In this document: positions 1-64,000 of the stretch, piece by piece | How the letters are laid out: every line of letters begins with the position of its first letter | Numbering within the stretch: position 1 is the stretch's first letter | DNA from: Arabidopsis thaliana | Lineage: Eukaryota; Streptophyta; Magnoliopsida; Brassicales; Brassicaceae | Assembly (NCBI RefSeq): GCF_000001735.4 | Contig: NC_003074.8 | Span: 17,119,261 to 17,183,260, forward strand | Length of the DNA stretch: 64,000 nucleotides | Reading direction: 5' to 3' | Notes under the pieces: model-generated | Databases searched by the model: none | What the model saw: the letters and a program-made list of their open reading frames with translations, nothing else | Told to the model about the DNA's origin: nothing | Translations under genes and position numbers: made by a program

Positions 1-191
1 TGCCAGTCTGAAAACAACCTTCCCAAGTAAGCATTTAACACTTCACCTTGTTACATTAAGACCTTCAACTAGTAACATTGCCTTATAGATGTTTATGGTT
101 GTGTTAAATGAATAGATATCCAGCGATCAAATGTTCAACGTACATCTCCCAACGTTACAAAGCAGTACATGCACACCTAAAACAGACCTAG
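1..191 (+). CDS. 2-oxoglutarate/Fe(II)-dependent dioxygenase, C-terminal end only (partial)
   Basis: Only the last two exons are inside the window: <1..26 and 116..191. The donor GTAAGC follows base 26 and the acceptor AG lies at 114-115. The joined reading gives a tail CQSENNLPK-YPAIKCSTY and ends at TAG 189-191. This tail is nearly identical to the last two exons of the complete gene at 1218-3342 (3093..3172 and 3261..3342), so the two are tandem paralogues of the plant 2OG oxygenase family (DIOX_N plus 2OG-FeII_Oxy). Catalytic residues lie outside the window. The bases after the stop also resemble the 3' flank of the downstream copy. From gene order I take it to be the gene before At3g46500; this is memory, not a search. 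Confidence 0.8.
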
Positions 192-1217
192 GTAGGTGAA
201 GTATGGTCCATGCGTACCACGCTCTAAAGTCCCACGATATGAATGCTTCGTTTTCCAATTGGTTTGTTGTTAAAATTCTATATCTATCTGATGGAGATCT
301 ATTCAATTAATAAAGATCATCATTTAAGTGATTACAGATGAATTTCTCGAATCGGAATTTTGGGTTATTTATTTCAGTTTACAAAATCATGGAAGACGCT
401 ACGTCCTCTATTTACGACGGTTATTTGGTATTTTAATATAAATTTTGGGGGAAAAAATCTGTTTGAGATGTTTTGGAATGATTATGTGAATTATGTCCAA
501 GTTTTGTAATCACAAGCAATAATTTGATTTGTTTTTACGTAAAGCATAAGCCAAGGACCTTCCATATGTTGTGACTACTACTGACATTAAAAATTTGATG
601 GACAAGACAAATTAAGAGTGTAGCCAAACATACAAGCTGTGGCCAAATTAACCCCAACACCTTGCGCATTCCGTGCTATAGTGAAATTGGCTACGCCTTA
701 ATATGCTTTTGGGTTCTCCTAGCGACATAAAGTTATAGAAATCCAAGACAACCAAATCTATACGCATTTTACGGGAAAAAAATTATTGTATACTTACCAA
801 TAAATATAAAAAGTTAGATGCAAGGCATCAATTAGATAGAGTGTATTAGAAAAAGACTCGATCGACTCAAGGGACTAATAGAAAAAGACTCAACACTTGT
901 TCACACATAAAGCAATTAAAAAACCACTCAAGATATAGAATCACAGCATGTTATAATTGATGAACATTCAATATATATGTGTCCTCTAGTTCTTGAATAA
1001 AACCAAATTTAATATGATATAAAGAACAAACTATTAATTTTGATATTTTTCTCGAAAGATGTGGTTATTTTGGCTGTTAACATATCACAAGACTTTAATA
1101 ACAGTCCGATTGAAATTTTAAATGTGGAGCTTACATAATATATGAATTTATAGCAGTGGAATCTTGGAACAAGCCATTGTCCTTATCTTGAAAGAGTCAA
1201 CACAGAGAATTAGAGAG
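192..1217. other. Intergenic region between the tandem dioxygenase genes
   Basis: This AT-rich stretch holds the 3' flank of the upstream dioxygenase and the promoter of the downstream one. Bases of about 192-310 align loosely with 3343-3480 downstream of the second copy, as expected if the duplicated unit included the 3' flank. I see no convincing coding frame or RNA gene. Confidence 0.6.
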
Positions 1218-3342
1218 ATGGAGAACAAAACTCAAGAGGAAGCTTCGACCATTAATGTTTCATCCCTTGCTTGTATAGATCTCGCCAACTCCAATCTTCA
1301 TCGATCAGCTGCTTCGCTTAAGCAGGCTTGGCTCTTCTTCTTTCTTTTTCTCAACGTCAATGATTACGGTTTGGCCTTTATTAGTTATGTGACTAGTTGT
1401 TGGTTATTCTTGTTCTAGGCATGTCTAGATTGTGGATTTTTCTATGTCACAAATCATGGTATAAGTGAGGAGTTAAAGGACGAGGCTTTCGAGCAAAGCA
1501 AGAAGTTCTTTGCTCTTCCTTTGGACGAGAAGATGAAAGTCTTGAAAAACGAAAAACATCAAGGCTATTCACCCGTCCTTAGTCAAATCTCTGATAACCA
1601 AATCCATGGTTCGTGTAACCAAGTTTCACTTGCTTGATCAAAAAAATTTGTTGTTAAGTGTTCCCAATCTTGTTGTAACCTCTCATGGATTTTAGGGGAT
1701 TACAAAGAAAGTTTTTTCATTGGAATCGAAGGCTCCAACGATACACCATTCTGTCGCGCTAACATTTGGCCTAACCCTGGTTAGTAAACACTTTTTGTAA
1801 ATTTAATGAATTTTCTTTGAATAAATTTGATATTTTTAGCAGATGTTTTGTCGGGATGGCAGGCGACCATGGAGAAATATCATCAAGAAGCATTGTAAGT
1901 CGTTGTTTTCGTCTTCTAAAGTAGATGTTTCTTTTCTTTAGATTTGAATATAAGGGTATGAAACCTGTTTCCCACAATGAGTATATACGCGTCTCATGTG
2001 TGCTTGCTTATGCAAATAACAAATAACTTTTGAGACTAGATTAAGTTCTTGTGTAAAGTGACTCCTGACATATAAATTTTTTATAACCGTATACTGATGA
2101 TGATGAGCCTTTCTCCATTGTCAGGAGGGTTTGTAAGGCTATTGCTAGAGTATTGGCATTGGCGCTCAACGTGGATGGAGATTACTTTGATACACCGGAA
2201 ATGCTTGGAAATCCCCTCACATTTATGCGCTTGCTTCACTATGAAGGTGATGTTTTTACTTTATCACATTAATCTTAATGTCAATGCTCTACTCATCCCA
2301 ATTAATTTTCTTCCTTCTTATGTTACCTTTTAGGGATGTCTGATCCCTCAAAAGGAATATATGGCTGCGGGCCACATTCTGATTTTGGTATGATGACTCT
2401 CTTAGGAACGGATAGTGTAATGGGGCTCCAGGTATTACGCGATTTTCACCATAGTCATATAACTTTTGATGTGACCAGGTTTGGTTATAAAAATTTGTCT
2501 TATGGCAGATATGCAAGGATAGAGACGTGAAGCCTAGGAAGTGGGAATATATACTATCGATAAAAGGGTATAATGAGATTTTTTTTTAGGTCCATGCTCC
2601 AATTTACACTAACTCCCATAACAAAAAATTGTTTTTATATGGTTTGTTTTCCTATACAGGGCATATATCGTGAATATTGGTGACTTGCTAGAGCGTTGGA
2701 GCAATGGCATTTTTAAGTAAATAATTGTTGTTTGAGCTAGCTAATTTATCCTTTTGCATTGTGATTGATTTTTGCAAGTAAAGTTTTCTTGCTAACATTT
2801 ATCTCACATGTTTTTTTTTACACATAGATCCACATTGCATCGGGTACTTGGGAATGGTCAAGACCGATATTCCGTAAGTCTGTTGGCTAAACCCATCCGC
2901 GTCTATCTGCACAAATTTTTTCGACATGTCCACTTTTCGGTGCGGTTATTGTGAAAGAAGTTTTAACCAGATGCTCAATGTCGTCATTATAATATATCAA
3001 CAACAATCTACGGTTTTGTTAAACATGTTTACACATGAGTTCGACATATATAATCTAACATTGGAAGTGTATTTGATGTGTTCTCACCGCAGATTGCATT
3101 CTTTCTGCAACCTAGTCACGACTGTATAGTAGAATGTCTTCCTACCTGCCAGTCTGAAAACAACCCTCCCAAGTAAGGACTTAACTTCTTTAACTTGTTA
3201 CATTGAGACATTGGACATGTAACAATGTACTAACGACGTTAATTAATTATGTGTGCGTAGATATCCAGCTATAAAATGTTCAACGTACCTCACTCAACGT
3301 TACCAGGATTCACAAGTGGATTTGAGCATCTACAAAAAATAG
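1218..3342 (+). CDS. 2-oxoglutarate/Fe(II)-dependent dioxygenase (11 exons)
   Basis: My model is join(1218..1325, 1419..1608, 1696..1779, 1843..1894, 2125..2246, 2334..2431, 2509..2567, 2660..2716, 2828..2873, 3093..3172, 3261..3342), 978 nt and 325 aa, in frame throughout. The N-terminal half carries the DIOX_N-type stretch CLDCGFFYVTNHGI. The catalytic half shows the iron ligands in HSDFG and LHRVLGNG, and the 2-oxoglutarate-binding R-x-S in DRYS. The family hydroxylates or desaturates small molecules with 2-oxoglutarate and oxygen; the substrate here is unknown. All introns have GT-AG ends except the first, where homology places the exon end before GC (1326). Otherwise an insert of about 10 hydrophobic residues would be read in. 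It is a tandem duplicate of the gene ending at 191. It probably corresponds to At3g46500. Confidence 0.85.
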
Positions 3343-3535
3343 ACCTAAGTGAAAGTCTTTTTGGTTTTTTTTAGAAAGGTCCAAGCCCTTCCCACTATAA
3401 ATGCTTTGGTTTTCTAGTTGGGCTCCTCGTTAAAAGTCTTTTGATGGTTCTTGCTCACCAAGCTCTCTATACCTTTTTAATGGGAACCTATTGGATTTAA
3501 TTAAAAACAATCTATTAAATCAACCCGCGTTTAAA

Positions 3536-4319
3536 GTGACTCCACTACACTCATCACAAGTGTAGAACCATTCTAGTGGCTACGGAAACGCTCATAACGC
3601 CCATAAGATAATTACGCATACGATCATCCTCCGCAACCATGCTTTCTCGATGAGGGGAACTTCCTCCTGTCTTGATGTCTTCCATTGGGCTCCACATATG
3701 TAACAAAATTTGTAGCCACATCTATATGATATCCATCAACCATGAACATTACGATACTGTTAATTACGTGAAAACATAAACAGATTCTAAAAGGATTAAT
3801 TATAACAGATAGAGAATGTGAATATGTGATGATGATGATACATGCATGTTACTCTGATGCATCCATTAGAAAATTCAATCATTTGGTTGCAATTTCCACA
3901 TTGACGCCACATATTCTGATTTGCTAAAGATTCGAACTTTATATCATCTTCTGTAGGATTTGGACCCAATCTCTTGTAATCTTCGCACGACAAGTTACTA
4001 TGCCACGCATCTTTGCAGATGTTACAAAAGGGGTCACCGCATTGTAAACAGTATCTCATAGTTCCATCTCTGGTTTTCGACATTAAAGCCGAACACCTTG
4101 GATTTGGGCAATAAACTCATATCCTTACTTTGCTAAAATCTTAAACCCTAATTAAACAACCCCTTTTTGAATCTATTTGCACAATACATCTAGTAAAGTA
4201 GTTCGACATATATAATAATCTAACACTGGAAATGTATTTGATGTGTTCTATCTCTCTCTCTCTCTCTCTCTATGATCCGAAGGAATGGTCTCTACTTGTG
4301 ATGAGTGTAGTGGAGTCAC
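3536..4319. repeat. Inverted-repeat-bounded segment carrying an RBR gene fragment
   Basis: Bases 3536-3573 (GTGACTCCACTACACTCATC at the outer end) and 4283-4319 are inverted copies of about 37-38 bp with only a few differences. Between them lie the RBR zinc-finger fragment, a (TC)n tract at about 4250-4270, and 4201-4249, which matches intron 9 of the dioxygenase gene (3039-3084). The arrangement resembles a mobile element that picked up gene pieces, but I see no clear target-site duplication and no transposase. An inverted segmental duplication is the alternative. Confidence 0.5.
3806..4134 (-). pseudogene. RBR (RING-IBR) zinc-finger protein fragment
   Basis: Reading leftward from about 4134 the frame gives YCPNPRCSALMSKT, then CLQCGDPFCNICKDAWH and later MWRQCGNCNQMIEFSNGC. 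This is the IBR domain and the start of RING2 of an RBR-type E3 ubiquitin ligase, with Cys/His spacing preserved. RING1 is missing upstream, where a stop (TGA) lies just before the YCPNP segment. The frame runs out in a low-complexity YHHHHI tail just after the second Cys pair of RING2, so the rest of RING2 is also missing. It may be one exon with a splice acceptor near 4115, but no neighbouring exons are visible. The RBR gene cluster near At3g45 is a plausible source; that is inference. A separate open stretch on the same strand (about 3695 down to 3555) has no family I recognise. Confidence 0.65.
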
Positions 4320-4845
4320 ATTACATGTTATATTTGTGCTTGGAGACATATTTGTTCTATGGATTCTCTAAGAAATTTTAAAACGGGTTGAGATTTTACT
4401 ATTTGATAGTTTTGTATACTTGTATTGAAACATTATGCATGGAATCTATCGACTCTACAAGCAGTTTACGCATCTGTTCATGAAAAATGGGAATCTGCAT
4501 TATATTCAATTAGTATCTCAATGCTATTAAGAAAGCGAACAGAGAGATCTTGTATTGAAAACAAAAAAAAGCTCGTGGAAATGATTACAAACATAGTGTT
4601 ACAATGATACAAGTTGACGTGTATGTATGCATATTTGCTTTTCTCTCCTGTGGACCAGATTGCTCTGTCCACACAAAGATATCACCATAAAGTTAAAAGT
4701 AGATCGGAGAAGGAGGCCATTTCCCTCTTCCGCGTCTACCGTGAATCCTACCTCGAGGGAGGATGAGTAGCACAAACAAAAAGTGAGAATAATAAACATA
4801 CGTACGTGAAAGAGATGACCCGAGGATCCAAAACAAAGACAATCT

Positions 4846-7279
4846 TTAAGTATCTGCAGCTTCTGTGGTGGATTCTGGATGTGTTGGTTCAGCTTCTTCT
4901 TCCGGTTGTGACACAGCCGTTTCCTTCTGCTGTTCAGCGAGACGGCTGATGCGTTCAAGCAACTGCGCTGCTTTTCGTTTCCCTCTATCCGTCCCATTTC
5001 CAGCTAAATCTATCAATGGACCCATAAGGCCGAGTTTCTGCGCTTCGACAAGATGTTGTGGGTCTCCAGAACAGAGGTGGACTAGAACAGCAGCTGCGTT
5101 TTCTCTGTTTCTAGGCGAGCCAGTTCTGATAAACTCAACCAAACTTGGGACTGCATCAGAGGATCCTATGATTGCTTTTCCTTCGGGGTGGCTAGAGAGA
5201 ATCGCCAAAATCGCGAGTGCCTCATCGACCATTCCGCTTCCGGGCTCTGTCAAGAGTCTAGTCAACGTGGGAATCACTCCTGCACGTATAGCTTTTCCTT
5301 TGTTTCCTTGGTATATACAGAGGTTAAAGAGTGCAGTAGCAGCATCTTTCTTGCCTCTTTGTGTACCTTCATTAAGTAATACAACGAGTGGCGGAATTGC
5401 TCCTAAGGCACCGATAGTCACTTTATTTTCATCGATCACTGATAGACTGAAAAGTGTAGCCGCCGCATTCTCTCTGGCCTCCATGCTTCCTTTCTTAAGC
5501 ACTTGAACTATACCAGGAATAGCTCCAGCTGAAACAATGGCTCCTTTGTTGTTCTCACATATGGAGAGGTTTAGAAGAGCTGTTACCGAATGTTCTTGAA
5601 TACGAGAATCAGGAGTTGAGAGGAGACCTACGAGAAGAGGTATGGCTCCAGCTTCGGCTATGGCCACGCGGTTGTCTGCATTTCGTTTTGCAAGAAGGCG
5701 GATTTCCCCAGCTGCAGATCGTTGGTCCTCGGGGTTTCCGTACGCAAGTCTCCACATAAGATCTTCAATCTTGTTCGCTTCTGCGGGAGATGAGAAGGAC
5801 GATACTTTTCTGGGTCTTAAACTGCTCGGAGGCTTTGGAGGCTCAATATCGTTGGCCTCGCACCACTGAGCTATGAGACTACGGAGAACATAGTTTGGTG
5901 TGAGGGTTGTGCTTGTTAGCGCCTGCTGTGTTTTTGGACATGTCGAGTGTCCACCTTCTATCCATTTCTCAATACATGTGCGTTCGTATGTCTATACATA
6001 GAGGAGAACATGCTTCTATAATTAAATCTTAAGAGATCGCAGAAATAAATTTGAAGAAGCTGAGGTTGAAGTGAACTATACCTGCCCTGATGAAACAATA
6101 ACTGGATCTCTCATCATTTCCAGCGAAATCGGACAGCGAAAATCATCAGGAATCACAGGTATCTTCTGACTCGCTGCCGTAGAAGTCTGTCCATTGCTTC
6201 TAGAGTTAACTCCTACTTTCTGCTCCTCGCCATTATCATCCTCCGTCTGCACAAAATCCTTAATCATCTTTAATACCATTGCCATCTCCTCAATATTTTC
6301 ACCAACATCTCCACCGCTTGAAGCAACCATTTCATGCAGAGCCACTGATTCTTGAGCTAGGTCAGGAATCTCCATCAAATGTAACTTCTTCGCAACCCGC
6401 TCTAGCACAGGCTGATAAGCATCTACATCACTACTTTTGTTGCAAAGCGACTGAAGATCTTCATATAGCTCATCATCTGATACATCTACTCTTCCTTTAG
6501 CTCGCCGAAACTGACTAAGAACCAGCTCAACCTACAACAACCAAAAAAACGCTATGAATCAACTACATGTCGTCTTTACTGATCCAGACACTGGCCTAGC
6601 CAGCCTTGGGTTTCAAGAATTTACCTGTTCTCTAACTTCATCCGATATATCGAGTTCTTCATATGGAATCTGGCTTAAAGATTGTTCTAACTTAACAGAC
6701 ACCTCCATCAATTTACTTGTCACTTGTTCCCTCTCCATCACCTACACACAGAACAACAACATCTCTTGTGTATCAGAGCACAAATTCTCAACAACTTCCA
6801 TAGATCAATCAAGTCACATCAACCACTACCAAATCTAACATCTAATCAAATACCAAAGAAGCATTGATATCACTCAAACACTACCATAGCAAAACAAAGC
6901 ACGTGGCTCTCTCATTCAATGAAAACACCAATTCGTCAACGAGAACAAAAATTCTCAGTGACCACACAGATCTAATCATAGATGCTAATAAATCGAAGAA
7001 GAAACGCACCAGATAAATCTTGCTCCCTTGGCTACAAAATTTGAGATAATCCTTCGCTGAACACATAGCTTCCTTCAAATTCATCAAAGTCTTCAACGTA
7101 TCTTCGCTGATCGGTTCGTTACTTTCTCTAATTTCCTCAAACATAGGAACAAGCAGCTTTAATCTCCTCGCTAGATTATAACAAAGCTTCTTCACTGTTA
7201 TACGATAATCAGAAATCGCAGCAATCTCGTTAACTACATCGATTAAGCTCTGTGCAGCAGAAGCTTTCTCTTCCTCCAT
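4846..7279 (-). CDS. PUB13: U-box/ARM-repeat E3 ubiquitin ligase PUB13
   Basis: Four exons on the minus strand, complement(join(4846..5991, 6082..6531, 6625..6741, 7010..7279)), give 1983 nt and 660 aa, the length known for PUB13 (At3g46510). Residues 1 to about 230 form the U-box N-terminal domain. The U-box ([19 protein letters not shown]) occupies about 254-328 and spans the exon 3/4 junction. ARM repeats (for example [19 protein letters not shown]) fill about 370-630, ending in an acidic Glu/Pro-rich tail. Known roles are ubiquitination of the immune receptor FLS2 with PUB12, of ABI1 in ABA signalling, and of LYK5; it restrains cell death and flowering. All junctions are GT-AG. The start is the first ATG of exon 1, giving [10 protein letters not shown]. 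Confidence 0.97.
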
Positions 7280-9306
7280 TGAATTGATTCTTCTCTGTTT
7301 AAAAATTCACGATTTACGGATCCGTTTTTCCTCCGGAGAAGATGGAGATCTTTCCCGATTGAGACTCCAGTGGCGAGATTGAGCTTAAAGGAAGAAGAGA
7401 ACCATTTGCAGAAAGTGCGAAAGAGAGAGATTTCTGAGAAAGAGAGATTGTGTGAGAGAGAAGACGAGGACTTTTCGAAAACGGCGTCGTTTAGCTGACG
7501 GCTTTAGCTTATTGCAACTTGTACGATTCTCTCGGCTTAAGAACTAAACCGGAACAAAGGTAAATTCGACCACGAAGCCGCGGGACCGGTTACGATTGTG
7601 TTTGTTTTATTTTTTACATTAATATATTATATTATCATTTAAATTATTTCTCTATAAAATTACTAATTTTCTTGTGAAATTTTGAATATTTTTCAACTAT
7701 TATATTTTCACGGATTGAATATACGAATTTTTACGGATATAGTGGTCACTTTTTTGCTGTAGTTGGTGACATTTTTGGGGTGTCATAGAAGAACAAAATT
7801 GTTAATGCATTTATAATTTTGGATTTAGTGATAATTGAAGAATTAAAAAGGTTTTATACCTCTATCTCTCTAATCATGCAAGAAAATATTTTAAAAAGAA
7901 AAATTAAAAATAGTTCAACTGGACAACGAAATTATCCTAAAATAGTTATTTCTTTTGATCTAATCCTTCTTCTTTTAAACTTTTTTTTACTTGTTTCTAC
8001 TCTACATGTTTCTTGTTATTAGGTAAAGTATTAGGCTCTTTTTTTAAAAAAAATGCTTAATCCTCTGGGTACCTCGAAAAGGGAATAATACTCTAGTTAG
8101 ATAAGTGCAGCGATCAACATGACAAAATGAATGAATGTTTGCTTTAATTGGTGGCTAAAAGCTAAATACACAGAAAAGTCAAAATTCAATCTCAAAATCA
8201 ACCCCTCTGTCTCCAATGTCCCTAATCTATACCAAAATGTCAATTTATTTTCTTGATCATATATTCCACTAATTAAAAATAAATCCTTCTCTAATGAAAT
8301 TTGTCAAGGCCTTGGAAGCCTAGTTTTAAATATTAAATGGAAACTATTTCTTCAACAATCACACTGTTATTTAGTATTGTTGTATGTTGTTCACTACTTT
8401 CTTCATTTGTTTTGTAAGAAACTATAATAAGCAAAAACACATAATAAAGTCTCATGTCAAATAATGAATCTTATGCACATGCTTGATTATTTTACTTGCA
8501 CATATCCCTATCATCATTATCACATTTGTCAATTACCGTTATCATCATTACTCTCATTCTTCCCAGAACTTTTTCAGCAATTTCCATACCTCACCCACTA
8601 AGATCTTTTACCCTTTTTCTTAATTATAGTTTGGATAGCACTCTTTTACATAGCACTGAAATTTCGGTTGAACACATAAATTACTAGAAACTAGAAGGAA
8701 ATGTTACTGAAATTTCACTGATTGTCTAAAATTGAATAATCTAAAGAAAATGGCCTTTTAACCTTTTTCTTAGGCCCAAATGGGCTCATTACCACTCATG
8801 CTTGTTCGGTGACCCGATTCTTCCGGTAAAACAGAGCCTAAACCGTATTTTCAGGTTAGGCTGGTGTTTTCTTAATTCTCCAACCTAAAAATAGATGGAC
8901 ACGTGTCTATAGAGGCTGAGATATTGGTCTCAATGAAGAAAACTAACGGCTCAGACCCGTGTATGAACGATATTAAGGGCCAAAGTTGCTTCTGTTTTCC
9001 AGAAATTTTTGAAACCCAATTTCAGGGCACGATTCCACAACCTCTTTCTTTTCTTCTAGATCTACGTAAATTCATCAGGTACATGTTATTTTTTTTGTTT
9101 ATTTGATGTCAAAATTTTGATCACAAGGAGGCAAAACCAATATAAATGTAACGCTAATGCGTTTGATTATGGTATACGTAACGAATTAGATTTAATGGTT
9201 ACATTTTATTGTTTTAGATTTAGTTATGAGATTGGCATTAATTATTGGTGTTTCCTTTGAATTTGCTATGTTTCTTATGTTGATGTAATCAGCTAGAGAT
9301 TGAAAA
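7280..9306. promoter_or_regulatory. Divergent promoter region PUB13 / ACT12
   Basis: About 2 kb separates the PUB13 start (minus) from the ACT12 start (plus). The ACT12 leader has an intron typical of plant actins: a donor after 9078 (CATCAG|GTACAT) and an acceptor AG at 9291-9292, placing it at 9079-9292. GGCCCA-type motifs (AGGCCCAAATGGGCTC) occur near 8773-8788. Short open frames (for example 7819-8022, 8496-8687) have AT-rich, low-complexity translations and no recognisable family. No RNA gene was seen. Confidence 0.65.
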
Positions 9307-10721
<1,415 letters not shown>

Positions 10722-11478
10722 TCAAAAGTCACCAAGTAAAACAAGAGCGGTAAAAATTTTGATATCAGTTTTTCACCCTGAAGCCATTTGCTATAATTAC
10801 TCACAACTTCTCTATTTGTGTTCTTTTATTCTTGTCCCTCATTGTTCATTTTAATCTCTCTTTTGCAACAAAGCAACTTAAAAAAACAGATCAGTCATTA
10901 ACAGAATGTTATTATTATATGTATACATATTAGTATACACCCATTATCTTCTTCTGAGTTTCCTCTCTGTCTCTGCTTAGTTTTTTTCAAGCTTGGACCT
11001 CGATTTCATTTAAATCTTTTATCATATAAGCATAGGATTCTATACATCGATATATATTTATTTTGTTGACACTATTCAGCACATGCGTATGTCTTATCTT
11101 GTTAGTATATGTAACCAAAGACAAAGAAAAGATGCTACAAATTGTTTTCTCTGATGCAGAAATTCAATCTTAAAATTGTTTTTTTTTTCAATTGCACAAA
11201 AAATCATGTAGTTTGTAAATTTTCTAAACAATTTTGATGATCTTTACTAGTACATGAAGTTCAACTTCTTTTCTAGACATGTGACGACCTGAGTCTGCGC
11301 GGCTGTGAATCTCTTTGCTGCAGTAAATGTTTACAAGTGGTGTGTAAATTGGTACTGATTCAAAAGCTTTAAGAGATCTACACATTCTGTGGTATTATGT
11401 CGCAGACTTGATATTAAAAAGACATAAATCTTAAGGCCTGGTTCACATGTTTTCCCGTTTCTTGTAGCTCATAACTCA
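10722..11478. other. Convergent intergenic region ACT12 / RPP13
   Basis: This stretch holds the ACT12 3' UTR, including T-rich and AACAGA motifs that are copied at 14690-14911, and the RPP13 3' UTR. From about 10950 to 11478 I see nothing that matches the second duplication copy. That is where ENTH exon 4 would be expected if the duplicated block were intact. Confidence 0.5.
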
Positions 11479-13986
11479 TCAGCAGTAGATTTGACCAAAC
11501 GCTCGCAAACGGTTTGGAATTATCAGCTTTGTTTCTCTTTTCGAAACACTTATTTCCAGCTCGATCAAATTGGGCATGGCCTCTTCTTCTATCTGCAACT
11601 CATCTAAACTTCTCATTAACAAGTCAAGCTTCCTCAGCCTACCAAAACCTTGTTCGCTGACGCTCATCTTCCCCGAGTAATTACAACTTAACAAGATCAG
11701 ATCTTCCAGTCTCGGCATTTTCTGCAAAAAAGGCATTGGGTCTTCCTCGAAAGTTATTCCAACCAGTGTCACGGATTCAAGACTGCGTGATATCACATCC
11801 ATGGACCTAACTGCTTCTTCTGATTCCAACGATAAATGGACTTCAGTGGGCGTCGCCAGCTTCAGAACACGAAGACTTTCCAGTTTAGTCAAGGAAGCCC
11901 AGCTCACATGAACTCTTCTCTCCTTTGACCTAGACATTTCAGAAATCCCCAAATCTCGAAGATTTATGAGCAACTCAGGTTTTAGTTTGTTCCAGCTGTC
12001 AAAGGAGATAGACGTCAAGGTCTGAAGGTTCGCTACGTCGCCTATAAGCAATCCTCCAAAAAAATTTCCTATGACATGTCTTAATGATGTGAGCTTACGG
12101 AGATCGATTGTTTCCTCGATGAAATAATTGTCAGATACAAATAGTGTTTGTAGAAACCGTAACTTGGATATAATAGCTGCTATATCAAAATCGTTGATAG
12201 AATTACCATCAATTCCAAGGTACCTCAAGTGGATCAGATCCCCATTAATTTTAAAAGGAAGCCAAAGACTTCCGAAATCAAGCACTCGAAGTAGCTTCAA
12301 TGTTTCAAAATCAAGCCCTACCAAATGGTCGAATTCTCCAAAGTATAAGAAGGATCGCATCCGTTTGTTCTTGCGTTTCTCAGATGAGTATCTCTTGAAC
12401 TGATGGTGAACCACTTCCCTTCTGCAAGTAGTAGAAGAATGTTGGGCCACATGATCGTTATACACGTTTACAAAGTTGAGCTCTTTAGATTTCTTGATAG
12501 CCACGTCTCTCAGAAGATCATGGATTCTACAAGACATCACTTTTCCTCTTTCTCTTCTCACTGCTTCAAGTAAGCTTCTATCTATCAGCTCTTCGATGTA
12601 GTACCGAGCCACATCTTCCATCATCATCTCTTCATCCCCTTGTATAAAACCTTCTGCTACAAGTAAGTGTATCAACTTCTCTAGGTCAATCTCATAGTCC
12701 TCTGGGAAGATACTAAGGTACAGAAAACAGAGTTTGGACTCATGCCGCAGCTCCTTGAAACTTAGATCAAACACAATAGGGGCAACATGAATGGAGTCAT
12801 CCTTTAGGCGTCTCCATAAACTGTTACAAACATCATTCCACTCGCTTGGTGTCTTCCTCGACAAAAGCCCCGCAAGAACAACTATACAAAGTGGTAACCC
12901 TCTGCATTTTTGAACCATTTCTTTTCCGGTTTTCAGCAAATCTTCATCCTTCCTTTGTATATTCCTGAATGCTCTTTGTTCAAACAACTCCCAGCTTTCT
13001 TCAAACGTCAAGAACCTTAACTTATGAGCATAGAATCTCCCATCTACGCCTTCAGCCACGGCTTTAATACGCGTAGTGATGATGACTCTACTTCCTTCAT
13101 GGTTGCAAGGTAACGCTCTCTTTAAGCTGTCCCACGCTTCTCGCTCCCATATATCATCCACCACCACCAAATATTTTTTCCCTTCTAGAAGACCGTAAAG
13201 GTAAACTTCTAACTCTTCCTCTGCAAACTTTCTGATCTTTTCCAACTCTTCCCCAGAAGTCATTCCCAAAGATCTAATGATTCTCATTAGTATATCTCCA
13301 GTTTTATACTCTTGAGAAACATAAGTCCATGCGCGGTATTCGAATCTTTCCTTCACATCCCTTGAGTTGTAGAGCTTCCTAGCAAGTGCAGTCTTTCCAA
13401 GGCCTCCCATACCGAAGATCGAGATAATAAATCTATTTTTCTCTTCATAATCAAGAAGCTTTTCCAAAAGAATCTTAGCATCATCTTCCAAACCAACTAC
13501 AACCTCTTCTTGATCAACAGATCGAGCACGCCGAAGTTGTCTCACTCTCAAACTTGAAGTATTCCCTCCTCCTTGAGGCTCTTTCAAGCCTCCTATACCA
13601 TAAGTCTCCCTCTTGCGAGTGATATCCAAAATTCTTCTCTTGAGAATTCTGATATCATCAACTATGCTGTACGCATCCATCTTCCTGCCTATTTTGTTGG
13701 TCAATCTCCTCAAGCCTCGCCTTTGTGACCTTTCTTCGAGTTTCAAGTGATAAGTGTCCAAAACATCTTCGACGTCATAAGCGAAATCTAAAACCAGTTT
13801 TGACCACTCTTTTGAGACCTCATCTTCTCTTTCTCGCGCTTCAACGTCCTTGAGATAACCATGGATGCACGTCAACTCCGTCTTCAGCTCTTCTAGATCC
13901 TCTTTGACTGCCATAAACATTGATGCTTCTTCAATGAGATAGTTGCCGATCTTTCCCACAACGAACTCCGTGATCGCATCTACCAT
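11479..13986 (-). CDS. RPP13: CC-NB-LRR disease resistance protein RPP13
   Basis: A single uninterrupted frame of 835 aa, the length recorded for RPP13 (At3g46530), an intracellular immune receptor for Hyaloperonospora arabidopsidis. The N-terminal coiled coil (Rx-type) carries the EDVID-type DVEDVLD at 71-77. The NB-ARC domain has the P-loop GMGGLGKT at 192-199, kinase-2 KYLVVVDDIW at 271-280, RNBS-B GSRVIITTR at 298-306, GLPLCIVVLAG at 363-373 and an MHD-type motif written RIHDLLRD (487-494), with Ile in place of the usual Met. Imperfect leucine-rich repeats run from about 540 to the end. The LRR is known to be highly polymorphic between accessions; the allele cannot be named from memory. 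The gene lies inside a tandem duplication of its neighbours. Confidence 0.95.
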   Translation of the reverse strand: MVDAITEFVVGKIGNYLIEEASMFMAVKEDLEELKTELTCIHGYLKDVEAREREDEVSKEWSKLVLDFAYDVEDVLDTYHLKLEERSQRRGLRRLTNKIGRKMDAYSIVDDIRILKRRILDITRKRETYGIGGLKEPQGGGNTSSLRVRQLRRARSVDQEEVVVGLEDDAKILLEKLLDYEEKNRFIISIFGMGGLGKTALARKLYNSRDVKERFEYRAWTYVSQEYKTGDILMRIIRSLGMTSGEELEKIRKFAEEELEVYLYGLLEGKKYLVVVDDIWEREAWDSLKRALPCNHEGSRVIITTRIKAVAEGVDGRFYAHKLRFLTFEESWELFEQRAFRNIQRKDEDLLKTGKEMVQKCRGLPLCIVVLAGLLSRKTPSEWNDVCNSLWRRLKDDSIHVAPIVFDLSFKELRHESKLCFLYLSIFPEDYEIDLEKLIHLLVAEGFIQGDEEMMMEDVARYYIEELIDRSLLEAVRRERGKVMSCRIHDLLRDVAIKKSKELNFVNVYNDHVAQHSSTTCRREVVHHQFKRYSSEKRKNKRMRSFLYFGEFDHLVGLDFETLKLLRVLDFGSLWLPFKINGDLIHLRYLGIDGNSINDFDIAAIISKLRFLQTLFVSDNYFIEETIDLRKLTSLRHVIGNFFGGLLIGDVANLQTLTSISFDSWNKLKPELLINLRDLGISEMSRSKERRVHVSWASLTKLESLRVLKLATPTEVHLSLESEEAVRSMDVISRSLESVTLVGITFEEDPMPFLQKMPRLEDLILLSCNYSGKMSVSEQGFGRLRKLDLLMRSLDELQIEEEAMPNLIELEISVSKRETKLIIPNRLRAFGQIYC

Positions 13987-14058
13987 CTTCTCAATATCGA
14001 TTTGAATCCACGGATATCACCGTAAGCACAAGATTGAAGAAATGTTTTCTTTATTTCA

Positions 14059-14207
14059 GAAACCGTCGTACTTAACTTGTTGGAATGAAATTTCGACCTC
14101 TCCTATATTATCTCAAAACTATGCATCACCTTTATTAAAGAAACCGTCGTACTTGACTTGTTGTTATGAAATTTCGACCTCTCTTACATTATCTCGAAAC
14201 TATGCAT
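14059..14207. repeat. Two 68-bp direct repeats upstream of RPP13
   Basis: Bases 14059-14126 and 14140-14207 are about 90% identical (both begin GAAACCGTCGTACTT and end ATGCAT) with an 81-bp period. They lie 73-221 bp upstream of the RPP13 start codon, so they fall in its 5' UTR or core promoter. I recognise no named element in them. Confidence 0.85.
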
Positions 14208-14405
14208 ATATAGTTTGTAACTATGTCCAAAATAATTCAAGTAGACGTGGGACCAATATACGTTCTCATCTCTCAACTTGTTAGACAATCTTTCGTGGAA
14301 GTTTCAATTTTTCACATATATTTATGTAAGTGTTAAATTTTAAAGATTTAGAGTCTATAGATTGTTGTTCACACCAAACATATATGATTGACCATTAAAC
14401 CCTAA

Positions 14406-14530
14406 AACAAGTTGGAAATTTGCGTTTTTGAGATAACATCTCTATCACCTTGAAACTCATAAGAAAACATTTTCTCTGGTTCGTGAGTGAGCAAAATGCT
14501 CATAAACTACGAGTGAGTTATAAACACCAT
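14406..14530 (-). pseudogene. Degenerate copy of ENTH gene exon 3
   Basis: This segment matches 15541-15657, inside exon 3 of the ENTH/ANTH gene, with shared blocks such as GAGATAACATCT, ATCACCTTGAAACTCAT and GTGAGTTATAA, but it carries several indels and substitutions. It is a remnant of the first copy of a tandem duplication and no longer encodes the ENTH segment. Confidence 0.8.
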
Positions 14531-14571
14531 ACTTGTCTGATATTATAGTTGAGTGCTTTTGTGTATAAACT

Positions 14572-14911
14572 GTGTGATAAATTGATACAAAATGTGCCAC
14601 ATGTGTTCCAAATTTGCAGATGTGAATTACTAAAGCCGAGTATGACGGATACCAAGTAATTCTACTCAAAATAATAAGTAAAACAAGTGCGGTAAAAACT
14701 TTGATATCATTGTATCCATTCTTTAGACAACTGCCATAGTTACTTAAATCTTTCTATCTGTGTTCTTTTATTCTTCCTTCATTGTTCATTTTAATCTCTC
14801 TCTTGCAACAAAGCAAGTTAAAAACAGATCAGTCATTAACAGAAGTGTTATTATTGTAGATATGTATACATATTGGTATACACACATTATCTTCTTCTCG
14901 TGTTTTTTCTC
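14572..14911 (+). pseudogene. Degenerate copy of the ACT12 last intron, last exon and 3' UTR
   Basis: Alignable to about 10600-10945: the acceptor AAATTTGCAG is kept, the last exon starts ATGTG and retains AAAGCCGAGTATGA, then the coding part is deleted or mutated. The 3' UTR blocks TGTGTTCTTTTATTCTT, CATTGTTCATTTTAATCTCT and CAGATCAGTCATTAACAGA are nearly identical. With the ENTH exon 3 remnant just before it, this marks the junction of a tandem duplication. Confidence 0.85.
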
Positions 14912-14943
14912 TTATACAGATTGCGATATCACGTAATTAAAAT

Positions 14944-16151
14944 TTAATCTGTGTTCTCATCAAGCAAGACTACTGTATGCTTACTCTCGCCATCCGTAAA
15001 TGGATGGTTCTCGTCTTCTCCGGCTAGTTCTTGACCCTCCTTTTTACTAAAACCCAAAAGTGGGTTTACCTCTGTGTTCTCATCATCTTCAGGATCCATA
15101 TTTTCTTTCATACCCGTCCTAGATTCCTCGCTCGGGTCAGCTACCAGCGGCTGAGGAAAAAGGTTGGCGTCATTAGGAGAAACCATAGTGTTCTCTTGGT
15201 CATCCTCATCGTAATTCTTGGTAAAATTGGAATTACATTTCCTATAGACTGTAGATTCTTGTAAGACTTCATGCTCTGACAAAGAATGAGATGAAGACTT
15301 GTGGTTAAAGCTACCGAAACCTTGAATCCCTCGAGACAGCTCACGAGCTCGCTTCCTTTCTTCCTTAAGTAATTCCCCTTTCTCAAGTAGCTTTAAAACC
15401 TTCTCTGCTTTCTTTCTAACAGCTAATCCCCAATTAAACCTACCAAAAAACAAAACCTTATAGCCTAAGAACATTGAAACTCTCTTCATACCAAACATGA
15501 TCCGTCTTAAAACGCTAAAACCATTACCCTTTCTCGTCAATCTGTTGGAAGGTTTGCATTTGGGAGATAACATCTATATCACCTTGAAACTCATCGGAAA
15601 CACTCTCTGGTCCATGAGTGAGTAAATGCTCAACAACTATTAGTGAGTTATAAGCCATCCTCCAGTTTCTCTTATCGAACTTTGCCAATCTAATTTACAC
15701 CAAACAATAACAACAACAAATGCTCCAAATCTCAGTAATAGAATATGCTTGTTTAAGTAAAATGTATCGATTAATCACAAGTTATGTAACCTTTTGTGCA
15801 AGACTTCAACAATCGCCAAGTAATCTTCAAACTCAAAAGCAGCCTTTGAAATGGACCCTAAGGTTTGTGTATTTGGTCCACATGACTCACCATCCGTAGC
15901 TTCCTCAGTCATTCTTCAACCAAATTTACATACACATAAATCTGTGTTAGAAACCAAGACTCCTGAAAAAAAGATAGAAGCAAGAAGCCAAAAATAAAAA
16001 AGACTAACAGTTGAAGAGGAGTAACATCGGTGAGAGCTAAACGCGCCGTTTTAAGCTTCTCTTTGAAGAAAAATGAAGCTTGTTTCTTCAACTCAAGGAA
16101 AGATGGTGTTCCCATGGCGATGCTGCTTCGAGTTCTGCTCATCATTGACAT
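14944..16151 (-). CDS. ENTH/ANTH-VHS superfamily clathrin-adaptor-like protein
   Basis: Exons complement(join(14944..15439, 15528..15689, 15791..15913, 16009..16151)) give 924 nt and 307 aa from the first ATG. The ENTH domain begins at MGTPSFLELKKQASFFFKEK, so the ATG at 16115 (codon 13) may be the real start (295 aa). The domain continues with KTARLALTDVTP, LVVRKK-type helices (GLAVRKKAEKVLKLL) and ends near residue 175. The C-terminal part is acidic, Ser/Glu/Asp-rich and probably disordered. Family members bind phosphoinositides and assist clathrin coats at Golgi or endosomes; cargo for this short member is not known. It probably corresponds to At3g46540. All splice sites are GT-AG. Exon 3 is duplicated as a remnant at 14406-14530. 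Confidence 0.9.
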
Positions 16152-17351
16152 CTTTCTTTCAAATTATTATCAAGAACCATATGAGAAAAACGAGAGAGAG
16201 GAGAGAGGCCTTTGGATCTATTTCTTTAGTGTTGGGTTAGTTCAAAAACAGATGAATTCTAGATTGGTCATTGAATATATGGACAAAAAAAACTTTAATA
16301 TAACCAAGAAAAGTCCAAATCTGTGATCCCCAAAAAGGTCCACAAGATTGAAAATTTTGAATGATCGTTGATCGTTTTACATTGGAAAAGTCAAGCACTA
16401 TAGTACCACCAATTACCATTAATTCCACATCAATTGCCTCAACTGATCTGATTTTGAATCATTTTTATAACTCATAAATTCATAAAAAGACATAGAAGTT
16501 ACAAAATTAATAGCTTGAAAACGAATTTCTCGATTGAAAATACATGAATAATTCGTTTTCAAGATCAACAGTTAAAAAGAAAAATCTTAAATTACTCAAA
16601 TATACGGTTTAGTAAAATAGTACGGTAGTAGTGTGTGAGCGAGCACAGGGGATCAATGACTCCCTTCTCTTTTCACGGAGTCAGTGAAGTGAAGTGAATA
16701 AGGTAGAGTTAGATCTGGCCGTACACATCCACACGCGCGCTGATGACACTGGGATCTTAAGATCCGACGGCTCTAGATAACCCGAAAATCTAGCGAGAAA
16801 TTGACTTGAGAGATAGGCGATCTGGACCGTCGGTGTCAACTTGGTAGGACCCACTACTGCACCTGTCACGCACTCACTGTTTATTATTCCGCTGAGCTAA
16901 TTCACTCCTGATATTTAGATTCCATACAAACTTCTTTAGAATTTCACCACACCTCAATCTATATAAATTAACCATTTAAAAGTTACAAATCCACGTGTTA
17001 TTTGTAGAAATTAGAATATACTAATGTTTAGAAAATTGAGGTCACGCGGTTGCATGATGAAGTAAAATTTATTGACATATTTTAGGTTGAAACTGGGAAT
17101 AACCTTCGGTAAAAGATGATTCAAGAGCAAAAGAGAAAATGAAGGATTTATATAGTCATGGGTTTTACCCAAAATCGCCCATTCAATCCAAATTTACATG
17201 GGAAAGTGAATTTGTTTTTTCCTCGACTCAAATACAATAACATTATCGTGAATAAATATAAACCCTTGTGAAAAAAAAAATCCAGTAAAAATAAATAAAG
17301 CCCTAATCGAAGGCAAAACATTATGTGATAAAAGAAAGAAAGAAAAAAAAA
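16152..17351. other. Intergenic region upstream of the ENTH gene
   Basis: About 1.2 kb between the ENTH start and the FLA4 stop, both on the minus strand. The GC-richer block 16640-16880 (CCGACGGCTC, GGACCGTCGG, CACACGCGCG) looks like promoter or UTR sequence. A 62-codon open frame there (16681-16869, minus) matches no family I know. Confidence 0.5.
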
Positions 17352-18614
17352 TCATACCAAAACATAACAAAATGCTATACACCAACACCACAAGACCAAG
17401 AAACCAAGTGGTCTTTTAACCGCGCCGGAAGAAACTATCTCACGCGGTGGTGATACTAGTCGTGACGGCTGTTCACTAGAACTCTCCGGCGACAAAGAAA
17501 TCTCCTGTGGAGGAGCTGTGGCAACGGGTTGACCCGATTTTGGAAATAGTTCTTTAGGCAAAAGAACTTTGGATACTCCGAAAACAGAAACCGGGTTTTG
17601 ATCAAAAGCCGTTTGAGTCACAACAGCTAAAACCACACCCGAATTGATCGTTACGATTGACCCGTTAACCCGGGAGATGTTGAGAGTGTATGAACCGGCT
17701 CCCATTTCTTCAGTGGCTAATGTCGGTTGAACCGGGTTGGTTATTGATTCTAGTGAACCGAGAGTGTAGTATGAATGTAGCACGTGGAATTTTAACACGA
17801 ATGCTTTTTGCTCCGCCGGTAATGACTGGAGGTTAACGTTGGAAGGGAGATCGGAGAAGGCGGAGTCGGTGGGGACGAAGACTGTGATGCCGGCGCCACG
17901 TTCGTCGTTTTCGAATTCTGTTATGACACCGGAAGCGACGAGGAGGGATAGAGCGACGTTGAAGTTGTGTCCGTTGATTAGTATCTGAGTGAGATTGATT
18001 CCCGCCGGTGGAGGGGAGAGAGATGTTGACGTCGGCGGTGGAGTGAGAGTCTCCGATGCGGTGATATCGATTCCGGTGGGGACGATGAGGGAGTCCACGG
18101 TGAGGACGGTTATGTTGGGAGGTTTGGTCTCGAGAAGCTTTAACACAGTGACGTTTTTGGTGGCTGGAGATCCGATCGTGACGGATCCTGAAGCCGGGTC
18201 ACGGGTTACGTTAACGGATCCAGATCCAAAGAATGTACGACCGGAAGCTTCGTAGAGAGTAGTGACGGCGGAGCCTGACGGTGGAATACGTCGGAGATCG
18301 GAATCTGAAAGGAACTGGAGGAGGACATGGAAGCGGAGGAGATCTGCTAGGGCGGAAGGAGGTAGGCGGCGCGTGAGGTCCAAGGAGGCGGAGGAGAATT
18401 GAGAATTGGGAACGGCGAGGAGGGTTAATGAGTTTCTACCGGAGAGTTCGGCAGCGATGCCGGAAGAGACGAGGAGGTTTGAGAAAGATGAGAGATTAGG
18501 GAAAGAGGAGAGGACGGCGGTGACGTTAATTGCGGCGGCGGTGGAAGATAGGAGGAGAAGTAAATAAGGTAATGCGAGAAGGGTAAAATGGGAAATTGAG
18601 ATTACGTTCGCCAT
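17352..18614 (-). CDS. FLA4: Fasciclin-like arabinogalactan protein FLA4 / SOS5
   Basis: Intronless, 420 aa counting from the ATG at 18614, the length of FLA4/SOS5 (At3g46550). A longer in-frame start at 18782 would add 56 residues with no signal peptide at the front, so I reject it. Residues 1-28 form a signal peptide (LLALPYLLLLLSSTAAA). Two FAS1 domains follow, about 30-175 and 205-345, separated by a Pro/Thr/Ser-rich linker (TPPPTSTSLSPPP) suited to arabinogalactan addition. There are many N-glycosylation sequons (NVT, NIT, NLT, NIS). A second Ser/Pro-rich stretch precedes a hydrophobic C-terminus that fits a GPI-anchor signal. Known role: cell-surface glycoprotein acting with FEI1/FEI2 in cell-wall synthesis, salt-root growth and seed mucilage. 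Confidence 0.96.
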   Translation of the reverse strand: MANVISISHFTLLALPYLLLLLSSTAAAINVTAVLSSFPNLSSFSNLLVSSGIAAELSGRNSLTLLAVPNSQFSSASLDLTRRLPPSALADLLRFHVLLQFLSDSDLRRIPPSGSAVTTLYEASGRTFFGSGSVNVTRDPASGSVTIGSPATKNVTVLKLLETKPPNITVLTVDSLIVPTGIDITASETLTPPPTSTSLSPPPAGINLTQILINGHNFNVALSLLVASGVITEFENDERGAGITVFVPTDSAFSDLPSNVNLQSLPAEQKAFVLKFHVLHSYYTLGSLESITNPVQPTLATEEMGAGSYTLNISRVNGSIVTINSGVVLAVVTQTAFDQNPVSVFGVSKVLLPKELFPKSGQPVATAPPQEISLSPESSSEQPSRLVSPPREIVSSGAVKRPLGFLVLWCWCIAFCYVLV

Positions 18615-19371
18615 TATTTTTTGAGTTAGGTCATGAGATTGGTAAAGAGAAGAACACAGAGAAGGAAGTGAGTGGATAGAGAGATGGGAGTGATGTGTGA
18701 GTGAAGTTTGGTGGACGAAATTAAAATTAGAGACATCGTTGGGAATTGTATGACGCGCGGTGTTTGGGAGTTTGAAGTTCACGCGTAGAACAAAACAGAT
18801 GTCATTGTGTCAGAAAGAGAGATGCTTTTGTGGACACTTCTAGTCTTGTAGTGATTAGATTTTGGTGAGAAGATTTATTTGATTGAAATAAAATTAATGT
18901 ATTTTATGTGGTGCCCACGTGGGGTATAGTTTTAATAATAATGTCATTAAAGTTTTTTTCGTTTGCATGTGAGTTTCCTAGCTGTGAATTAATTAAGCTG
19001 CAGTCACTTAATCTTAATCAACAATAGTACAATGCAATTACTTGGATTAGATAAAATATCGAATTAGGATTACCGTTTAGATTGTTTTTTTTCCCTCAAG
19101 TTTAGTGTATTTGATTTAGAAAGGAATTCAAATAGTTTATGAGACTATTTAGATAAGTAAGATAACCATATGTATGTAGGCGAGTATTATATATTTGGTA
19201 CCGTTACTATATATCGGGCCTAATTAGTAAAACATTAGGCTTTAATCAAGTCTAAGTAATAAAGCCCACCAGGCCCAATAAAGAAAATCGCTAGGGTTTA
19301 AGTCTTAAGCACAGAACAAGGAGGCGATGAAGAATTGAATCTGTAGTCGAAAGAAAAGAGTTGGGAAAAAA
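18615..19371. promoter_or_regulatory. Divergent FLA4 / TIM9 promoter with site II and telo-box motifs
   Basis: On the TIM9 side lie GGCCCA-type site II elements (ATCGGGCCTAA near 19214; AAAGCCCACCAGGCCCAA at about 19261-19278) and a telo-box AGGGTTTA at about 19294. This combination is established as common before plant genes for ribosomes and mitochondrial import. The FLA4 side is A/G-rich leader sequence. No further gene was seen. Confidence 0.7.
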
Positions 19372-20041
19372 ATGGACGCAAGCATGATGGCTGGACTTGA
19401 TGGTCTTCCTGAAGAAGACAAAGCCAAAATGGCCTCCATGATCGATCAGCTTCAGCTCCGTGATAGGTTCGTCACTTAGATCGGTTTCTCTGTTTTTCAT
19501 TTAGGATTCTCCCAAAAAAATTGACTTTTAGCTCCTTGAAATCTTTGTTCTTATAGTTCAAAGCTAATTAGATTTGCTTTAGAATATTGATTCAAGGTTA
19601 GTGTGTACTTATTTCTGGCTAATTATAGATCTTTGGGTCCTTATGGTTCATTGATAAACAAAAGTTTGGATTAGAGTTAGTGAAATTGTTCTTTAAGATG
19701 TAACTGTGTTGTCTCATTTTGTGTGTTGTTGTCAAAACTCACAAAATCTTCACATTATTTAGGTTGTAACAACTTATGCAATGCCTATTGTTGTTTTGTG
19801 TTTAGGCCTTAACTTTGGCTACTTTTGTTGAGTTTTGTTTTTGGTGAATTTCAGTTTGAGGATGTACAATTCATTGGTGGAGAGGTGTTTCGTGGACTGT
19901 GTTGATAGCTTCACACGCAAATCTCTGCAGAAACAAGAGGAGACTTGTGTGATGCGTTGCGCTGAGAAGTTCCTTAAGCATACGATGCGTGTTGGTATGC
20001 GGTTTGCTGAGCTCAATCAGAACGCACCAACCCAAGACTGA
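19372..20041 (+). CDS. TIM9: Small Tim chaperone of the mitochondrial intermembrane space, TIM9
   Basis: Two exons, join(19372..19466, 19855..20041), encode 93 aa. The twin CX3C motif is present as CFVDC and CVMRC, 15 residues apart, which forms two intramolecular disulfides after Mia40-dependent import. The N-terminus MDASMMAGLDGLPEEDKAKM and the QLQLRDSLRMYNSL helix fit Tim9 (At3g46560). Tim9 joins Tim10 in a hexamer that escorts hydrophobic carrier and beta-barrel precursors across the intermembrane space. Both splice sites are GT-AG. The promoter motifs upstream fit a housekeeping mitochondrial gene. Confidence 0.96.
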
Positions 20042-20276
20042 TATAGTCTGCTTTTTCTGTTTGGTTTTTTCGTACGGTTTACGAGTCCGAAACCAGAATA
20101 AACCGGTTGTTAGTTGTTCAGGTTACTACTCCGATACTGTTTTTTGAACATCTTGTACTGTGAAATTATTTTGACTGTATCCAGTTCTGATATTGATATT
20201 GACTTGTATTTCAATGGAGTCTAGAGAATATCATATCATATCAGTATTACATCGACCAGTTCCAAATTTTCAATGT

Positions 20277-20672
20277 GTAATATTGCTTAACATCTTGAAA
20301 CTTTGTTACAAAAGAAATCGAGCTCTAATCTAATCTAAAGGTACCTTATTTGTTTTAATGATATCGACATTGGTAAGTCTAGTTTAATCAAACCGAAGTT
20401 TTGCTCGGAACCGTAGATTTGATTTGTGATCTTCGTTGAAGACGAGAGAAAGAGTGTAACTCTCCAAGAGAAGGAAGAGAAGAGAAGAGATGAGATGTAG
20501 ATGAAACAACTTGAGTTCTCATCATGATCGTGTACGAGTTTATTAAAGTTACAACTTCTACGTTTGGCAAAACTCACTATGAGTTATTTTTGGGAGCAGA
20601 TCATATTCGGTTTGATTGTGGAACATTACTACAATACTACTACTTGATTCATGTAGACGTGAGCGAGTGACT
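20277..20672 (-). pseudogene. Internally deleted copy of the neighbouring GH17 glucanase gene
   Basis: The left part (about 20277-20400) matches the 3' UTR and last codons of the gene at 26537-27607; the frame keeps SEQNFGL and ends in the same 3' region. The right part (about 20505-20672) matches its start-codon region and 5' UTR (CATGATCGTG, GAGTTTATT, GGGAGCA, TTCGGTTTGATTGTGGA). Nearly 1 kb of coding sequence between them is missing and replaced by about 90 bases of A/G-rich sequence. It is a non-functional partial duplicate about 6 kb from its parent. Confidence 0.8.
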
Positions 20673-20850
20673 GATTTTCGTGAATGTCTATTTATTAAAT
20701 TAGTGATAATAAATTAACTAAATTTGGTAATTGAAATTCTTTATAGGTATAGAAAAAGCCACCTTCTCTGTTGTTAAAAAAAAAAAAGGTAATATTAGTG
20801 GATAGCGATATTTGACATCATAATTAAGAAACTAATCATATGTGAGAAAT

Positions 20851-21601
20851 GGGGGGAACGGCCTATTCCATCATGAACTTAGTTGTTTTATCGTATTCAT
20901 ACACATAACTTTGAGTCGTGCTTATAACTACATGAACTTAACTAAAATTTGAATTTCCTATGTAAATTCGGTCAAAACCATCAATTCGACAAACGGTGTT
21001 ACTATTTTGTTAACGAGTGCTGACTGGGATGCCACGTCGTATCACAAAACGGCGTCGTTTTGTTCAATTATAGAAAATAAAAAATCTGAAACAAAATCTT
21101 ACAAAGTGGAGAATCAAACCAACAACCTTTGGCATTATTACTCCACTTTGGAACCAGTAGAGCCAAGGTAACAATTGTTATTTTGGTCGTTTGAACAATT
21201 ATATATAATGTAATAAATTAAAAATAATAAAAAATGTTCATGGAGATTTTCAAGTTTACGGGAGATGCTTTTCTTTGAATATCAGACCACGAGGAACATC
21301 CATGTTTTGGAAGGAAAATTGGAGAATGGAAACTGAGAATAAGCTGGTGGAGAAGAAACTTTGAGTCGTGTTTATAACTACATGAACTTAACTACATGTT
21401 TTGTGATACGACGTGGCATCCCAGTTAGCACTCGTTAACGGAACAATAACACCGTTTGTCGAATTGATGGTTTTGACTGAATTTATATTGTGTAGGAAAT
21501 GCAAAATTTAGTTAAGTTCATGTAGTTATAAGCACGACTCAAAGTTCTATGTATGAATACGATAAAGCAACTAAATTCATGGTGGAATAGGCCGTTCTCC
21601 C
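20851..21601. mobile_element. Non-autonomous MULE-like element with long terminal inverted repeats
   Basis: The ends are inverted copies of about 200 bp (20851-21060 and about 21355-21601), each beginning GGGRGAACGGCCTATTCCA when read inward. Perfect 9-bp direct repeats GTGAGAAAT flank the element at 20842-20850 and 21602-21610, the target-site size expected of Mutator-like elements. The interior (about 300 bp) encodes no transposase and holds a tRNA-like stretch. High arm identity suggests a fairly recent insertion. The exact family name is not assigned. Confidence 0.8.
21098..21172 (-). other. tRNA-like (pol III box) sequence inside the MULE-like element
   Basis: Read on the minus strand the segment contains TTGGCTCTACTGG, resembling an A box, and about 40 bases later GGTTTGATTCTCC, resembling a B box. 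The two are spaced as in a tRNA gene. The stems do not form a convincing full cloverleaf, so this is a degraded tRNA-like insertion rather than a functional tRNA. Confidence 0.35.
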
Positions 21602-21805
21602 GTGAGAAATGTTGGGTAAATGATTCTTTTTGTGGTGGAGTAGGGGTAAAGAAAAGACCAATTAACTTTGTAAACTTATAGTTTTTACAATGATACTTTT
21701 ATTTATGGTGATAGAGATTTCATAAGGTTTAGTGAGAAAAAGAAAAGAGACTCCGAAGGTTCAGTAAGAAAAAGAAAAGAAAAGAGATCTAGAGGTGGAA
21801 GCCAT

Positions 21806-22330
21806 AATCATCGTGATATTATTACAGGGTAAGTAGTCTAGAAAGGGAGTCATCTAATGGCAAAAAACTAAAGAAAAAAAAAAAGAAATCATGTGCTTTT
21901 TTAAAATAACATGAATCAAATAAAAATAACGAAATAATAATCGTCGTGATATTATTACAGAGTAAGTAGTCCAGAAAGGGAGTCATCTAACGGCAAAAAA
22001 TTAAAGAAAAAAAAATCTATGTACTTTTTAAAAATAACACGAATCAAATAAAAATAACGAAAGAAACAACTTGCTATTTGTCCAAAATCTTATGTATTTT
22101 TGAACAATAGCATGTCAAAATAAACAACATCATGACATATTAAAAAATCATATGTAAAACATAAATATAGTATGTTAAAACGGAAAGATACCAGTATATC
22201 ATAAAATATTACATAAAATTCAGAAAAACCATAAAAGTTTACGAAGTAACACGAATCAAATAAAAATAAAGAAAAAACAATTTGGCATTTGGTCATGGTC
22301 ACCGTAATATTATTACGGAGTAAGTGGTGG
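21806..22330. repeat. Degenerate tandem repeat, about 133-bp period
   Basis: Two copies start at 21806 and 21939 (both with CGTGATATTATTACAG then GTAAGTAGTC and AGAAAGGGAGTCATCTAA). A partial third copy near 22246-22330 keeps CACGAATCAAATAAAAATAA and AATATTATTACGGAGTAAG. A 139-codon AT-rich frame on the minus strand (22090-22509) is low complexity and not supported as a gene. Confidence 0.7.
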
Positions 22331-23187
22331 TAGACAATATCCATAAAATGAAGAGAAGTCGATGACATAAATCCGGCGATAGAAAGAATCTTAGAAAAGA
22401 GAGTGAAAGAAAGAGAAAAAAAGAGAGAGAAGATGAAAGAGAAAATGAGAAAATGATATATTAGTAATTTTATTTGCCTCTCCGATAAAGTACTATTGCC
22501 CATAGTCATTTACTCTATTCTTTTTGGTTTCATGGTTATTTTGTACATATACCAAAAAAGGAAAGAAAAAGTCACCTTTTGAATATTAAAAAAAACTATT
22601 TAAGTTTAGCTATGGAATATAATTAAACCCATTGAAATTTAAGAAGTCAAGTTGTTGGAAGTTTTGTTTACTATTGCTTAAGTTTATGATATAACCAAGG
22701 TCATGTCTTAGTTATAGGATTTGAAACAATGGCCTACGGTCTTTCTTCTTTCATAATCATTTTAAGTGTCAATTCAAAAATATTAATGTAACTTAGACTT
22801 ATGTATAGAAACCTGATTTTCTATATGTAATCAAGGACAATTCAATTTTAATCAAAATATTTTTTTTTATAAATTAATAGTGTCACACTGCAAAATTCTA
22901 TTAATTTATCGATAAATGAAGAATTATTAGATTATACACACTTCTAGTTAATTTTGTAATTTTGAAAAAAATGAATATGAAATAAATTGTGTTTTTTAAT
23001 AGAAATCAATATCCTTTTAAAACCAAATCCAAGATAACAAAAAATTATTTATACCTTGAAAACAATACAAAAAGATTTTGACGTACTAAAATATTATTAG
23101 TGAACCCTAGGATTAATACATAGTTAAGAAAAACAAACAATACTAAAATTATACTTTATTAAATTTTCTTACATATTTATATATATA

Positions 23188-23920
23188 CTAGATTTTAACC
23201 CGCGGTATACCGCGGGACGATTTATTTTTTAAAAGTAATATATATTAAAACTTGCAAATTTTATTTTTATAAAATATTTATATTTTACAGTTTATAATTG
23301 TTATTAAGTAACGGTATACCACGAATCCATGAGATAATTGTAAAAAAACTGAAGTTTTAACCCCTATTAAAACAGCATATTAATAATATTTTAAAATTTA
23401 ATAAATATTGATTCAAATACATCCACCATATAACCTAATTCCAAAATAGAACTCGTTCTGTAATTTTTTTACCGTCCATGATTTTTTTTTAAAATAGTAA
23501 TTTTTAAAATTTAAGAATAATTTTTTATATAGAAAAGTTTTGCAAATTGTATCATTCTCTAATACATTTATATCTATAGTTTAATTTTATATATAGTAAC
23601 ATTATGCATACCACATAACATTTTTGGTTTTATATAATCTTTTCTAAATTAGGATGATTTGATATGTTTAATATTAGTGGTCTTAAAAAATAATAAATTA
23701 AAGATTTAACCCGTATTAAAACGGTGGATTAATTATATTTTACTTTTTTATTAATGTTGATTCAAAAACCCGTCCCTCCAAATCCGTCTTGTCAAAAAGC
23801 TATTTATTTTGTTAATATTAATTTTATTAATATTTATTTTATTAATGATATGATTCTGAATTAGAATCTAAACATTTTAGCTAATAACATAGGAGTGCAC
23901 CATATTTATTTAATAGGAGA
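23188..23920 (-). mobile_element. Non-autonomous Helitron-like element
   Basis: Read on the minus strand the element ends in a perfect 18-bp palindrome, CCCGCGGTATACCGCGGG (23199-23216), followed by TTAAAATCTAG. This is the classic Helitron 3' terminus (hairpin about 10 nt before CTAG), with T next to the CTAG end. The likely 5' end is TCTCCTATTAAATAAATATG at 23901-23920; its flanking base is not the expected A, so this boundary is tentative. There is no Rep/helicase frame. Interior modules (AACCCGTATTAAAACGG, ATTAGTGGT) recur in inverted orientation at about 37825-38120. Confidence 0.6.
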
Positions 23921-25549
23921 ATGTCCATATGACCCGAATGCACTTTTATCCAAATCCACCAAAAAAGTCTTGCAAAAATACTATAGAGATAAGAAACGAT
24001 AGTCGGTTTTGATAGGTATAAGATTAGCAAATATATTAGTTAGCATAAATTAGTTAAAGAATACAAATTGAAAAGGTATATTACACTTTATTCGAATATA
24101 GTATCAAAACTTATATAACACAGAGATTTGATAAAATTTTAATTGATGAATACTTTTTTTGTGCTAATTTTTATGTGATTAAGATTTAATTGATTTCGTA
24201 TATAAAATATTAAATTGACTTATTTGTTTATAATTTGGTAACAGATAGATATTTGAATATTCAATATATTTTGCTTCTAATCTTTGATGATCCGTCTTTA
24301 GATCCAATAAGCCCTATAATCTAGATATTAACTTGCGGTATATATTTTAGTTAAACTAAAATTTTTTATTGTAAAGATGATTTAAAAATATTTGATATTA
24401 TTTTATTTGATTTTAAATGTATAGTAAACTGTGAGTTGTATATGTTTTGTTGATATTATCTATATTGTTTAGTGTTTAAGATTATACACTTGTAGTTTGA
24501 TTGTTAATTTAAGAGTTTCATCTGTAGTATACCATCTTGTATTAATATCGATCTAAACATGCAATTCTAGGATTTCCAACTTGTATTAAAAATTAAATCA
24601 CATCTAATATGTTATTAATTATTGTAGTATATAAGATTATAAATTTTCAATATAATATGTATGAAATTGAATATAAATATTTCAAATTATGACCCGTTAC
24701 TTAGTAGAAAGTTTTCTTAAATCTATTTTTTATCCGTTATAATATTTTTTTATGTATTGAACAGTTTATATTTGTTTTTAAAAATTCAATTTATGGCATA
24801 TGGGAAAAAACTTTAGTTGTTTTTTTATAATGATGATATTATTTTTCTGAAAAAATAAAATCATATAAAAATGAGAAGTGAACTATAATAATTAATAAAA
24901 AATTAATATGATAATTTAGATATCAAATATAATTTGTTGATTTTAATTGGTTACTTTTTTAGAAATTAATAATGTATTTCGTTTTTCTAATTAAATTAAA
25001 TTAATTAAAATTTAGATATCAAATCTTATATGTTGACTATGATTGGTTATTATTTTTGGAAATTAATAATGTATTTCGTTTTTTAATTAAATTAGTATTT
25101 GACTTTTTAATCCTTAAAGAGATAAATTAATTTACTCTTTAAAATTTTATTTCTAATGGCATACCTATGTAATTACTTACAAAAATTAAGGTTACATTTA
25201 AAATGTACTTCCCAAATAATATAGTAGGATGTATTATATATGTATTATATATATATTGATAAATTTATACAATTATTAATTTATGATACTGATGTGAACA
25301 TATAATAACATTTAATTTTCAAACATTTTTTTATTATTTTAGGTTAAATATTACGCTGACCCGACTCGAGACCGGAAAATTTTCTTAATTTATAAAGGTT
25401 TTTTTGTACAAGCTATTCACAAGTTAATTAAATTTACAATTGTGCTCACTTCTTTTCTTATAGTTAATCATCGGAAATTTATTATCTTAGTTTTAATTTT
25501 AGTAATCTCTCAACTCACAAAAAATCTTAATCCTTTGAAAATCATAAAG
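23921..25549. other. AT-rich repeat-derived gap with a second Helitron-end-like site and a 95-bp tandem duplication
   Basis: At 24321 the sequence CTAGATATTAACTTGCGGTA resembles a worn copy of the Helitron terminus at 23188. Bases 24916-25010 and 25011-25100 are a direct duplication with a 95-bp period (TTTAGATATCAAAT, AATTAATAATGTATTTCGTTTTT). No coding frame is credible in this stretch. Confidence 0.5.
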
Positions 25550-25945
25550 ATGTTGATGGAATACTTCGAAGAAGACGAAAGGATTCACTTTGATCCAACG
25601 TACTAAGAAGTCATCAACGATTAATCTTAAACGTGAGCTAAGATGTGAAGACTCCAGAAACTTCATAGTGATGAAGGATGTTTATGCCAAGGAGCCATGG
25701 TTGCTTGACCATTCCAACAATTCTTTTTTCAAAGAAGACGAGTGGTACTACTTCTCGACAAGAACTCAAATCTCCGAGAAGAAGATTGGTCGTGGTAAGT
25801 ATTCAAAGGGGAGATCACGGGAGACAACAACAATGGCATCGGCCGCGGGAATTGGAGGGTGAATGAGAAAGAATATATCATCGACAAGGACATAGGGGAT
25901 ATCATTGGGATCAAGAAAAACCTAACAGATAAGAGCGGCAACTAA
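25550..25945 (+). pseudogene. NAC-domain transcription factor remnant
   Basis: Translated pieces follow the NAC domain order: DERIHFDPT near the start, LKRELRCEDSRNFIVMKDVY, EPWLLDHS, EWYYFSTRTQ, then NWRVNEKEYIIDKDIG and GIKKNLTDKSGN to a TAA at 25943-25945. An in-frame stop follows HFDPTY. At least two frame changes are needed: one before LKREL and one between GRGKYSKG and NWRV. NAC genes usually have introns in this domain; none is apparent here, so it could be a retro-copy or a gene whose introns I cannot place. It is best read as a dead gene. Confidence 0.65.
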
Positions 25946-26323
25946 ACCAATAAATCATGATTCAACGATTTGGTCGTACAATTTGTCAAGTATTTTATCA
26001 TCTATATTTTAAAGTACCATGCAGGAGATAGCTTTTTGGGTTATTGGTTTATTGGTTGTGACTTGTGATTTAAGCCAAAAAATAAAATTTTGGTGGTATG
26101 AATCTAAAATTATCATATCTAAGCAAAATTATTGTTTTCCAATTATGATTAGAAAACAATATCATTTCTACATATAAAAAAAAAACAAAAAGGAACTTTT
26201 ATTAATTTAGTATATTTCTAATAGCATAAACCAACAAAGCAATAATTCAAATAAAAATTGAACCCTCAGTGGCATAGGTATATCAAAGGAGACAAACTCT
26301 CCACAAGCTTGGGAGCTTTTTCT

Positions 26324-26457
26324 TCAGTTTGACGATTTGGTTGAAGTTGAAATATCGACGCAAGGTTGAACATCCTCAAATGCTCTAATATGAACATCAG
26401 CTAAAATCTTAACGTCTACATACGCTAACACACCATCCTCATACATTTGTGCAGCTT
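26324..26457 (-). other. Orphan exon-like open frame
   Basis: On the minus strand an acceptor-like GGTAACAG precedes a 44-codon frame starting AAQMYEDGVLAYVDVKI and ending at TGA (26324-26326). Its composition is protein-like in an otherwise AT-rich region, but I recognise no family and see no partner exon. Confidence 0.3.
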
Positions 26458-26536
26458 CTGTTACCAAAAAATACTATTTCATCTTTTTATACAGAGGAAC
26501 TTACTGTACAATATTGTTTAACACCTTGAAACTTGG

Positions 26537-27607
26537 TTACAATAATTGAAGCGTATATACCTTATTTGTTTTCATGATACCGACATCGTAAACCGGGGTG
26601 AAGTCCGGTTTAAACAAACCGAAGTTTTGCTCTGAAACCGAAGATTTGAGATTCTCGTTGAAGAGAGAAAAAACATAAGTTTCGAAAACCCGGTTTGGCA
26701 TCAATGGAGTGCCCTTACCAGAATTCACATGCTTTATAAGGTTCCCATTGTAAGCTGCGGCATAATCTAAACCGACGCCGGTTTGGTTCGGTTCACCAGC
26801 TGAAGGCCAACCGGTCTCAGCCACAACAATGTCCACGTCACCGTACCCAAATCGTTTCATTGCGGAGTAAACAGCATCAAGCTGAGCGTCGAACATGTTG
26901 GTGTAGTTCAACTTCGTAACCGGGTCAACATATACAACGTCGTTTGTGTTAAAGAGTGCGTAGTTTAACGTTTCAGGTCCGAAACCGAAATATGGATACG
27001 GGTTAACCATAAAAGGAGACTTGGTGCGGTTGTGGAAGTCTAGGATTGGAGAGAAGATGGCTTTGTCGTACCCTTTACGGAACTTTCCGGAGCTAGGTGG
27101 CTCGGAGGAGCCTGAGAGGATACCGAGCGAGTGAGGCGTCGAGACTAAGATCCTACTGACGTTAGCAAGGTGTAATGCTAACGTAAGCGTCTCCATAGCG
27201 GGAAGGAGATGAGTGATGAGGGTTTTGTCGGATGTGGCGACGACTTCGTTTCCGACAGCAATGTAACGGATTGAAGTTGTTAGGAGGAAGGGGAGGAGGT
27301 TGTCGGAGAGCCATGAACGTGCGTTGGAAAGCTTGGAAAGAGAAATGATATCGGAGTTTGGGACGGTGACGGTGAGGGAGATTCCTGTAATGCCGGAAAA
27401 TGCGGCGAGGATGTCGTGGTTTGTGTCGAAGATTTTGACGTGGTTGATTATTGTTTTTGTTTTGATGAAGTTGACGACTTGGTGAGGCGGTGGGAGGTTG
27501 TTGGCCACGGTGCCGTAGTTTACGCCGACTTGATATGCAGCGGAGAAGGGAAGGATGAGAGTGAGAATTAGGAAGTAAAGTTGATGAACAACTCTAGATC
27601 CCAACAT
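26537..27607 (-). CDS. Glycoside hydrolase family 17 beta-1,3-glucanase
   Basis: Intronless, 356 aa from the ATG at 27607. An upstream in-frame start (27736) would add 43 residues encoded by a hairpin region and would bury the signal peptide, so I reject it. Residues 1-24 form a signal peptide (LYFLILTLILPFSAA). The mature protein starts YQVGVNYGTVANNLP, typical of GH17. Catalytic residues are the acid Glu121 in AVGNEV and the nucleophile Glu264 in AETGWPSAG. The C-terminus RVFETYVFSLFNENL...QNFGLF fits the family; there is no X8/CBM43 domain and no GPI tail. It should cut beta-1,3-glucan (callose) in the wall or apoplast. It probably corresponds to At3g46570. A deleted copy lies at 20277-20672. 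Confidence 0.92.
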   Translation of the reverse strand: MLGSRVVHQLYFLILTLILPFSAAYQVGVNYGTVANNLPPPHQVVNFIKTKTIINHVKIFDTNHDILAAFSGITGISLTVTVPNSDIISLSKLSNARSWLSDNLLPFLLTTSIRYIAVGNEVVATSDKTLITHLLPAMETLTLALHLANVSRILVSTPHSLGILSGSSEPPSSGKFRKGYDKAIFSPILDFHNRTKSPFMVNPYPYFGFGPETLNYALFNTNDVVYVDPVTKLNYTNMFDAQLDAVYSAMKRFGYGDVDIVVAETGWPSAGEPNQTGVGLDYAAAYNGNLIKHVNSGKGTPLMPNRVFETYVFSLFNENLKSSVSEQNFGLFKPDFTPVYDVGIMKTNKVYTLQLL

Positions 27608-27631
27608 GATCGTGAATGAGTTTATTTTATG

Positions 27632-27765
27632 ACTTCCACGTTTAGCAAAACTTACTAGGAGTTGTTTTTTGGGAGCATGATCGTGTTCGGTTTGATTGTG
27701 GAGACGTGAGCGAGTGGCTCCCAAAAAATCACTCACTCCTAGTAAGTTTTGCTAAACGTGGAAGT
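27632..27765. repeat. Hairpin-forming inverted repeat upstream of the GH17 gene
   Basis: Bases 27632-27676 and 27717-27765 are inverted copies (ACTTCCACGTTTAGCAAAAC against GTTTTGCTAAACGTGGAAGT) with a roughly 40-base loop and only a small indel near the inner end. After the right arm GTTTTGCTAAACGTGGAA is repeated in tandem to about 27790. It lies 25-158 bp upstream of the start codon, in the presumed 5' UTR or core promoter. Confidence 0.85.
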
Positions 27766-27790
27766 TTTGCTAAACGTGGAAGTTTTGCTA

Positions 27791-29136
27791 CATAATGTAA
27801 TAATCATAAATTAATAACATTTGATAATTGAAACCATTAATAAGGATGTAAATAGTTGCAAATTAATTGTATTTGGGGGTGATTGGGAAGGGACTCTCAG
27901 ACCATCCTCATCGGACAAATTTAAAAGGTGTCTTCAAATTTTAACAGAATAAAAAAAATAGGAAGATGAGAATTAATGCGCTGAATAGGAGTGACATGAT
28001 GACTTTAATGTCTGTGGAAAAACATTTTTTGATACGGGAAAACACGAATGTGTCACCATGCTATTGGTTGGTGTTATTGTTTTTTATTTTTTCTCTTCAT
28101 TTGACCAACAATTTTCTCTCTGTTCATTTTATCAATAAATTTCTCTCTCTTCATTTGGCAGTTAAGACATCCAATATACTGATCACCGATGTGGATGCTC
28201 TCATAGCTTTAAAGGTGTTTTAAAGTCCTCACAGTTTTTATTTTAACAGTCATGCTTTCTTGACTTTATTTTTTTTTAAAGTTCTCAAAGCCTTGTTTTT
28301 ATTTGTTCTTTGTTTCCTTTTTTTTTTTAAAGTCACGATTACATGGCTTTCAAACAAATAAATATTAAAACTTTTCTTTTTCTTCTCCCATGATAATTAA
28401 AAACTTTCTACAATTTTATATATATTTTTTCACAAATCATTTTTGATTAATTAATTATTATTAATTTTATATTTTCTTTTAAGATCCAATTTACTAATAA
28501 ATAATTTATTTATTACATGTGCAGTTTATTTGTTGAGAATATTTATTTAAGAATATTTTTTGTATTTTAATTTTATATTATTAATAAAATATATTTGTGT
28601 CACTATGTTGAAACATAATTCAATTTTAACATAATTTTATTTACAAAAATATATTTAATAATAGTAAAAATAGTACTCAAGCTTTTACAACTTTATATTA
28701 CCAATCAGAATTTAACATCTAAAATCTCAACAGTTAAGTCTCTACATCCAAATTTTCTATGGTAAAAGTTTTTAAAGCCAAAACATTTACCGTCATCCTT
28801 ACCGATCGGCCCATAGTTGTTCAAATAATTTATATCAGTTACACACATTTCGATTTTGATTTCGGTTACAAATATTTTATCCACTCTAATTCACAACAAG
28901 AAATTAATTTACCTTAATGGGCCCAAAAGCCCAAAAACTGCAACGTGGCTAATTAAGCCATTCCTCGAGCTCAAACTTTAAAACAGAAACAAAACTTCTA
29001 ACTTACAAATTGTACTTCTGTCTTTTACTCTGTCTGATTCAGTCAAAAAGAAAGGAATATTAAAATCTCTCAATTTTATATACACTCACTCAATCATACC
29101 TTTCTCTGGAGACCTCCACAGGGTTTGTTTCCGGAA
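27791..29136. promoter_or_regulatory. Intergenic region and MBD5 promoter
   Basis: The stretch is AT-rich. Near MBD5 there is a site II cluster, AATGGGCCCAAAAGCCC, at about 28916-28932. Possible short inverted motifs, CATCCTCATCGG near 27904 and CCGATGTGGATG near 28187, hint at a worn MITE. An 85-codon frame at 27966-28223 is not supported. Confidence 0.5.
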
Positions 29137-30068
29137 ATGTCGAACGGCACGGATCAGGCTCAACCACCACCGGAGAACCCGGCTACTCCGGTGGATTCGA
29201 AGTCACGGAAACGTGCGACGCCAGGGGATGATAATTGGCTTCCTCCTGATTGGAGAACCGAAATTAGGGTTCGAACCTCTGGCACTAAAGCTGGTACTGT
29301 TGATAAGGTGAAAAAATCTCAGCCCTTTCAATTCCTTCGCAGATAGAATCGTCCGTACAAATGGAAATGTTATGTTGTTTGTTGATTTGAATTGGAACTT
29401 TTTCTTAGTATTTATGAAATTGGGTATTGAAGTTAGGTTATGATGATCTTATTGGTTTATATTTTAAGGTATTTGGAGACTTTATAACTAGTCTTTAAGT
29501 GTAACGTTGCTGTATGTATGCTTGTTGGATGAAGATTGCTCTGTTTAGGATGTTGTAGGTGTGAATATGATAATGCAGTGCTTGATGATGTCTTGTATTT
29601 GTAATGTAGTTCTACTACGAACCGATTACGGGTCGTAAGTTCCGGTCCAAGAACGAGGTTTTGTACTATTTGGAACACGGGACGCCTAAAAAGAAGTCCG
29701 TCAAGACAGCGGAAAACGGAGACTCACATTCCGAAGTGAGTTTGTTAGTAGACATTACCTTAAGGTTTAAACCCGTGTTTTACCTGAACTGTTGTTGTTT
29801 TTGCACATTTTTGTAGCATTCTGAAGGTAGAGGAAGCGCTAGGCGGCAGACAAAATCCAACAAAAAGGTTACTGAGCCACCGCCAAAGCCGTTGAACTTC
29901 GATTTTCTGAATGTGCCGGAGAAGGTTACTTGGACTGGGATAAACGGTTCAGAAGAAGCTTGGTTGCCTTTCATTGGGGACTACAAGATTCAAGAATCTG
30001 TCAGCCAAGATTGGGACAGAGTATTCACTCTTGTCACCTCCCAAAACGCTGGAAAAACGATGTTCTAG
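29137..30068 (+). CDS. MBD5: Methyl-CpG-binding domain protein MBD5
   Basis: Three exons, join(29137..29307, 29610..29735, 29817..30068), encode 182 aa, matching MBD5 (At3g46580). The MBD runs about 32-92 (NWLPPDWRTEIRVRTSGTKAGTVDKFYYEP then GRKFRSKNEVLYYLE), keeping the Arg/Asp residues that contact methylated CpG. A Lys/Ser-rich linker and a conserved C-terminal segment (NFDFLNVPEKVTWTGI) follow. MBD5 binds symmetrically methylated CpG, locates to chromocentres and acts with MBD6 in silencing downstream of methylation. All junctions are GT-AG. The 12-nt in-frame extension upstream starts with TTG and is not used. Confidence 0.96.
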
Positions 30069-30491
30069 AAGATTGCTGCAGAAACTCACAAATTGTAATA
30101 ACACGCGCTGCTAGATTATCATATCTACTTAGTATTTACTGATCGTTGGTTGGAATGCAGGTTAATTTTTTAGTAGTGATAGTTTTAGTAACACTTTGAT
30201 TTGAGTTGTAATGTACTTTCTTAACATTTTCTTAGATAATTTGAAGGCAATGTATGTCTATATTATTGCCTTTGAGAGAATCCGATAGTAACAAAGTTAT
30301 GAAATCTAAAGTTCGATGTGCGGTACTTCTCTGCTCAGTTCTCTCTGCTTTAAATTGTGAATCATCAGTTATGCATAGGCTCTATCTATCTATGCTTCTC
30401 TGCCTTTGTCCTAAATGATATACGGAAGCATACTGACATAATTTGGAATAAGTTCAAGTTATAACAGAACAGTGTGAAAATATGAACCAAA

Positions 30492-30563
30492 GCGTCTGTA
30501 GTCCAACGGTTAGGATAATTGCCTTCCAAGCAATAGACCCGGGTTCGACTCCCGGCAGACGCA
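30492..30563 (+). tRNA. tRNA-Gly (anticodon TCC)
   Basis: A 72-nt cloverleaf: acceptor GCGTCTG pairs with CAGACGC, the anticodon arm ATTGC-CTTCCAA-GCAAT places TCC in the loop, and the T arm is CCGGG-TTCGACT-CCCGG. The A box TGTAGTCCAACGG and B box GGTTCGACTCC are intact. A CAA motif lies just upstream and a T-rich pol III stop follows at about 30564-30568. Confidence 0.97.
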
Positions 30564-33500
30564 TTTTTAAATTTTGACATTTTACGCTCGTTGTTTATGA
30601 ACAGTAAATATTTTCTTTAGATCTTTGTTTAAGAATTTTTTTTCTTTCTAAAATGGCTAAGAACATTGTCGTCAAAGACTATAATTCTTTTCTGTCTTAT
30701 GCAGTGGATAAAAAAGGGGTTCTTATCGCACTTTTCAGTTATCGTTTGTTTCCTATCAGAAAACAAAATGGGAAAAATTCTCCACCTCAAAATTCGAGGA
30801 ATTCTAACGGCGTGGAGATGAATAATTACCAAAAGTAACATATACACCCCCGTCGAAAATAACGAGTTTTCAAAAAAGATATTTTCGGTTGATTTGTCGA
30901 TAATCATCTGCACTACGCTGCGGTATATTTTCAGATTTTTTTATCGTTTAATTTAAATATAATTTTAATTATCTAATCATTCACTCATGTAATAAATAAT
31001 TATTTTTATTATTAAAATATTTTTTTCAAACAACATTTTCAACAATGCATCATATACACATTTCCTAAACAATGTTCGTCTTAAACCAATTAAATAGAGG
31101 GTAATGCTGGGATTCTCGAAACCTAATTAAGAATTTGATGATTAAACTTCTTACATACTCTTTACCCTCGGTGATTTATTATATAGATAAAAATCTGCAA
31201 ACTATTCAAACTATTAAATAATTCATGACAACTATACACTCATTATTTGAGTTAAGATTACAGAAAAACATCTTCGAGTATGAGAAAACCGATAAAATAA
31301 TTTTATTGAAAACATATAATAACAAAATAAATTTAGTATTAGTACAATTAAATATGAAAAATTAAATAATAAATACATCATTAATCTATAAATTAGAAGT
31401 TGAAGAGCTTACATTAATTATTTAGTGGACATAGGGCAAATGTTAAAGTGATGATGTGTCAATCATATGGAAAGAGTTGGCCAACTTTCATATATATGAT
31501 TGGAGTGAATCGAATCTACATCATTCATCAACCAAAAAATAATCTAGAAAAATATATATCATAATTTCTAACTAAACTAAACAAAAACGCTCGTTGTTAT
31601 ATTTTAGCTTTTTAAATATAATAAAGCTCGTATTGACAAAGCTAACGGATAAACCCTTATTATTTTGACTGGTTAATTGTTATCTCAAAGAAAAAGTATT
31701 TAACATCCTGACTTTAAATTTAGAAAAGTTCATCGACTATTTGTGATGTCCCTTCAAAAAGATTAAAAAACCATAACAAAAGTTAAATGTTTCTCTGGGT
31801 TGTACAAATGTTAGATGTTAACTGGACCAGATCACATATAATATAAGAAAATGAACCTGATTAATTCTCTTTACTGAGCTAAATTTTTTACTGACAAGTC
31901 TATCAAATTTTACCATCATACTTAAATCCTCAAAAACACATAAACTATACAGTACTTTTTTCTTATTACGTATTTACTATTCTATGCATGAAATTGCGTA
32001 AATGTTTGGTTGTATGCATATTAGAATATTCTTTTTATTTTTCTCTCCAACAGATTTAATATTGAACGGTGGTGTTCGTATGATATAAATTCAAAACCAC
32101 CCACCTTTTATCCTTTCGAACTTTTTCGAGATAGGATAAGATGACATAATTATTTTATTTGTAATTTAGGAAAAGGGGTAGGCCTTTTTTTTTTTCTTTC
32201 AAATTAATGATTGTGGGGCTAAAAAAAATAATTTGTGTCCAACACAGGATATAATATTTTGAAACTTGAACGTAAATGTTGACTTTTGATTTTTTTTTCT
32301 TCTCAGCTTTTGTTAAATTTAAACTCGTTCCCTTATCAGATTTATTAAAATGGTGAGTGACGAAAAAAAAAAAAATGGTGAGTGAAACGTTAGAGAAATC
32401 GACGTATGAAATGAAATTATGAGAGTGTACAGAGAAATATTTGAACAATACTTAGAGCTGACAACAAATTCAAACACTGAATTAGTTCTTGAAGACAAAC
32501 TCGCTCTTTGCTATAGTTGAGGAGAAGAATCCCACATACTCAATTATAGATCGAGAACGAATCTTTACGTTTTAGTTTTCTTGTCACATTTACTATGTAA
32601 AATGGTTCATATTATTATTAAATTTTCATTTATTTTCAAAATAAATTTTTTACAAATATATATATATTTTAATATGATGTTAAAGGTTTTTGTACATAAA
32701 TTACCTTTTAATTTTGTTTGGTTTATTTAGAAATCAAAATGTAATTTATTATCTACCTAAAAACACGGTTCTTTCAGTATAAAAATTTACAGAATATAAA
32801 TCATTAAAAGCAAATAACTAATTAGTATTGTATTAAAAATTAAACACTTATCTAATAATACAAAACTTTTGTTCTAAAACATGAAAACGGAAGAAGTATG
32901 TTTCTTTTAAAACTATGAAATTCATATACCATATTCAGTTTTATTTAATATCATTTAATATGAATCGACTACCTCATAATTATACAATATAGCAAACTAG
33001 GGACCATCTTATCTTTTACGTGATTCCTAAAACATAAATATTTATGGGAATGTTGCCCAAAAAAAAAAATATATATATATATATATTTATGGGAATTTTA
33101 TCATTTTCTTCCTATTAAGAAAAACCTCAAAAATAAAAATATTAAAATACAAAAGGAAAACATAAAAGCACAAACGAATATTCCAAATATAAACTAAAAA
33201 TAATACTCATAAACCCAAAAATACATTTTTCCTTTCCCGAAATTCTTTTTTTTGTTAATATTATTATCATGACAAGACGAAATTTACTCAAAAGGCTACG
33301 AACCAAAGCCATGTGATGACTACATCAGTACCACGTGTCAAGATCTAAGGACTTAACGAGTTACGAGTGTGTCGTGGGCCATCGACCATGGAAAAGCAAC
33401 GAGTCTTTAGGTGAATGTTTTACTTGCTATAACCGGTAACAACGGGTCTGGTAATACCGGTAGCTCCGGTGGTTGGTTGAGTTATATGGCTATGGGGGTT

Positions 33501-34381
33501 TAAGCAAGAAAGACGTGGTCGTGTTCTTCTTATAAGGGTTTTTGTTTATAATTTGGTAATCGAAAAAGAGAGATTTGATAAAATCCTTTGTGTTGAAGGA
33601 AAAAAAAATCATATAGGTAACGTTTGATACAAGTAAAAAAAAAAAATTTCCATCACTTTCTTGGGTAAAAAAAACATGGGTTAGAGGAAAAACTGGGGAA
33701 AAGATTTTAGATTAAGTGCGTAAAGAATTCTGATTCCTTCGTCTCCGATCTCTCATTTTTCTGGAGAAATTGTCAAAAATTTCAGATATCTATATTGTCT
33801 TGGAACTGAAGATTCATCGAAAGGTGAGAAAGATTTAAACTTTTTTTGATGGTTTTTGTGTTCTCGATTTTGTCAAAAGTTTTTGTGTTTGTTTGATCAT
33901 CGAGAAACTTAGTAAAAATTCATTTTTTATGTGAATTTAGATTTGGAATTTTCAAATTCAAGTTCTTTTGGTTTGGATCTTAAAAGGGTTTTTGTTATCT
34001 TTTTGAACTTATCATCATCTTCGATTGAAATTTTTCGTTTTCTTATATGATCAGAATCATCTCATTCATCGATCTGTGAACTCCGATCTGAGAATTTGAA
34101 AGTGTCTCTCTTTTTGTTCTAAGTTGATCTGTTTATCCTTTAATTCAAAGATCGAAGCTTTTTTATAATTGAATTACGTTTTGTGTTCTTCAATTCGGAT
34201 CTTGTGTTTATTAGGGTTTTAGAATGGTTTATCAGATTTGATTTGATATTACCGATCTGTGATTCTTGAATTGAATTGAGTCTTCTTATGGTTCTTGTTT
34301 CTTATATACTACAGATTGGTGAGTTTTATTCGCTGCTTATCGCTTGTGGCAATCACATCATCTGTGTTATGCATCCAAGTA
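30564..34381. other. Long AT-rich intergenic region and TRFL1 leader
   Basis: From 30564 to about 33300 I see no credible gene; the open frames are short and low complexity. There is a short (AT)n tract near 33068-33086. A G-box/ABRE-like CCACGTGTC lies near 33331. A 5' UTR intron of TRFL1 runs 33824-34314 (donor AAG|GTGAGA, acceptor TACTACAG), so transcription probably begins around 33650-33720. Confidence 0.6.
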
Positions 34382-36686
34382 ATGGTGTCACATAAAGTCT
34401 TAGAATTTGGAGATGATGGTTACAAATTACCTGCTCAAGCTCGAGCTCCGAGATCACTCCGGGTAAATGACCCTTTGCTATATTCTCTGTTTAGCTGTTA
34501 AAGAATTTATCAGTTACATGAATGATCACTCGCATGTTTGTTCACATTTTTGCTAGAAGAAGCGCATTTACGAAAAGAAGATACCAGGAGATGATAAGAT
34601 GTGCGCGATTGACTTATTGGCCACCGTAGCTGGAAGCTTGCTTCTCGAGAGCAAAAGTCCGGTAAACGCGTGTCTAGTTGTACAAAATACTGTAAAGAAT
34701 GAATACCCGGCTGATGAAAACCCCGTAAAGGCGGTTCCTTATTCGGAATCCCCGAGCCTATTTGACAATGGCAAGTGTGGATTTAGCTCTGTGATAACAA
34801 ATCCTAATCACTTGTTGGTAGGTGACAAAGTAGGAAAGGAGGTGGAGGGTTTTAGTAGTTTGGGTGTGAGTGGTGATGTAAAGCCTGATGTTGTAGCTAG
34901 TATAGGTAGTAACAGTAGTACCGAGGTGGGAGCATGTGGGAACGGTAGTCCCAACGAGTCTCGGGATGATGTAAATTTGTTTAGTAGAAATGATGATGAT
35001 GAAAACTTTTCGGGTTACATTCGAACTCGTATGACTAGGCCTGTGCCTCGTATTGGAGACAGAAGAATTAGGAAGATATTGGCATCTAGACATTGGAAAG
35101 GAGGTTCGAAGAACAACACAGGTAAAATCGCCTTTTGTTTTAGTTTTGACTATCTTTATTATTGTGATTTGATGTTTGGTATTTGCAGATGCAAAGCCAT
35201 GGTATTGCTCAAAGAGGAGTTATTACTTGCACCATCATCAGAGGAGTTATCCCATCAAGAAAAGGAAATACTTTGACAGTGTTTACGACTCGAACTCTGA
35301 TGATTACCGTTTGCAAGGAAAGACTCATAAAGGTCCAAAACTTGTAATCTTCTCATTCTCTTGTTAGTATGTTGTAAGTCTTTGCTGTTGTAACACGGTT
35401 TTGCAAATTCATCCGCAGGAAGCAGAACAATATCTTCCATGAAAAGTCGAAATGCGTCCTTTGTGTCAAGGGATCATCATGGTAATTTAATGGAGTCTCA
35501 AGTCTCAATCTATCCTTTGTTCGCTTATTGTTTCGTTGAAATATTTTTGTTTTGTTTTGTTACTCTTTAGTGAAGCTGCGGATCAAGTCTTTTAGGGTGC
35601 CTGAGCTTTTCGTAGAGATTCCAGAAACTGCTACTGTTGGCTCCTTGAAGGTGTAATAACAAAACCTAGTTGTGCTGAAAATCCTGATCAAGAAGAACTT
35701 ATATTTGTATTTTTGTAATGTCGGGGTTGTCAGCGGATGGTGATGGAAGCAGTGACCACCATACTGGGTGATGGACTTCGAGTCGGGCTGATGGTTCAAG
35801 GAAAGAAAGTCCGAGATGATGGCAAAACTCTTCTTCAGACTGGGATCTCTGAGGAGAACAACCACTTGGATTCTCTTGGTTTCAGCCTTGAACCTAGCTT
35901 AGAGACCACCCCTCAACCACTGTTATCCAGGTTCACTCTTCTCTTCACTCTCAGAGATGCCACATCGATAAAAAATCAATCTTTTGCGGCTTAAGGGCCT
36001 TGTTTTCTCTCTGCCAGTTATCTGTCAGATCATGCCTGTGATGATGTGACGTTATGCCACGACAATGCGTTGGATTCTAGTCATGAGCCAGAACCATCCC
36101 CAGCTGACTCATTTGGGAAACTAGGCACAAGTGATCATTCTAGAGCTTTGATTCCTGTTGCCTCAGCAGCAATGCTGGCTCCTCGGCCTCCTAACCGTAA
36201 GTTTAAAAGGACTGAGCAGCAGCTAGCTGCACAACGCAGAATTCGTCGACCTTTCTCAGTTACTGAAGTAGAAGCACTGGTCCAAGCCGTTGAGAAACTC
36301 GGAACCGGAAGGTACAAAACAAAGAAATAGCACTTTCTCTTCTTCATGTTGCTGACAAAATGTGTTTGAAAACTACAGGTGGAGAGATGTGAAGGTTCGT
36401 GCTTTCGAGGACGCAGACCATCGTACCTATGTTGATCTCAAGGTTAGTTAGTTTTTTAACTAACTCTTAACCTTAATATATACAGTTTGGTATTGAGTCT
36501 TTGCCTTTGTAGGATAAGTGGAAGACGCTGGTCCACACGGCAAGGATATCTCCACAACAGCGGAGAGGAGAGCCGGTGCCACAGGAACTTCTGGACCGTG
36601 TTTTGAAGGCACACGCTTACTGGTCACAACACCTAATGCATCAACTGCAGACTGAGCCACCATCCACTCAGGTAGAGGCTCTCTAA
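34382..36686 (+). CDS. TRFL1: Telomeric repeat-binding protein TRFL1 / TRP2
   Basis: My model is join(34382..34462, 34557..35121, 35189..35332, 35419..35481, 35571..35650, 35734..35930, 36018..36311, 36379..36442, 36513..36686), 1662 nt and 553 aa, the length of AtTRP2/TRFL1 (At3g46590). The start MVSHKVLEFGDDGY follows a spliced 5' UTR. A ubiquitin-like fold lies at about 285-355 (VKLRIKSFRVPELFVEIPE). The C-terminal Myb-extension domain is at about 455-512: RRPFSVTEVEALVQAVEKLG, then WRDVKVRAFEDADHRTYVDL and KDKWKTLVHTARI, which contains the telobox signature. It binds double-stranded TTTAGGG repeats in the nucleus. All junctions are GT-AG. Confidence 0.96.
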
Positions 36687-38787
36687 TCTGAACAGGTTCT
36701 TGGTCTAAAGAACCTTTGTGTATTATTATGATGATCCATATTGTAAGATTCTGACATAGTTGAAGATCTGGTCTCAGTTCTTCTTTGTTTTTTTTTTTCT
36801 TTCTTTCAAATGTAAAGTTTTATAATTGGAAATAAGGTTGGGTTTTTTCTAACAATGTAAAGGATTTGTTGTAAATCTTTGGTGACATTTTTATTCTGTC
36901 TATATGATTTATGGCTCGGCCTATCATATCACAACGACAACGAACTGATATATATATACCTCATCCAAACTCTAGGAGTGCTGGAGAATTCAATTGTTGG
37001 ATAAATTGTTACTCAAGCTGGTCTATGTTTGGTCAGTTTATGGTTCACATGTGTCCTATATTAGGAAAGAATACACAGAAGCTTGTGCTTGTGAGTGGTA
37101 TGTGTGCTATGGTATTTACCTTAAATACGGGTCGTTCAGAGTAATAAGCTGGTCTCAAAGCCTCTTTTAAAGGCTATAGCCACAAACAAAGGCACAAAAT
37201 CCTGGATCTCTAACCAGTAAAGAAGTCGATGTTGAACTAAAGTTCGCAAATATTTGCAGATAGCATTGAGTAGGCAAGCTCTTCCCACTTTTTTTTTTTT
37301 TTTTTTCACTGAACTGTTGCCTTTCATTGAATATTGGAGTTTGTGAAAAAATTTAAAGCAATTAGCAATAAAATCAAAAGGATATTGAAGTTTACATTTG
37401 GACCTGGACGAGATAATAGAGGATAACGTTCAATTTATTAGAAGTTATGATGACTGATATATTTACCGATTTAAAACTAATATATTTAGCAACTTGACGC
37501 AGCAAGAAAATTATGATTCTTAACTAATATACACCATATTATATATATTTAGAAGATTTAATTAATATTTAAAATTATGCTTTTTATTTGATTTTGTTTT
37601 AAATCGTCATATAATACATAAAATAAAATCAAAAAACAATTTTTTTTTATACATATATTGTGATTTTTAATTTTAAACACGGACACGTATTACCCAATTG
37701 ACAAAATAATGTGTATGTTTAATGTTCCACATTGACTAAAATATTTAGACAATGATTCAGAATCATATCATATAATGAATATTTACAATAATAAAATAAC
37801 TGGGTTTTTGTTGGAATGGGTTTTGCGGAACGGATTTTTGAATCTACATTAATAACAAATTAAAATATCATTAATCTGCCGTTTCAATACATATTAAATC
37901 TTTTTTTTAACACCACTAATATTATACATATCAAATCAGTCTGATTTAAAAAAATATATATAAAACCAAAATGTCTCATGGTATAATGTTACTATATAAA
38001 AATTGTAAATTATAAAATATTAATGTCTTAGAGAATTGTATAATTTTCAAACTTTTATATATAATAAATAATCATTAAATTTTAAAAATCACTACTTAAA
38101 AAAAAAAAAAAAATCAAGGGACAGGTTATACAATTAAGATTTACATCTTGTTTTTTTTTTGGAATTTTGGTGATGTGGTAACAGACTACTAAATAGTTTA
38201 CGCGTATTATATGCAAAATAAATTATCAAACAAATATATTGTAGTAAATTATAAAATTTACTATATTATTATTTAAAAACTGAAATTTGCTTGTGTCTTG
38301 TAGAAAAAAAAACTGAACCAAAACAAACTTAATTTACTTCGAAGTTTTATATTTCGTTATACAAAAAGAAAAAGTCTAAATTTCTAAATACATTTAGAAA
38401 ATATATTCAAGGTAATAACTAATAAGTCAAATATTTGACCAGACAAGTGACCAAAAGGAAGACAACAACAAGAAAACAAATAGCTTTTTAGCCATTTGGA
38501 CCCACGACAGTAGATAAAGTCTTGGACATATTATTACTAACCTTTTGTGGCGGCTTAGTGTTTATCTTCAACCCCACACATTCTCTGTTTCCTCGAAACT
38601 TCATTTTTCTTCTTTGCCAAGACAAAGATTAAATAAGACAAATATCAACCCTATCCTTTGTTTATATCAACAACATCTCGCAACTTGTGTTCACATGAAA
38701 CTTCTCACTACTCTCTTTCATTTCCTCTTTTCGTTGACTTACTAAAGTACTCTTGTTTCAATCTTCATTCTAGAGAGATTCTGTTTC
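36687..38787. other. Intergenic region TRFL1 / GRAS gene
   Basis: The stretch contains the TRFL1 3' UTR, a 77-codon frame at 36911-37144 with no recognisable family, and an 18-19-base T tract near 37292-37310. A Helitron-related fragment lies at 37825-38120. From about 38530 the sequence becomes C/T-rich leader for the GRAS gene. Confidence 0.5.
37825..38120 (+). mobile_element. Helitron-related repeat fragment
   Basis: The reverse complement of this segment aligns with about 23450-23775: shared blocks include GATTTGATATGT, ATATTAGTGGT, AAACGGNNGATTAAT and GATTCAAAAA. Termini are not recognisable, so it is a worn internal piece of the same dispersed family, in opposite orientation. Confidence 0.55.
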
Positions 38788-40539
38788 ATGGATGCTATTT
38801 TGCCAGTACCCGTTGATGGGTTCAGATTCGACACCGGTTCTGGATCTTGTTGCAAACCGAGGAACAATCTTGAATCTGGGACGACCAATCGTTTCACTTG
38901 TTTCAACGAATCTGAATCTCAGAGCAACCCTTCTCCGACCGAGTCTAAGGTATGTTCAGATTACCTTCCTGTCTTTAAGTACATCAATGACATGTTGATG
39001 GAAGAAGATCTTGAAGGTCAGTCTTGTATGTTGGAAGACAGTTTGGCTTTACAAGCCGCAGAGAGATCTTTCTTCGAAGTGCTTCAAGATCAAACTCCAA
39101 TCTCGGGTGATCTAGAGGATGGTTCTCTTGGAAACTTCAGTTCTATAACGAGTTTGCATCAACCTGAAGTTTCAGAGGAGTCAACCAGAAGGTATCGACA
39201 TAGGGATGATGATGAAGATGATGATCTTGAGAGTGGAAGGAAATCGAAGCTCCCTGCGATTTCTACGGTGGATGAGTTAGCAGAGAAGTTTGAGGAAGTG
39301 TTGTTGGTATGTCAAAAGAATGATCAGGGAGAAGCAACAGAGAAGAAAACAAGACACGTAAAAGGCTCATCGAATCGATACAAGCAGCAAAAGTCAGATC
39401 AGCCAGTAGATATGAGGAATCTTTTGATGCAATGCGCGCAAGCTGTGGCGAGTTTTGACCAGAGAAGAGCTTTTGAGAAACTGAAGGAGATAAGAGAACA
39501 CTCTTCTCGCCACGGTGATGCGACTCAAAGACTTGGTTATCACTTTGCTGAGGCGCTTGAAGCTCGTATTACAGGAACCATGACTACACCAATATCTGCT
39601 ACTTCTAGCAGAACATCAATGGTGGACATTTTGAAGGCGTACAAGGGATTTGTTCAGGCTTGCCCCACCTTAATAATGTGTTATTTCACTGCAAACAGAA
39701 CAATCAATGAGCTTGCTTCCAAAGCAACCACACTTCACATCATTGATTTTGGGATTCTCTATGGATTTCAATGGCCTTGTCTGATACAAGCTTTGTCAAA
39801 ACGTGACATCGGACCACCACTGCTCCGTGTGACTGGTATCGAGCTTCCTCAGTCAGGTTTCCGTCCATCAGAGCGGGTAGAAGAGACCGGGCGAAGACTA
39901 AAGAGGTTCTGTGACAAGTTCAATGTCCCGTTTGAGTACAGTTTCATAGCCAAGAATTGGGAGAACATAACTCTTGATGATCTGGTGATCAATAGTGGCG
40001 AGACAACAGTTGTCAACTGCATCCTCCGGCTACAATATACACCTGATGAAACCGTGTCCCTCAACTCACCGAGAGACACGGCTCTGAAACTATTCAGAGA
40101 CATCAACCCTGACCTCTTTGTGTTTGCAGAGATTAACGGGACTTACAATTCACCCTTCTTCCTAACAAGGTTCAGAGAAGCTCTCTTCCATTGCTCGTCA
40201 CTCTTTGACATGTATGAGACCACATTATCAGAAGACGACAATTGCAGGACACTGGTGGAGAGGGAACTAATCATAAGAGATGCAATGAGTGTGATAGCCT
40301 GTGAAGGGTCTGAGCGGTTTGCAAGGCCAGAGACCTACAAGCAATGGCAGGTTAGGATTCTAAGAGCAGGATTTAGACCAGCGAAACTAAGCAAACAGAT
40401 AGTAAAGGACGGGAAAGAGATAGTGAAAGAACGTTACCACAAAGATTTTGTGATCGACAATGATAACCACTGGATGTTTCAGGGCTGGAAAGGAAGAGTC
40501 CTTTATGCTGTTTCTTGCTGGAAACCTGCTAAGAAGTAA
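38788..40539 (+). CDS. SCL30: GRAS-family transcriptional regulator (SCARECROW-like 30)
   Basis: A single exon of 583 aa. The N-terminus is variable and acidic (DDDEDDD at about 140-146). The GRAS domain starts near 208 with DMRNLLMQCAQAVASFDQRR. The VHIID motif reads LHIIDFGILYGFQWP (316-330), the PFYRE region contains SPRDTALKLFRDINPDLFVF, and the SAW motif is WKGRVLYAVSCWKP at the end. It belongs to the LISCL-type group; the assignment to SCL30 (At3g46600) rests on gene order and length. GRAS proteins act in the nucleus with other transcription factors. A specific role for this member is not known to me. Confidence 0.93.
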   Translation: MDAILPVPVDGFRFDTGSGSCCKPRNNLESGTTNRFTCFNESESQSNPSPTESKVCSDYLPVFKYINDMLMEEDLEGQSCMLEDSLALQAAERSFFEVLQDQTPISGDLEDGSLGNFSSITSLHQPEVSEESTRRYRHRDDDEDDDLESGRKSKLPAISTVDELAEKFEEVLLVCQKNDQGEATEKKTRHVKGSSNRYKQQKSDQPVDMRNLLMQCAQAVASFDQRRAFEKLKEIREHSSRHGDATQRLGYHFAEALEARITGTMTTPISATSSRTSMVDILKAYKGFVQACPTLIMCYFTANRTINELASKATTLHIIDFGILYGFQWPCLIQALSKRDIGPPLLRVTGIELPQSGFRPSERVEETGRRLKRFCDKFNVPFEYSFIAKNWENITLDDLVINSGETTVVNCILRLQYTPDETVSLNSPRDTALKLFRDINPDLFVFAEINGTYNSPFFLTRFREALFHCSSLFDMYETTLSEDDNCRTLVERELIIRDAMSVIACEGSERFARPETYKQWQVRILRAGFRPAKLSKQIVKDGKEIVKERYHKDFVIDNDNHWMFQGWKGRVLYAVSCWKPAKK

Positions 40540-40963
40540 TAAAACAGTTCTGTAATCATTTGCATAATTTTGCTAGCTTTCCATTTCTTTGTTTTTGGTT
40601 TCAAAGTGTTGTAGAAACTGTTTGCTCTCATATATATTGAATGAGTCTCTCTCTTTCTCTCTACTTTCTTGCAAGTACATATGGCAAACCAAGAATTCAA
40701 AACTTATTTCAAAAAGATCCATAACTTTGAACTGAACAAACCAGTTTGCATATCAATGTGTCTGATGATAATACAGATGTTGTACGAAGATAAAAATTCA
40801 CAATATAAACAGAGAGACTAGACAAACTAAAAAGAGTATTAAAGAACAAGAAAGTGATTACTTGGAAACTTTCTTCTTCCCTGTAATGGCAATTTTCTTG
40901 CCTTTAAGGGTCCTTGGATGCGCCTTACCCCACGGTAACCTTGTACAATGTGTTTTCGTCAGA

Positions 40964-42961
40964 CTAAGGTCTATTCTTTTTGTCTGGTCGAGGACCCAAA
41001 AGATTAAGATCAATGGTGGCTCCATAAGTCTCAGCTGATTTAACAACCGCATCATATGGCTTAGAAGAGAGTTTAAGCCCTTCGTTTTGAGCCTTCACAT
41101 GTAACTCATAAGCAAGCCTTGGCTTTGCATCATTTGCAAGAGCCTCAATCAACATCTCGTAAGTTATCTCGTTAGGCTCAACATTCTCACTTTTCATTCT
41201 ATGAAACCACTCATAAGCCACACCACTTAACCCGTTCCTCGCGCAACCACTTATAACCGCGTTGAAAGTCACAACGCTCGGTTCAATACCCTTTGAAGCC
41301 ATTTCCTTGAGAAGGGTATCCAAAAGATTGAACTTTTGCTGTCCTGTCAAAACTGAAGCCATTGTTGTGTACGCGTAAAGATTTGGCTCAATCCCTACCT
41401 TAATCATATGGTTCCAAACCCGAAACGCCTCATCATATAGCTTCCCTTTCTCAAGAGCACTGAGTAGTGCACCGTATGAGATGACCGTTGGCTTTTCACC
41501 ATTGTCAACCATTGCTTTAAAGATTTGGATCGCAGCTGTGGTCTCAGAGGCTTTTGAACATGCTACAAGAACCGCGTTCCAATGTCTCCTCTGCGGTTTC
41601 AATCCTTTATCTTCCATTTTGTTAAGTAACCTAACTCCCCATCTCCATATCCCTCTCTTGCTAGCTGCACTCAGCAAGATATTGAAATGAGAGACCACTA
41701 ACTCATAAGACAAATTGTTAGGTTCAGGTCCTTCGTCAAGAAGATCCTCGTAGATCTCCAACGCTGCCCACCATTTCTTAGCCTTACCCATCAGCCAAAT
41801 CAAATGGTTGCAAACAGACAGACTTATCTCAGAAAACCTCTCTCTGATTCTTTTATACAACTCTTTACCAACAATATAATGCTCTTCACGAGTACATGCC
41901 CATATAAGCCTCTCGTGCTCTTCCCTACTCGGTCTAACCCCTGCACTGTCCATTGCATTCAAAAGCTTCAACACTCTAGTAGTCCAATTATCATCTTTCA
42001 CCAACCACCGCCTCATCACTTGGTAGCATATTCTACCAATAAAGTTCTCAAGCTTAACAAACTCAAATTCCCAATCGTAACCAACATCATTCCCTATTTC
42101 CCTCTTTGCGTATTTCTCTCTCAATTCAACAAAGAACTCTAAAGCTCCCATACCGTCTTCCATTCTTCTGTAAACAAGCAAAGCCGTTGAATATGTAATC
42201 GGGTTAGGCTCAAAACCCTTTTCCTTGGTTAAATCAAGAATCCCAAGAGCCTTGAGAAACTCACCTTCCTCCATGTAAATAACCATCAAAGTATTGTAAG
42301 TAACAATGTTTGGAACAATCCCTTCTTCCTCCATATCTTTCAGTATCTTCTCTGCTTCCCCAAACCCTCTCATAGCACCCAAAAGGCTGTTATATATAAA
42401 AAGATTTGGACCTATGACACCGCCTGATTCACTCTTCTTCCTCTTAAGCCAATCTACTACAGCTACCGCAGGCTTCAATCTCTTGTCCTTGCCAAAACCC
42501 TTTATCATAGCACAAAAGACTTGCAGAGGCAACTCTCCCTTGTCCTTGAGAACAGCATCCACATCATCAGCTGTCTTAGCAGCTCGTAAACTAAACGCTA
42601 ATTCTCTAACATCAACTCTTAAATTGTTCTTTTCTCCTCCATTTGCTGAACTTAAATCTTCCGTGGAAACTTCTTCTTCCCCGAGCTCGAGCTCTCGTTG
42701 CTCAGTGGCCCATCCTACCCCAAACGATGATCCCAACAAACTTCTCTTTGGCTCACACAAAAACAGAACTTTCCTGTTACTCGAAACGAAGATGAAGCTA
42801 GAGATACTACTACTACTACCGAAGCAAGCCTGTTCAAGAAAGCAAAGTCTCTTTCTAGTAGTCTTAGGGCTAACTACAAAACAAGAACAATCCAACTCAA
42901 ATTCCAATCTTGATCCAACTAAAAGACCAGACTTTAATGGCAAAATGCTTAAAGCTTGCAT
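40964..42961 (-). CDS. LPE1: Chloroplast PPR protein LPE1 (LOW PHOTOSYNTHETIC EFFICIENCY 1)
   Basis: An intronless P-class PPR protein of 665 aa (At3g46610). The N-terminus is Ser/Leu-rich (SILPLKSGLLVGSRLEFELD), fitting a plastid transit peptide. About nine to eleven PPR units follow from about residue 185, for example IVTYNTLMVIYMEEGEFLKA, VISYGALLSALEKGKLYDEA and VVTFNAVISGCARNGLSGVA. LPE1 is reported to bind psbA mRNA and help HCF173 promote D1 translation. No DYW or SMR domain is present. Near the stop, the +1-shifted frame stays open for about 36 more codons rich in Lys. Site II motifs (TTGGGCTTATGGGCC) lie upstream at about 43255-43269. Confidence 0.93.
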   Translation of the reverse strand: MQALSILPLKSGLLVGSRLEFELDCSCFVVSPKTTRKRLCFLEQACFGSSSSISSFIFVSSNRKVLFLCEPKRSLLGSSFGVGWATEQRELELGEEEVSTEDLSSANGGEKNNLRVDVRELAFSLRAAKTADDVDAVLKDKGELPLQVFCAMIKGFGKDKRLKPAVAVVDWLKRKKSESGGVIGPNLFIYNSLLGAMRGFGEAEKILKDMEEEGIVPNIVTYNTLMVIYMEEGEFLKALGILDLTKEKGFEPNPITYSTALLVYRRMEDGMGALEFFVELREKYAKREIGNDVGYDWEFEFVKLENFIGRICYQVMRRWLVKDDNWTTRVLKLLNAMDSAGVRPSREEHERLIWACTREEHYIVGKELYKRIRERFSEISLSVCNHLIWLMGKAKKWWAALEIYEDLLDEGPEPNNLSYELVVSHFNILLSAASKRGIWRWGVRLLNKMEDKGLKPQRRHWNAVLVACSKASETTAAIQIFKAMVDNGEKPTVISYGALLSALEKGKLYDEAFRVWNHMIKVGIEPNLYAYTTMASVLTGQQKFNLLDTLLKEMASKGIEPSVVTFNAVISGCARNGLSGVAYEWFHRMKSENVEPNEITYEMLIEALANDAKPRLAYELHVKAQNEGLKLSSKPYDAVVKSAETYGATIDLNLLGPRPDKKNRP

Positions 42962-44633
42962 CTTTTTCCAAACACAATCTCACAACTAGCGTTATGTAGC
43001 ATGGAAGCGTCAAAAGACACACGATTTCACGCTTCAAAAGCGCAACGGAAGCACTCTCTTCCAATTTTGCAAAATCAGAAGCGCAAAGTTCTTTCAGAAA
43101 CTGAAGCGTAAAGATCTCTTACAAATTAATATTGAACAAAAACGAAAATTGAGGAGGGCTTGAAAATAACTTCAATGGCGGATTCAGAGCCGCGAAGAAG
43201 AAGATAGAATTTTTGTCTTCTTTTCTTTATGTGAAAACTGAAAATAAAATACTATTGGGCTTATGGGCCTCAATTAAGCATGAGATTTAAAAAGCCTTTT
43301 CTACAAATTAAAAAATTGCTAAATTAATTGTTTTTTAGAAATGAAAAATGTAATTAAAATCCCCAACTTATTGAAAAAGTTGATTTGGATCTTTAACTCT
43401 CGATGAAACGAAATAAATATCAAACTTCTATTTTTCAAAAATAACAAACTTTCGTTGGTTAAATAGGTTAACATATCCCGTTAACGAAGTTAATTTTTTG
43501 TCAATATACATGTTAACTGAAAACGACATTGTTTTCTATAATAACAAAATGACGTCTTTTTGTCGTAACGGATGAACGAAATCCTTAAATTCAATCTTAT
43601 ATCTCTAAATCGAGCAAAATCCATGATCCTAAATTTTCATATAATTTGACACTCGGGATTTTATTGAACAATTACGACAAAACGATGTTGTTTATTGTGA
43701 GAGGAAATGCTATCGTTTTCAATTCACAGGTCTGTTAAAAGAAAATTAACTTTGTTAACATGCTCTGTTAACTTACTTAACATCATGTCTCAAATTTGAA
43801 TAAACGTTGAGATATTAAAAAATCTTCAATAATATAGGAAAAGAAAACTATCTCTGGTCGTGCATCGTGTGCAAAGTAGTCCATTCTCTTTAGTTTTTCT
43901 TTTTGGGTTTTCCAATATATATCTTTAACTAAAACAGAAATTGTAATACTTTTCGTAAAACTAAGTTTTCATATAGTTGAATGGACAGTGATAGGTGTAC
44001 TAAGATGAATGTGAGTAGTGGGAACTGAGAAGTCTTCATAGGCCATGTCTTGTAAGAACTCACATGCTCACATGTGGATATGAAATTGGTCCAAAGTGTT
44101 TTTTTTTTCTTTCATAAAACATTAAATGTTCTTTAGGTATTTGTCATTGGTCCCAAAATTTATTGTCTCTTTATATACATGTCTTTGATCCAACTAAATT
44201 ATTGTTAGATGACCATTGACCACATTGTTCATATGGATCCTTCGTATTTTCCCCCTGTTTAGCATGTTCCTTTTCCATCTTGTCCTTGGACAATCTCAAA
44301 GTAGAAGGAAGAAACATAGTGATATGTCAAAAAGAGTAATTTCAATGTAAAGAGAAGTAATTGTATTTAATATCTTCAAATCACAATGAACAAAAGTTTT
44401 AGATGCAATAAATATCAATTTAATCTGTCTATATATGGTTCAAATATTCAAACAACAACAATCAATATTTTTTATGTTCATGATCCAAATAACACTTAGG
44501 GTTGGTAAAATTTCAAACATAAATTAATAGACATGTATATCAAAAAAGTTTTAACCGATTGGTAAAAAGATGACTTATGTCAAAGTATTAAAAAAATTCA
44601 ATTTTTATTACAAATTTCAATTTTTTTTTACGT

Positions 44634-44668
<35 letters not shown>

Positions 44669-45027
44669 CAACTAATATATTCTTCTATATATCAATGTAA
44701 AGAGAAATATAATTGTATTTTATATCATCAAAGATCACAACAATCTTCATGTAGTCTAGTTTTTTAAACAAAAGTTTTGGATGCTATAGATATAAAGCAC
44801 ATCAGAAACAAGCTCTCCTCAATCCAAGCAAGCGGAGACCGGCGTTACGACAATTGCTTTCAAATTTGGTTTGCATCAAGGAGCTAGAGGCGGAAGAGTC
44901 TGAAGTTTCTTTCTAAATTTTAAAATTTTCAAACATTTCTATACAAACATTGCACATTGTGTAAAAACGATTTTTCTTTGAATTTCTAATTTAACATTAC
45001 CAATTTTTTTAAAACTAAAGTTATATG
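42962..45027. other. Intergenic region with a worn inverted repeat and an (AT)n tract
   Basis: The LPE1 promoter occupies the first 300 bp. Bases of about 43361-43560 and 43665-43830 are imperfect inverted copies (GTTAACNAAGTTAATTTT, GAAAACGA), probably a degraded MITE or small MULE. Direct repeats occur at 44340-44415 and 44690-44790 (TCAATGTAAAGAGAA, CAAAAGTTTTNGATGC). An (AT)n tract lies at 44636-44663. No gene was seen. Confidence 0.5.
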
Positions 45028-45716
45028 GATTGCCTGATTTTCAGCCTTGTTCCCCTCCCCCCCCCCCCCAAACTTTTCTGCTCTGAAAATTTCACCATCA
45101 ACTTACATTTTTCTTAAAATTCGTATAATCATTATCGTCGTTTCCCTCATCCCCGCTACAACTTCCTCCGTCGACATTGCTCTCACTCTCTGGAACGGTG
45201 AAATCAGGATCATCCAAATCGCTCTGATACAGTAACTCACTAACCTGCATATCTTTATTTGAATTCTCAAACCAGTAAGACATAATTTGAACTCGAACAC
45301 AAATTTCTCTCAAGAACCCTAGTTCTCAAAATCCCCAAATCGCGAATCCATTGAGTTAAATTAGAAGAAGAATGAAACGACGTGGTTTTGCCTTTGGGCT
45401 GTTTTGATTCAGGCCCAAATCGATTTTGATTCGGTTAAGCCCAAATCAATTGCAGGACAAATACGACGTCGTTTTGGTAATGGGTTGCTGAGTGATTATA
45501 TGGGCAATCTTAAACGTGGTTGCCTAAACGCGATTATATGGTTAAGTATGGTTTAATCACCGATTTAATTGGAGGCGTAGTTGTAGGAATGAATCCAAAA
45601 GTACATGTAGGAATTTTATGAAAAATGTAAGTTGATGGTGAATTTTCAGAGCAAAAAAGTTTGGGAGAAATTTTGAGAATGCAATAAGTGTTTGACTGAA
45701 AAATCAGGCAACCTAT
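45028..45716. repeat. Inverted duplication carrying the head of an unidentified gene
   Basis: Left arm 45028-45125 and right arm about 45600-45716 are inverted copies (CTCTGAAAATTTCACCATCA against TGATGGTGAATTTTCAGAG; TGCCTGATTTTCAG against CTGAAAAATCAGGCA). Sequence between them contains GGCCCA-type motifs and AACCCTAG. On the minus strand there is a short frame MSYWFENSNKDMQVSELL (45280 down to about 45115), acidic, ending at a donor-like AAAAAT|GTAAGTT. The right arm shows the same exon end and donor in the opposite direction. It may be a captured gene start or an inverted local duplication. Confidence 0.6.
45101..45280 (-). pseudogene. Exon 1-like fragment of an unknown gene
   Basis: From the ATG at 45280 the frame reads MSYWFENSNKDMQVSELLYQ and then an Asp/Glu/Ser-rich stretch to a consensus donor at about 45109. 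A second upstream in-frame ATG exists at 45313. A promoter-like block with GGCCCAAAT lies upstream. No downstream exon can be found between here and the next gene, so I treat it as an orphan 5' piece. The family is unrecognised. Confidence 0.4.
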
Positions 45717-46530
45717 AGTATATTTGTTCAAGTGAAAAGTAATATAGAAGAATATAATAGTTGTTGGAGAACAAAACTCACTAGTAATAATTAAAGAAAT
45801 TAATTTAAGGCTATATTTGATCGTTTTTGTTGTTAGTTTAGAGGGATTGCAAAGTTGCTAATATAATTTAATCGAATCTTCACATATCATGTTACATTCA
45901 TCACTAACCGACAGATTTGCTAGAAAGTAATTAAGACTCGCATGGACAGACACACAGACAGTGAAAAATAACATTTATAGATGCGGTCAAAGTTATACGC
46001 TCGTTGACTGCCAATAGTTTTATAGTACGAATTTTCCTTTTGTTGTTGGAATCTTCTTAACAAAATTTATAGGTAGATTAATCTCAATGATACTATCATC
46101 TATGCCAATATAAAATTGCTTCATAATCCAGAAGATATCATAAATGTTACTACTACACCCAATTATAAGATCACTAGCTCTCAAAAGATTATGTCACGAC
46201 TACTTTCTAGTATCGTCATGTATGTAATTTCTAAATAATATGCTAATAAATATATATAGTTCGTTCACCCAATGGCTCAAATCAACAAAATGATTCAAAC
46301 ATGGATTTTTCTTAGATTCGATTCCCATGCAACCACATTTATGCAGCATCCATGCAAACGATGTAGCCATGTAGACCCTATTTTATATACTTACATATAT
46401 GTATATATAATCGACACGTAAACGCAATTTTGTTATAAACTATCTCTCTCACTCTTCTCTCTCTCCACGCACAATATACACAAATATATAAACACATTTG
46501 GATCAATAGAAGGAATCACATTGTTGATTC
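45717..46530. promoter_or_regulatory. RTFL4 upstream region
   Basis: AT-rich sequence with TATATATA stretches near 46387-46410 and a CT-rich leader (CTATCTCTCTCACTCTTCTC at about 46440), the likely core promoter and 5' UTR of the RTFL4 gene. Nothing else is recognisable. Confidence 0.5.
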
Positions 46531-46965
46531 ATGGATGTTGAAAAGCTATGGAATCATACAAAGAAAGATTCCATCTTTCAAACTACTCATTTCTCTTCTT
46601 CTTCAAAACCTTTTTTCACAAGAAGCTTCTCAACAAAAACTTCATCTTCTCCATCATCCAAATCCCATTTCACTAGAAGCTTCTCAACAAAACCTTCGTC
46701 GTCTTCTAGTTCTTCAGATCTCATTTTCAGACGGAGTTTCTCCGCAAAGCCTAAAACATCGAAGTCTTTGCTTTTGTCTAGAAGCTGTTCCACGAAATCC
46801 TCAGCTGATTTATCTTCCAAGTCTTCTTCTCTATCTAGAATCTTGTCAAAGAAAGGAGCTTCCGTGACGGGAAAATGCTTCAAAGTAGCGAAGGAGCATA
46901 AGTCCCGCTTCTACATAATCAAACGCTGTGTTTTGATGCTCGTTTGCTGGCACAAACATTCTTGA
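46531..46965 (+). CDS. RTFL4: ROTUNDIFOLIA-like / DEVIL small polypeptide RTFL4 (DVL17)
   Basis: A single exon of 144 aa. The conserved RTF domain is at the C-terminus: KVAKEHKSRFYIIKRCVLML then VCWHKHS, residues about 117-144, with the invariant Arg, Cys and CWH residues. The N-terminal 110 residues are Ser/Lys-rich and built from a repeated module of about 20 residues (FTRSFSTK, FTRSFSTKP, FRRSFSAKP, LSRSCSTKS). Family members are plasma-membrane-associated peptides that restrain longitudinal cell proliferation in leaves. The symbol rests on position (At3g46613) and the motif. The first ATG of the frame was chosen; the C-terminal domain alone is the active part in relatives. Confidence 0.92.
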   Translation: MDVEKLWNHTKKDSIFQTTHFSSSSKPFFTRSFSTKTSSSPSSKSHFTRSFSTKPSSSSSSSDLIFRRSFSAKPKTSKSLLLSRSCSTKSSADLSSKSSSLSRILSKKGASVTGKCFKVAKEHKSRFYIIKRCVLMLVCWHKHS

Positions 46966-47739
46966 GATTCATTGCATTGGATCCAAATATAGAAGAGAAT
47001 CTTTGTGGAAGCAAAAAGAATTATTAAATTTATAACTATGAAAAGAGTATTCCATTTGCATTTGGTTATATTCTTTCGTTAACCCGTCTTTTTCTTCTAT
47101 CAATGACCGTATTTGGTATAAACAACCATCTCTATTGCGTATTATTTCTGACTTCATCTTATTATTCTGCATTTTTTGAAAATAATGAATAAAGTTACAA
47201 AAATGAATAATTTTGAAGTTTTTTTTGCACAAAACACTCTCTTAAACTATTGGTAAGTACACAGTTTTGATTCATAGTATTGGAATGTAATCGACCTTCT
47301 TATCCTAAGTGTCTGAATCTTGAAAGGAAAACTTGAAATGGCATTTGGCATAAACTAAACTAAAGGTTGTTTCACTCTTAGGCGAAGTTTTTTTTTTTTC
47401 AAAGGCTAAGTTAGTACACAAGTCTAGATATTAAGTAGCATAATTTCATGACAATAGTTCCATGCTACTTATAATATAGTTGGTGGGAATTTAGTTTAAA
47501 TATTTATACGTAAGGGAATCAATTTGAAATCTCACATATAATTATAGAAAACAATTTTAATTAGAAAGATAGTAGCAAATAACATATGTTTAAAAAATTA
47601 TTTTATTTATTACTAAAATTTGAAAGATACATGCATGAACTATCAACTTATGACTATAATTATAAGTCTCGAGACCGTTTTGATTAATTAGTACAATAAA
47701 TAACCCTTACACATCTCGACACTAACGTACGTTGTACAA

Positions 47740-48024
47740 AAACCAAAGAAGAAGAAACATTCCATGTAATTGTTTGAAGTGTGGCCGTAGATGAAATAAG
47801 CATCACGTGGAGGCTGAGCCAAAGAACGACTCACAATCGATTCTATGAAGTCTCGAAGTCTACTAATAGTTGATGACCTTCGAAACGCATAGGAACCTCA
47901 AAAGAGATTTCACCGGAAGTCTTTTTAGTATTTCAACCGTAACATGGAGGGGTAATTGGATATCTCCACAGTGAAGAAGTCGTAGTGTCGACGATAGTGA
48001 GGTCTCTTCGTGTCCTCTCTTCAT
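47740..48024 (-). pseudogene. F-box protein, N-terminal fragment
   Basis: From the ATG at 48024 the frame gives MKRGHEETSLSS and then an F-box, LPLHVTVEILKRLPVKSLLR followed by FLCVSK. A one-base frame change follows, after which the reading continues SSTISRLRDFIESIVSRSLA and QPPRDAYFIYGHTSNNYMEC, typical of FBA_3-type F-box proteins. The rest of the protein is missing. Site II motifs (GGGCCTAC, AAGCCCAAG, about 48105-48130) lie upstream. The FBA-domain half of a similar protein occurs at 57343-57991 on the other strand. Confidence 0.75.
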
Positions 48025-48649
48025 CGCCTCTGTTTTATGAAACCCTAGAGATCACTTGTAAACTTATATGTCACGTAAGTGGAAAATTAGGTTGTCTTTC
48101 TCGGGCCTACAAATTAGAAAAGCCCAAGTTTTTGTAGGCGATACGAAAAGTCAACGCTAATGATTACTTTCCTTGTTCCAAGAATATGGGAACATGACCC
48201 ATGCCCGTTTCTCCACTTTCTTCAGTGTAGGAACTTAATAGTTCCAAGCTTTCTCCTTCGTAAAGTCCAAAAGAAAACAGATAAAGGCAGAGAGGCTTTT
48301 TTCCCACTGAAACTGTTGTTCTTGTGCTGAGTTTATGATTTTATTGGAACCGCATTATTCCTTGGATGATTTGAATATAATTTGGATAATCCGTTAAAAT
48401 TTAGCTTCTGCAAAAACAAATCTAAGAAGAATTATCATTAATTTTACATATCTGATTGTGTTATAATAATCAGTGTTCAAGAAAGAAAGAGCTAGGGACT
48501 AGTCGTCATGTATGTGATTTAAGGCGATTTGTGTATAAATATATAATATATAATACAATGTATATTGGTTTTTATATACATAATATAAAAGGATAAAAGT
48601 TTTTAAAGAATGTATATTGGTTTACACAACGTTTTACATGTATAATATA

Positions 48650-51600
48650 GAAACTCACACGACGTTGTGATTTATTTACTTTGTGGTGTGTGTTTTTTTC
48701 CTGCTCGTTTGTTATGTTGTATTTGAGGTTGTTGCGTTTGAGTGTATTTTGAAAGTAGTATGTATTAGGAGTTTATTTGTTTACCTGACCTTTCATTTTC
48801 TCATTGGCAGATAAATCTCTTCTTGAAGTTATGTTTCTCTGCATAAAAAACCCTCTTTCTTGAAAGCAAAACAATGCTGTTAGCAGTAAACTATATATAA
48901 GCAGAGTAATCAGGACCCTAATTGTCTAACTGAACACATGGAACAATAGATAAAACTAGAAAAAATTATGTGAAGAAAGAAACTTACGACGAATTCAGAA
49001 TTCTCCAGAGTCTACTCTAATGCGAGATTGATTGTTGGCTCGCATTTTTTCCTTTTAGTCCTGCCATGACCAGGATAATGCAGTATTATGAACCAACAAC
49101 TGCAGAATAATGCCAAGTGTTGTAAGAGATTAAATTACCTTAAAAGGAAGTGCCGAGGGAATATCAAGTGGTCGTCTCGTGTCCAAAAAGCTTCTCTAAC
49201 AGCTAACATCTTATCTCTAAAATCTTTAGTATTTTACCTTAAAAAATAAAGATCAAATAAGTTCAAATATTTCCCAAACGTTATATAAAAATCAGTGCAT
49301 AGGTTGTTTACTCGGTTTTCATCCAAACGGAGAGATTCATAAACACCACAAACGTTCTGCATCAAGAAACAAACTCATGTCATTTCTTTGATGGTAATAC
49401 ACTAGTACTGGAGAAAATAAGATGTCACGAGAATTATGTAACAAAGTACCACACAATAAATTATACATATTATAGATTGTGAGTAATACCAGTAAACATC
49501 TAACAGAGAACAAGAGAGTATAATCACCTGACCCTTCATTTTTCGAGGCAACTGAATTGCTTCATTGAATCTAGATTTTTCAGCTTAAGAATCCTATATC
49601 GTTTGACCAAATACAGAATCATATATCGTGATCTAACTCATTATGTTACCAGTAAACTATGAGTAAAGACAAAAGACCAAGGTACTTACTGGAAATCTTA
49701 CTTAACCAGTTAACCGGATCCAAGCCTATATGCTTGTCCAAAGCTGAAAACCAAAAAAATTGTTTATCTTCATAGTAATATTGAAAAGGTTTACGAAGTA
49801 TGATGGAAACTAGTTATTATTGTGTTAATTTCTCCTTTGCGAAGTATGAATTTATAAGCATTTTGTGTAAAGCAAAAGTAAGGTTCTCGTTTCTTTTCTT
49901 GGATTTTGAATCATCACCGAATTTCCATTCACATGAACAGAACGTAAAATTTGACAAATCAAAACATATCTACATTGATTACCTGTTTGTTTTTGTATGC
50001 AAAGCACAGTTTTCCCTCGTAGGCGCTTGAATTCCTCTTTCAAAATAACATAAAAGTTTACGAACTTGTTAAACAACATACTGAACGTCAATATGACTAA
50101 CAATAGTTGTAAGATACTAAAATGGAAAGACAAGGAGACTTCACAAGATATTGACTTGGCAACATAATGGCATTGTTCTTGCCAATAAAGAAAGATTGAA
50201 TTTTTTTTTTCCTGTGTCTAGTATTGTGTTGAATTTTATTATTGTGTTATGTTGTGTTGTGTTCGAGGGTGCTTTGAGTTTATCTGCGTGACGTGTTTTT
50301 TTTTGCATCGTGTTTCAGTTTCACGTGTTTATGTTTGAATTTTGTTGTCTTTCGGTGTGTTTTGAGTTTAGGTGATTGCATGTATATGTATTCGTAAAGT
50401 TGTGTGTTTCTAGATAGTTTGAGGAACCAAAACAAGCCAAGCCACCAAGGCTCATCAAATGCAAATAACATGTAGGGAAGAATACATGAGAATTGAGTAT
50501 ATACACATGAGAATAGAGGAAACTTTACTTTACCTGACCTCTCATATGCTCTTGCTGCAAAATCGTCTCTCATTTGCTCTTGGCAAGGACCTTTGTTCTT
50601 TACAGAATAAGGATCCACTCTCTAGAATTCAAAGCATTTTGTTAGCAAACATTATGTGCAGAGCAAAGCAGGATCCTAACACAACATACAAACAATATAT
50701 AAAAACTACAAAATCAATGCAAAGAAAATATATGGTAAGAATCTTACAGAGGCTGACTGGTTTTCATCTCTTGTTCTTTAAATCTTCACGGAACATGCTG
50801 TATAACGAAAAACCCGAATAGAAAACATAACCCTTCAAGTTAGAAAATATCAAGAGAATGTCAACTGTTGTAAGAGGTGATGAAAAAATTTAATCACCTT
50901 AGCACTGAAGAATATATTTGTTGTCTCATATGCACGAGACTTTCCAAGAAGAAGAATCTGATCCCTGATTTCGTTAGTATTGTACCATGGAAATCAAGAT
51001 CTAGTAGAGAAATGTGATATGCCTTATTAGTTCTTGCAAGTTAAAAACCATTCAAACACGTCATACATTTCCAAACAACATTGTATCAGTGTGTGTAATT
51101 TATATACCTGGCCCTTCTTCTTTCGAGGAGACTGGATGGCTTTCTTAAAGTTGGTTCTTTTCCGCTTAAGAATCGTCTATCTTTGTACAAAACCATTATG
51201 TTAGCAGTCTATACACAAGACCATAATTTGTTTACAAAAACTCTAAAAAGGGATGAAGATAGTTTATCTACCTGATCCTTCGTTTTTACGAGGCAATTGA
51301 ATCACTTTCCTAAGTTTAGCTATTTTCATCTTAAGAGTTCTCCATCTTGATACAAAACCATTCTAATAGCAGTTACTAAGCATATAAGACTATAAATAAA
51401 CCACATAAATAATGCTAATTAAGAAACTTATTGGAATTTATTGAGTTGGATCCAAGCTGGGATTCGACTGCTTTGCTCTTGTTGTTTCTGTTAATCTTGA
51501 CAAGGAAACAATGTCCACAAAACATGTTTATTACGTATGATAAATATTCTTTGTGAAATAAGTATTAATAAGAAAATTTGTATGAAGAAACTTCACCTTG

Positions 51601-54600
51601 AAACTTGTGTTTTTCTTTAAGTTTGAAGTATCACTAAGTATCCCTTCACATGAAATCACATGATGAAACATATCTAAGTAAATATATTTATTTTTGTATG
51701 ACACCGTTTGAGCTTGTGTGGCTTGGATTTCATTTTTAGAGTAGCATAACTACTTAGATTCAATGTGACCAAAAAAAAATTAATAGTTGTAAAAGACTAA
51801 AAAAGAAAGAGAAAGAAATTTTCCCTGAAATTGACATAGCAACAAAATCCCAAAGTTTTTAACTATAAAGAAAAATATTGATTGTTTTTTTTCGTTCTTT
51901 TATGTGTCTAGTTTTGTGTTGTGCTGTATTTTATTTCTTGTGTTATGTGGAGTTTGAGCTTTGTTTCGTTTGAGTATGTTTACAATTTTGTTTGCGTGTG
52001 ATGTGATTTTTTTTGTAGAGTTTGAGTTTTGTGTGTTTATGTTTGAGTTTATGTTGTCTTTGGGTGTGTTTTGAGTTTGAGTGTTTTCCGTGTTTGTGAA
52101 AGTGTGTGTTTTCAGATATTGTGAGTAACCAAAACAAAGCCAAGATAGCTATGCATGACACAATTGACATGAGAATAAAGTGAGAGATATCTGACCTCCC
52201 ACATGCTTTACCTTCGAAATGTTTTGTTCTTTGGACCTCAAAGATATCTCCATGAAGCAGGGCACAAAACCCCTCATTTTCTCTTGGCTACTGAATCAAA
52301 GTTTCACCTGAAAGTACATCATACAAATAGGACAATAAAATGAAACCACAAAATCACTGCCAAGAAAGAAAAAAACTTGGTAAGAGTCTTACAGATCCAA
52401 AATCTGACTGGTTGCTAATATTTTCTACTTTTAATCTTGACGGATAATGCGTTAACGACGAATACAACAGAAAAACATAACTATCAAAGTTAGAAAAACA
52501 ATCTCATTTTAAGAACACATTAAGGAGACTGCATCATCTTAGGAACACATATAATTTAAAGAGTGCTTTAAAACTTACATCAATGTCCCCGTCTCCAAAT
52601 TGAGATATGAATTGCCACTTGATTGCTGAATCATATGACCACAAGACTGATAAGAGCTTGAAACATTAACATGCAATTATTGAAACACGGGATATCGAGA
52701 TAAACAATGTATGTGATGCCATAGAATCTTCTTGTAAGAATATAACAATTAACCATTTTTTCCGAATCAATCTCCACAGAGCCAAAACGATACAATAAAA
52801 AACATTAGTTTGAGTAACCCTAACAAGCCAAGGTATCTCATCAAATGCAAATAACCTGTAGGGACGAATTAGTCACCTTAGCACTGAGAAAATATTTGGT
52901 TGTTCATGTGAGAAAGACTCTCCAACAGCTAGAATCTGATCCCTGACTTCGTTTGTATTGTACTTGGAGATCGAGATCTAAAACAGAAATATGATATGTT
53001 TTATTAGTTTCTACAAGTTATAGATCACTTAAACACATCAAACATTTTGAGAAAGAAACATTATAAGTGTTTATCTACCTGACCCTTCTTCTTTAACGGA
53101 GACTGAATGGCTTTCTTAAGTTTGGTTCGTTTCCGATCAAGAATCTTCTATCTTGGTACAAAACTATTATATTAGCAGTATACTTAATACACAAGACCAT
53201 AGAAAAACTACAAAGAGTTTGAAAAGAGACAAAGATAGTTTTTCTACCTGACCCTCCTTTAACCGAGGCGACGAAATCACTTTCCCAATTATTTTTCACC
53301 ACAAGAGTCGTACTCCATCTTGAGACAACACCATTCATATAGCAGTTAATAAATACATACGACTACTAAATAAAACTACAAAACAGTGCTAATAAAGAAA
53401 CTTGCTGGAAATCTTACTGACTAATCCAGTGATCCCACTGTTTGGCTCCTACTATTTCTGTTTATCTTGATAAGGACACAATGTCCACAACTGAAATGTT
53501 GAACATGTTGATATATGAAAACCAGTTTTTACAACACGATTTGTCTTCTGTGAAGTATGTATTAATAAGAAAATGTGTATGAGAAAAAATCGAGAAACTT
53601 CACCTTAAAACTCTAGTGTTTTTTCCTTCGATTTTGAATCATCACAGAGTATCCCTTCACAAGAAATGACAGTATGAAACATATGTAAGTAAATGTATTG
53701 ATTACCTCTTTAGTTTTGTATGCAGGACACTGTTTTCGCTTGTACTGGCTTGAATTTCACTTTGAGAGCAGCATAAAAAGTAATTAGATTCAATGTGACA
53801 AAATAATTGATAGTTGTAAAAGACAAAGAAATGAGAAGAGAACGATACTTCACCTGAAATTGACTAGGCAACTGAATCTCAAACTTCTTACCAATACAAA
53901 AAGATATTGATCGTGAAGTTTTGTTTTTTTGTCCCTTTTTTGGTGTCTACTTTTGTGGTGTGCTGTATTTTGTTTCTTTTGTTATGTTGTGTTTGAGTGT
54001 GTTTAGATTTTTGTTACGTGAGATGTGCTTGTTTGAGTTTTGTGTGTATGTTTGAGTTTTGTTTTGTGTTTGGGTGTGTTTTGATTTAGAGTGCATTGTG
54101 ATGGAGTAATTTTTCGTGTCTGTGAAATTGTGTGTTTTAAGATAGTGTGAGTAACCCAAACAAAGCCTAGACAACTTGGCTAATCAAATGCAAACACCCT
54201 GTTGAGATGATCCTGAGAACCTATGCATGATACAATAGACATGAGAATAAATGAAGCGATATCTAACCTCTCATATGCACTTGGTTACATATTCACCTTC
54301 GAAATTTTGTTCTCTTGACCTGAAAATTACCAGCAAGAGGCCGGAAACACGACCCCTCGTTTGCCTCTTGGCTACTAAACCAAAATTTCACCTGAAAGTA
54401 CAACACAAACAATAAATTGAAACCACAAATCAATGCCAAAATAAATAAAAAAACACTAGGTAGAGTCTTACTGAGCCAAAATCTGACTGCATGCTACTTT
54501 ACAGATCATGCTTTATAATGAAGAACCCAACTGAAAACATAACTCTTCAAGTTAGAAAAACAATCTAACTCCAGAGGAATATAAACTGCAATATCGTACC

Positions 54601-56302
54601 TTGGAAATCGAGATCTATATGATATGTTTTTTTAGTTGATATCACTTAAACACGTTAGAAATTAGTAGAAAACATTGTATCAAAGTGTGTTTATCTACCT
54701 GACCCTTCTTTTTACGGAGAGATTGAATAGCTTTCTTAAATTTGGTTCTTTTCCACTTAAGAATCGCCTATCCTGGTACAGAACCATTATGTTAGCAGTA
54801 TACACAAGACCATTAGAAAACTACAAAAACTCTGAAAAGAGATGAAGGTAGTTTATCTACCTGATATTTCCTTTCTCCGAGGCAACTGAAGTACTTTCCT
54901 AAGTTTAGTTATATTCAGCTTAAGGGTCGTCCATCTTGATACAAAATCATTCTAATAGCAGTAACTATATACATAAGACTGTAAAATTAAATCACAAAAT
55001 AATGCTAATTAAGAAACTTACAAATTCTGATCCAAGCCTGATTCGACTTCTTTGCTCCTGTTGTTTCTGTTAATCTTGACAAAGGAAACAATGTCCACAA
55101 CTCAAATATTGAACATGCTTATTAAGTTTGAATAAAACAAGTTTTTACGAGTGCATTTGTCCTTTGTGAAGTATGTATTGAGTAGAAATAGATAAACTTC
55201 ACCTTATAACTCTAGCTTTTATCTTGCATTTTGAATCATCACCGAGCTTCCCTGATATGTCTGAGTCATGGAAAGTAACATAACTAATATCAAAATAAAT
55301 TTCGTATGCAGGACACCGCTTCTGCTTGTAGTGGGCCTAGTGTCTTTGATGAGTTTTTCTTTTGGAATAGCATCAAAGTAAGAATTGCTAACAAAATATA
55401 CTAAGCGTCAATTGACTTAGCAACTGAATCTCAAAGTTCACCTGAAATTGACTTAGCAACAGAAAATGATTAATAGTCGTAAGATACCAAGAAAGGAAAG
55501 AAAATAAGAAGAGATACTTCACATGAATTTGACTTAGCAACAAAATCTCAAAGTTCTTAGTTACCAACTGAGAAAAAAAGATGTTAATCGTGAAGTTATT
55601 GTTTTTTTCTTTTGGTGTCTAGTTTTTTGTTGTGCTATATTTAATTTCTAGTGTTATGTTGTGTTTGAGTGTGTTTAGAGTTTTGTTGCGTGTAATGTGA
55701 ATTGTTTTTGTGTTGCATTTGAGTTTTGTTTGTGTTATGTTTGACTTTTGTTGTCTTTGGGTGTGCTCTGAGTTTGAGTGCATTGTGTTTGTTGTGTTTG
55801 TTATGTCTGTGAACGTGTGTGTTTCTAGATAGTGTGAGTAACCCTAACAAGTCAAGACATAATAGATGAACTTATGCATGACACAATAGACATGAAATTA
55901 GAGGGAGAGATATCTGACCTCTCATATGATTTTGGCTACAAAATCACCTTCGAAATTTTTGTTCTCTGGACCTCAAAGATATCTACATGAAGAAGGAGAC
56001 ACAACCCCTCATTTCCTTTTGCTTACTGAGCCAAAAACTTCTCTTGAAATACTGCACCTGAAAGTACAACAGTAAATGAAACTACCCAAATAAATGCCAG
56101 GCCTTATAGAGCCAAAATCTAACTGCTTACTAATATAACTATCAAAGATAGAAAAACAATCTCACTCATGAGAACACATTAAGATAATAGAAAGAGACTC
56201 CAATACATCATCTAGGCAACAAATTATACTTTAAAACAGTGTTTCAAAACTTACATTAATGTTCCCATCTCCAAATTGAGATATGAATTGCCACTTGATA
56301 GC
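48650..56302. repeat. Tandem array of about 1.65-2.1 kb units
   Basis: Landmarks recur in fixed order. The block TGTCTAGTTTTGTGTTGTG lies at about 50214, 51905, 53945 and 55616, with a worn relative near 48690. The SDFGS block lies near 50746, 52394, 54470 and 56110. The block TTTCTGTTAATCTTGACAA lies near 51485, 53455 and 55065. Unit lengths from the SDFGS block are about 1648, 2076 and 1640 bp. The long unit keeps a segment (including the AIKWQF block) absent from its neighbours. Copies differ by many substitutions and indels, so the amplification is old. Confidence 0.8.
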
Positions 56303-57120
56303 CTGAATCATATGACCACAAGACTAATTAGATCTCGGAAATCAACCATTTTAAACATGCAAATAAGAAACACAAATTCACAGATTGTTCTTGCATGAAT
56401 ATAACAATCAACCATTTTTTTCCTTTTTCAAAATAAATCTTCACGAATTCACGAATAAAGACAGTGATGGACTCATAATGACTCCACAACCAAAGAAAGA
56501 TCCATTAGTCCAGATTATGCGAATATGATTGCTTCCTTAAAATCCCAAAACGATACAATCAAAATCATGGACTAAAAGTTGGTTTTTAAATCGTTGGTTT
56601 TTTTAGCCATTCAGACTCATCAATTTCAACAAGTAAGAGAGACATTTAGACTCTATTCAACTGTTTCAGAACATTAAAAGTCTCCGATCACCAAATTTAA
56701 AACCTATCGAACAAGATAGACATTATCCTAATAGAAAGATCCCAGAACCATCAAACCTCTAAATTCCAACAGAAATCAACGAAAGCAAATTCCAAATCCA
56801 AACCCTAGATTCCCAAATTAACCAAGAAGATAGAGAGATCGAAACATTTCGTACCTTCTTCGATTTCGTAAGACTATCACACGATCAGGATTCAAACCAA
56901 TAGACAAGTAATAATCCTTGCATTAATCATCTGATTATCATCGACCCAAAATCAAAACCCTTTGATCCCGATTTGAATTTGACCCAACGAATCAGAGACG
57001 CAATTCAATTGATCGGAGAAAAGAATCAGAAGAAGATAGAAAATGAAAATCGCTTCTCCATGCGAATATGTAAACCCTAACGCATTTTTCTCAAAGAGGA
57101 TTTGAAGAAATGAATTTTGA
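48650..57120 (-). ncRNA. Tandemly amplified multi-exon transcription unit (coding status unclear)
   Basis: The minus strand shows a leader-like exon (about 57120 down to 56855, ending CGAAGAAG|GTACGAAA) that contains several short upstream ORFs. Many exon-like blocks with proper AG and GT ends follow, repeated in units. Blocks include AIKWQFISQFGDG (56255-56302; again 52579-52625), a lysine-rich exon TILKRKRTNFKKAIQSPRKK (51108-51176 with relatives near 49526, 53076 and 54697), a related partner exon beginning TLKMKIAKLRKVIQ (near 51270, 53244, 54858), a 15-nt block SDFGS, and DPYSVKNKGPCQEQMRDDFA (50534-50617). Some copies carry stops, so the locus is either a long non-coding RNA or a decaying repetitive gene. 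No family was recognised. Confidence 0.5.
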
Positions 57121-57160
57121 AATTTCAACTTTCGCTAACCGTTACTTGTGGAAGGGGAAG
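56855..57160 (-). promoter_or_regulatory. Probable first exon and start region of the repetitive transcription unit
   Basis: The composition changes sharply to leader-like sequence containing AACCCTAGATT and GTAAACCCTAAC (telo-box-like) and ends on the minus strand with a consensus donor AAG|GTACGAAAT. Three short upstream ORFs occur before the donor. It is followed leftwards by the repeated exon blocks. Confidence 0.5.
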
Positions 57161-57342
57161 AGTTAACGTTGGCAAATAGAGTAAGTGAGGCCAGAACTAT
57201 TTAACCGGCTCTTTTGAAACAATCAGCATGTTAATTTACGATTATGACCCTGAGTTTTCAAAATTTGTTTCCCGCTTTTGAGTTAGAATCACATACACGC
57301 TAGAGTAGTTTAAACGTCGTGTAAACCACCAACCCAAACTAA

Positions 57343-57991
57343 TCCTTTGGACTTTAGATTAACAAAAACGGAAACTAAAAAACTAAATAATTCATTGGAG
57401 CTAGGTCGTGAAAACATTACAACTTGTGGAGTTTTTGATTTTAGTAGCACCAACAACACTTGGAGGTATGTGGTCGCTGCTCCTTGTCTTATTGATGGTA
57501 GAAATAATCTATTATATTTAGATGGATCACTCTATTGGTTCACCAACGAGGATATCACAGAAACAAAGATATTATCTTTCGATTTTCACATAGAAAAGTT
57601 TTAAATCATCTCAAAAGCTCCGTTTGGCCAAGCAACTCGTAAGCATATCATCATGTGTAACCTGAATAATCGTCTTTGCGTATCTCAAAAGAAGTGGTCA
57701 AGACAAGAGATATGGACATTAGACAATTCTGACATGACATGGGAGAAAATATATTCGTTTGATCTGCCAGTAACAGTTGATTATCATTCGTTCTATGATG
57801 ATATCTACCCATGTGTCACTCTGATCATGGTTATGAAGAATAAGAAATCATTACTGCTTTTGGATACAAATGTCAATGATCACAATCTTGCTATATTCGA
57901 CCCTGAAATGAAATCCTACAATTTATGTTTCACACCTGGTTATTACTCATATGCGCTTTCTTGTAATCAAAGCTTGATGTCAACTGAATAA
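57343..57991 (+). pseudogene. F-box-associated (FBA_3) domain fragment
   Basis: The frame LDFRLTKTETKKLNN, CGVFDFSSTNNTWRYV, LLYLDGSLYWFTNED, then after one in-frame stop (TAA at about 57602) IISKAPFGQATRKHIIMCNL, WTLDNSDMTWEKIYSFDL and SLLLLDTNVNDHNLAIFDPE is the FBA_3 domain of Arabidopsis F-box proteins. It ends naturally at 57989-57991. There is no F-box upstream and no start codon at the beginning (the frame opens with TTG), so this is a broken gene. Confidence 0.8.
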
Positions 57992-58075
57992 AAACAGTAC
58001 ATTTCGTTTTCTAAGTAATTTTTTTTATATATTTGGTCTCCATGACACTTTTTTGTCCTCAACTTTAGTCGTAAG

Positions 58076-58273
58076 CAGAAGCGAACCCACGTTATGGGTG
58101 GTGGGGGCAACTGCCACCAATAAAATATAAATAGTTTACGTTTTTTAATAAGATATAGTAAGTAAAGTAGCAGAATTGTAAGAAATGCCCCCACTAAAAG
58201 CAAGAGTTATCGGGTTTAAAGCTATTTAGAGACATTTTGCCCCCATTAAATATTTCTGCTGGGTCCGCCCCTG
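58076..58273. mobile_element. Short hAT-type MITE (198 bp)
   Basis: The ends are imperfect inverted repeats: CAGAAGCGAACCCAC at 58076-58090 and, inverted, CAGGGGCGGACCCAG at 58259-58273. The flanks GTCGTAAG (58068-58075) and ATCGTAAA (58274-58281) match at six of eight bases, as in a worn 8-bp target-site duplication. The interior repeats GCCCCCA-type motifs near both ends and codes for nothing. Confidence 0.7.
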
Positions 58274-58520
58274 ATCGTAAACCATATGTCAGTCTCATAA
58301 GGATTTGCTTTGTTGTGCTGAAGTAAATCCGCAAGCTTTTGTTCTCTAACACAAAAGAAAGTCACATAGTCATCATTCCCAGCACTAAACTACTATTATT
58401 CTACACCACTCGTCTTTACATTAACGACCTTTACATTGTCCGTGCTGCTTCTTTAGAACTACTAACCACACTTGTTCTGTTTTGCATATGTGAAAGTTTT
58501 TTACATGTTTGTGTGTCCAT

Positions 58521-58587
58521 ACAGAGGACCGCATGTTTACAACAACAACAAAAAAAAAAAAAGAAAAAAACAGAGGACCGCATGTTT
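58521..58587. repeat. 18-bp direct repeat flanking an A-rich insert
   Basis: ACAGAGGACCGCATGTTT occurs at 58521-58538 and again at 58570-58587, separated by 31 bases of almost pure A with a few C and G. The two copies are identical. Confidence 0.85.
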
Positions 58588-59187
58588 TAAAGTTCCTTTG
58601 GTGAATGGAGGAAAAAACACGTTACTCAAAAAGTAATACGATAAGTGGTCCGGCCATTTCTAGCTCCTCCATTACTCCATTCAAGCATCTAGATCTAACC
58701 CCTTTGGTTACACATTTACAATGAATCTTCTTAGAAAATATCTGACACCAAAACTTGGTGACTTTTTTATCAGTTCCGTTCAATATTATCGATTTTTTTA
58801 GGATCACCCAAATGAGTAGAGAGGAGAACCTTGACTTTCACCATTAAGAAACATTGTATTTGTCATAAAAGAAATCAAGATATGAAGACCGTGTCTATAA
58901 AGTCTATCCATTCAATTATTTTGTCATAATATTCAATGTAAAGAATAATTCAGATCATCACCAAGTGATGTAAGTAGTGACGTATGCGAGAGTAATGCCA
59001 CAAGAACTCAATTTCGTTGTCCTAATTTTATATTCCTTTTCTCAAGAAATCTATGTATCCACGTAACTCAATATAGCTTTCCTGATATTCTTTTTGTATA
59101 CTTCCATGAAGTGACGAAATGTTGTTAGTAAAATGATCTTATAGATCAAATCACAATGATCATCACCCGATTTGGTCAAAAATCAAT

Positions 59188-59336
59188 GGCTCCGAATGGA
59201 GACGTGCAGTTCAACTGCGGATAAAGTGTTGTGCGGTTCAAATAGTAACAAAAATATATACATACATATATATGTAAAGAATTTCGTTACTATTTGAATC
59301 GTACTGCACTGTACGGTTCGGTCACCATTCGAAGCC
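59188..59336. mobile_element. Fold-back MITE-like element (149 bp)
   Basis: The two halves are inverted copies: GGCTCCGAATGGAGAC at the left matches the reverse complement of GTCACCATTCGAAGCC at the right, and GCGGTTCAAATAGTAAC matches inverted GTTACTATTTGAATCG. The centre is TATATACATACATATATATG. Target-site repeats are not clear, so the family is open. Confidence 0.65.
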
Positions 59337-59576
59337 TATATCACTACCAAAAATGAAGATGAATTCAAATCTGGCAATTGAAACCATCAATTTTCACAAT
59401 CTCTCTCTCTTTCACTTTCTCAGAATCCATTAAAAAGGTTTTAAGAATAATGAATTTGACATTTTTTTTCTGTTTCACATAAATTTGATGTAACAAGAGA
59501 GGTACCAAATAAGTTCATCTAAATAAATATATATACATTGTTGAATCAACAAACAAAAAAATCTCACCTAGTTTCA

Positions 59577-60764
59577 TCAGAAAAATCTTCTGATCAACGA
59601 AGTTGATCGATTCATAACTCTAGTTTCACCATCACTATCCAAATCAATAACATTCGAATTCGAAGAGCCACGACTTGGTCTAACTCTTCTCATAAACGAA
59701 ACCATTCCACGAACAGCTCTTCTCAATCTACCACCATTACCAGAACGACCACCATTCCTACTCATCTCCGGTGTCTCATGAGCTCTAACCCAAGATATCC
59801 TTCTCGGTCCTTCATTACTACCAAGTCCACCACCATCCATCTCCGTCAATACCACCGGCAATATCCTCTCACCTTCTCTCACTCCCGCGTTAAACCTACC
59901 AACAGCGAAACCACCACCAGGTAATCTCCAAATCGTCATCCCAACGGCATGTTCTTCTTCATTACTCCGTTGGATTGGATCTGAAGGTAACTCAAATCTA
60001 CACACAGGACACGAATTCCGAATCGAAAGCCATGGAACAATACAATCACCGTGAAATATGTGTTTACACGGCATCTCACGACCTTCGATTCCGGCTTCGA
60101 AAACCTCCGTACACACGGCGCAATTAGCTTCTGCTTTCGTATGACAATCTGAGATTTCGACTCTAGGTAAAGATTCAATCGCTGATTTCGACGCCGGTGG
60201 ATTCCCAGATCTACCGATTCCGTTACCTGACGCTTCGATCTGACTCAATTGTTCAAGTAACCGTTCGAATCCAGATCCCATCAAGATCTCAGATACAGAA
60301 TCAGGAAGAGGTCTTAGACCTGAACCAGATCCATCATCGTAATAAAACTCATAAGCTCGTCGTTCTCTAGTAGCTCCGTCACCTTCTTCGTTCTCAACTC
60401 TCTCACCGGCTCCTCCTCCTCCTCCGCCGTGTAAGACGATTACCGGATTAAAGGACGTCCGGCGATTAGATCTACGACGTCTAATTATAGATCTATGTGT
60501 TTCCTCAACCGATCTAACTTCCGGAGTCGAAGCCGGAATCGCCGCGACGGTGGAATTAGAAGAATCTTCAATCTCTTCGATGAATCCACCGTTGCAATAA
60601 GGACATAAGACTCCAGCGTTTGCGTCTTGATCTTCCCAAACGCTGATGAATCGTGTACAACTGTAACACCAATACGACGTCGTTAGAGTCGTTGTTGTTG
60701 TTGTTGTTGTGGTGGTTGATTCTGTCGTCGGAGTTATTGTCGCCGATCTAGAATTTGGCATCAT
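59577..60764 (-). CDS. RDUF1: RING-H2 E3 ubiquitin ligase RDUF1
   Basis: Intronless, 395 aa from the ATG at 60764; an in-frame start at 60902 would add 46 residues of leader-like sequence and is rejected. Residues 31-62 form an N-terminal zinc ribbon (YWCYSC and CPYCNGGF), preceded by a Thr run. The RING-H2 finger is at 215-256 ([28 protein letters not shown]). The DUF1117 region covers about 275-395 ([18 protein letters not shown]). RDUF1 (At3g46620) is a known active ubiquitin ligase that positively affects ABA-dependent drought responses and is ABA-inducible. A G-box CACGTG lies at 60900-60905, and W-box-like TTTGACC lies further upstream near 60990. Confidence 0.95.
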
Positions 60765-61877
60765 CTTTTGAAAATAACTTGTGTTGCTGGTGAAAGGATC
60801 TGAAGTTGATGAGAGAAGGAAAAAGGAGAAAAAAGATTTGTTTATATAATGTGGTTTTTTGTAGGTGAGTGTTAACGGTGTTACTTTAGACGGTGAGAAC
60901 ACGTGACAGTGTTTTGAGTTTTGACTAGGGGAGATGATGACGGAGTTATTAACGGTGGTCTCTTTGGAGTGAAGAGCGTCATTGACGTGTGCGAGATATT
61001 TGACCCAAATGTGAAAACTGTTACCTTCGAAGAAGTTTCAGAAGAATCAGCGTGGGACCTACCTTCGTTTCTTTCTTTGAAAGTTACTAAACGTCGTCGT
61101 TTTGTGGGGTAAGTATACTTTAGTTGGAGTACAAAATAATTTTGTTTGTTTGTAAATAATTTGTTTCACAAGGTAAAAGATCCATTTGACCCCAAATTAG
61201 AAAAGAAAAAGAAGGTAAAAGATCTATTTGTATTGATGTGAAATATATAATATAAATCTTTGAATTTTGGAAATGATGTAAATGTGTTCTTGTATATGTT
61301 GATTATCAACATATGTTGACATATTTTTTAGTTTGTTTAAGGACTAAATGGTTATTGGTTCAACTTTAATTTTGTCAACTAAATGCTTGTAGTTTGTTAA
61401 CCAAAACATTTGACTTTATGAGTTATATATATGGAGTCAATTATGGGTTGGAATAAGGTAGATTCTTCTCTTATCCTCATCGTTTGGAAACATTACAAAG
61501 CGTACTGGTTTGGGTTTCTTTTTGAGATTGTTCATTTTGGGCTTTGCTCTCTGACAGTTTAGACTTTGGAAATTCTCTAGCTACTTCGAAAGTTTGAAGT
61601 GACAATATTTTTACTTGCAAAGGATGTTCGAAGTTTCAGCTAAAAAGATTTTACAACATGCAAATATTGTATTCCATAACTAGAATTACTTTCGGTCTCA
61701 AAAATTGATTGTTCTGCAGTCTGAACCAACTACTATTTTCCTAACTCATTCAAGTCTTCCAATAGATTGAGCAATTTATAAATTTTGTACAACAAAGCTT
61801 CATAGCTGATTGTGTTATTTCAGCTAAAAATTTATGAGAATTTGCTGTGATGATGAGTGGGACAGTTATACAGATTT
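60765..61877. promoter_or_regulatory. RDUF1 promoter and intergenic region
   Basis: The RDUF1 leader is at about 60765-60880. The G-box/ABRE core CACGTG is at 60900-60905, W-box cores TTGACT and TTGACC occur near 60918 and 60990. A 63-codon frame (60921-61112, plus) overlaps the promoter and has no homology I recognise. The rest to 61877 is AT-rich 3' flank of the DCL-like gene. Confidence 0.55.
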
Positions 61878-63086
61878 TTAGCTACTAGCACGCTTAAAAT
61901 GTTCACGAATAAACCTCTCAGCGTGAGACGGGTACTTATCTCGAACATAGGCTCGAAGACACTTTTGGTACGAGAAATCTATCCATCCACCATCTGTTCT
62001 CACAACAAAGAGGCATCTTGAGTGCCTGAATTGTGGATGCCGATCAACCTGCCAGTAACAAAGTAGCACACTCATAAGTCCATGCACATAAAGCAAATGA
62101 AGATTTATGGATAGAGCATGTAAGTAAGTCATATATCTATCATGGTGATTCGAGAACTATGCACAATACCTCAAGATAATTTCTATATGAGTAGAGCTTA
62201 AAGAGAGAGATATCGGGTTAGCTCGAATTTACGTACCATTATAAAATCAAGACCACAACCAATTTTGTCTTTGGAATATGGGTGATAAGGAAGAAGCTTT
62301 TCCATGACAATTTTCTCATCCTCAAAATCTAAGCGTTCTCCATCCAAATACCTGCTTACCAAAAAGGAAAAAAAAAACAGCTCACTAGAACTGCAAAAAG
62401 TAATCTACACAAAGAAAACAGCAAGTATGCTCTGAAGCTAGCTTCAAATGTCAATAGTTCACTAGAAAAAAGTTGTAATTTGCCTAATGTTCAAGTAAAC
62501 TGAAGATATATACAAGAGCATCTCTCACTTTCTGCAATGACCACTATAATCCTATCATCCATTGCTAAAGGATCCTCAACAATAAGCCAAGAATATCATC
62601 ATGTGTAATAGTCACCTCAAAAGGCCATATGGTGTCTCTATGTTGTTTGATTAAGCTACTGGAAGAAGCTATGAGCCTATACCTTCAATACTAATCCAAA
62701 CATGGAACAGCTATTGAAGAACAATCAGCAAGAATTTGAAGAAATTACCTATCGGAATGAAGAATTTCTTTAGCGAGAAGAGAAATAGGTTCAATATCTC
62801 GAAGAATCTCAGCCTCTAGATTCTTCCATTTCCGATAATCAGGATCTTCATAACGCCAGCTATTATCAACAACAGGCGATGTCACGTTCATCGCCGCCGC
62901 GCCGGATCCCTCCACCGGAGAAACAGAATCATTATTCTCGTAAAACTGTGGTCTATCAGCAAGAGAACACAACAAACGCCGACGGTGACTGAGAATTCCA
63001 CCAGCTACGATACCAACTTGATGACGATGGTTGAGAAATCCGTTGCGGAGAAGCGGAAGCGTTCTGAGAAGAAGTAGCGAGGTCAT
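61878..63086 (-). CDS. DCL-like DUF3223 plastid/mitochondrial protein
   Basis: Exons complement(join(61878..62048, 62237..62351, 62749..63086)) give 624 nt and 207 aa from the ATG at 63086. The first 50 residues (MTSLLLLRTLPLLRNGFL) are Arg/Leu/Ser-rich with few acidic residues, fitting an organelle transit peptide. The DUF3223 domain covers about 95-200: DPDYRKWKNLEAEIL, YHPYSKDKIGCGLDFIMVDR, HSRCLFVVRTDGGWIDFSYQ, KCLRAYV. Tomato DCL acts in plastid rRNA processing and chloroplast development; the Arabidopsis relative (probably At3g46630) is assumed similar. All splice sites are GT-AG. Confidence 0.9.
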
Positions 63087-63987
63087 CGACCACAATCAAG
63101 GAGTAATATAGACAATAATAACGAATAAAACCCTAATCTGTACTAATCACTCGAAGAAGATGAAAAATTGGGGAAATCTCAGAGAATCAGAAATTTGAGA
63201 AGAAGATAACGTTTCGTCAGTTTGTGAAGTTGGGGCATCGAACCCGTGACGTTGAAGAAGCTAAACAGAGTAACTAAACCTCTCTGAGCCTTTCCACAAT
63301 AATTATTTTCATTTTCTTAAAAGTTAGGTGCCAGCCAATCTGTGCCGTTAGATTGATCTTTATATGCTTCTATAAATATCTAAAACAACAATCCAACGGT
63401 GGAAAGATCACATTGCGTGTCAGTACTGTAGATACTCATCACCGAATCTTTCTCCTCTTTTCACTCTCCAGCTGGCCGAACCCACCGGTTTTGCCCACTT
63501 TCTCTCTAGGCCCGCAAACACAACTTGCTAAGTCGGTAGTAATTTACTGAAAAACCCTCACAAATAGCTGACTTGGCTCTTTTCACTCCACGTGGCTCCA
63601 TCTTACGTGCCTAGTTTGGTAATTTCAATTTCAATCACCTAGATCGTAACTATTGATACATAATGTGAACTGATGACGTGTTGAAAAGAGATTGGTTAGG
63701 TCGGTTTGAAAAGATATTTAGAAGATCTAAAATATCTAGCTAACTCGTCCACGTTGGAATTAAAATATTGCGCTTTTTCCTGGAAAAGAAAAATATAAAA
63801 CAAGTGATAATCTTCTCTTTTTCGAAATTGTTTCACTTCTGAAAAAAAAAAAAAAAAAAATTGTTTGCTCATCATCTTCACAAACCAAACTTCTCTTCTT
63901 CTCCGATCTCAGATTTGAATTTTTATCGATTTTGAGCTTCGAAGAGCTCAATCTCTAACTGAATTTCGAGAAATTAGAGAGTTTGAA
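63087..63987. promoter_or_regulatory. Divergent DCL-like / LUX promoter with evening elements
   Basis: A perfect evening element AAAATATCT lies at 63729-63737, and AGATATTT (reverse of AAATATCT) lies at 63712-63719. Both are about 250-275 bp upstream of the LUX start codon. CCA1 and LHY repression of LUX through evening elements is established. The T-rich leader around 63780-63900 probably holds the LUX transcription start. Confidence 0.75.
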
Positions 63988-64000
63988 ATGGGAGAGGAAG
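63988..64000 (+). CDS. LUX: MYB-GARP clock protein LUX ARRHYTHMO / PCL1 (first codons only)
   Basis: Only ATGGGAGAGGAAG is inside the window, reading MGEE, which agrees with the known LUX (At3g46640) N-terminus. The identification rests on gene order, the start residues and evening elements upstream. LUX is the DNA-binding subunit of the evening complex with ELF3 and ELF4. Its GARP domain lies outside this window. Confidence 0.8.

Follow-up and report, generated by a model that had tools for sequence, protein, structure and literature searches.

The Arabidopsis thaliana locus AT3G46614 clearly illustrates the survival of a decayed array of exons as a noncoding transcript, and this holds even if the account of a lost splice acceptor given below is set aside. 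The full explanation that we favor, with a probability of about 0.6, is that AT3G46614 encodes a noncoding RNA (ncRNA) made of tandem decayed exon sets, from which a lost-acceptor mechanism would produce a circle one unit long. The locus is known, not new, as it is already annotated and has a published circular RNA (circRNA). The window, that is, the whole stretch of 64,000 nucleotides analyzed, has an offset of 17119260 on A. thaliana chromosome 3, and the published miR5651 coordinate gave one exact match within it; this anchor puts the window on chromosome 3 and, therefore, the array at AT3G46614. The identity is corroborated to the base by both circRNA ends given in the accessible text of PMC7511659, which at the converted coordinates land on AG/ and /GT (the slash marks a splice junction). 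In the accessible text of PMC11182498, AT3G46614 appears as a mapping boundary only, and no AT3G466 name was found in the text of PMC5623955. We found no description of the tandem exon-set anatomy in the main texts of the openly available literature, and the accessible part of PMC7511659 holds nothing on a tandem exon-set array, on a circle equal to one unit, or on a lost acceptor in unit 4.

The first-pass annotation of this DNA had proposed an old minus-strand array of about four units downstream of a single leader exon, between 48650 and 56302. Self-comparison of the minus strand bears out the array, whose repeats are far beyond chance: the units are full-length direct repeats with neighbor-to-neighbor shifts of 1636, 2062, and 1650 bases and identities between units of 60 to 79%. 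The repeats pair 54566-52869 with 52504-50890 (71% over 1786 columns, E=0), 56420-54592 with 52761-50978 (68%), 56144-54592 with 54508-52956 (68%), and 52497-51238 with 50847-49494 (61%). The proposed interval needs to be shifted to about 56420 to 48680. The leader is unique sequence and lies beyond the interval first given, and its start and use are putative (Table 1); no open reading frame (ORF) runs through it, and a telo-box, TAGGGTTT, occurs inside it at 57079. A single minus-strand transcription unit is consistent with the one annotated gene and the circRNA.

Table 1. Features of the AT3G46614 locus, in window coordinates
Feature	Position	Strand	Basis or remark
Putative leader exon, unique sequence	56855..57160	-	Donor AAG/GTACGA at 56855/56854; 5' end and use putative
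Whole tandem array, four units and a remnant, within AT3G46614	48680..56420	-	Self-comparison; name via coordinates, PMC7511659
Unit 1 (A B C0 C D E F G)	54600..56420	-	Self-comparison, exon model
Unit 2 (B C0 C D E F G)	52951..54600	-	Self-comparison, exon model
Unit 3 (A B C E F G; D sites lost)	50891..52780	-	Self-comparison, splice-site survey
Unit 4, most diverged (B C0 D, one E/F-type exon, H, G; C acceptor lost)	49100..50890	-	
Unit 5 remnant (E/F-like exon 48858-48785 and AC-rich stub)	48680..48900	-	Match at 48897-48680
Exon A1 (AIKWQFISQFGDGNIN), 48 nt	56255..56302	-	
Exon A3, 47 nt by AG site	52579..52625	-	Peptide AIKWQFISQFGDGDID reads from 52626
Exon C3, 5' exon of the circRNA	51597..51643	-	Back-splice acceptor GTGAAG/
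Exon E3, 74 nt	51272..51345	-	
Exon F3, source of TILKRKRTNFKKAIQSPRKK	51108..51180	-	Homologous to E
Exon G3	50898..51000	-	
Exon B4	50534..50621	-	Back-splice donor CAG/GTAAAG; holds open block 50534-50617
circRNA 3:17169794-17170903	50534..51643	-	Coordinates converted to window; span of 1110 bases, one exon set
AC-rich block, unit 1	55541..55880	-	
AC-rich block, unit 2	53861..54180	-	
AC-rich block, unit 3	51841..52160	-	Upstream of circle
AC-rich block, unit 4	50151..50440	-	Downstream of circle

In our exon model, whose exon boundaries are drawn from two reported sites and from consensus, the gene would consist of the putative leader followed by four-and-a-bit copies of a B-C-D-E-F-G set, sometimes with A, C0, or H, and each unit would carry one CA-rich intronic block. 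In several units, AG/GT sites lie at many of the block edges, and the edges 51644/51643 and 50534/50533 coincide with the published back-splice junction; in this respect the claim of splice-site-bounded blocks stands. The blocks do not, however, form the same series in every unit. Block A is present in units 1 and 3 only, block H was placed in unit 4 only, both splice sites of block D are gone from unit 3, and in unit 4 only one E/F-type exon stands where the other units have E and F. Regarding reading frames, the block at 50534-50617 is open, as described; contrary to the description, the unit-3 block near 52193 is open too, in the frame ending ...RS (ORF 52287-51943, 114 aa). In that frame, the counterparts near 55915 (unit 1, as described) and in unit 2 carry stops. 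Growth by exon-set duplication is supported as history, in which an E/F exon would have been duplicated first inside a unit and whole units afterward, with unit 4 the most diverged. With units 60 to 79% identical, nothing points to growth at present. At assumed substitution rates, units 1 to 3 would be separated by 9-23 My, and the array would accordingly be expected in A. lyrata. An exact 29-mer common to A1 and A3 had no match in prokaryote and viral contig collections, and a 2.2 kb array query had no plasmid match; given that only prokaryote, virus, and plasmid collections were covered, this null copy search says little about plants.

The best-attested product of AT3G46614 is the circle, reported by others (Philips et al. 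2020, PMC7511659). According to the accessible text of that work, there is at least 1.5 times as much of it as of the linear RNA in one or more of the organ or seedling samples. The report of this circRNA also answers the objection that spliced transcripts might be lacking from this region. AT1G33615, the other annotated gene named there beside AT3G46614 as having a circRNA above its linear RNA, gives a circle spanning 1257 bases versus 1110, the two being alike by description and size. The ends of the AT3G46614 circle sit exactly on the unit-3 acceptor (AG/51643) and the unit-4 donor (50534/GT), and a downstream GT donor is joined to an upstream AG acceptor, as in an exonic back-splice. By the exon model, the circle would contain C3-E3-F3-G3-B4 (385 nt), the internal exons being predicted. 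Programs that call circRNAs may impose GT/AG ends, and thus the AG/GT agreement is a check on the mapping, not on the biology.

Where tandem units in direct orientation carry equivalent exons, a mapping or copy-number artefact could arise. If the sequenced plants had an extra downstream unit, or if trans-splicing took place, a forward junction from B to the next C would mimic a back-splice. The circRNA is also missing from the 10 validated by RT-PCR in Figure 1 and the 8 quantified by ddPCR in the accessible text of PMC7511659, a comparison that covers these two sets, beside which there is a further RT-PCR set of 8. We nevertheless regard an artefact as unlikely. Agreement of two callers was required; the units differ by 20 to 40%, so reads should place uniquely; and the acceptor belongs to unit 3 itself, so the artefact would need a near-identical extra unit.

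It is improbable that the array is transposon-derived or satellite sequence with no gene of its own, even though it is tandem, repetitive, and AT-rich and has F-box gene fragments on either side. Within the window, which is the range over which the objection of ordinary transposon blocks was checked, the array has no match elsewhere and no terminal repeats, and self-comparison detected no inverted pair inside it at E<=1e-5. Moreover, its exon/intron blocks are ordered and a spliced product has been reported. A homogenized satellite would consist of near-identical monomers, and the identity between units argues against this.

A still-used protein-coding gene, in which alternative splicing picks the open exons to give a small basic protein, is quite improbable. 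Its support comes from open frames that run through E3, F3, G3, B4, and B3 and, in unit 4, through B4-C0-D, and from dN below dS in 14/14 pairs of pre-chosen open frames. Against it, the best ORF over exon-skipping isoforms has 153 codons, compared with 221.6 +/- 48.6 in 200 shuffles, 92% of which reach 153; the longest ATG ORF of the full splice model has 49 codons; and the 81-codon open stretch of the model circle is not unusual, being reached in 12% of 1000 shuffles. An ORF longer than chance, expected of a functional protein-coding gene, was not found. Furthermore, E2, D1, and E4 contain out-of-frame indels, and because E is 71 to 74 nt long, E and F joined at these sites cannot both read the TILK frame. 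Ten exon peptides, and then joined exon peptides, gave no Pfam match and nothing credible in PDB; the impression that these peptides belong to no described family remains valid to that extent, but the locus itself is annotated and its circRNA published. Three RecA matches in PDB (E down to 1.4e-11) were discarded, with no stretch passing alone and the RecA chains being very long, and the matches to DUF1104 (E=0.1), KIN17 zinc finger (E=0.2), and importin alpha (E=0.57) were too weak.

The AT3G46614 transcript looks noncoding now. The first suggestion of a repetitive non-coding RNA agrees with ORFs no longer than in shuffled exons and with the accessible text of PMC7511659, where the gene is termed an ncRNA. 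Exon identity among units 1 to 3 was 0.76/0.81/0.78, versus 0.74/0.77/0.78 for introns; the exons are as diverged as the introns, so the comparison shows no sign of selection on the exon sequence. The top-scoring fifth of splice sites likewise had no extra conservation in 6/6 tests with an approximate matrix. A protein-coding ancestry of the exon set is a tentative reading with somewhat worse than even odds, the codon traces being weak. These traces are changes per codon position of 24/15/34 (p=0.024), in frames pre-chosen because they are open, and the dN below dS in 14/14 pairs. We lowered these odds from even because the top sense window of a window scan falls outside the TILK frame in two of the four unit sets (and inside it in only two); antisense outscored sense in 2/4 sets, up to z=3.23. 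Long noncoding RNAs (lncRNAs) descended from decayed protein-coding genes are a known concept. AT3G46614 resembles them in that its noncoding transcript is spliced and bears faint traces of codons. A small-RNA or snoRNA host with its product in the introns is very improbable, for although there are noncoding hosts with many introns and decayed exons, and the exons here lack extra conservation, the array contains no Rfam family at gathering score (one sub-threshold match, E=0.46), and none of its 200-nt folds stands out (lowest values -52 kcal/mol in sense and -53 in antisense).

Within the favored reading of a decayed exon array with a unit-length circle, we infer from the splice sites and their surroundings why AT3G46614 circularizes. 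At the C acceptor, units 1 to 3 have AG and unit 4 has AT (AAT for AAG), and the unit-4 B donor is CAG/GTAAAG versus AG/ATATC at the same place in units 1 to 3. This donor ranks narrowly at the top of nine named donors (4.8, next 4.7; same approximate matrix). Tandem duplication would supply it with equivalent acceptors, and because unit 4 has a strong donor and lacks its own C acceptor, we propose that the donor would splice back to the homologous C acceptor of unit 3, one unit upstream. Strong acceptors remain downstream in unit 4 (D4 4.8, H4 5.3, by that matrix), and consequently losing the C4 acceptor is not in itself enough to force back-splicing.

The CA-rich block of each unit is the sole conserved oddity of the array. 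On the minus strand, the whole window contains four stretches with A+C of at least 0.72 over 200 nt, which are the four unit blocks, and none in the opposite sense. Divergence against unit 4 was 0.38 to 0.39 in these blocks, versus 0.59 to 0.73 in introns and 0.70 to 0.77 in exons, the intron and exon distances being inflated wherever a true counterpart is lacking in unit 4 (one E/F-type exon against two blocks). The CA-rich blocks, together with short complementarity between the flanks, may assist circularization. Pairing of the 300-nt flanks of the circle gave z=-2.6, with seven other pairs at -1.5 to +1.8; the longest perfect complement between the flanks of the circle is 10 nt. The flank duplex of -93.9 kcal/mol, a value reached by 2% of 100 shuffles, was kept as a weak hint after a recheck with shorter flanks and with the seven other pairs.

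Animal exonic circRNAs, as described in the accessible text of the review PMC7248317, share with AT3G46614 a canonical GT/AG back-splice around several exons; unlike the animal circles, which are driven by inverted intronic repeats, the one from AT3G46614 is flanked by CA-rich repeats in direct orientation, and no long inverted repeats were detected there (none inside the array at E<=1e-5). The same text states that plant circRNAs comparatively seldom have inverted intronic repeats, and how these form is an open question there. As a doubtful generalization, tandem exon-set lncRNAs might be natural circle-makers, in which acceptor loss in the terminal unit leads to a unit-length back-splice, an RNA-binding protein bridges flanking CA-rich direct repeats in place of inverted ones, and block composition, not exon sequence, is under selection. 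The duplicated units serve as natural controls, as one transcript offers several near-equivalent donor/acceptor sets with one pair reported circular, and the lost-acceptor account, if true, would be a rule testable through editing of single splice sites. As for the surroundings of the array, the neighboring gene AT3G46616 is mentioned in the literature, and the F-box gene fragments flanking both sides suggest a rearranged neighborhood.

The locus is a genuine, old and decayed array of tandemly repeated exon sets inside an annotated noncoding gene, AT3G46614, for which a circRNA has been published. The window self-comparison bore out the exon-bearing tandem array that the first-pass annotation had placed on the minus strand at 48650-56302: the array supplies the five top-scoring repeat pairs of the whole 64 kb, and it has no other match in the rest of the window at E<=1e-5. 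A second, more sensitive self-comparison splits it into full-length matches between diverged units, numbered 1 to 4 from high to low coordinates. Since exons E and F, which lie 168-171 bases apart, are copies of each other (identity 72% for unit 3 and 68% for units 1 and 2), a single exon was probably duplicated earlier and the entire unit afterwards.

Coordinates of the array and of other features in the window
Feature	Position	Strand	Remarks
Putative leader	about 57160-56855	minus	unique sequence, telo-box at 57079
Repeat pair	54566-52869 with 52504-50890	minus	1786 columns, 71% identity (sensitive self-comparison)
Repeat pair	56420-54592 with 52761-50978	minus	68% identity (sensitive self-comparison)
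Repeat pair	56144-54592 with 54508-52956	minus	68% identity (sensitive self-comparison)
Repeat pairs	stretches of those three units with parts of 51239-49485	minus	60-62% each
Array remnant	48897-48680	minus	one E/F-like exon and part of AC-rich block
F-box start	48024-47866	minus	Pfam F-box E=2.2e-6
F-box-associated piece	57362-57601	plus	FBA_1 E=2.5e-5
Inverted pair	23482-23880 and 38107-37736		~400 bases, 77% identical
MITE-like near-palindrome	43458-43781		324 bases, 68% to own reverse complement
18-base unit x2.6	27744-27790		no mismatch; overlaps 5' end of open frame 26537-27751 (minus)
Inverted repeat	27632-27765		overlaps the 18-base repeat
81-base unit x2	14049-14207		89%; directly upstream of NB-ARC open frame 11479-14016 (minus)
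tRNA-Gly (TCC) gene	30492-30563	plus

Exons were placed by hand, from an alignment of units 1-4 and its AG/GT columns. The resulting model has 30 exons: a leader of 306 nt, with no ORF running through it, and 29 exons of 15-110 nt, one of which (C0 of unit 1) is without a usable donor. Exon A is confined to units 1 and 3, exon D of unit 3 has lost both acceptor and donor, and unit 4 has a single E/F-type exon. In unit 4 exon C has lost its acceptor (AAT in place of AAG), and a donor reads CAG/GTAAAG where units 1-3 read AG/ATATC.

The proteins adjoining the array (NB-ARC, PPR and RING/DUF1117 proteins and a DVL peptide) point to A. thaliana chromosome 3 around RPP13 and AT3G46620, a placement that a published coordinate fixes. 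The miR5651 sequence has a single exact match in the window, at 59229-59249, and was published at chr3(+) 17178489-17178509, flanked by AT3G46616 and AT3G46620 (passages of PMC3906980); chromosome position is thus window position plus 17119260. This small RNA lies within an inverted repeat at 59222-59313. According to PMC7511659, AT3G46614 "(encodes ncRNA)" yields circRNA 3:17169794-17170903, one of six that reach 1.5 times the linear RNA level or more in one or more organ or seedling samples. In window coordinates the interval is 50534-51643, with AG immediately before 51643 and GT immediately after 50534 on the minus strand; because both ends fit splice sites together, the offset is correct to the base. 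Starting at exon C of unit 3 (C3) and ending with exon B of unit 4, the circRNA spans a single round of the exon set, with its internal exons predicted from the model. AT1G33615, outside the window, is the one further annotated gene that this paper names as having more circRNA than linear RNA, and its circle span is close in size.

The circle was called from RNA-seq by two callers, and in PMC7511659 it is absent from the 10 RT-PCR circRNAs of Figure 1 and the 8 ddPCR circRNAs; another RT-PCR set of 8 (7 plus one chloroplast) falls outside that comparison. Its junction could, less probably, come from a copy-number difference or trans-splicing rather than back-splicing. The units provide equivalent donors and acceptors. 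Under back-splicing, the donor of the circle, whose cognate C acceptor is missing in its own unit, would use the homologous acceptor one unit upstream, that of C3 (score 2.2), and one exon set would be freed as a circle. With an approximate score matrix, this donor narrowly tops the nine donors scored by name (4.8 versus 4.7 for E3 and F3). However, strong acceptors persist downstream in unit 4 (D4, 4.8; H4, 5.3), so the lost acceptor is not simply sufficient to compel back-splicing. The introns flanking the circle have no long inverted repeats in the window self-comparison, and the longest perfect complement between the flanks is 10 nt. At z=-2.6 the 300-nt flank duplex is more stable than its shuffled versions, and none of the other seven pairs tested deviates as far. 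Two CA-rich blocks in direct orientation lie one on either side of the circle, and, as a guess, an RNA-binding protein might bridge them. Plant circRNAs with reverse-complementary flanks are comparatively few according to a review (PMC7248317). The literature passages found on the locus contain no description of a unit-length circle or of the lost acceptor.

Exon sequence has not been visibly constrained since the origin of units 1-3, judging from their divergence: identity is 76-81% in exons and 74-78% in introns, composition-corrected distances overlap, and splice sites scoring in the top fifth are conserved no better than the remainder in six of six tests. Among donors scoring >2.5 in these units, 15 of 19 are retained in both other units. 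The exception is the CA-rich block of ~240-340 nt in every unit. A scan for A+C >=0.72 per 200 nt found four minus-strand stretches in the window, all of them these blocks, and none in the opposite sense. Corrected distances to unit 4 are 0.38-0.39 for the blocks, 0.59-0.73 for introns and 0.70-0.77 for exons, a gap of uncertain size that arises in part because some unit 4 stretches lack a true counterpart. Among units 1-3 alone, the blocks are not clearly slower.

The first-pass annotation had also held that only some copies keep open frames. Its block at 50534-50617, which is the last part of the circle's donor exon, is indeed open. In the ...RS frame units 1 and 2 carry stops, but, contrary to that annotation, the matching block of unit 3 proved open too (ORF 52287-51943). 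There is no sign of present-day coding capacity, since ORFs stay within shuffle expectation: the full splice model has a longest ATG ORF of 49 codons, the best across all exon-skipping isoforms is 153 codons (200 shuffles: mean 221.6, sd 48.6), and the 81-codon open stretch of the model circle is matched or exceeded in 12% of 1000 shuffles. Concerning the past, frames of the open peptides, picked because they are open, changed among copies 24/15/34 times at codon positions 1/2/3 (p=0.024), with dN < dS in 14 of 14 pairs. In a window scan of four unit sets, the top sense windows fell on exon E or F every time, twice in the TILK frame of the open E/F peptides and twice in another frame, extending into the intron preceding F. 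Antisense exceeded sense in two sets (3.23 versus 2.90, units 1-2; 2.86 versus 2.65, units 1 and 3) and was slightly lower in the other two. Searches of Pfam and PDB found no protein relative of the exon peptides. Descent of the exon set from protein-coding sequence is possible, with the odds leaning somewhat against it.

F-box gene fragments lie on either side of the array, both oriented away from it, and could be a single gene broken by an inversion that brought the array; ORF 57605-57991, next to the FBA_1 piece, has no family match. Elsewhere, the inverted pair of ~400 bases perhaps represents old transposon copies, and the open frame overlapped by the 18-base repeat resembles a glycosyl hydrolase 17 gene.
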